Source of the DNA: Candidatus Gastranaerophilales bacterium
GTDB lineage: Bacteria; Cyanobacteriota; Vampirovibrionia; Gastranaerophilales; Gastranaerophilaceae
Length of the DNA: 32,540 nucleotides
Direction of reading: 5' to 3'
Assembly (NCBI GenBank): GCA_944325655.1
Contig: CALVAW010000021.1
Span: 1-32,540 of the forward strand
Positions 1 to 32,540 of the stretch are shown here, piece by piece. How positions within the stretch are numbered: position 1 is the stretch's first letter; each line of letters opens with the position of its first letter. The notes below the pieces were generated by a model. It did no database searches, was not told where the DNA came from, and saw only the letters and a program-made list of their open reading frames with translations. The position numbers were made by a program, and so were the translations under genes.

Positions 1-63
1 AATCGAGGCTTTGCGAAGCGACATAGCGAAGCAAGAGCCGAGATACCCACAGGAGCAAAATAA
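1..63 (+). other. Possible 3' end of a truncated gene, or a GC-rich repeat fragment
   Basis: The first 60 bases form an open frame from the window edge to a TAA at 61-63, reading NRGFAKRHSEARAEIPTGAK. The segment is much richer in G+C than the DNA around it. It contains the heptamer gcgaagc twice (13-19 and 26-32) and an imperfect stem, GGCTTTGC against GCAAGAGCC with one bulged base. It could be the C-terminus of a gene entering from the left or a dispersed palindromic repeat that happens to be open. The window edge prevents a decision. Positions 64-120 hold only AT-rich sequence with nothing recognisable. Confidence 0.25.
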
Positions 64-120
64 AAAGCGTGTGAAGCCGTAAAAATATAAATATTTTATT
101 AAAATCCAAATATAAACATG

Positions 121-149
121 AAAAAAAGGGCCGATAAACATATCGGCCC
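121..149 (-). terminator. Intrinsic terminator of the flagellin gene
   Basis: A perfect 9-bp stem, GGGCCGATA (128-136) with TATCGGCCC (141-149), has a 4-base loop. Read on the minus strand it is followed by seven T residues (complement of 121-127). It lies about 37 nt past the flagellin stop codon, as expected for a factor-independent terminator of a highly expressed single gene. Confidence 0.9.
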
Positions 150-185
150 ACTGTATTGCCATCACCAGTTAGATATTTTTTCCTA

Positions 186-1034
186 CTATACTAAACTTAA
201 TGCGATTGATGGCGCTTGGTTTGCTTGAGCTAACAATGAAGTTGAAACTTGTTGCAAAATTGATTGTTGAGTAAAGGAGGAAGCTTCAGCAGCTATATCC
301 GCATCGGTAATGATAGATTTTGCACTTGATAAATTTTCATATTGAGTTGTTAAAGTATTTAATGCAGATTCTAAACGATTTTGCGCAGAACCTATAACTG
401 ATTTTCTGGATGTAACATTATCAAGTCCGTCATCAAGGTTGTTTAAGGCTGTAACCATATCTGCTGCACTCATTGTTGTTAAATCGAAATCTGCCATAGA
501 AGTTATTTCTTGAAACTCTACGCTTTGGAACAATGTTTGGTCTGCCGCAATGGTGTTATCTTCAGTTGAATTTGCACCAACTTGGAAAGTAATTCCGTTT
601 GCTTGCAGATTAGCATCGTCAAACAAGAACAAAGATGAATACTTAGAAGAAGAAGATATACGATCTATTTCTTCAATAAGCTGAGATGCTTCATCTTGCA
701 TTGCTTGAATTTCTTCTGCAGAATAAGTTCCGTTTTTTGCTTGAAGAGTCAAATCACGAATTCTGGACAGGTTGTCTTGAACAACATCAAGATGGCCTTC
801 TGCGGTTGCCAACAATGCATTACCATTTTGAACATTGTTTTGCGCAATTTTGTTACCATCAAGTTGAACTTGCATGCGAGCTGAAATAACAGTACCTGCA
901 GCATCATCCTTAGCGCTAAGTACCTTTAAACCAGTCGACATTCTCTCCATTGCTGTAGACAATGCATTTGTTGCCTTTGTTAAATTGTTTTGGATTTTAA
1001 TTGAATCCACATTTGTGTTAATTACTACTGCCAT
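186..1034 (-). CDS. fliC: Flagellin
   Basis: Structural subunit of the flagellar filament, exported through the flagellar type III apparatus and polymerised outside the cell. The conserved ends that build the D0/D1 coiled-coil core are clear: N-terminal INTNVDSIKIQNNL, ERMSTGL and AKDDAAGTVIS, and C-terminal DADIAAEASSFTQQSILQQ and LAQANQAPSIALSLV. The variable D2/D3 middle is short, so at 282 residues this is a compact flagellin. A strong AAAGGAG ribosome site lies just upstream of the ATG. The gene stands alone, with its own terminator and a divergent dnaB upstream. I could not find a convincing sigma-28 promoter in front of it. Lys and Arg codons are normal for the window, with no sign of recent transfer. 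Confidence 0.97.
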   Translation of the reverse strand: MAVVINTNVDSIKIQNNLTKATNALSTAMERMSTGLKVLSAKDDAAGTVISARMQVQLDGNKIAQNNVQNGNALLATAEGHLDVVQDNLSRIRDLTLQAKNGTYSAEEIQAMQDEASQLIEEIDRISSSSKYSSLFLFDDANLQANGITFQVGANSTEDNTIAADQTLFQSVEFQEITSMADFDLTTMSAADMVTALNNLDDGLDNVTSRKSVIGSAQNRLESALNTLTTQYENLSSAKSIITDADIAAEASSFTQQSILQQVSTSLLAQANQAPSIALSLV

Positions 1035-1128
1035 GACAATACTCCTTTATTTTGTATACATCTATCCGTAAATGTATTAAGTGTAACCGGTGGTTAAAAA
1101 ATAAAATGGCAATATTTATCTTTAACCT

Positions 1129-1158
1129 TGTCAGGATTCTGTTATACCAGCCCTGACA
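1129..1158. promoter_or_regulatory. Inverted repeat between flagellin and dnaB
   Basis: TGTCAGG (129-135 past 1000) and CCTGACA (1152-1158) are perfect reverse complements separated by 16 bases. A second smaller dyad, TAACC-GGT-GGTTA, lies at 1084-1096. Both sit in the 246-bp divergent region between flagellin and dnaB. They may be operators or leader hairpins, but no regulator can be named from sequence. Confidence 0.35.
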
Positions 1159-1280
1159 TTGTCATATTAGCTTTTTTTAGGAGTAATAAGAATTATAAAA
1201 AAGTTAGAAATTTATACATCCAAAGTATAAAATTTTAAATTTGTGGTAAAATCATGGTTAAATGAAAGATTGGAATGATA

Positions 1281-2645
1281 ATGGCATTTAAAGCACCTGC
1301 TAAAACAACATCTCCCATAAAACATATTCCTCCGCATAATTTAGAAGCAGAAGCTGCGGTTTTGGGTTCAATTTTAATCAATCCCGAAAGCATGAATAGA
1401 GTTGTTGAAATTTTAGACACGGAATATTTCTATTCACCTCAAAATAAACTTATATATGAAGCGATTTTTACACTATACAACCAAAATAAACCGATAGACG
1501 GATTGTCTCTTGCGGAATATTTTAAATCAAGAAACAAACTCGATGATATAGGTGGTATCGAATATTTGGGCGAATTGGGTCTTGATACCGTTTTATCCTC
1601 AAATATTGAATATTATGCAGAAATAATTAAAGAAAATGCTCTGAAAAGGAAACTGATAAATGCAGGTTCAATAATAATAGAAGAAGTATTTAAAAACCCC
1701 GAAGCAAATGTTAGCTTGGAAATTGCAGAAAAAACAATTTTTGAAATAGCACAACAAAAAACATCTCAAGATGTTCAATTAATAACAAATTTATTAATGG
1801 AAACCGTTGAACAGCTTGAATACAGATATAATAACAAAGGTTCCTACACGGGAGTTCCGAGCGGATACTATGACCTTGATGCACTGCTTGCAGGATTTCA
1901 AAAATCAGATTTAATAATTTTAGCCGCAAGACCTTCAATGGGGAAAACTGCTTTTGCTTTAAATATTGCTCAAAATATCGGTATAGTCCAAAAAATTCCG
2001 GTATTAATTTTTTCTCTTGAAATGTCTGCTTCTCAATTAACGCAACGTATATTATGTTCTGAAGCAGAAATTGATGCACAAAGAGCAAGAACAGGAGAAC
2101 TTAATGCCTCGGAATGGGAAAAAATAGCAGATGTTATGAATAAACTCCATGAAGCCCCCATTTTAATTGATGATTCATCAGGAATTACATTATCCGATAT
2201 AAGAGCTAAAGCAAGACGAATCAAAACAAAATATCCGGATTTAGGATTGATTATCATTGATTATTTGCAGCTTATTGAAGATAAAACAATTTTAGACAGA
2301 AATCAAGCTATTTCGGGAATTTCAAGAGGTTTAAAATCATTAGCCAGAGAATTAAATGTGCCTATTATTTCTCTATCTCAATTGTCTCGTAAAGTGGAAG
2401 ACAGAACAGACAAACGTCCTATGCTTTCTGATTTAAGAGAATCAGGCGCAATAGAACAAGATGCGGATGTTGTAATGTTTGTACATAGAGAAGAATATTA
2501 TGATAAAGAAAATCCGGAGCTTAAAAACAAGGCATCTATAATTATTGCAAAACAACGTAACGGTCCTATCGGAAATGTAGATTTATTATTCTTCGGTGCA
2601 ACAACAAAATTCAAAAACAAAATGAAACCGGTTGTTGAAATGTAA
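1281..2645 (+). CDS. dnaB: Replicative DNA helicase DnaB
   Basis: Hexameric 5'-3' helicase that unwinds the replication fork and recruits primase. The N-terminal domain begins HIPPHNLEAEAAVLGSIL. The RecA-like ATPase domain carries Walker A ARPSMGKTAFALN (about residues 216-228), the family motif FSLEMS, Walker B IIIDY followed by LQLI, and the SQLSR and GAIEQDADVV motifs. Length, 454-456 residues, is normal and no intein is present. An ATG at 1275 is in frame, but the TTGGA ribosome site at 1270-1274 abuts it, while the ATG at 1281 has a 6-nt spacing, so I prefer 1281. The gene runs convergently into recR with only 7 nt between stop codons. Confidence 0.97.
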   Translation: MAFKAPAKTTSPIKHIPPHNLEAEAAVLGSILINPESMNRVVEILDTEYFYSPQNKLIYEAIFTLYNQNKPIDGLSLAEYFKSRNKLDDIGGIEYLGELGLDTVLSSNIEYYAEIIKENALKRKLINAGSIIIEEVFKNPEANVSLEIAEKTIFEIAQQKTSQDVQLITNLLMETVEQLEYRYNNKGSYTGVPSGYYDLDALLAGFQKSDLIILAARPSMGKTAFALNIAQNIGIVQKIPVLIFSLEMSASQLTQRILCSEAEIDAQRARTGELNASEWEKIADVMNKLHEAPILIDDSSGITLSDIRAKARRIKTKYPDLGLIIIDYLQLIEDKTILDRNQAISGISRGLKSLARELNVPIISLSQLSRKVEDRTDKRPMLSDLRESGAIEQDADVVMFVHREEYYDKENPELKNKASIIIAKQRNGPIGNVDLLFFGATTKFKNKMKPVVEM

Positions 2646-2652
2646 TTATTTT

Positions 2653-3249
2653 TTATAATTCAACTCTGCCCTCAAGTGCTTTTGCAAGAGTCATTTCATC
2701 TGCATATTCTAATTCCGAGCCCATTGGAAGACCGAATGCAATTCTTGTGATTTTTACATTAAAAGGTTTTAATAACTTGCTCAAATACAAACTTGTCGCC
2801 TCTCCTTCAACGGAAGGGTTGAGAGCCAATATAACCTCTGTTATATTATTTTGATTAACTCTAAACAATAACTCCTTTATCCTTATATCATCAGGACCTA
2901 TTCCATCTATTGGAGAAATCAAACCCTGCAACACATGATAAACGCCGGAATATTCATTTGTTTTTTCTATAGCCATCAAATCTTTTGTCTCTGCAACAAC
3001 ACATACAATACTTTTATTTCTCGTCGGATTAGAGCAAATTTCACAAGGATTTGCAGATGACATATTAAAACATACATCACAATAAGAAATTGTTGTTTTG
3101 GCATCAATTAATGCTTCGGCAAAATTTCTCACTTCATTTTCAGACATTTTTATCACATACAAAGCTAACCTTTGAGCGGTTTTTGGTCCGATTGAAGGTA
3201 GTTTCTGAAAATACTCGATTAATTTAGCTAAAGGCTTAGTATATTCCAT
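2653..3249 (-). CDS. recR: Recombination protein RecR
   Basis: Recombination mediator that works with RecO (and RecF) to load RecA at single-strand gaps. Seen in order: helix-hairpin-helix [13 protein letters not shown] (about 17-29), a four-cysteine zinc finger (C57, C60, C69, C72), a Toprim domain starting [12 protein letters not shown] (about 84-95) with NPSVEGEAT, and the conserved C-terminal tail [23 protein letters not shown]. At 198 residues it is full length. It lies 6 nt downstream of ybaB, the gene pairing found in many bacteria. No clear ribosome site is visible before its ATG, so translation is probably coupled to ybaB. Confidence 0.97.
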
Positions 3250-3255
3250 CTTATT

Positions 3256-3591
3256 CTAAAAAAGTCCGGGTATTGAAATCCCGCCTGTTATTGACTTCAT
3301 TTTTGCTTCCATTTGACTGTTTGCTTTATTTGTAGCATCTGTCATTGCTTCTGTTATCAAATCCTCGAGCATCTCCAATGTATCGGCATCAACACTTGAA
3401 GGATCAGAAGGATTAATTGCTTCAGCAGATAATTTAATTGATTTGAATTTTCCTTGTCCGTTTAAAACTGCAGTTACTGCGCCATTTCCTGATGTTGAAA
3501 TTACTTCCGCATTTTCAAGTTCACTTTGAGTTTCTTTGAACTTTTTTTGCATTTTTTGAGCTTGCTGCATAACTTGCATCATATTCATCAT
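3256..3591 (-). CDS. ybaB: YbaB/EbfC family nucleoid-associated protein
   Basis: Small dimeric DNA-binding protein of the YbaB/EbfC family. The N-terminal helix is rich in Met and Gln (MMQVMQQAQKMQKKF), and the family core GNGAVTAVLNGQGKFKSIKLSAEAI and the DLITEAMTDATNKA helix follow. It ends in a glycine-rich tail ISIPGLF. The 111-residue length is typical. It precedes recR with a 6-nt gap. A GGGAG ribosome site lies 12 nt before the first of several nearby ATG codons, so the exact start (3591 or the ATG codons just inside) is slightly uncertain. Confidence 0.93.
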   Translation of the reverse strand: MMNMMQVMQQAQKMQKKFKETQSELENAEVISTSGNGAVTAVLNGQGKFKSIKLSAEAINPSDPSSVDADTLEMLEDLITEAMTDATNKANSQMEAKMKSITGGISIPGLF

Positions 3592-3654
3592 AATTATTTA
3601 TTTCTCCCTAAAAGTCTGTTCTTTAACTACTATTATATGCTATTATATTTTTAT

Positions 3655-4425
3655 ATGCAAACCGTTACTTATTTAAGCGATTGTTTTAACAAAGGTAAAT
3701 TGTCCAGATGGGCAGATAATATTATGCCTTTAAAAGTATATATCGGAAAATTTAACTGGTATAAATCAAAAGGCAGTTTTCAAGATGAATACAAATACAC
3801 TCAAATGATAATTGATGCTTTTAATCTCTGGGAGACTCTTTCAGCAGGAACTGTATCATTTGAAAGAACAATGAATTTATACGATTCCAATATCAATATC
3901 GATTGGAAAAGAGTAGACAGAAAATCTCTCGGTTCATGTACATTTAATTTTGATAAACTCGGAAGATATTATTCTGCAGAACTTTCTATAGGACTTTCTG
4001 ACGGCATTATTCATCATCAATATATGGATGAAAATGAAGTATTTCATACAATTTTACACGAAATAGGTCATTCCGTCGGATTGGGACACTCTAAAACAAA
4101 AGGAGATATAATGTATGTCCCGCATGAATATGGAGTGGTTAATATTTCAAAAAACGATATAGAAACCTTGAAATGGTTGTATAAATTACCCGTCGGAAAA
4201 ACCGAAAGCGAAATATTATTGAATTATTCTTCATACAATGCGGCAAATATTGATGAATTAATAAAAAAATTGTCCGGTGAAAAATCCGATTTCGAAAAAA
4301 CAAAAGACAATTTGCTTAATAATATTCCTGAAAAAGATTTACTTAAAGAAAATGAAAATATTGGGGATTTAAAAAAATATTTAATGCAATTAAATAACAT
4401 TAAAATTAATTTTAAATCAAAATAA
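3655..4425 (+). CDS. Matrixin-like zinc metalloprotease
   Basis: Predicted metzincin endopeptidase of the matrixin type. The extended zinc signature HEIGHSVGLGH is complete (H135, E136, H139, H145 counted from the ATG at 3655) and is followed by a Met-turn, DIMY (M152). The catalytic part is preceded by the matrixin-like start SRWADNIMPLKVYIG. After the catalytic domain comes a charged helical tail of about 85 residues rich in Lys, Glu and Asn. The open frame extends upstream to 3526, but that part runs antisense over ybaB and reads as low-complexity aromatic sequence. I therefore prefer ATG 3655, or 3637. Neither has a ribosome site, so a leaderless message from an AT-rich promoter is possible. 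No signal peptide is visible with either start, which is odd for this family. Its substrate is unknown. Confidence 0.8.
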   Translation: MQTVTYLSDCFNKGKLSRWADNIMPLKVYIGKFNWYKSKGSFQDEYKYTQMIIDAFNLWETLSAGTVSFERTMNLYDSNINIDWKRVDRKSLGSCTFNFDKLGRYYSAELSIGLSDGIIHHQYMDENEVFHTILHEIGHSVGLGHSKTKGDIMYVPHEYGVVNISKNDIETLKWLYKLPVGKTESEILLNYSSYNAANIDELIKKLSGEKSDFEKTKDNLLNNIPEKDLLKENENIGDLKKYLMQLNNIKINFKSK

Positions 4426-4537
4426 TTTTATAACTTTTTTAACTAATTTTTCAATATAAAATTCACTGTTAATCAACTTAAACCGATATAAATAAAAACT
4501 TGCGGAACAATAATAAATATAAATTATGTATAAAATA

Positions 4538-5104
4538 TTAGTTTAAACCCGCATAAACAGGATTTGATGCAATCAATTTTTGCACTCCCATAACGCCGCC
4601 TTTTGCTCTTATTTTTGCAATATAATTCTCTCTTTTTGCTAAAGGCTCATTTGATAAAGCAAGTGTTTTGTTTCTTTTTACAAATTCATTCCATGCCTGA
4701 CTTTCAGAAATCCAAGCTCTTAATTCTTCTGTTTTTGAATTTGTAAATGTATGGTGCTGTGATTCATGAGCAATTAAACAAGCAATACATTCAGGACTCG
4801 CTCCTTTATGTTCCGAACTTATATAAATAACAAGACCGTTACTTTTTGTTTTAACGGTCAAAGCCTCACAATCCTGATAACCATAGACGGCTAAATCACG
4901 AAACATAACTCTTATAGGTCTTTTTGTTGAATTATAACCGTTTAAAATTGCTATAACGTCTTTTCTGTTAATACTTTCCAAAGCAGCAAGAGCAGACACA
5001 ATCTTTTGATTACCGGAAATCTTCGAATAATCAACTGCAAAAGTATCTTGTATACCGAATATTAAACTAAAAGTTATACAGAATGCTATTAAAATTTTCT
5101 TCAT
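4538..5104 (-). CDS. Exported HExxH protein, putative zinc metallopeptidase
   Basis: Unrecognised 188-residue protein. It begins with a classical signal peptide (MKK, a hydrophobic stretch, and a probable cut after A23 in DTFA). It contains CLIAHESQHHTF, an HExxH zinc motif (H113, E114, H117), followed by TEELRAWISESQAW, where a Glu about ten residues on could be the third ligand, as in gluzincins. Three cysteines (C79, C106, C109) flank the active-site region and could form a disulfide after export. The gene is convergent to the matrixin-like gene, 112 nt away, with no strong terminator between them. Peptidase activity is inferred from the motif only; the fold is not established. Confidence 0.7.
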   Translation of the reverse strand: MKKILIAFCITFSLIFGIQDTFAVDYSKISGNQKIVSALAALESINRKDVIAILNGYNSTKRPIRVMFRDLAVYGYQDCEALTVKTKSNGLVIYISSEHKGASPECIACLIAHESQHHTFTNSKTEELRAWISESQAWNEFVKRNKTLALSNEPLAKRENYIAKIRAKGGVMGVQKLIASNPVYAGLN

Positions 5105-5272
5105 ACCACACCGTATTTATTTACTATTATCCTTTTTATATGTAAGGGTTAACGACACATAAAAAAGAATACTTTATTAAATTTTTAAAATATTAATTAT
5201 TTTTTTACAAAAGTTAATATTATACTTTTTTTTAATTTAATTACCCATTTATTTTTTTAAAAATTAAGCTAT

Positions 5273-5305
5273 TTTTTAACCAATTAGAATAACCATGGTT
5301 AAAAA
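5273..5305. promoter_or_regulatory. 10-bp inverted repeat touching a start codon
   Basis: TTTTTAACCA (5273-5282) and TGGTTAAAAA (5296-5305) are perfect reverse complements with a 13-base spacer. The right arm ends on the A of the ATG at 5305. The inner palindrome AACCATGGTT (5291-5300) competes with the larger stem. It could be an operator, or an RNA hairpin that hides the start codon. There is no ribosome site before this gene. The remaining 160 bases of the 5105-5304 gap are almost pure A+T with nothing else recognisable. Confidence 0.4.
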
Positions 5306-5850
5306 TGATTAAACATATAAAATTTCAAATAATGTATTGCATTATTTATGCAATAATTTTTTATTCCATATTCTTACCTCTTGCAAGTTATTGTTATGAA
5401 CCTGTACAAACAGTAACAATAACAAAAGAAGATATTATAAACGCAAAACCTGTCTCGCCATATAAAGTAAATTTTTCTCCGAAAGATTTGAAAGCAATTG
5501 AAATAATGGAGAAAAGACATTTTCCAAGAACATATCCGGAATTTAGCGATTCAGAAAGAATTAAAAATCTTGAATGGGAATTAATGGGCAGAATTTGGGA
5601 ATTTAGCCCGCAAGAAGAGCGCATAAGAAGACTAAAAATAGCATCATCAAATACCGCAATAATAGGCACCGCCCTTCCGGCATCCATAAGTTCCAAAAGA
5701 AACGCAAAAAGAATGCGAAATGATATGGTTGAATTAAGACAAAGAGATAATGTCGGTTTAATTGACGGATTTTTAAGACTTATTAGTCCGGAAAAATATG
5801 AAAAATACAGAAAATACAGCGATGATTTATATTACAAGTATGAATATTAA
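5305..5850 (+). CDS. Exported protein of unknown function with ERIxxLE-type motif
   Basis: A 181-residue protein that I do not recognise by name. A hydrophobic N-terminal segment (about residues 10-30, ending LASYC) looks like a signal peptide or membrane anchor. The centre holds FPRTYPEFSDSERIKNLEW, then ELMGRIWEF, then ERIRRLKIASSN. It resembles the ERLxxLExxxFG...RLxRLE module that I know from exported cyanobacterial and melainabacterial proteins; that link is from memory and unchecked. The C-terminal part is basic and tyrosine-rich. No catalytic motif is visible. The start could also be the in-frame ATG at 5332; neither has a ribosome site. It is followed 53 nt later by rpoZ. Confidence 0.75.
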   Translation: MIKHIKFQIMYCIIYAIIFYSIFLPLASYCYEPVQTVTITKEDIINAKPVSPYKVNFSPKDLKAIEIMEKRHFPRTYPEFSDSERIKNLEWELMGRIWEFSPQEERIRRLKIASSNTAIIGTALPASISSKRNAKRMRNDMVELRQRDNVGLIDGFLRLISPEKYEKYRKYSDDLYYKYEY

Positions 5851-5903
5851 CCCACTTGCATATAAAATTTTCTCATTGTAATATTAATTTATAGGAGAAA
5901 ATT

Positions 5904-6149
5904 ATGAGTCAAATTACTAAAATTGCATGGGATTTGAACGAAAAAGCCCCGAACAGATATCAATTAGTGTATGAATTGATTGAATTAGCCAAAAAATTAG
6001 TTGACGAATCTCAAATGAAAAAACCAAGAGATGACTTTGGTTTTGATGTTGAAATTCCCTTTGATTCTAATGTAAAAAAAGAAAAACCCGTTCAACATGC
6101 TATAATGGTCAAAGCATCAGAATCAGACGATGACGGTCTTGTCGGTTAA
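5904..6149 (+). CDS. rpoZ: RNA polymerase omega subunit-like protein
   Basis: An 81-residue protein with the omega/Rpb6-type core: a helix preceded by NRYQLVYELIELAKKLVDE, which matches the omega NRYxLVxxxxxRAxxL pattern, then KPVQHAIMVKAS, which matches the region where omega continues into its second helix. Omega helps fold beta-prime and assemble the polymerase. The tail is acidic (SESDDDGL). An AGGAG ribosome site sits 8 nt before the ATG, and TTGCAT at 5856 is a weak possible -35 element. It lies 15 nt upstream of the nucleoside phosphorylase, so the two are probably one transcript. Identification rests on a short motif in a divergent small protein. Confidence 0.65.
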   Translation: MSQITKIAWDLNEKAPNRYQLVYELIELAKKLVDESQMKKPRDDFGFDVEIPFDSNVKKEKPVQHAIMVKASESDDDGLVG

Positions 6150-6164
6150 TCATTATATAAATTT

Positions 6165-6974
6165 ATGAAAAAAATTGAAGAAACACTCAATTACCTAAGA
6201 AATGAAATTCACGATTTCAAACCTGAAATCGGAGTAATTCTCGGTTCAGGTTTGGGTGTTTTTTGTAACAATTTAAAAGGCATTTCAATAAAATATAAAG
6301 ATATTCCTAATTTTGCCACTTCAAAAGTCTCCGGACACAAAGGAGAATTATTATACTGCAAAGTAGAAGATAAAAATTGCGCAATTATGCAAGGTCGTTT
6401 TCATTATTACGAAGGAATATCCTTGCAAGATTGCACTTTTCCGATAAAAGTTCTTAAATTAGCGGGAATAAAAACTCTTATTATTACCAATGCCGCAGGA
6501 GGTATAAATAAAGAGTTTAATGTCGGTGATATAATGATGCTTAAAGACCATATAAATTTTATGGGCGCAAACCCTTTGATGGGAAAAAATAATGAAAATT
6601 TAGGCGAAAGATTTCCCGACATGAGCAATGTCTATGATGCAAATTTAAGAAAAAAAGCTAAAAAATGTGCAAAAGAATTAAATATAGACATAAAAGAAGG
6701 AATATATATTGCCACAACAGGACCAAGCTACGAAACGGCAGCGGAAATAAACGCATATAGAATTCTTGGAGCGGATGCCGTTGGTATGTCGAGTGTTCCT
6801 GAGGCGATAGTTTCAAATTATCTTAAAATTAATACATTAGCCTTCAGTTTAATCACAAACCATGCAACCGGAGTTTCAAAAAACACTCTTTCTCACCAAG
6901 AAGTTTTAGAAACAGGAAAAAAAGCGGGCTTAAAACTAAGCTCGCTAATCAAAAAAATTATATCAAAACTTTAA
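6165..6974 (+). CDS. punA: Purine nucleoside phosphorylase (trimeric, PunA type)
   Basis: Splits inosine or guanosine with phosphate into the free base and ribose 1-phosphate, in purine salvage. Hallmarks of the trimeric PNP/MTAP family are present: GVILGSGLG (phosphate loop), SGHKGELL, GRFHYYEG, ITNAAGGIN, ATTGPSYETAAEI, GADAVGMSSVPE and TNHATG. The Asn in TNHATG is the residue that selects 6-oxopurines in this family, so inosine/guanosine is favoured over methylthioadenosine. Length 269 is normal. There is no evident ribosome site before the ATG, and it probably depends on rpoZ translation. It converges on ferritin with a single base between stop codons. Confidence 0.93.
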   Translation: MKKIEETLNYLRNEIHDFKPEIGVILGSGLGVFCNNLKGISIKYKDIPNFATSKVSGHKGELLYCKVEDKNCAIMQGRFHYYEGISLQDCTFPIKVLKLAGIKTLIITNAAGGINKEFNVGDIMMLKDHINFMGANPLMGKNNENLGERFPDMSNVYDANLRKKAKKCAKELNIDIKEGIYIATTGPSYETAAEINAYRILGADAVGMSSVPEAIVSNYLKINTLAFSLITNHATGVSKNTLSHQEVLETGKKAGLKLSSLIKKIISKL

Positions 6975-6975
6975 T

Positions 6976-7485
6976 TTAACCTATTACCGGAGCAACAAAA
7001 GTTCTTGTGGCAAGTTCTTTATCTAATGCAAGAAGCCCGTTTTTATCGTCGCCAATCATTTTCAATTGAGCTAAAACACCACCTACATTTGCTTCCTCTT
7101 CTACTTGTTCTTTTAAATACCAATGAAGAAAAGCTAAAGCAGCTCTGTCTTTTGTTTCATCCGCAACATCCATAAGCGCGTTAATTCTTGAAGTAATATA
7201 TTCTTCGTGTTTTAAAACCGCTTCAAAAACATCTAAAGGACTATTCCAATTGTTGTCCGGTTTTGCAATAGACTCCAATACAACCTTGCCGCCACGCTCA
7301 AGAACATAATCAAACATACCCATTGCATGAGCTCTTTCTTCCTGAACCTGAACATCCATCCAATTGACAAAACCGGTTAAATTCAAATTCGCAAAATAAG
7401 CTTTCATGGATAAATATAAATACTCAGAATAAAATTCAGCATTTATTTGTTCCAAAAACGCTTTTTCCATTTTTTCATTTATCAT
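6976..7485 (-). CDS. ftnA: Bacterial non-haem ferritin
   Basis: Iron-storage ferritin that oxidises Fe(II) and stores it as a mineral in a 24-subunit shell. The ferroxidase ligands occur at exactly the E. coli FtnA positions: E17, E50, H53, E94, Q127 and E130. The extra Glu residues of the third (C) site, E49, E126 and E129, need checking, but acidic residues are there. The 169-residue length fits FtnA, and the Met/haem site of bacterioferritin is absent. A strong GGAGG ribosome site lies close to the ATG. I looked for a Fur-like dyad in the 124-bp region shared with pyk and saw none I would defend. Confidence 0.95.
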   Translation of the reverse strand: MINEKMEKAFLEQINAEFYSEYLYLSMKAYFANLNLTGFVNWMDVQVQEERAHAMGMFDYVLERGGKVVLESIAKPDNNWNSPLDVFEAVLKHEEYITSRINALMDVADETKDRAALAFLHWYLKEQVEEEANVGGVLAQLKMIGDDKNGLLALDKELATRTFVAPVIG

Positions 7486-7579
7486 AATACCCTCCGTTTC
7501 ATATCTTATTTTAAATCATAAAACTTAAAAAATACAATAACTAATACTATATAAATCAGAACATAAAAAACTGTTTATA

Positions 7580-7588
7580 TGTTAAAAT
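7580..7588 (+). promoter_or_regulatory. Possible extended -10 promoter of pyk
   Basis: TGTTAAAAT has the TGn motif plus TAAAAT (5 of 6 to TATAAT), about 20 nt before the AAAGGA ribosome site of pyk. No good -35 hexamer is visible at 16-18 bp, which an extended -10 promoter does not require. In this AT-rich DNA a chance match is quite possible. Confidence 0.4.
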
Positions 7589-7609
7589 TAAATTTGGAAA
7601 GGATAAAAT

Positions 7610-9037
7610 ATGAATTCAAAATTTATAAAAAGAACAAAAATTGTTGCAACAATAGGTCCTGCGGTTGATTCAAAAGAAGGCATCGAAAAACTTTTAAAAG
7701 CAGGGGTTAATATATTCAGACTAAACACCTCACATGGCACTTTGGATAATCATTTGGAAAAATTTAAAACAATAAGGGATGTGTGTAAAAATTCAGATTA
7801 TAATGCCGCAATTATGATTGATTTACAAGGTCCAAAAATAAGAGTCGGAAATTTAGAAAAAGAAATCACCTTAAAAACAGGTCAAAAAGCAATTTTTGCA
7901 CATGAAGCAAAAGAAAAAAATATCATCCCTGTTGATTATGAAGGAATTTCAAAAGATGTAACCAAAGGCAGTAAAATCCTTCTTGACGATGGAAAAATTC
8001 AAGCCGTCGTCGAAGAAGTTAAGGACAATAAAGTTTATGTAAAAATTACTAACGGCGGTATTTTAAAATCCAGAAAAGGTTTAAATATACCGGGCGCAAC
8101 AAACAGTTTAAACGCTGTTACAAAAAGAGACATTGAATTTATTAAATTTGCAGTTGAAAATAAAGCAGACTACATTGCTCTATCTTTTGTAAGACAAAAA
8201 GAAGATGTTCTTCTTGCAAAAAAATATATTAATGATTTAGAAGCAAATATTCCGGTTATATCAAAGCTTGAAAAACCTCAAGCAATAAAAAATCTTACCG
8301 AAATAGTTTCTGTTTCCGATTGCATTATGGTTGCAAGAGGTGATCTTGGCATAGAACTTTCACCGGTTGAGGTCCCTATTTGTCAAAAGAAAATAATAGA
8401 AGAATGTAATAAACAAAAAAAACCTGTAATCGTTGCAACTCAAATGCTGGAATCTATGATAGAAGAACCAATCCCAACAAGAGCGGAAAGTTCTGATGTT
8501 GCAAATGCAATATTAGACGGTGCGGATGCAGTAATGCTCAGCGGAGAAACTTCTGTCGGAAAATTTGCGATTGAAGCCGTGAAAACAATGGCAAAAATAG
8601 CGCATACAGTGGAAAACAGTGAATTTTATAAATTTGACAATGATTTCAAAATCTCTGAAGAACTCGCTCTGACAAGACAAGCTATTGCTTTTGGTGCGGA
8701 TAAAATGTTGAAATATGTTGATGCAAAAGCAATTTTAAGCTTTTCTCATTTTGGTTACTCAACAAGACTTATGTCAAAATTAAAACCATCGGTACCGATT
8801 ATAATGGTAACGGATTTAGAAGAAACTCGCCGCAGGATGGCTTTATGCTGGGGAGTTTTTGCATATTGTAAAAAATGGGATGACGTTTTAAGCTCAAAAT
8901 TATTAGTAAATATAGACAATTTCTTAATAAATGAAATTAATCTTAAGATGGGTGATTATGTTATTATAACAGGCTCAGCCCCTAAATTAATTACAGGACG
9001 CACCAATTTTATTAGAGTTCACAAAATAGGAACATAA
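7610..9037 (+). CDS. pyk: Pyruvate kinase, K+-independent type by signature
   Basis: Converts phosphoenolpyruvate and ADP to pyruvate and ATP in the last step of glycolysis. Seen: KIVATIGPAVDS, NTSHG (40-43), the catalytic Lys in SKLEKP (K219) with metal ligands E221 and D245 (ARGDLG), VATQMLESM, TRAESSDVANA and MLSGETSVG. The monovalent-cation region reads DLQGPKIRVG (71-80), i.e. Leu, Gln, Lys and Val where K+-dependent enzymes such as rabbit muscle PK and E. coli PykF have Thr, Lys, Glu and Thr. The same residues occur in E. coli PykA. The 475 residues include a C-terminal regulatory domain but no extra PEP-utiliser domain. Its stop codon directly abuts the stop of the convergent DUF475 gene. 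Confidence 0.97.
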   Translation: MNSKFIKRTKIVATIGPAVDSKEGIEKLLKAGVNIFRLNTSHGTLDNHLEKFKTIRDVCKNSDYNAAIMIDLQGPKIRVGNLEKEITLKTGQKAIFAHEAKEKNIIPVDYEGISKDVTKGSKILLDDGKIQAVVEEVKDNKVYVKITNGGILKSRKGLNIPGATNSLNAVTKRDIEFIKFAVENKADYIALSFVRQKEDVLLAKKYINDLEANIPVISKLEKPQAIKNLTEIVSVSDCIMVARGDLGIELSPVEVPICQKKIIEECNKQKKPVIVATQMLESMIEEPIPTRAESSDVANAILDGADAVMLSGETSVGKFAIEAVKTMAKIAHTVENSEFYKFDNDFKISEELALTRQAIAFGADKMLKYVDAKAILSFSHFGYSTRLMSKLKPSVPIIMVTDLEETRRRMALCWGVFAYCKKWDDVLSSKLLVNIDNFLINEINLKMGDYVIITGSAPKLITGRTNFIRVHKIGT

Positions 9038-10075
9038 TCAATTTTGCTTTTTGTTTTCTCTCAAGGAAGAAATAAATGCGGATAATATAAATACAAAGCC
9101 TATCAAGCCGGTAATTATCTCACTTACTTCATGAATTGCGGAAATAAACATAATTGCAGCAAGAGCTCCTATTGCCCAGTGTGCACCATGTTCTAAATAT
9201 TTATATTGTTTGAGCGTTTTCTTTTCAACCAACATAATTGTTAAAGACCTTACAAACATTGCCCCTATTGAAAGCCCGATTGTAATTATCACAATATCCT
9301 TACTTAATGCAAATGCACCCAAAACGCCATCCAGCGAAAAAGATGCATCAATTAATTCAAGATATAAAAAATTAACAAAACAAGAATTTTTTAAACTAAA
9401 ACCGTTTGAACAGGAACTGGCGGCAACTTGATGTTTTTCCAACATATGACTAAATCCGTCAATTAAAAGATATGTAATTATGCCCGCTAATCCGGCAATT
9501 GTAATTTCATATTTATCATCAACATGAGCAAGATGTTGAGTTAAATATATTAAAATTAAAGTAATTGTTATTCCTATGCTTTTAAAATGACCCAAAAAAG
9601 CCATTTTTTGCTCAATTTTTTTAATCCAATGAATATCTTTTTCATGATTAAAAAAATACGAGAAAAACAACATTATTAAAAACGAACCTCCAAATGTAAT
9701 AATTGGCGGGTGCGAAATATGAAGATAATGTGCATACATATCGGCATTATTTAACGCCATATTTATTACATCTAAAAATCCGACTCTTGCAAATATAGAA
9801 ACTATACAAATCGGAAATAAAAATCTCATCCCAAAAACAGCAATCAATATACCCCAGGTTAAAAATCTGTGCTGCCATTTTGCAGACATTTTTTCCAATT
9901 TGCCGGCATTTATTACCGCATTATCAAAAGAAAGACTAACTTCCAAAACGCTCAAAACAAAAACTATAAATAAAGAAGCATAACCGCTTCCGCTATGCAA
10001 ATGCTCAGCCCATAAATATGCTAAGATAAAACCCAGTAAAGTAAAAATATATGAACCCGTAAAATATTTCAACAT
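9038..10075 (-). CDS. DUF475/TerC-superfamily integral membrane protein
   Basis: A 345-residue polytopic membrane protein with about nine hydrophobic segments. It has the acidic membrane motifs of the TerC/LysE-like superfamily: EVSLSFDNAVINAG (about 46-59) and a second, symmetric LELIDASFSLDGVLGAFA (about 239-256). This two-fold repeat of S-F-D-N / S-L-D-G is typical of DUF475 proteins, a TerC relative. TerC proteins have been linked to metal-ion export and tellurite resistance; a metal-transport role here is inference. A loop with two cysteines (CSNGFSLKNSC) precedes the second motif. It ends in TGA exactly where pyk ends. No ter operon genes lie nearby. Confidence 0.85.
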   Translation of the reverse strand: MLKYFTGSYIFTLLGFILAYLWAEHLHSGSGYASLFIVFVLSVLEVSLSFDNAVINAGKLEKMSAKWQHRFLTWGILIAVFGMRFLFPICIVSIFARVGFLDVINMALNNADMYAHYLHISHPPIITFGGSFLIMLFFSYFFNHEKDIHWIKKIEQKMAFLGHFKSIGITITLILIYLTQHLAHVDDKYEITIAGLAGIITYLLIDGFSHMLEKHQVAASSCSNGFSLKNSCFVNFLYLELIDASFSLDGVLGAFALSKDIVIITIGLSIGAMFVRSLTIMLVEKKTLKQYKYLEHGAHWAIGALAAIMFISAIHEVSEIITGLIGFVFILSAFISSLRENKKQN

Positions 10076-10142
10076 TATGTTTTCTCCTAAAACAGAAACA
10101 TTTTAACAGGTATAAACTTTTTTTAATTCATCCTTTTAAATT

Positions 10143-10167
10143 AAAACGGGGCAAATTGCCCCGTTTT
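10143..10167. terminator. Bidirectional intrinsic terminator after hsp20
   Basis: A perfect stem, AAAACGGGGC (10143-10152) with GCCCCGTTTT (10158-10167), and a 5-base loop AAATT. The flanking A and T runs make it work on either strand. It lies 3 nt after the hsp20 stop codon on the minus strand. It also separates hsp20 from the start region of the DUF475 gene. Confidence 0.85.
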
Positions 10168-10170
10168 ATA

Positions 10171-10629
10171 TTACTTAACCGTTAATTTTTTCTTATTCTC
10201 GCTTTCGGATGCTTTTTTCTGTGCTTCAATTTTCAATACACCATGTTCCAATTTAGCTTCAGTCTTTTCTGTATCAATTTCTTCAGAAAAATATATTGTT
10301 CTTGAATATTCACCATACCTAAATTCAGATTTAGTACAGTTTTTATCCTTTTCTTCTTTTTCATCGGTTCTTTTTGCATTTATTACAACATAATTAGAAT
10401 CAATATCTATATCCAAGTCTTCTTTTTTTACGCCCGGAAGCTCTGCTTTAAGCTCATATTTTCCGCCTTTATCCGATATTTCAACCGGCATAGAATATTT
10501 ATTTTCTATATTTTCCCAATAACTTGCATCCGGAAAATAGCTGTCAAAATGTCTGTTTAATAAAGAGCTGATTTCGTCATTTACAGTTCTAATAAAATTT
10601 TCCGGTGTTTTTCTAACTAAAAATCTCAT
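10171..10629 (-). CDS. Small heat-shock protein (Hsp20/alpha-crystallin)
   Basis: ATP-independent holdase chaperone that binds unfolding proteins as large oligomers. The alpha-crystallin domain spans about residues 46-140. It begins MPVEISDKGGKYELKAELPGVKKEDLDIDI and ends with the signature HGVLKIEAQKK. A short C-terminal tail is rich in Lys and Ser but lacks a clear I-x-I anchor, ending KLTVK. The length of 152 is normal. A GGAG ribosome site precedes the ATG. I saw no CIRCE element upstream, so HrcA control is not supported. The gene has its own terminator. Confidence 0.93.
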   Translation of the reverse strand: MRFLVRKTPENFIRTVNDEISSLLNRHFDSYFPDASYWENIENKYSMPVEISDKGGKYELKAELPGVKKEDLDIDIDSNYVVINAKRTDEKEEKDKNCTKSEFRYGEYSRTIYFSEEIDTEKTEAKLEHGVLKIEAQKKASESENKKKLTVK

Positions 10630-10718
10630 GATATGCTCCTTTCAATTTTTATTCTTACTGTTTCTTACAAACTTATTATCGCTCTTTTTTTTAAAAAACC
10701 GATTTTTTTAATTAAAAA

Positions 10719-11126
10719 TTAATTATTGTATTCTATATAACTTTCGGAGCTTGAATTAGAATTTTTAGAACTTACCTTGCAATGTTGATATTGAGTTGTC
10801 AGATTATCTTTTTCTTTTTTTGTCGTAATTGTATAACAATTAGCGTTTTTTGTAATTTCATATTTATAATTTAAACCTTTTTTAACTTTAACATTTTCAA
10901 TTTTTTCGGGATATTTTCCGTTTTGCATTTGATATTCTTCCACATAATTTATTATAGGTTGAATTTCTTTTATTTTTGAATTACCGGCACCCATTGTGCT
11001 AACATCAGCTTTTGCAAAACCAAAAAGTCCAATAAAAGCACCTATAATTAAAAGCAATTGGATTAAAAACAACACACCCAAAATCATAAAAAACCATTTT
11101 AAAACATTTAAAAATCTTTCTTTCAT
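10719..11126 (-). CDS. Small membrane protein of unknown function
   Basis: A 135-residue protein with a basic N-terminus, one long hydrophobic segment (about residues 9-38) and a soluble remainder, probably outside the membrane. The stretch KIKEIQPIINYVEEYQMQNG followed by KYPEKIENV loosely resembles the helix-then-loop of pseudopilins (I-x-x-Y-x-x-x-x-G-x-Y-P). It lacks a prepilin peptidase site, so I do not call it a pilin. Two cysteines (in NANCYTI and YQHCKV) could pair. The C-terminus is rich in Ser and Asn. A weak AAGGG ribosome site precedes it. Confidence 0.7.
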   Translation of the reverse strand: MKERFLNVLKWFFMILGVLFLIQLLLIIGAFIGLFGFAKADVSTMGAGNSKIKEIQPIINYVEEYQMQNGKYPEKIENVKVKKGLNYKYEITKNANCYTITTKKEKDNLTTQYQHCKVSSKNSNSSSESYIEYNN

Positions 11127-11193
11127 AATTTATACCCTTTATAATTTTTAATCATTATACAATTTTTATAAAAAACTTCAATTAACAAACCGA

Positions 11194-12009
11194 TTATAAA
11201 CCCTCATAATAATCCTTTAAAATTTTAGTATCAATTTCTATATTCGGACTTTCACAAACCAGTGCTCCTTTGACATCAAATTCTTTAAAGGCTTTTATTA
11301 AATCTTTATAGTTAAAATCACTTTCTTCAAATATTAAATGTTTTTTTTCGCCCTTCAAGCCATATTCAATCCCTGCAACATGACCATGAAAATTATTTAT
11401 TGCCTTTTGCCCCAATTCATTTCCCAATTTCTCTAAAATAAAACAAAATTCATCATAGGTGTTAAATTTTCCGTTTTCTCTTGCATGTATATGTGCAAAA
11501 TCGACACATGGTAATATTTTATCAAAGTTTTTTGATAATTCTATAATTTCATCCAATGTACCCCATTGACTTTTTTTACCCGTTGTTTCGGGACGAACCC
11601 ATACAGATATATTTTCTTTATCTAAAATTTCTGTAATTATTTTATGAATATCAATCATTTTTTTTGTTACGGTATCAGAATCCTCACCTAAATAAAATGC
11701 CGCATGATAAGTAATTGAATATGCGCCAAGATCAGCTGCAGCCCTTGCAGTATCTAAAACTCTTTTTATACTTGCTTCTTTTTTATCCTGTTCTTTTGCA
11801 TTCAAATTTATATAATAAGGACCATGATGCGTTATTAAAAAATCACCTCTGTTTAAAATTGCTTCACGAGTTTTTTCACTATATCTGACCCCATGAACGA
11901 ACTCAACCTCTAAACCGTCCAAATTCATATTTTCTAAAACAAAAAATGCATTACCGTAATCATTTGCCCTTGCCGGAATACCCGCAGTTAAAAAATTTAA
12001 TTTTTTCAT
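11194..12009 (-). CDS. nfo: Endonuclease IV family (AP endonuclease family 2)
   Basis: Predicted zinc-dependent AP endonuclease that cuts DNA 5' of abasic sites in base excision repair, with a TIM-barrel fold. Metal-binding residues of the family can be placed: HHGPYYINL (H61/H62), YHAAF (H102), RPETTG (E141), CVDFAHIHA (D170, H173), FHGHVAG (H208/H210), KKHLIFEE (H224) and CESPN (E253). The form resembles shorter archaeal and thermophile homologues more than E. coli Nfo: 271 residues, and KKH where E. coli has a D-x-H motif. A sugar-isomerase-like TIM barrel is the alternative. It is the last gene of the ffh-trkA-trkH run, 11 nt after the formyltransferase, with an AAGGAAA ribosome site. Confidence 0.87.
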   Translation of the reverse strand: MKKLNFLTAGIPARANDYGNAFFVLENMNLDGLEVEFVHGVRYSEKTREAILNRGDFLITHHGPYYINLNAKEQDKKEASIKRVLDTARAAADLGAYSITYHAAFYLGEDSDTVTKKMIDIHKIITEILDKENISVWVRPETTGKKSQWGTLDEIIELSKNFDKILPCVDFAHIHARENGKFNTYDEFCFILEKLGNELGQKAINNFHGHVAGIEYGLKGEKKHLIFEESDFNYKDLIKAFKEFDVKGALVCESPNIEIDTKILKDYYEGL

Positions 12010-12020
12010 AATTTATTTCC

Positions 12021-12947
12021 TTAAATAAAATATTCATTACTGTTTGGACTAAACATATAATAAAAATCTTTAGTTGTGAAATATCCCCAAGTACCAAGCT
12101 GCATAACTTGTACTGACAATGCGCCGTCTTTTGCAGCAATAATCAAATTATCTTCATCTGCTTTAATTATACGTCCAAATTCAAAATTATGGGAATAATT
12201 AATTGCTTCTGCTTTTATTATTTTAAAATTTACCCCTCTAAAATCAGTATAAGCATTATAAAAAGGATTACAAGCTCTTATTAAACATTCTATTTCAAAT
12301 ACGGAATTAGTTTTCCATCTTATCCTAAAATTTCCGTCGGTTCTCGGAGCAATTTTAAAATCACCCTTTTTTTGTTTAATTCTTTTTATTTTAACACCCT
12401 TTTTAATATCTGATAAAACCTTAATGAGGGCGTCTGAAATCATATATGTTGTTCTGTTAAACAATGAGCCCATTGTTTCAAAAGGCATGAGTTCCATTTT
12501 TTCTTGATAAATAATATCTCCGGTATCAAATGTTTTATCCATAAAATGCAATGTGATACCCGAAGTTTTTTCACCGTTATTTATAATATGAAAATAAGGA
12601 TTTGCCCCTCTGTAATCCGGCAATAAAGACGGATGACAATTAATATATCCCATTTTTGTTGTTTTTAAAAAATCCTCGGACAACAAATTGTTATAAGAAC
12701 ACACAACACCAATATCGGCATTTAGACGGGCTATTTTTGTCAAAGTTGCTTTTTCATTAGGACTTTCATCAAACTCTATTAAATTCATACCTCTTTCCGA
12801 AACAAAAGATTTAAAAAAACTATATGTTTCATGGTTTTTCTTAGGCGGAACCACACCTGCTATATCGAATTTATTTAATAATAAATTATTCAAACAAATT
12901 AGTGCCATATCAGGAATGCCGACAAATATTATTTTTAATTCTTTCAT
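12021..12947 (-). CDS. Formyltransferase family protein (Fmt-like, substrate uncertain)
   Basis: A 10-formyltetrahydrofolate-dependent formyltransferase. The N-terminal domain has the catalytic triad in INCHPSLLPDYRG (N103, H105) and FDTGDII (D141). A C-terminal OB-like domain (about 205-300, IRACNPFYNAYTDFRG) matches Formyl_trans_C. Length 308 is close to methionyl-tRNA formyltransferase. However, the loop reads PDYRGANPYFH, where true Fmt usually has PRWRGAAPI. The former is typical of formyltransferases acting on amino-sugars or other small amines. Either a divergent Fmt or a sugar N-formyltransferase is possible. It starts 3 nt after trkH with no ribosome site, so it is translationally coupled. 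Confidence 0.85.
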   Translation of the reverse strand: MKELKIIFVGIPDMALICLNNLLLNKFDIAGVVPPKKNHETYSFFKSFVSERGMNLIEFDESPNEKATLTKIARLNADIGVVCSYNNLLSEDFLKTTKMGYINCHPSLLPDYRGANPYFHIINNGEKTSGITLHFMDKTFDTGDIIYQEKMELMPFETMGSLFNRTTYMISDALIKVLSDIKKGVKIKRIKQKKGDFKIAPRTDGNFRIRWKTNSVFEIECLIRACNPFYNAYTDFRGVNFKIIKAEAINYSHNFEFGRIIKADEDNLIIAAKDGALSVQVMQLGTWGYFTTKDFYYMFSPNSNEYFI

Positions 12948-12950
12948 GCT

Positions 12951-14402
12951 TTAATTTTTCCATAAATCCTTATTTAAAATTGCAAGAAAAGGTATTATTT
13001 CAAGCCTTCCAATTAACATCAAAAATATTAAAATCCATTTTGTAAAAATATGCAATGGAAAAAAGCTATCCATAGGACCTACTGAGCCATAAGCAGGACC
13101 CACGTTTCCTATTGCAGTAATAGAAGTAGTTATTGCAATTGTCGCATTTTTTTCAATCAAAATAATTAAAAAAGCACCCAACGCAAAAATCGCAAGATAA
13201 AATATAATAAATGCTATCATTTGGGTAATAATATCTGTGCTTACAACATTGTTTTCCAGTTTAATCGGATAAACGCCTTTCGGATGAATAATTTTATTGA
13301 GTTCTCTTCTTAAATATTTGAATATAAAAATCCATCTTATAATCTTTATTCCGCCGGAGGTTGACATAGCACAACCTCCGGTAAAAAAAGCTAAAAATAA
13401 AATTGCTTTAGAAGCTGTATCCCAGTTAATATAATTATCTATTGCAAAACCTGTAGTAGTCATTGTAGTTACAATTTCAAAAAATGAGTTTAAAAGAGCC
13501 TGTTTAAATTCATAATTTGAATTTAAACAAAGGCTTAAAGTTAAACAAATGCTTAAAATAAGAATTAAGGCGCTATAGACCTTAAATTCTTCACTTCTGA
13601 ATAATGAAGTAAAATTTTTATTTTTAATTGTTCTATAAATCAAAATATAATTAACGCCTGCTATATACATAAATATAAGAACGCAAATACTTACACCAAC
13701 GCTATGATAGTCGACAATGCTGCCAGCAAGCGGTGAAAATCCTCCGGTTGCTACGGTAGAAAAAGAAGTTACAATCGCATTATAAAAATCAAGTCCTAAA
13801 AATTTTAATATAATTATTTCAAGCACAGTAAAAGTAAGATACAAACCCCAAAGCCAGCTTGCAGTATAACGAATTCTGGGAGTTGCTTTATCCTCTGTAG
13901 GAGCAGGGGCTTCAGCATAAAACATCTGCCTGCCTGCAACTGCAATTTTAGGCAAAACAGCGATAAATAATACAACTATGCCCATACCGCCTATCCACTG
14001 AGTTAAAGAACGGTAGAAAAATAATGTTTTAGGATATAAACTAAAATCAACAATAACTGTACCGCCTGTGGTAGTTACTCCTGAAACAGCCTCAAAACAA
14101 GCATTTGTAAAATTAAATCCGTAAAATAAATACGGAATTGAACACATTAAACTAAATAATATCCAAGCAAAAAGAACCGTTATCAAAGATTCTGATTTTT
14201 TAATATTATCTATATCTTTTTTGTCAGCATTATTTAATGAAAACAAAAAACCAAAAATATACGATATCAAACCGGCTATTATAAAAGGTAATATTTCATT
14301 ATTTTCATGCAATAAAAAAGCACCTATAACCGGAATTAAAAACATAAATCCAAGTTGCTTTAACAGCATTGAAAGTATATTAAATATGAGATTATACCGC
14401 AT
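12951..14402 (-). CDS. trkH: Trk potassium uptake channel subunit TrkH
   Basis: Membrane pore of the Trk K+ uptake system. Four pore loops contribute the selectivity filter: SGVTTTGGT (first), FSTVATGGFSP (second), TTMTTTGFA (third) and TAIGNVGPAYG (fourth), each with its glycine. The first repeat is followed by the family motif QWIGGMGIVVL. At 483 residues with about ten to twelve membrane segments it matches TrkH rather than the shorter KtrB. Its ATG lies inside the end of trkA (11-nt overlap), so the two subunits are made together. It acts at the inner membrane with cytoplasmic TrkA rings. Confidence 0.95.
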   Translation of the reverse strand: MRYNLIFNILSMLLKQLGFMFLIPVIGAFLLHENNEILPFIIAGLISYIFGFLFSLNNADKKDIDNIKKSESLITVLFAWILFSLMCSIPYLFYGFNFTNACFEAVSGVTTTGGTVIVDFSLYPKTLFFYRSLTQWIGGMGIVVLFIAVLPKIAVAGRQMFYAEAPAPTEDKATPRIRYTASWLWGLYLTFTVLEIIILKFLGLDFYNAIVTSFSTVATGGFSPLAGSIVDYHSVGVSICVLIFMYIAGVNYILIYRTIKNKNFTSLFRSEEFKVYSALILILSICLTLSLCLNSNYEFKQALLNSFFEIVTTMTTTGFAIDNYINWDTASKAILFLAFFTGGCAMSTSGGIKIIRWIFIFKYLRRELNKIIHPKGVYPIKLENNVVSTDIITQMIAFIIFYLAIFALGAFLIILIEKNATIAITTSITAIGNVGPAYGSVGPMDSFFPLHIFTKWILIFLMLIGRLEIIPFLAILNKDLWKN

Positions 14403-15738
14403 TATTTAAATATTCCTTAACCTTAATGACATCATCGGTTTTTGTAAAAATCAAAAGAATGTCTCCGGCCTGAACAGTCGTTTGACCTTTCGGGATAATT
14501 ACTTTTGATCCTCTTCTTATAATGGCAATAACGCTTGGAGTAGGCATTTTGATTTCGGCAATAGTTTTTGACACAAAATTCTTATTCAATTGTATCTCCA
14601 ATATTTCACCTTGCCCGCGCTCAACAGTTGCAATTATACCTTCTCTGGAATCTATAATTCGATTTTTAATTTCGTTTACGCACGCTTCTCTTTGAGATAT
14701 CGCAACATCAACACCAACTTTTTCAAATAAATTTGCAGTTGTGCCTTGTGATACTCTTGTTATAACTTTTTTTGCACCAAGTTGTTTAGAAAGAAGCGAG
14801 CATAGTAAATTTTTTTCATCATTATTTGTAATTGCAATAACAACATCCGATCTGCCTATTTCTTCCTGCTCCAATAATTCAAGACTTGTGCCTGATTCGT
14901 TTAAAATTAAAGTTTTCTTTAAATTTTGCGATAACATTTCGCATCTTTCATAGTTATTTTCAATTAATTTTAAATTCATTGCTGTTTTTTCTAGCGCGCC
15001 TGCTAACTCAAACCCTACGGAACCTCCTCCTATAATTGCTATTTTTTTAACACTGCCTTTTGATTCAAACAATTCACTTGCTGCTATATCAAGTCCTATC
15101 GGAGTTCCCATTAAAACAGCCTTATCATTCAATAAAAATTCGCTGTTTCCGTTTGGTATAAAAAGCTCATCATTTCTGACAATTCCAACAACAAGCACTT
15201 CCGAATTAAAATAACAATCTTTTAATTTTTTATTTAAAATTTCAGAATCCTCTTTAATTCGATATTCCAACAAACGAGCTCTTCCATGAGCAAAATTTTC
15301 AACATCTACAGCATTAGGAACAGCAATAATTTTAAAAATTTCTTGAGCCAGAAGCCTTTGAGGCCAAATAACATTATCTATATTTTGAGCATAAGAATTT
15401 TTATATTCATCCTTAAGAGAATTGATTGACTCCATAGATTCTTTTTTGCTTACAAAACAAATTGTTTGCGCATCTGAAATCTGTTTTGCCATTAAACAGG
15501 CAATTATATTTATTTCATCATCATCAGTTAACGCAATGAAAGCATCAGTGCTTTCAATATCGGCATCCTTTAAAATATTAATATTCAAAGCATCTGCACA
15601 AACCAAACCTATATCTAATCTTGCAAATGTATCCAATTTCTTTTGACAAGGATCAATAATAATGACATCATGATCTTCAAATAATTCTGCCGCTATTGCA
15701 GAAGCCATTTCATTTGCGCCGTATATTACAATTCTCAT
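14392..15738 (-). CDS. trkA: Trk system regulatory subunit TrkA
   Basis: Cytoplasmic nucleotide-binding regulator of TrkH, with two RCK modules, each a Rossmann TrkA_N domain plus a TrkA_C domain. The second Rossmann fold has a canonical IIGGGSVGFELA motif (about residue 235). The first reads YGANEMASAIA, lacking the second and third glycines of GxGxxG, though the β2 acidic end IIIDP is kept. The first site may bind nucleotide weakly or differently. Both C-terminal domains are present (ending TVQAGDILLIFTKTDD). Length 448 is normal. An AAGGAA ribosome site sits in the 14-nt gap after ffh. Confidence 0.95.
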   Translation of the reverse strand: MRIVIYGANEMASAIAAELFEDHDVIIIDPCQKKLDTFARLDIGLVCADALNINILKDADIESTDAFIALTDDDEINIIACLMAKQISDAQTICFVSKKESMESINSLKDEYKNSYAQNIDNVIWPQRLLAQEIFKIIAVPNAVDVENFAHGRARLLEYRIKEDSEILNKKLKDCYFNSEVLVVGIVRNDELFIPNGNSEFLLNDKAVLMGTPIGLDIAASELFESKGSVKKIAIIGGGSVGFELAGALEKTAMNLKLIENNYERCEMLSQNLKKTLILNESGTSLELLEQEEIGRSDVVIAITNNDEKNLLCSLLSKQLGAKKVITRVSQGTTANLFEKVGVDVAISQREACVNEIKNRIIDSREGIIATVERGQGEILEIQLNKNFVSKTIAEIKMPTPSVIAIIRRGSKVIIPKGQTTVQAGDILLIFTKTDDVIKVKEYLNNAV

Positions 15739-15752
15739 ATCTTTTTTCCTTA

Positions 15753-17111
15753 TTAAAACGGAAATTTAGGAGGCATATTAAAAGGCATTTTACCTTTTTT
15801 ACCTTTAAATGAATTTTTTAAACCGCCTAATCCCTTCATCATTTTTCGCATTGTTTCAAACTGTGTAATAAAATTGTTTAATTCATTTATATCCATGCCT
15901 GCACCCGCTGCAATTCTTCTTTTGCGAGAAGCATTTAAAATATTAGGATTTTTTCTTTCTTCGGGAGTCATTGATTGAATAAAAACTTCAATTTTTTTAA
16001 ATTGTTTTTCGCCTTCATGAGAAATTTTTTCAGTATCATTTTTAGATATACCCAAAGGAAGCATTGATAAAATTCCTCCAAAAGAGCCAAGTGCTTTTAT
16101 TTGTTTTTGAATTTTTAAAAAATCTTCGAAACTAAACTCAGCCTTCAGCATTTTACTTTCAAGCTCTTTAGCTTCTTTTATATCTATATTTTTTTGAGCC
16201 CTTTCAACAAGAGATACAATATCACCCATGCCAAGAATTCTGTTTGCCATTCTGTCGGGATAAAAATCCTCTAGGGGTTCAATTTTTTCACCGGTGCCGA
16301 TAAGTTTAATCGGTTTTTTTGTGGCATATACTATACTTAATGCACAACCGCCCTTAGTATCGCCGTCTAATTTTGTTAAAATAACACCATCTATACCTAA
16401 CTGCTCATCAAAATTAACCGCAACTTCAAGTGCAGCCTGACCTATCATGGAATCTACAACCAATAATTTTTCGTTAATTTTAAAATTATTACTAATAAGC
16501 AATAATTCCGCCATCATATCCGAATCAATTTGCAATCTTCCTGCAGTATCAAAAATCAAAACGGTATTATTATGTTCTTTTGCATATTCAAATGAACTTT
16601 TTGCAATTTTTAATACATTTTTTTCATCTTCTATTGAGAAAAAATCAATTTTATTATCTTCTGCAAGAGTTTTAAGCTGTAATATTGCAGCAGGACGATA
16701 TATATCCAGCCCGACCAAAAGAGGAGATTTTCCTTCCTTTTTTAATTTTAAAGCCAATTTCGCCGCACTTGTAGTTTTACCTGAACCTTGCAATCCCAAC
16801 ATCATAATAACAGAAGGGTTGCTGTCCAGCTTCAAAGGAGATTGCTTTTCACCCAAAAGTTTAGTCAATTCATCGTTCACAATTTTAATAAGAGTCTGTG
16901 AAGGATTTGTTGACTTAACTACATTTTCGCCTTCGGCCTTATCTTTAATTGAAGAAATAAAAGACTTAACAACATTCAAAGATACATCAGCACCCAAAAG
17001 CGCCCTTCTTATTTCCCTAAGTGCATCTTGCATGTTTTCTTCGGTCAAAGTAGCATTAGCACCGGTTTTTCTAATTATTTCCTGTAATCTTTCAGATAAA
17101 TTATCAAACAT
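15753..17111 (-). CDS. ffh: Signal recognition particle protein Ffh (SRP54)
   Basis: GTPase of the signal recognition particle that binds 4.5S RNA and nascent membrane proteins and docks with FtsY. Order: four-helix N domain (about 1-85), G domain with GLQGSGKTTSAAKL (G1), DIYRPAAILQL, FDTAGRLQ (G3), TKLDGDTKGG (G4) and GTGEKIEPLEDF. The Met-rich M domain follows, with GGILSMLPLG, MTPEERKNP, SRKRRIAAGAG (RNA binding) and ETMRKMMKGLGG. Length 452 is normal. It heads the trkA-trkH-formyltransferase-nfo run. No clear ribosome site precedes the ATG. A gene for the SRP RNA is not seen in this window. Confidence 0.98.
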   Translation of the reverse strand: MFDNLSERLQEIIRKTGANATLTEENMQDALREIRRALLGADVSLNVVKSFISSIKDKAEGENVVKSTNPSQTLIKIVNDELTKLLGEKQSPLKLDSNPSVIMMLGLQGSGKTTSAAKLALKLKKEGKSPLLVGLDIYRPAAILQLKTLAEDNKIDFFSIEDEKNVLKIAKSSFEYAKEHNNTVLIFDTAGRLQIDSDMMAELLLISNNFKINEKLLVVDSMIGQAALEVAVNFDEQLGIDGVILTKLDGDTKGGCALSIVYATKKPIKLIGTGEKIEPLEDFYPDRMANRILGMGDIVSLVERAQKNIDIKEAKELESKMLKAEFSFEDFLKIQKQIKALGSFGGILSMLPLGISKNDTEKISHEGEKQFKKIEVFIQSMTPEERKNPNILNASRKRRIAAGAGMDINELNNFITQFETMRKMMKGLGGLKNSFKGKKGKMPFNMPPKFPF

Positions 17112-17218
17112 AAAATAATTTTACTACAAAAAATTAAATTTAATTAATAAACAACAAAGTACGCAAAAAAATTTCTTTTCTTTACTTATAATCAACATAA
17201 ACAAAAGAAAGAATAGCT

Positions 17219-18781
17219 ATGTTAATTGATAATGTAATTTATTACGACTTTAACAAAAAAGTTCCGAAAACTACAAGCAAAGAATCTGCAAATAAAACCG
17301 AACAAACTACAAAAGAACAAACACAAGAACCATTTTCAAATAATATAATCGGATATGACAAATTTTTAATAACTTTATCCAAAAGAAGAAACAGAGAAAT
17401 TGATGAAATTGAAGCATTTTTAAATCAAATCGGTGAATCTGCAAGCAGAAGCGAGATTAATCAGGCTCTTGAATATTATTATTCGGATGCATTTCTTGCA
17501 AGAAATGCATTAAAATCTTACGAAACTATCCGAAAAGAAGTACAAAATATGCTTCAAAAAGCAGACTTAAGAGGTCTTGATAATATTAAAAATTTTTACC
17601 AAGAAGGTACTTTAAATGAAAAAGATTTACTAAAAGCGGATTATGAAGAATTATCCTTAGAAGATTTTGACTTCGACGACGAAGAAGACGATGAAAAAAG
17701 CAAAGAAAGAAAAACAAAACAAGAAAAATCAGACCTGATTATGTCTAGAATTGCCATGGAATATATAAAAGCGCTAAGACAACAATTTCCCGAATATACA
17801 ATCGAAACAACAAAAAAAATAACTCCTGAAGGAAAAAAAATTATAGAAGAAATTAATTTTACAAAAAATGACTATACCGTAGCATTTGATTTAGAAAGTT
17901 TCTTAATGTCTTTTATAAATAAAAACATTCAAGATGGCTGCTGTATAGCAATAAAATCCAAAAGATATAAAAATTTGTTATACATGATTTACCCTTATAG
18001 CAACATTATTAGTTTATATGATACGAATAAAAATCAAGAAATACAAAATATAGATATCGGATGCTACCAAAATAACGGAGATGTTGATTTTGATATAGAT
18101 TATTTTGGAGATACGGGTCCGATTTTTTGTCTGAGACAATTGCAAGAAGAAAAACAGGAATCGCAAGAAAAAATTAAACAAGAATTACAATATATACAAA
18201 GCATGGATAGCGAAACCTGTGAAAGCTTAAAAAACATACTTGATAATAATCTTGATGCCGCAATGGCAGCAGAAAAAGGCTTCCCTTTATATTTAATCCT
18301 CAATTGTATTCGAGAAGGAAGCTTTAATTTAGATGTTGCAAATGCATTTGAATATATTTACAGTTCTTTGAAAGAAGATGATTTACCTCCTTTAGACAGT
18401 AATTATATGAATAATTTAATAAATTTAATTGAAGATGCTGACCATACCTTTAGAGAAAGTCTGCTCATTTTAACTTCAAACCTTGTTAAAAAAGAACAAG
18501 AACAAGAAAAAAATTATCATAAGTTAATATATGAAATTTTATCCACTGCTCATCATGACTTATCCGAAAGTAAAATCGATATACTTATTCAAATTACGGA
18601 ATCTGATTTATTGGATTTTGATGAAATTAATAAATTGTTTAGGATTTTAATGTGCAGATTACAAGGAGAAAAAGAAAAAGCAAACAAAATATTGGATACT
18701 CTTGCAAACGGCAACAAAGACAAATGGAATGGCAAAAATAATGCCATAAGTACTTATAAAAGATTTTTAACATTAAGATAA
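17219..18781 (+). CDS. Large protein of unknown function
   Basis: I do not recognise this 520-residue protein. It has no signal peptide or membrane segment, so it is probably cytoplasmic. The N-terminus (about 15-40) is low-complexity Thr/Lys/Glu/Gln. A helical region follows, then a very acidic patch LEDFDFDDEEDDEKSKER (about 147-165). A mixed alpha/beta middle (about 190-310) contains DGCCIAIKSKRYKNLLYMIYPYSN. A helical C-terminal half (about 320-520) has a helical-repeat look. TATAAT at 17187-17192 is a plausible -10 element, though no -35 fits well. The gene is divergent from ffh. It could be a lineage-specific scaffold or regulatory protein, but nothing visible indicates a reaction. Confidence 0.85.
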   Translation: MLIDNVIYYDFNKKVPKTTSKESANKTEQTTKEQTQEPFSNNIIGYDKFLITLSKRRNREIDEIEAFLNQIGESASRSEINQALEYYYSDAFLARNALKSYETIRKEVQNMLQKADLRGLDNIKNFYQEGTLNEKDLLKADYEELSLEDFDFDDEEDDEKSKERKTKQEKSDLIMSRIAMEYIKALRQQFPEYTIETTKKITPEGKKIIEEINFTKNDYTVAFDLESFLMSFINKNIQDGCCIAIKSKRYKNLLYMIYPYSNIISLYDTNKNQEIQNIDIGCYQNNGDVDFDIDYFGDTGPIFCLRQLQEEKQESQEKIKQELQYIQSMDSETCESLKNILDNNLDAAMAAEKGFPLYLILNCIREGSFNLDVANAFEYIYSSLKEDDLPPLDSNYMNNLINLIEDADHTFRESLLILTSNLVKKEQEQEKNYHKLIYEILSTAHHDLSESKIDILIQITESDLLDFDEINKLFRILMCRLQGEKEKANKILDTLANGNKDKWNGKNNAISTYKRFLTLR

Positions 18782-18815
18782 TTTTTTAAATTGATATAAA
18801 GATTGTATAAGGAAA

Positions 18816-18845
18816 TTGAAAAAAGAATTTTTTATCCTGTATACT
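18816..18845 (+). promoter_or_regulatory. Sigma-70-type promoter of the HEAT-like gene
   Basis: TTGAAA (18816-18821) and TATACT (18840-18845) are 18 bp apart, each 5 of 6 to consensus. They lie about 33 nt before the ATG at 18879 and just ahead of a GAGG ribosome site. The same hexamer pair stands before the tmRNA gene. Confidence 0.65.
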
Positions 18846-18878
18846 TTAAAAAGCAAAGAGAAAAATTGAGGAAATAAA

Positions 18879-19184
18879 ATGCAAGCAGTTATTGATTCTA
18901 ATTTAAATATTAAACAAGACAATATATCGGAAAAACTTGACTTTTTATTATCAGATGTGGATTCTGCAACAAAAAACGATGTTGAAAATTCAATAGTAGC
19001 GCTTGGCGCAAAAGCTGTTAATGCTCTTGTTGAAAAATTGAGAACACTAAAAGGCTTGCAAAGAGGAATTGTTGCAATGAGTCTTATCAGAATAGGCGAA
19101 AGTGCCGTTGTTCCTCTAAGAGCTCTTGCAACTGAAAGCAGCGAATACCAATGGATGGCAGATTATCTACTGTCAGAAATATAA
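18879..19184 (+). CDS. Small HEAT-repeat-like protein
   Basis: A 101-residue soluble protein. It contains two helical-hairpin units of HEAT/PBS-lyase style: DVENSIVALGAKAVNALVEK (about 46-65) and IVAMSLIRIGESAVVPLRAL (about 70-90). The repeated ALGxxAVxxL / RIGxxAVxPL pattern is diagnostic. Such short HEAT proteins usually mediate protein contacts, and no enzymatic role is implied. The gene has a good promoter, a GAGG ribosome site and its own terminator, so it is expressed by itself. Function unknown. Confidence 0.8.
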   Translation: MQAVIDSNLNIKQDNISEKLDFLLSDVDSATKNDVENSIVALGAKAVNALVEKLRTLKGLQRGIVAMSLIRIGESAVVPLRALATESSEYQWMADYLLSEI

Positions 19185-19230
19185 TAATTAGCATTTTAGA
19201 TAACCTTTTATGGTAATGAATACAAACTAA

Positions 19231-19273
19231 ATAAAACGCATAATTTTAAAATGAAATTGTGCGTTTTATTTTA
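19231..19273 (+). terminator. Intrinsic terminator of the HEAT-like gene
   Basis: A long stem, with left arm 19231-19246 and right arm 19254-19269 (16 pairs including one G-T), has a 7-base loop. Its core is AAAACGCA with TGCGTTTT. The right arm runs into TTTTATTTTAG. It ends about 90 nt before the SLH protein gene. Confidence 0.75.
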
Positions 19274-19276
19274 GTT

Positions 19277-19342
19277 AAATTTGCTCGACAAATAAAACAA
19301 ACGCAAATTTCAAAAAGCATAGTCTGTTTGTAAAACAAATGC
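19277..19342 (+). promoter_or_regulatory. Repeat-containing leader of the SLH protein gene
   Basis: AAATTTGC (19277-19284) and GCAAATTT (19303-19310) are perfect reverse complements. TAAAACAAACGC (19293-19304) recurs as TAAAACAAATGC (19331-19342), 11 of 12 identical. The second copy pairs locally with TTTGT just before it. The element precedes an AAAGGAGG ribosome site. I found no convincing -35/-10 pair. It may be a structured, stabilising 5' leader or a set of operator sites. Confidence 0.4.
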
Positions 19343-19360
19343 TACATAAAAGGAGGAAAA

Positions 19361-21253
19361 ATGACTATCAAAAGAAGACTATTAAAAGGCGCTACAATCA
19401 GCTTATGCGCATTAGCCTTAACTGTTCCTATGACATTTGCAGCATGTCCTGTTGCAGAAGATTGCGGTTGCAATAACAATTCAGAAATTGTAACCCCGGA
19501 TAATGCTACTTGTTCAAAATGTAAAAAAGCTGATTGCGACTGCAAAAAGAAAAAAAGCAAGTGTGACCCTTGCGAAACCCAAAAAACAGATTGCGGATGC
19601 GAAGAACAAAAATCAGATTGCGGATGTCCTACAGGTGGTGCTGCTCCCTGTGAAGAGTGCAAAACCTTAAACCAACAAACATACGCATACCCTAATGCAA
19701 TTTATTCAAATTCAAATCAGGCGCAAGTCGGAGAAAGCAGCAACAATACTCAAATCAATGATTCATTATTAAAACCTTGCTACAAAGGTGTCCCTGTTGA
19801 ATGTGGATGCCCTACAGGCGGAGCAGCACCTGTTATTGATGCAGATGCTATGCCAAAATATGATTGTGATGCAGCTCCAAATGTACATTCTACAACAACA
19901 ATGGATATTATCAAAAAAACAACCGAACCTTGTGCTTGCATGGGCTTTACTGGAGCTGCAGCGGATATCACCGCTCAACAATATCCCGATGTATTTGACA
20001 GCTACTGGGCAAGCTCCGATATAAACCGTTTAACTGAAGCTTGTGTTCTTGAAGGTTATCCTGACGGATTATTCAAACCAAACAGAAAAGTATCTCGTGC
20101 TGAAATGGCAACAATGGTTGTAAAAGGCTATAATCTTGATATGACATCCGGTTGTGACAACTTAACATTCAAAGACGTACCACAAAACCATTGGGCACAC
20201 AGCTATATTTCAAAAGGCGTATCTGAAAATATGATAGCAGGCAAAGGTAATGATATGTTTAAACCAAATGAAAACATTTCAAGAACCGAAGCTTTAACTA
20301 TAATGTCAAAAGGCCTAAGCTGTCCTATGGATGAAACAAAAGCAGATCAAATTCTTTCAAAATATAAAGATGGCTCTCAAGTTCCATGCTGGGCAAGAGA
20401 ATGTGTAGCAAAAGCTATTGACAATGGCGCACTTAAAAATGAACGAAACCAAGATTATATCCGTCCTAATGACAAAACAACTCGTGCAGAAGCAAGTGCT
20501 ATGTTACAAAACATAAGAGTTGCAGGCGGATATGACAAATCAACCAAAACCGCATCTCAAGACCTTGGCGGAAAAACATTCATGGAAAGAGAAACAAGAG
20601 TAACAATTCCTACACTTCAATTATCCATGAACGATATAATAAATGCAAAACATGCCAATGTCGGCGAACAATTTAGCGCTACAACTTTAAATGAAATTAC
20701 CATTAACGGACAAACATTCCCTTGCGGTTCAACAGTAAGAGGTAAAGTAACCGAAGTTACACGTCCTTCTAAAAATGAACAAGGTTCGCTAAAACTTTCA
20801 TTTAATGAAATTATTAATTGCGACGGATGTAAAGCACAACTGCCTCAACAAATTTTAACTGCCAGAGTAGAAAGACAAAAAGAAATTAATGGTTTGTTAA
20901 GATTAGTTCAAATGCCGTTTACTTGGACAGGTTCATTAATTGGTACCGCAGGCAGAACAATCGGCGGAGCTGCTATCGGTATTTCAAATGCAGCAGAAGC
21001 ATTACTTGATCAAACAGGTGTAGGCACATCCGAACTTCTATCCGGTAAATTCAAAGCTGCCGGCAGAAGCTACCAAGATGGTCTGAAAACTGCTTTCAAA
21101 GCTCCTGTTGACCTTACAAGAACTGCTTTATCAGGAACAATGGGCTTATTCCAAACAACAGGTGATGAAATTGCATACCTTGTTGACCCCACAGGAAATC
21201 CTATTTCCAAAGTTAACCCGAAAGAAAAAGTTACAATTGCTTTCGGACAATAA
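19361..21253 (+). CDS. Exported cysteine-rich SLH-domain protein
   Basis: A 630-residue cell-surface protein. The signal peptide (about 1-28) ends TVPMTFA. A cysteine-rich segment follows (about 29-100, e.g. CSKCKKADCDCKKKK). The decapeptide CGCPTGGAAP occurs at 87-96 and again at 148-157. Three S-layer homology domains follow at about 208-258, 267-320 and 332-388, with FKPNRKVSRAEMATM, FKPNENISRTEALTI and IRPNDKTTRAEASAM. The C-terminal 230 residues form an unrecognised domain (VTIPTLQLSMNDIINA, then a glycine-rich IGTAGRTIGGAAIG stretch). SLH domains bind secondary cell-wall polymer or, in cyanobacteria-like envelopes, peptidoglycan, linking the outer envelope to the wall. The C-terminal region contains no porin strands I can be sure of. 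A strong ribosome site and terminator suggest high expression. Confidence 0.9.
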   Translation: MTIKRRLLKGATISLCALALTVPMTFAACPVAEDCGCNNNSEIVTPDNATCSKCKKADCDCKKKKSKCDPCETQKTDCGCEEQKSDCGCPTGGAAPCEECKTLNQQTYAYPNAIYSNSNQAQVGESSNNTQINDSLLKPCYKGVPVECGCPTGGAAPVIDADAMPKYDCDAAPNVHSTTTMDIIKKTTEPCACMGFTGAAADITAQQYPDVFDSYWASSDINRLTEACVLEGYPDGLFKPNRKVSRAEMATMVVKGYNLDMTSGCDNLTFKDVPQNHWAHSYISKGVSENMIAGKGNDMFKPNENISRTEALTIMSKGLSCPMDETKADQILSKYKDGSQVPCWARECVAKAIDNGALKNERNQDYIRPNDKTTRAEASAMLQNIRVAGGYDKSTKTASQDLGGKTFMERETRVTIPTLQLSMNDIINAKHANVGEQFSATTLNEITINGQTFPCGSTVRGKVTEVTRPSKNEQGSLKLSFNEIINCDGCKAQLPQQILTARVERQKEINGLLRLVQMPFTWTGSLIGTAGRTIGGAAIGISNAAEALLDQTGVGTSELLSGKFKAAGRSYQDGLKTAFKAPVDLTRTALSGTMGLFQTTGDEIAYLVDPTGNPISKVNPKEKVTIAFGQ

Positions 21254-21272
21254 AATCAATTACTCGATTTTT

Positions 21273-21302
21273 AGCTGCAAACGCTCTGTTTGCAGCTTTT
21301 TT
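21273..21302 (+). terminator. Intrinsic terminator of the SLH protein gene
   Basis: A perfect 10-bp stem, AGCTGCAAAC (21273-21282) with GTTTGCAGCT (21288-21297), has loop GCTCT and is followed by T residues to 21302. It lies 20 nt after the stop codon. Confidence 0.92.
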
Positions 21303-21308
21303 CATATC

Positions 21309-21545
21309 TTAAAATATTTTAAAATTATTTAAAAATATTTCATCCAAAAGTTTTCTGTTTTTTAAAATTTTAAATATGCTTTTCTCGTTAGATTTAATCT
21401 TTTGAAACATATTTATAAAACATAATAATTTTTCTTTATCCAAACAATATTCTTTATTTTTTAAATGTATTTTTGCTATCTCCATATAATTAATATAACA
21501 TACTAAAATTAAAAATACGTTATATAACATATAGTAAGATTTCAT
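21309..21545 (-). CDS. Doubtful small protein in a gene-poor gap
   Basis: An open frame of 78 codons fills half of the 485-bp gap between the SLH gene and the next operon. It reads as a hydrophobic start (MKSYYMLYNVFLILVCYINY) and a Lys/Ile/Asn-rich helical remainder. Its ATG has no ribosome site, and the composition is what AT-rich non-coding DNA gives by chance. The N-terminal membrane-like helix is the only point in favour. The rest of the gap (21546-21674) is AT-rich with nothing recognisable. Confidence 0.25.
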   Translation of the reverse strand: MKSYYMLYNVFLILVCYINYMEIAKIHLKNKEYCLDKEKLLCFINMFQKIKSNEKSIFKILKNRKLLDEIFLNNFKIF

Positions 21546-21674
21546 ATATTAAATTTTATAATTTAATTATATGAATAAATTTTTATAAAAAAGTTCGCTA
21601 AAAATAATCATGATTTTTTTTATTATTTGAACAAAAATAATATTAATATAATTAAATATTTCTTTATTTAAAAA

Positions 21675-21703
21675 ATGACAAAGCATTATTTTTGCTATAT
21701 TAT
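21675..21703 (+). promoter_or_regulatory. Sigma-70-type promoter of the four-gene operon
   Basis: ATGACA (21675-21680) and TATTAT (21698-21703) are spaced by exactly 17 bp, each 5 of 6 to consensus. A GGAGGA ribosome site and the first ATG at 21739 follow. Confidence 0.65.
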
Positions 21704-21738
21704 ATTCTTAAAACTAATAGTCGGAGGAAGATTAAAAA

Positions 21739-22599
21739 ATGGGATATGAAATTTTATACAAAAAAGAGTTATGCAAAAACCAATATGAAATCAGGGTCAA
21801 AGCACCTTTTATAACAAAAAACGCAAAGGCAGGTCAATTTATCATTTTAAGAACAGATAAAAACTCTGAACGTATCCCTCTTACAATAGCTGATTATGAC
21901 AGACAAAACGAAATCCTGACAATAGTTTATATGGCAGTCGGATATACAACAAAAAAACTCGCCTCTCTTGAAGTAGGTGATTGTATTGAAGATATAGTCG
22001 GTCCGTTAGGAGTACCTACACATATTGAAAAATACGGAACGGTTATATGCGTTGCAGGCGGCTACGGTGCCGCTCCCTGCTATTTAATTGCAAAAGCTTT
22101 TAAAGAAGCAGGTAACAAAGTTCACATGGTAATGGGAGCAAGAACCAAAGATTTAATCTTCTGGGAAGACAAAATGAAAAATGCAGTTAGCGAACTTCAC
22201 ATCACAACAGACGACGGAAGTTACGGAATAAAAGGTTTTACAACTAATGTAGCAAAAGAAATAATAGACAAAGAAAAAGTGGATTATGTTATTGCAGTAG
22301 GCCCCATGCCAATGATGAGAGCTGTTGCAGAGCTTACCAGACCATATAAAATCAAAACCGAAGCATCAATGAATCCTATTATGGTAGACGGCACAGGAAT
22401 GTGCGGAGCATGCCGAGTTACGGTTGGCGGCAAGGTTAAGTTTGCATGTGTAGACGGACCTGATTTTGATGCCCATTTAATTGACTTCGATGAAGTAATA
22501 AACAGATCAAAAATATACAAAGAAGAAGAAAAAAAATGCGATGAAACAAAATGCAATCTGATAAAAAAAGGTATAGAATTAGAGAAAACGAGAGTTTAA
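21739..22599 (+). CDS. NfnA/SudB-type FAD/NAD-binding oxidoreductase subunit
   Basis: Flavoprotein of the ferredoxin-NADP reductase fold (PyrK/NfnA/SudB group). FAD binding: RIPLTIADYD (45-54). NAD(P) binding: VAGGYGAAPCYLIAKAF (about 105-121). At the C-terminus a [2Fe-2S] site reads DGTGMCGACRV...FACVDGPDFDAH, giving D217, C222, C225 and C237, the Asp/Cys3 set described for NfnA. In the Nfn enzyme this subunit passes electrons between NADH, NADPH and ferredoxin together with a larger NfnB (glutamate synthase small-subunit-like). No NfnB follows here; the partner must be elsewhere, or the protein works alone. The 22-residue charged C-terminal tail holds two extra cysteines. First gene of a coupled operon. 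Confidence 0.88.
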   Translation: MGYEILYKKELCKNQYEIRVKAPFITKNAKAGQFIILRTDKNSERIPLTIADYDRQNEILTIVYMAVGYTTKKLASLEVGDCIEDIVGPLGVPTHIEKYGTVICVAGGYGAAPCYLIAKAFKEAGNKVHMVMGARTKDLIFWEDKMKNAVSELHITTDDGSYGIKGFTTNVAKEIIDKEKVDYVIAVGPMPMMRAVAELTRPYKIKTEASMNPIMVDGTGMCGACRVTVGGKVKFACVDGPDFDAHLIDFDEVINRSKIYKEEEKKCDETKCNLIKKGIELEKTRV

Positions 22600-22600
22600 T

Positions 22601-22786
22601 ATGACTGAAATGAATACATCAAAAAAAAGGATACCCTTTTGTCCTTTATTATCGGCAGGAAACAACGATTATAGAATTTGTTTACAGGAAAATTGCGCTT
22701 GGTTTGTCTCCAGCACAAAAACTTGTGTGGCCTACGTTATAGGGCATAACAATGTTCTTGATATCAAAGCAAAACAAGGAAAATAA
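22601..22786 (+). CDS. Small four-cysteine protein
   Basis: A 61-residue protein wedged between two operon genes with a single base on each side, which strongly supports that it is real. Four cysteines (C14, C27, C32, C42) in PFCPLLSAG, ICLQENCAWF and TCVAYV suggest a zinc or iron-sulfur site. CAWF between the second and fourth Cys resembles small zinc-ribbon-like proteins of anaerobes. There is no ribosome site, so translation should depend on re-initiation from the NfnA-like gene. An alternative ATG lies three codons in. A role as an assembly or partner factor for the flanking Fe-S proteins is speculation. Confidence 0.75.
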   Translation: MTEMNTSKKRIPFCPLLSAGNNDYRICLQENCAWFVSSTKTCVAYVIGHNNVLDIKAKQGK

Positions 22787-22787
22787 A

Positions 22788-24077
22788 ATGCAAAATGCCC
22801 ACCCTATGACAATTACAGAAAAAATTTTTGCTTTGCATTCAAACAAAGATTTTGTTAAGGCGGGCGATTTAATAGAAGCAAAAATTGATATTGCCCTTGC
22901 AAATGACATTACAGGTCCTATTGCAATTGATGTCTTTGAAAATACGGGAGCAAAAGAAGTCTTTAATAAATCTGCCGTTGTAATGGTTCCTGATCATTTT
23001 GTTCCGAACAAAGATATTAAATCTGCTCAACAAGCTAAAATTTTAAGAGATTTTGTAAAAAAATATAATCTTACACATAAATTTGATGTCGGAACAATGG
23101 GTATCGAGCATGCTCTGTTGCCTGAAAAAGGAATTGTAACCGCCGGTGATTTGATTATCGGAGCCGATTCACATACATGTACATACGGTGCATTAGGAGC
23201 TTTTTCCACCGGCGTCGGCTCAACCGACCTTGGTTGTTCTATAGCTTCAGGTTCAACCTGGTTTAAAGTTCCGTCAACAATAAAAATCATATTTAACGGC
23301 AAGCTTAATAAATATGTCACCGCAAAAGATTTAATATTATATTTAATAGGCGATATTGGTGTGGATGGTGCATTGTATAAAACCTTGGAATTTAGCGGTG
23401 ATGCCATTAAGTCTTTGGACATGGACGGACGTTTCACCATTTGCAATATGGCAATAGAAGCAGGAGCTAAAAACGGTATAATAGAAGCTGACGATAAAAC
23501 CAAAGAATATATTGAAAAACATTTTCATAACAATTATTCAAGAAAACCTTTATTTTTGAAAAGTGATGAAAACGCCTGTTATGAAAAAGTGCTGGAATAT
23601 GATACATCAAAAATAGAACCTATTGTAGCATATCCTCACTTACCCGAAAACACACACACAATATCCGAAGCAATAAAAGATAATATTAAAATTGATCAAG
23701 TTGTAATCGGCAGTTGCACAAACGGCAGACTTGAAGATATAAAAGCAGCGGCAGAAATTTTAAAAAACAAAAAAGTTCATCCGAACGTAAGGTTATTGGT
23801 ATTTCCTGCAACGCAGAAAACTATTTTAAAATCAATTGAACTTGGTTATTACCAAACCTTGATAGAAGCTGGAGCTGCTATTTCAACACCGACTTGCGGA
23901 CCTTGTCTTGGAGGTCATTGCGGTATATTGGCGGATAACGAAGTTTGCATCTCCACAACAAACAGAAATTTTGTAGGTCGTATGGGTCACACCAGCTCAA
24001 AAATATATCTTGCAAGTCCTTATATAGCAGCTGCAAGTGCCGTTCTTGGAAGAATTGGAAGCCCCGAGGAGTTATAA
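22788..24077 (+). CDS. leuC: Aconitase-family dehydratase, LeuC/HacA large subunit (copy 1)
   Basis: Large [4Fe-4S] subunit of the isopropylmalate/homoaconitate isomerase family. Cluster ligands C310, C370 and C373 (GSCTNGR; TPTCGPCLGGHCG) keep the family spacing. Other signatures: GADSHTCTYGALGAFSTGVGSTDL and YLASPYIAAASAVLGRI. The open frame reaches back to 22752, but the ATG at 22788 follows an AAGGA ribosome site and begins 1 nt after the previous stop, so I choose it (429 residues). LeuC makes 3-isopropylmalate from 2-isopropylmalate in leucine synthesis. In this family the small LeuD subunit sets substrate preference, and no leuD is in the window, so homoaconitate or another malate analogue is possible. 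Confidence 0.9.
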   Translation: MQNAHPMTITEKIFALHSNKDFVKAGDLIEAKIDIALANDITGPIAIDVFENTGAKEVFNKSAVVMVPDHFVPNKDIKSAQQAKILRDFVKKYNLTHKFDVGTMGIEHALLPEKGIVTAGDLIIGADSHTCTYGALGAFSTGVGSTDLGCSIASGSTWFKVPSTIKIIFNGKLNKYVTAKDLILYLIGDIGVDGALYKTLEFSGDAIKSLDMDGRFTICNMAIEAGAKNGIIEADDKTKEYIEKHFHNNYSRKPLFLKSDENACYEKVLEYDTSKIEPIVAYPHLPENTHTISEAIKDNIKIDQVVIGSCTNGRLEDIKAAAEILKNKKVHPNVRLLVFPATQKTILKSIELGYYQTLIEAGAAISTPTCGPCLGGHCGILADNEVCISTTNRNFVGRMGHTSSKIYLASPYIAAASAVLGRIGSPEEL

Positions 24078-24078
24078 A

Positions 24079-25431
24079 TTGAAAAAAATAATCATTACCA
24101 TACTATTATCTTTATTTATAAATATGCCGATTTTCGCCAATGAAATACAAAAACACATCAGAGAATCGGGTTTTGGAATGTCATCTACAGTAAGCGTTTT
24201 TCTAATGGATGAAAAAAGCGGCAAAGTTTTATATAAAAGAAATGAAACAAAATTGTTAAACCCTGCAAGCACCATGAAAGTTTTAATCTTCGGAGCGAGC
24301 TATCTTGAACTCGGAAAAGATTATGAATTTGAAACTGCCGTATATAAAGATTCAAAAAATAATTTATATTTAAAGCTTGGCGCAGATCCTTTGCTTTCGC
24401 AAATAGATTTAAATAATCTTTTTAAAGAAATAAAAGAAAAATATGATACATCAAAAATTCAAAATATATATATAGATGATTACATTATAGAAAAAACCCC
24501 ATATCCAAACGGTTGGATGGCAGAAGACATGTGGCCTAATTCAAGACCTCTGAGCCCTTACATAATTGATAAAAATTACGTAAATATTGCTATAAAACGC
24601 TCGAGTCTTGCCACAAAGATAGATATTATTCAAAACGATGATTATAAATTGCCCATAATCAACGAGCTTAAACTTGTTTCACCTGAGTCAAATCAACAAA
24701 AAATTGAAATTAAAAAATTATACGGAGACAATTCTCCTATAATAAATTTTCAAGGCACAGTTTCAAAAGATGAAATTATAAAATTACCGGTTTTGGATCC
24801 TGAATTGAATTTTAATATCAAACTTTTAAAAGCAATCAAAAAAAGCGGGATTTCTTATGATAAAAAAATAAAAAGAAAAAAATTACCCAAAGATTCAATA
24901 GAAAAAATAGCATGCACTCAGCATTCTATTGAAGATATATCAAAAGAAGTTCTCTTATATTCGGATAACTTTACTTCTGAAATTGTATTTAGAATAGCAG
25001 CCGCAAAATATATAAATTACAAACATCCTGCCACTGTTGATAATGCCATTGACATGTTTGAAGAAAAATTCAAACCATATTATACCGACGGAATAACAAT
25101 AAAAGATGGAAGCGGCGTTTCAAGATATAATCTTGTAAATGCTGAATTTTGCACAAAAGTTTTAAGAGAATTATGCAAAGATGAAAATTTTAAAAATTTA
25201 ATGGCAACACCCAAAAAAGGAACTCTTAAAAATCGATTATTATTTTTGGAAAATAATTTAAGAGCAAAAACAGGCACCCTTTCGCAAATTTCTTGCATAA
25301 CAGGAACGCTTAAAACAAGAAAAGGCAGACAAGTTGTTTTCACAATAATGATTCAAAATTCACCAAAAAGAATGGCAGTAATAAAAAATTTTGAAAACGG
25401 ATTAATAGGAATAATATATAAAAATTATTAA
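24079..25431 (+). CDS. dacB: D-alanyl-D-alanine carboxypeptidase, PBP4 type (S13 family)
   Basis: Periplasmic penicillin-binding protein that trims or cleaves peptidoglycan peptides. Active-site motifs: SxxK as PASTMK (S64, K67), SxN as YSDNF (S295-N297) and KTG as RAKTGTLS (K397-G399). The wide SxxK-SxN spacing is the S13 hallmark, from the inserted domain. I choose the TTG at 24079. A GAGGAG ribosome site lies 7 nt before it, and translation then starts MKKIIITILLSLFINMPIFA, a perfect signal peptide. The upstream ATG at 24037 would add 14 residues overlapping leuC and bury the signal peptide. At 450 residues it is near E. coli DacB. It ends overlapping the convergent patatin gene by 4 nt. 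Confidence 0.93.
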   Translation: MKKIIITILLSLFINMPIFANEIQKHIRESGFGMSSTVSVFLMDEKSGKVLYKRNETKLLNPASTMKVLIFGASYLELGKDYEFETAVYKDSKNNLYLKLGADPLLSQIDLNNLFKEIKEKYDTSKIQNIYIDDYIIEKTPYPNGWMAEDMWPNSRPLSPYIIDKNYVNIAIKRSSLATKIDIIQNDDYKLPIINELKLVSPESNQQKIEIKKLYGDNSPIINFQGTVSKDEIIKLPVLDPELNFNIKLLKAIKKSGISYDKKIKRKKLPKDSIEKIACTQHSIEDISKEVLLYSDNFTSEIVFRIAAAKYINYKHPATVDNAIDMFEEKFKPYYTDGITIKDGSGVSRYNLVNAEFCTKVLRELCKDENFKNLMATPKKGTLKNRLLFLENNLRAKTGTLSQISCITGTLKTRKGRQVVFTIMIQNSPKRMAVIKNFENGLIGIIYKNY

Positions 25432-26615
25432 TTTTGTTTTAATTCGTTTGTTTTCAATGTAATAATTTTTATAATTTCAAGCAATTCTTTCAACATTTCT
25501 TCTTTGTTTTTGGTTTTTGCGCTTTTATAACCAAAGAAACTGAATGTTTTATAGTTTTGTATGAATTTATTTTTAAAATCAGAAATCATTTGAAAAACCT
25601 TAGAATCAAGATACTGTTTTTCTTCGCACAAAAAAACAAATAACTCGCATAATTTTAAATATGAATTTATAATATTTTTTTTATCAAATTCCTTTTGAAA
25701 TTTCATTAAATATCTCAACAAATTCACATACTTATCCAATATTTTTTTTCTTTTTAACGGTAAAAATTCTTTAAGATAATTATTGGTAATTTTATATCCG
25801 GTTTCAAATAATTCTTTTTTCTTTTCTATGGGAATTAAAAAATCTACTACAGAAACATCTTTTGTATTAATTTTTATATAATCAAATTTATCTTTCTCTT
25901 TATATAAATCTACTATATAATCAGTTGCAAAGCCGCTTATTGCATTATAAACCCTGTTTATATATTCCAGTGAATTTGAAATTTTCTTTGCAGCTTCATT
26001 ATCCTCAAGTCTAAATTCCAATATTCTTTCTTCTAAATTTTTTATAGAATTTGTAACTCTCCACAACGGCATTGATTTCAACAAATCCCCGTCAACAATT
26101 AAATTTCCTTCGTATTCAAAGGGAACAAACAATCCCGGCATAGAAACACTTGCTCTTATTGCAGAAGCAATTTCAAAATCGGGAGTCTTTTCTTTTGAAA
26201 ATTCGAAAAATTTGATATTTGTTAAATCAACCGAATAAATTATCAAATTTTCCTTTATATCGCAAAATCTGACAGGAGACATTTTACCTTTTTGATATGA
26301 TTCTTTATAGAATTTTTTTTCAATTTTTTCTCTCATCCAATCGAGAAAAATTTTTCCTTTTGACAAAGCAAGTTCTTTTTTAAAATCTATATTAATGTCA
26401 ATAAACATTTCAAATCCGGTATTTGATAATATTTCATAAATTTCATCATAAGAATATCCAAGAGCAAGTAAACCGCTAAACACGGCACCGATTGAACTTC
26501 CGGCATAACCTGTTAATTTTATATTATTTTCAACCAAAGCCTTATATGCGCCGCAATATGCTATTCCCCTTATTCCGCCGCCGCCAAAAATTGCAAAATA
26601 ATTACTTTCTTTCAT
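25428..26615 (-). CDS. Patatin-like phospholipase
   Basis: Predicted lipid acyl hydrolase with a Ser-Asp dyad. Oxyanion loop FGGGGIRGIAY (10-20), nucleophile elbow GSSIG (S41), and the catalytic Asp in VDGDLL (D175) with SMPGLFVPF before it are all intact. The ~190 residues after the catalytic domain are helical and Lys-rich, without a recognised domain or signal peptide, so a cytoplasmic or membrane-surface role is likely. The open frame reaches 26663, but ATG 26615 has a GGAG ribosome site and begins the fold directly. It overlaps the end of motB by 14 nt, so motA-motB-patatin form one transcript. Substrate unknown. Confidence 0.9.
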   Translation of the reverse strand: MKESNYFAIFGGGGIRGIAYCGAYKALVENNIKLTGYAGSSIGAVFSGLLALGYSYDEIYEILSNTGFEMFIDINIDFKKELALSKGKIFLDWMREKIEKKFYKESYQKGKMSPVRFCDIKENLIIYSVDLTNIKFFEFSKEKTPDFEIASAIRASVSMPGLFVPFEYEGNLIVDGDLLKSMPLWRVTNSIKNLEERILEFRLEDNEAAKKISNSLEYINRVYNAISGFATDYIVDLYKEKDKFDYIKINTKDVSVVDFLIPIEKKKELFETGYKITNNYLKEFLPLKRKKILDKYVNLLRYLMKFQKEFDKKNIINSYLKLCELFVFLCEEKQYLDSKVFQMISDFKNKFIQNYKTFSFFGYKSAKTKNKEEMLKELLEIIKIITLKTNELKQN

Positions 26616-27597
26616 TATTTTGCTCCATAAATTCGGGTTTAGAGCCATCATGCATATAATCACCGGATTGCAGAGAATCTAATCTTTTATTTTCATTTTC
26701 ATATTGGTCAGTCAAATCTATAACATTTTGCAATAATTCTTTATCATTTCCGATTAAACCCTCAATTGCCTTTGAAGGTTGTTTTTCCTGCATATTTACT
26801 TTTTTTTGTTCGATTTGAACTTCTTTTATAATCTCCTGCATATTCTTTTTAGATAAATGCTTATTTTTATTTTTCAAAATTATAATTTCAACACGTCTGT
26901 TTTTAGCTTTATTTTGAGCAGTTGTATTTGGCACAACAGGAATTGTATCGGCAAGACCTGTTGCTATAAATAATTTTGGATTAAAACCTTGAGAATTAAT
27001 GAGATATCTCACAACTCTAGATGCTCTGGCAGAAGAAAGCTCCCAGTTAGAAGGATATTTAGGATTAGAAATCGGATCAGAGTCCGTATGTCCTTCTACT
27101 TGAATATAGTGAATTGAAAATTTATCTTTAATAATTTTTGCAACAGCATTTAAAACTTCATAAGATTTTTGAGAAAGATCAGCCCCTCCCGGTGCAAATT
27201 GAATTGCATGACTGTTTAATCTTATCACCAATCCTCTATCATCAATTTCAGCACTTACTCCGTCTTCTTTTAATTTTTCAATTTCATCTTTTATATCTTC
27301 ATAAGATGTTTGTTCATATTTTTGACTCATATATTCAAGCATCAAAGGATTCATTGCTCCTTGATAACCCTCTAAAATAGAATCTTGCCCTTCCATAATA
27401 CTTGATTCGGAATTAAATATGCTTTGACTGAACGCTTTTCTTAAAGCTTCTTCAATACCCTTAAAAGAATTTACGTCAGATTGCGCTAAAGCATATAACA
27501 CAACAAATGTTGCAAAAAGCAACGTCATAAAGTCGGCATAAGAAACAAGCCAACGTTCCAGATTTTCATGTTCTTCTGCCGGTTTTTTTCTTGCCAT
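26602..27597 (-). CDS. motB: Flagellar stator protein MotB
   Basis: Ion-channel and wall-anchoring half of the flagellar stator. A single N-terminal membrane helix carries the ion-binding Asp, D22 in SYADFMTLLFATFVVLYALA. A long periplasmic linker is followed by an OmpA-like peptidoglycan-binding domain (about 115-240: IQFAPGGADLS, VEGHTDSDPI, NWELSSARASRVVRYL, NRRVEIII). The C-terminal tail of about 85 residues, rich in Lys, Gln and Glu, extends past the usual end of the domain. The ATG overlaps the motA stop by one base (TAATG). Which ion is used cannot be told from this sequence alone. Confidence 0.95.
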   Translation of the reverse strand: MARKKPAEEHENLERWLVSYADFMTLLFATFVVLYALAQSDVNSFKGIEEALRKAFSQSIFNSESSIMEGQDSILEGYQGAMNPLMLEYMSQKYEQTSYEDIKDEIEKLKEDGVSAEIDDRGLVIRLNSHAIQFAPGGADLSQKSYEVLNAVAKIIKDKFSIHYIQVEGHTDSDPISNPKYPSNWELSSARASRVVRYLINSQGFNPKLFIATGLADTIPVVPNTTAQNKAKNRRVEIIILKNKNKHLSKKNMQEIIKEVQIEQKKVNMQEKQPSKAIEGLIGNDKELLQNVIDLTDQYENENKRLDSLQSGDYMHDGSKPEFMEQNNERK

Positions 27598-28367
27598 TAA
27601 GCATCATTTCCTTTTTTAGGCTTACTTTCAACAATATAACATTCAAGTTTTCTTTCAATTAAAGCCGGAGATTCTCCTGCCTGAATTGACAATATTCCTT
27701 CAATCATTAATTCCATTGAAGTAAAAATTCTTGCATATTTTCTTTTTGTTCTGGTTGAATATGGTATTGTAATAAGGTTTGCAACAACCAAACCATAAAT
27801 TGTTGCAACAAACGCAACAGCTATACCTGCTCCCAATTTAGATGGATCTGATAGATTTTGCATAACCTGTATCAAACCGAGTACCGCACCGATGATACCT
27901 AGTGTAGGAGAATACCCTCCCGCAGATTCCAATACTTTTGCACCGGCTGCTATTTTTTCTTGAAGCTGCGATAATTGAGTCTCCATCATATCTTTAACCA
28001 AAGTAGGATCAGCTCCGTCTGCCACAGCTTCCAAGCCTAATTTCAAAAGCGGATGGGAAGCATTTTTAGCTTCTTTTTCAAGAACAATAACCCCTTCTTT
28101 ACGAGCCTTCTGTGCATATCCGATTATTTCTTCAATTAATGTTTCTAATTTCGGAGCTTTACCGAAATAAACAACCCCTATACATTGACCTGCAATTTTA
28201 AAATCTTCAATAGGAAAACTCAAAAAAACTGCACCGGCAGTACCCCCGACAACAATAAATGCTGCCGTTATCTGCAATAATTGACCTACATTACCGCCTT
28301 CCAGAGCTTGACCTGCAAGAATAAATCCTATTCCTAAAAATGTACCTATTAAAGCTGCTATATCCAT
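27597..28367 (-). CDS. motA: Flagellar stator protein MotA
   Basis: Membrane subunit that surrounds MotB and pushes on FliG when ions flow. Four hydrophobic segments are visible: two near the N-terminus (IGTFLGIGFILAGQ; AAFIVVGGTAGAVFLSF) and two in the second half (YSPTLGIIGAVLGLIQVM; IAVAFVATIYGLVVANLI). The conserved Pro of PTLG and the cytoplasmic loop between segments 2 and 3, with its charged ARKEG and LEKEA, are present. Length 256 is normal. An AGGAG ribosome site lies 10 nt before the ATG, and a sigma-28-like promoter stands upstream. The flagellin gene is 27 kb away, so flagellar genes are scattered here. Confidence 0.96.
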   Translation of the reverse strand: MDIAALIGTFLGIGFILAGQALEGGNVGQLLQITAAFIVVGGTAGAVFLSFPIEDFKIAGQCIGVVYFGKAPKLETLIEEIIGYAQKARKEGVIVLEKEAKNASHPLLKLGLEAVADGADPTLVKDMMETQLSQLQEKIAAGAKVLESAGGYSPTLGIIGAVLGLIQVMQNLSDPSKLGAGIAVAFVATIYGLVVANLITIPYSTRTKRKYARIFTSMELMIEGILSIQAGESPALIERKLECYIVESKPKKGNDA

Positions 28368-28397
28368 AAGTTATAAAACTCCTAATTTATTGCTCTA

Positions 28398-28424
28398 TTA
28401 TCGTAAAAAACAAGATGTTTGTTA
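28398..28424 (-). promoter_or_regulatory. Sigma-28 (FliA)-like promoter of motAB
   Basis: On the minus strand TAAC is followed after exactly 15 nt by TACGATAA, compared with the flagellar consensus TAAA-N15-GCCGATAA (9 of 12). It lies about 30 nt before the motA ATG. The spacing and context are right, but the AT-rich background makes a partial chance match possible. Confidence 0.5.
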
Positions 28425-28497
28425 TCATATAATTAAACGAAAAATGTTATTTAGAATATTTTTGTTTTATAATTTAAGAAAAATTATGGAGTAAATT

Positions 28498-29730
28498 ATG
28501 GGACAAACTCTGGCACAAAAAATTTTATCAGACCATGCAGGTCATGAAGTCAAATTTAAAGAATTAATTGTTGCAAATATAGATGTATGTGCAACTCAAG
28601 ATGGCACAGGACCCTTGGCTATAAAAGAATTTAAAAAATTAAACAAAAAACTTTTTAATCCGAAACGAACAATTCTTTTTATAGACCATGCGGCGCCGTC
28701 TCCAAGAAAAGAATTGTCAAACGCTCATAGTATAATTCGAGAATTCGCAAAAGAATATGGCGCTGTACTATCTGATATCGGCTGCGGAGTTTGTCATCAA
28801 AGACTTATAGAAGAATATGTAAACCCAGGTGAAATTCTTGTAGGTGCAGATTCTCACACCTGCACTTCAGGAGCCTTGGGTGCTTTTGCAACCGGGATGG
28901 GTTCAACAGACATAGCAGTTTCAATGGCATACGGTAAAACATGGTTCAAAGTTCCCGAATCATACAAAATTGAAGTAAACGGAGAATTTAATGAAAATGT
29001 TTGCGCTAAAGATTTGATGTTATATTTAATCGGCTTAATCGGCGCAGACGGAGCTACATATAAAGCATTGGAATTTACGGGCGAAACAATTAAAAATATG
29101 GAAATGTCTGATAGATTCACTCTTGCAAATATGGCTGTTGAAGCCGGCGCTAAAGCAGGACTGTTCGAAACAGACGAAAAAACTAAAAATTATTTAATTT
29201 CAAGAAACAGAAGAGATAAGTTTAAAGAAATTAAAATCGACAATGATGCAATATATGAAAAAATAATTAAAATTGATGCATCAAAAATCAAACCGATGGT
29301 TGCATGTCCTCATACGGTTGATAATGTAAAAGAAGTTTCAAAACTCGATAAAATTAAAGTTGACCAGGTTTTTATAGGCACTTGTACAAACGGTAGAATT
29401 GAAGATTTAAGAGTTGCCGCAAAAGTATTAAAAAACAATAAAGTAGCCGAAGGTACAAGATTGATAATTGCACCTGCAAGCAGAGAAATATACCTGCAAG
29501 CAGCAAAAGAAGGCTTACTGGAAACATTTATACAATCAGGCGCTAACTTAATTCCGACAGGTTGCGGACCTTGTGTAGGAGTACATGGCGGAATTTTAGG
29601 AGATGGCGAAGTTTGTCTTGCAACCCAAAACAGAAATTTTCAAGGCAGAATGGGTAATACAAACGGATTTATATATCTTTCAAGTCCTTATACGGCGGCT
29701 AAATCTGCAATCAAAGGATATATTTGTTAG
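28498..29730 (+). CDS. leuC: Aconitase-family dehydratase, LeuC/HacA large subunit (copy 2)
   Basis: A second large subunit of the isopropylmalate/homoaconitate isomerase family. Cluster Cys residues C296, C356 and C359 keep the 60- and 3-residue spacings of copy 1. ADSHTCTSGALGAFATGMGSTDI, GTCTNGRIEDLRVAAK and PTGCGPCVGVHGG are intact. At 410 residues it ends KSAIKGYIC, stopping short of the PxxFL-type tail that usually closes LeuC; the missing piece is about ten residues and outside the active site. A GGAG ribosome site and a TATAAT at 28468-28473 precede it. It is divergent from motA, and no leuD, leuA or leuB is adjacent. Which copy serves leucine synthesis cannot be told here. Confidence 0.9.
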   Translation: MGQTLAQKILSDHAGHEVKFKELIVANIDVCATQDGTGPLAIKEFKKLNKKLFNPKRTILFIDHAAPSPRKELSNAHSIIREFAKEYGAVLSDIGCGVCHQRLIEEYVNPGEILVGADSHTCTSGALGAFATGMGSTDIAVSMAYGKTWFKVPESYKIEVNGEFNENVCAKDLMLYLIGLIGADGATYKALEFTGETIKNMEMSDRFTLANMAVEAGAKAGLFETDEKTKNYLISRNRRDKFKEIKIDNDAIYEKIIKIDASKIKPMVACPHTVDNVKEVSKLDKIKVDQVFIGTCTNGRIEDLRVAAKVLKNNKVAEGTRLIIAPASREIYLQAAKEGLLETFIQSGANLIPTGCGPCVGVHGGILGDGEVCLATQNRNFQGRMGNTNGFIYLSSPYTAAKSAIKGYIC

Positions 29731-29800
29731 CTGCAAATCATACACTAACTCTTAAAACCTTAACAGCAGACATGTCTTTACTTTTCTATTTTTAATAGTA

Positions 29801-30186
29801 TGGAGATGGCGAGAATTGAACTCGCGTCCGAAATGATACCGAGGCGATATCTACATTCATAGGCACTTTTATCTTAAACTAAGACAGGAAAATTACCGCA
29901 ACCAATCAAAGTCCAAAGACAATTTTAAAGACTGCCAACTTCATTTAACTGTAGCTTGACACACATCGCTAAATGAAAATATGTGCTGTACTTGCATAAT
30001 TTACCCCATAAACCGGCAAGTTGGGCTTATGGAGTGGCTGTCGCTACTATGCAGCGATTGCTCTGGGAGCAAAATCAGCTTTTACAACGTTATTAGCGTT
30101 TATTTTTTTGAAAAGTTTAACGAGTTATTCGGCTCGAAATGCAACCGCAACGATAAACTTCACCCCGTCGAAACCTTTACATCCCC
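29801..30186 (-). ncRNA. ssrA: tmRNA (transfer-messenger RNA)
   Basis: One-piece tmRNA, 386 nt, that rescues ribosomes stalled on broken messages together with SmpB. Its 5' end reads GGGGATGTAAAGGTTTCGACGG and its 3' end GGACGCGAGTTCAATTCTCGCCATCTCCA. These ends pair to form the tRNA-like acceptor stem (GGGGATG with CATCTCC, one G-T pair) and a T-arm. CCA is not encoded and must be added. The hairpin after the tag, CCATAAGCC with GGTTTATGG, fits the first pseudoknot region. No clear terminator follows. Open frames across this stretch on either strand are spurious. Confidence 0.96.
30047..30097 (-). other. tmRNA tag reading frame
   Basis: Seventeen codons from the GCT resume codon to TAG encode ANNVVKADFAPRAIAA. 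The ANN start and hydrophobic AA end are those of proteolysis tags read by ClpXP-type proteases. The resume codon follows the A-rich stretch AAAAAAATAAAC, as is usual. The frame is inferred from this similarity. Confidence 0.9.
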
Positions 30187-30213
30187 ATATTAAAATATCA
30201 ATGTACTTATACC

Positions 30214-30242
30214 AGTATATCCGACATAAATAGGTTTTTCAA
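30214..30242 (-). promoter_or_regulatory. Promoter of ssrA
   Basis: On the minus strand TTGAAA (30237-30242) and TATACT (30214-30219) are separated by exactly 17 bp. It would start transcription about 20 nt before the mature 5' end, which fits a precursor trimmed by RNase P. The rest of the gap to 30380 shows a weak TATAAT at 30340-30345, possibly serving the thioredoxin gene. Confidence 0.7.
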
Positions 30243-30380
30243 GTTATTATAAAATTATTAGCAATATTTTTTTATTTTTTATTAGTCTTACAGTTCATTT
30301 TTTCGTTAAGTTAAAATATTCATTTCGGCAATACTAATTTATAATAAAAAAATATATTATTATCTTTAAGGAGAACAAAA

Positions 30381-30683
30381 ATGATTACAGAATTAAATGA
30401 AAATAACTTTGAAAATGAAACAAAACAAGGCTTAAAACTAGTTGATTTTTATACAACATGGTGTAAATACTGCAAAAACGAAGAACCTATATTAAACGAA
30501 TTAAGTGATAACGGATTTTGGATTGGCAAACTGGACTGTGACAAACATGCAGAAATTGCACATAAATATGGAATAACCGGTTTTCCGAGCTTTATTCTTT
30601 TCAAAAATGGCAAAATTGAAGCTCAATTTGCAGGCTATCATTCCAAAAGTCAACTTTTAAATAAACTTACAAGTCATCTCTAA
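30381..30683 (+). CDS. Thioredoxin-family protein
   Basis: A 100-residue single-domain thioredoxin fold that reduces protein disulfides in the cytoplasm. The active site is WCKYC (C28, C31) in place of the common WCGPC, and the cis-proline loop is GFPS (P69). FKNGKIEAQFAG matches the usual FKNGxxxxxxxG strand. The Lys-Tyr dipeptide will shift redox potential relative to ordinary thioredoxin, and an extra Cys (C53 in LDCDKH) is present. No signal peptide. An AAGGAG ribosome site precedes the ATG. The stop codon overlaps the convergent neighbour by 4 nt. No thioredoxin reductase is nearby. Confidence 0.92.
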   Translation: MITELNENNFENETKQGLKLVDFYTTWCKYCKNEEPILNELSDNGFWIGKLDCDKHAEIAHKYGITGFPSFILFKNGKIEAQFAGYHSKSQLLNKLTSHL

Positions 30684-31438
30684 TTTATTAATAAATCTAC
30701 ATACCTGTTATTTATAATTTGACTTATTGTTTTTTCAAAATTTTTAACCCAAAATTCAGTGCTATCTTTTTCGCTTAAATCTTCGGGCAAATAAAAATAT
30801 CCGCAATGTTGTATTGGATTATACGCTTTATCATAAGTTCTGAATATAATTTTAAGATTTTCTTTAGCTATAAAAGGCTCGAAAAAACCCTCTTTTTTAT
30901 CTGATCTGTAGCTTATGTATAAATTTTTTCCTTCATCATTTGCGGATGTTATTTCAATTGAGTATGGTTTATCCAAAGAAAAACGACATTCAATTTTTGG
31001 CATAACTTCTTTTTTTACAATACTCATAATTTCTTTTGCTTTTGGATTATTTAACAGCATATCATCGGATACTTTAAATGCCTTATCTTCAATTTCATCC
31101 GTATTACCATATATACTTTCCAGTGTATCAACTAATTTGGATAAATTTTCTACCTCTACATCACCTATATGCATTGTATTATTTCCACTCACACTGCACA
31201 TTTGAATAGTATGATTTGCTTTTGTTTTGTCATCATATTTTTCCAATTTTAACATATCTTTATTGTTATAATATCCCGTAGTTAAAAAATAGCTTGGCAA
31301 AACAGCATTTAATTTTTGAAATTGCGCAGCAGACTTTTCTTCATCTTGTTGACTACCGATTGAAGAAGCATGAATTGCTTTAAGGTAATTCACCATTTTT
31401 GCCCTAAAAGATAAAGAAGATAATTTTTGAATTCTCAT
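30680..31438 (-). CDS. Protein of unknown function
   Basis: I do not recognise this 252-residue protein. It has no signal peptide or membrane segment. The N-terminus MRIQKLSSLSFRAKMVNYLK is basic, with a short S-F-R-A-K motif. The first half is helical. The second half (about 150-235) looks like beta strands, with CRFSLDKPYSIEITS, NLYISYRSDKKEG and LKIIFRTYDKA. Three cysteines are scattered, in MCSVS, ECRF and HCGY. An AAGGA ribosome site lies before the ATG. It sits between thioredoxin and cysK without obvious functional linkage. Confidence 0.8.
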   Translation of the reverse strand: MRIQKLSSLSFRAKMVNYLKAIHASSIGSQQDEEKSAAQFQKLNAVLPSYFLTTGYYNNKDMLKLEKYDDKTKANHTIQMCSVSGNNTMHIGDVEVENLSKLVDTLESIYGNTDEIEDKAFKVSDDMLLNNPKAKEIMSIVKKEVMPKIECRFSLDKPYSIEITSANDEGKNLYISYRSDKKEGFFEPFIAKENLKIIFRTYDKAYNPIQHCGYFYLPEDLSEKDSTEFWVKNFEKTISQIINNRYVDLLIN

Positions 31439-31501
31439 GATGTTTTCCTTATTTATATTCTATAAAACATCTGAATATTTTTTTTTCACATTTTATAAAA
31501 A

Positions 31502-32404
31502 TTAAAATATTCCGCCTGATAAATACCTTTCTCCATTATCAGGCAATAACACAACTACATTTTTTTCACTATTATTACTTAACTCACTTATTGCAGCACA
31601 AACCGCAGCTCCCGAAGAAATTCCTGCTAATATTCCTTCTTTTTTTGCAAGATTTTTAGTCATACTTATCGCTTCTTCATCATCAACAGCTATAATTTTA
31701 TCTATTAAAGACATGTCTAAAATCGAAGGCTTAAAACCTGCTCCTATTCCTTGAATTTTATGCATGCCTGCCTTACCTTCACTTAAATATGGACTTGAAG
31801 AAGGTTCAACTCCAACAACTTTTATATTACTGTTATATTCTTTTAATTTTTTTGAAACTCCTGTTATAGTCCCTCCTGTACCAATTCCGGCAACAAAAAT
31901 ATCTATTTTCCCATCTGTATCCGTCCAAATCTCTTCTGCTGTAGTTAAATAATGAACAGCTAAATTATCAGGATTTTCAAACTGTTGCGGAATAAAACTG
32001 TTAGAATTGTTTTTGCTTAATTCAATTGCCTTATCAATAGCCCCTTTCATTCCAAGTTTACCTTCCGTTAAAACAATATTTGCACCATAAGCTTTCATCA
32101 ACATTTGTCTTTCAATGCTCATGTTATCCGGCATTACTATAGTCAATCTGTAACCTTCAACTGCACACACAAGAGCAAGTCCTATACCTGTATTTCCGCT
32201 TGTCGGCTCAATTATTTCAGTGTCTTTATTTATTAAACCGCGCTCTTTTGCCTTATTAATCATATTTAATGCTGCCCTGTCTTTTACGGAACCTGCAGGA
32301 TTAAAATACTCCAATTTTACAAAAAGATTTCCTTTTATAAGTTTGTTGATTTTAACTAGGGGTGTTGAACCTATTGTCTCCAATATATTATTGTATATTT
32401 TCAT
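31502..32404 (-). CDS. cysK: Cysteine synthase (O-acetylserine sulfhydrylase)
   Basis: PLP enzyme making cysteine from O-acetylserine and sulfide. The PLP lysine is K41 in NPAGSVKDRAA. The substrate loop is TSGNTG (68-73), the phosphate loop is AGIGTGGTITG, the second-substrate loop GIGAGFKP is intact, and the C-terminal LPDNGERYLS is canonical. An ATG at 32455 is in frame, but that region contains the promoter and operator. The ATG at 32404 has an AGAGG ribosome site 7 nt upstream and starts MKIYNNILETIGSTPLV, exactly where the family begins, giving 300 residues. Expression is probably controlled at the inverted repeat over the predicted start of transcription. Confidence 0.96.
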   Translation of the reverse strand: MKIYNNILETIGSTPLVKINKLIKGNLFVKLEYFNPAGSVKDRAALNMINKAKERGLINKDTEIIEPTSGNTGIGLALVCAVEGYRLTIVMPDNMSIERQMLMKAYGANIVLTEGKLGMKGAIDKAIELSKNNSNSFIPQQFENPDNLAVHYLTTAEEIWTDTDGKIDIFVAGIGTGGTITGVSKKLKEYNSNIKVVGVEPSSSPYLSEGKAGMHKIQGIGAGFKPSILDMSLIDKIIAVDDEEAISMTKNLAKKEGILAGISSGAAVCAAISELSNNSEKNVVVLLPDNGERYLSGGIF

Positions 32405-32423
32405 AAATACGCCTCTAAGTTTT

Positions 32424-32443
32424 ACTGTAATGACATTTACAGT
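32424..32443. promoter_or_regulatory. Candidate operator of cysK
   Basis: ACTGTAATGACATTTACAGT is a dyad with perfect 7-bp arms (ACTGTAA/TTACAGT) and a 6-base centre. A second, interleaved dyad pairs AATGAC (32429-32434) with GTCATT (32442-32447). It starts right after the -10 element and covers the predicted start of transcription, the usual place for a repressor. The protein that binds is unknown; a sulfur- or Fe-S-sensing Rrf2-type regulator is only a guess. Confidence 0.65.
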
Positions 32444-32444
32444 C

Positions 32445-32473
32445 ATTATATTCACATTTTACGTCTTTTTCAA
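32445..32473 (-). promoter_or_regulatory. Promoter of cysK
   Basis: On the minus strand TTGAAA (32468-32473) and a perfect TATAAT (32445-32450) are spaced 17 bp. Transcription would start near 32438, giving a leader of about 35 nt. The remaining 67 bases to the window end are AT-rich with no gene seen. Confidence 0.8.
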
Positions 32474-32540
32474 CACTTAACAAATTATTGAAATATATTC
32501 AAGTTGAAATTTTTAATTAAACTGTATAAATTCTTTACTA

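Follow-up and report, generated by a model that had tools for sequence, protein, structure and literature searches.

A short linear motif, TG[AG]AA(P), recurs in the linker of an SLH envelope protein of the Gastranaerophilales: it is real, it is under selection, it is present across the order, and in some genera it is common to small Cys/Pro-rich proteins as well. The protein of departure, 630 amino acids long, is encoded on the forward strand by the open reading frame 19361-21253 of the window, that is, of the whole stretch of 32,540 nucleotides analysed here, namely contig C21 from a draft genome of 1.69 Mb. There the motif takes the shape of a decapeptide, CGCPTGGAAP, which, judging from the sequences compared, we take to be one cysteine-framed form of the shorter, lineage-specific motif. 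The reading tentatively favoured here is that TG[AG]AA(P) serves as a docking and cross-linking cassette in an SLH-anchored envelope tether.

The coding sequence (19361..21250, stop codon at 21251-21253) is supported by the open reading frame, the SLH match and the orthologues. Its product starts with a probable signal peptide (residues 1-27, 19361..19441), recognised by eye from MTIKRR, a hydrophobic stretch and TFA followed by ACP; the orthologues start similarly. A lipoprotein cysteine at C29 (FAAC) was considered and ruled out by eye, orthologues from other families having no cysteine there. Next comes a linker with 21 cysteines (residues 28-207, 19442..19981), which holds a CxxC-x4-CxC segment, CSKCKKADCDC (residues 51-61, 19511..19543), and the two decapeptides, copy 1 at residues 87-96 (19619..19648) and copy 2 at residues 148-157 (19802..19831). 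The preliminary description had given the pair as 19619-19832; the start is right, but copy 2 stops one base earlier. It was also right in placing the Cys-rich region behind what looks, by eye, like a signal peptide and ahead of three SLH repeats, but it overlooked a third, shorter copy, TGAAAD (residues 197-202, 19949..19966), directly ahead of repeat 1. Opposite the linker, on the minus strand, runs an antisense frame of 106 amino acids (19342-19662), probably a by-product of the linker codons.

The three SLH repeats span about residues 208-390 (19982..20530). They match PF00395 in three stretches (E 7.5e-31), have solved SLH relatives, and carry, by eye, the sites VSRAE, ISRTE and TTRAE. 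In SLH domains, [ST]R[AT]E is the ligand or wall-binding motif. PF04230, a broad family that bears the name of pyruvyl transferases, is present in 56 of 58 genomes, including the window's own (G000:C17, E 2.1e-43). The occurrence of [ST]R[AT]E in all repeats together with PF04230 is consistent with a protein that binds the wall. The C-terminal domain (residues 395-630, 20543..21250) consists of a beta region followed by a Gly-rich helical stretch, and weakly resembles a VirB10-type fold.

The decapeptide does occur twice, as first noticed: the copies differ at 7 of 30 bases and in 7 of 10 codons, every change being synonymous. Ten residues is also the longest exact peptide repeat within residues 28-207, against 2-6 in shuffled sequences (n=1000). 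The synonymous codons had been taken as a sign of selection on the peptide. Two independent copies are expected to differ in 6.26 codons under the codon usage of 14 open reading frames of the window, or in 6.07 under that of SLH genes, so that seven of ten represents saturation and is by itself no evidence of selection. Seven being close to the 6.1-6.3 differing codons that random choice would give, the codon argument was rejected as evidence, but selection on the peptide is borne out on other grounds, by pN/pS.

A recent DNA duplication of the window's own two copies is unsupported, since seven of their ten codons differ. In the sibling sequence L011 (genome G004), which is 97% identical, the two copies agree at all 30 bases, for which the chance is about 8e-5 under random codon choice; here the identical DNA is compatible with a recent duplication. 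Among the 27 genus genomes that have both copies, the fraction of differing codons is 0.472 within a genome and 0.527 between copies taken from different genomes (P 0.016, with no correction for relatedness). The identity in L011 and the slightly greater likeness within genomes together make occasional conversion or re-duplication of the copies possible in the genus.

Uncorrected distances among 28 genomes of the window's genus give pN/pS values of 0.113 for copy 1, 0.081 for copy 2 and 0.038 for copy 3, compared with 0.258 in the linker without motifs, 0.166 in the SLH repeats and 0.185 in the C-terminus. Amino-acid changes are more tightly constrained in the motif copies than in the surrounding linker. 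The CxxC-x4-CxC segment, at 0.222 in the same genomes, is no more constrained than the linker. In a set of 29 sequences, seven cysteines never vary: C51, C54, C59, C61, C80, C150 and C169. The exact decapeptide is found in 11 of the 28 genomes at copy 1 and in 17 at copy 2, and TG[AG]AAP is retained in 28 and 27 of them, respectively.

The same core emerges over the order. Each of the 58 genomes examined contains some match to the SLH protein, and 54 supplied orthologues; matches in G038, G048 and G050 are weak or partial, and that in G057 was judged to be a different SLH protein. The resulting set holds 66 distinct orthologue sequences, with a truncated copy of one gene already included (L005), the paralogues L002, L003, L097 and L098, and the G057 protein (L090) left out. 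TG[AGC]AA occurs at least once in 60 of the 66 linkers, at least twice in 54 and at least three times in 47. The total is 182 against 0.24 in shuffles, a comparison among related sequences that does not amount to 66 independent tests. The motif is absent from the counted stretch in 6 of the 66, the stretch having ended early for L035 and L067. Lack of conservation in orthologues had been named beforehand as one half of the outcome that would speak against the motif, and this half does not hold; TGAA is present in all 34 less similar representatives, within the stretch up to the first SLH repeat or otherwise up to residue 300.

In these representatives threonine is nearly fixed, with 80 TGxAA to 5 SGxAA. 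Proline follows the motif in 44 of 77 cases, and a cysteine lies no more than four residues ahead of it in 41 of 77 (20.0 expected). The residues before the core vary over the order (CGCQ, CGCN, CDCP, NIT, PVT), and among the orthologue sequences compared the heptamer CGCPTGG is confined to the window's genus. Segments like CxxC-x4-CxC, by a loose pattern, are found in 22 of the 34. The initial emphasis on the cysteines as the core of the motif is not supported: the constant part is TG[AG]AA(P), the flanks vary, and a Cys-poor orthologue with 13 cysteines (L077) keeps eight copies in its linker. Cysteines appear to be associated with the motif and not needed for it, and the case of L077 indicates that the motif does not always involve a disulfide. 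Some orthologues of family f3 (L078, L087, L089) have an extra Cys-rich tail beyond the C-terminal domain, with TGAAAP in the last 30 residues.

Does the motif mark other exported proteins, as the preliminary description proposed to ask? It does so in some other genera, but not in the window's own genome. There a degenerate CGCPTGG pattern is found at two places only, both in the SLH protein, TG[AG]AAP does not occur outside that protein, and three of the seven matches to TG[AG]AA belong to it. The other four (all named by eye) look like chance: one is in a protein of no known kind that starts with MSYKND and is perhaps an exception, one in a protein resembling a transporter, one in a protein resembling shikimate dehydrogenase, and one in a doubtful frame. 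With three of the seven matches in the SLH protein and such a miscellany among the others, a proteome-wide export tag was rejected for this genome.

Over the 58 genomes, TG[AG]AAP has 134 matches in 52, and a permuted peptide has one (one permutation only); this control was preferred to the backward-read pattern, which contains CpG and is hence biased. The matches divide into 95 in frame in the orthologue, 13 on its other strand and 26 elsewhere, of which 25 were examined, the one in G057 being left out. Eleven of the 25 fall in eight small Cys-containing proteins with signal-peptide-like starts, from seven genomes (L110, L112, L113, L114, L117, L119, L123 and L126). A profile of four of these small carriers has matches in 7 of the 58 genomes; each of the seven belongs to family f3, and the window's family yields no match. 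Small f3 relatives outside the profile comprise L165, L166 and L167, which carry TGAAAC, TGAASP or TGAAVP, L169 and L172, which carry IGAAAP, and L171, with nothing similar. Relatives of L110 were sought in the other 57 genomes and none was found; nor did a search of the window's own genome and genus yield a motif-bearing partner protein. The remaining 14 matches belong to proteins of the MSYKND type (L111, L122), to a membrane-protein-like frame (L116), to larger proteins, where they sit in a linker or tail (L118 twice, L120, L121, L125, L129), and to short frames that may be chance. Since L111, L122, L118 and L129 have no obvious export signal, the motif is not restricted to exported or envelope proteins.

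Several of these carriers form groups of their own. Nine small f3 proteins (L117, L119, L123, L126, L165, L166, L167, L169, L172) are rich in Cys, Pro and Tyr, have signal-peptide-like starts and similar ends (FGFD, YLGFD), and mostly contain TGAA[AVS] or IGAAAP. L112, L113 and L114, small proteins from f4 genomes, each begin like a signal peptide, contain TGGAA several times and finish alike (RGYW, KGYW or RGLW). L118 stands for two different genes of G042 in which TGGAAP comes right after a Gly/Ser-rich linker, between unlike domains. Proteins that start with M[SA]YKND (L100 of the window's own genome, at G000:C1:114698, L111 and L122) have repeated [PT]TGGAA and no evident signal peptide; L122 matches no Pfam family above the cut-off, and likely relatives of the own-genome protein in G045 and G052, related by eye, contain TGGAAP.

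The suggestion that the cysteines go with a redox enzyme holds in part. The window's own genome encodes a VKOR fused to a DsbA domain with a CPFC motif (L109, a frame of 414 amino acids at G000:C8:24518-25651), and VKOR is present in 53 of the 58 genomes. However, enzyme and cysteines do not track each other strictly: in G029, a genome 98% complete, the orthologue contains 19 cysteines but VKOR has no match. G031, G053, G050 and G057 likewise have no VKOR match (75, 88, 66 and 90% complete, respectively). Cysteine counts are even in 38 and odd in 28 of the 66 orthologues, and thus give no clear sign of full internal pairing.

For the C-terminal domain of the window's protein, about 235 residues, Pfam has no family, and a PDB search with its profile gave no match. 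Both AlphaFold models are of low quality (mean pLDDT 36.5 and 39.2) and the linker cannot be placed in them; residues 411-500 of the first reach ten-residue means of 57-82. In VIA-align both models rank chains of type IV secretion core complexes first, with CagY, ComB10 and TrwE/VirB10 in the titles. Model 1 has 12 such rows at Z 7.3-4.3, the next unrelated fold being at 3.4; model 2 has 9 rows at Z 6.5-5.2, the last of which ties with the next unrelated fold at 5.0. The top scores of both models are within the tool's 'common' range. In the first model the VirB10-like fold includes strand 173-190, which precedes the SLH repeats. By hhalign, 26 orthologues set against 10 VirB10/TrbI sequences gave a probability of 0.15% and a score of 14.4, with at least 8 of 20 shuffled controls higher. 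Adding three paralogues raised the score to 20.3 against a maximum of 19.5 in 20 shuffles; taken singly, C57 scored above its shuffles (25.2 vs 16.2) and C26 and C1 did not. C57 also has a weak TrbI match (PF03743, E 0.012), below the family cut-off, and a plasmid search with part of it returned one irrelevant match only. The VirB10-like fold suggested by the models is a lead only, and the Gly-rich stretch 511-600 could be membrane-active. The paralogues at G000:C1 and C26 share parts of the C-terminal domain.

In the docking and cross-linking model tentatively preferred here, the SLH repeats would bind a pyruvylated wall polymer and the C-terminal domain would face or enter the outer membrane. 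Docking, of the tether either to itself or to small proteins exported alongside it, would take place in the linker through the TGxAAP cassettes, and the VKOR-DsbA enzyme would oxidise neighbouring CxC cysteines and so lock the assembly. TG[AG]AA would be what is recognised, as a docking element or a turn, with the cysteines serving as a lock that is frequent yet dispensable. In favour of this model are the low pN/pS of the copies, the order-wide core with its nearly fixed threonine, the small Cys-containing carriers, the excess of cysteines ahead of the motif, and the wide presence of VKOR and PF04230. Against it, the f3 proteins L169, L171 and L172 indicate that small relatives do not all keep the motif. 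The failure to find a partner in the own genome and genus, the carriers that seem to lack an export signal, the cysteine parity, G029, the Cys-poor L077 and the poor models also count against it. A more ambitious proposal, which is unlikely, makes TG[AG]AAP the signal by which the members of an envelope assembly common to the order recognise each other: the SLH tether and fast-evolving small exported Cys-rich proteins, locked by VKOR-DsbA, with a VirB10-like domain as the tether's end at the outer membrane.

Could the linker be a passive spacer instead, low-complexity pieces multiplied by small duplications and kept only for length or flexibility? This is unlikely, though it would suit several observations: linker length and motif copy number vary among orthologues, L064 has an additional motif copy within a short insertion, the two copies of L011 are identical in DNA, and two copies from one genome resemble each other slightly more than copies from different genomes do. 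However, the copies have lower pN/pS than even the SLH repeats and the C-terminus, and a spacer needs neither a core kept across the order nor a nearly fixed Thr-Gly. It is rather unlikely, too, that the linker binds metal, with the cysteines of CxxC-x4-CxC and CxC holding Zn, Cu or a cluster and TGxAAP forming the loops between them. CxxC, CxC and Lys-rich spacing do resemble metal-binding sequences, and the seven cysteines that are constant over the 29 sequences speak for such a site. Yet no Pfam metal-binding family is matched up to E 1, a limit that short Cys motifs may escape in profile searches; the number and spacing of cysteines change freely over the order while TGAA stays, and the CxxC-x4-CxC segment shares the loose constraint of the linker.

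A modification of the threonine, by glycosylation or otherwise, is more doubtful still. Some bacterial O-glycosylation systems use Ala/Pro-rich sites, and the present motif would suit a modification site in that it is short and nearly fixed, and lies in disordered, probably exported parts of proteins that are not related to one another. However, serine seldom takes the place of threonine, the glycine behind it is nearly fixed and would be unneeded for simple O-glycosylation, isoleucine stands at the Thr position in L169 and L172, and some carriers have no evident export signal.

The attachment of the outer membrane to the wall in diderms outside Proteobacteria is an open question, and few studies have dealt with the proteins of the cyanobacterial relatives that live in the gut. 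An SLH protein found order-wide with a conserved short motif offers a testable handle, a defined peptide with which to fish for partners, and it is a candidate substrate of VKOR-DsbA in a gut lineage. It also carries a warning: conservation is lower in the eye-catching cysteines than in the inconspicuous TG[AG]AA that adjoins them.

Literature searches for the motif strings, for Gastranaerophilales S-layer and for Melainabacteria SLH turned up no description of TG[AG]AAP in the excerpts retrieved. Several known systems bear comparison with the protein as a whole. By sequence its SLH repeats are like those of Gram-positive S-layer proteins such as Sap (PDB 6bt4 and 3pyw, E 7.5e-20 and 9.1e-20); unlike these, it belongs to a diderm host, has a Cys-rich TGxAAP linker, and showed no S-layer assembly domain. 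The VirB10/TrbI C-terminal domain is the top-ranked fold match of both models, but there is no significant sequence relation, and the SLH repeats sit between strand 173-190 and the remainder of the fold. In the outer membrane of Chlamydia, cysteine-rich proteins are linked by disulfides. Cross-linking in the envelope between a large Cys-rich protein and small ones is the shared idea, whereas here the large protein has SLH repeats and cross-linking is only putative. The SlpA/OmpM proteins, which connect outer membrane and peptidoglycan, have an N-terminal SLH domain, a coiled coil and a C-terminal beta-barrel, and Candidatus Melainabacteria are named among the holders of SlpA-like/OmpM proteins (PMC9388160). 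The present protein differs in that its SLH repeats begin at about residue 208, behind a Cys-rich linker of 180 residues, and in that its C-terminal domain has no recognised barrel: Pfam finds no outer-membrane barrel in 23 members, and the NCBIfam model por_somb gives a weak match of 46 residues (E 0.037) in the SLH part only. Both have SLH repeats, for wall binding, in a diderm, which makes a tether role plausible for the Gastranaerophilales protein.
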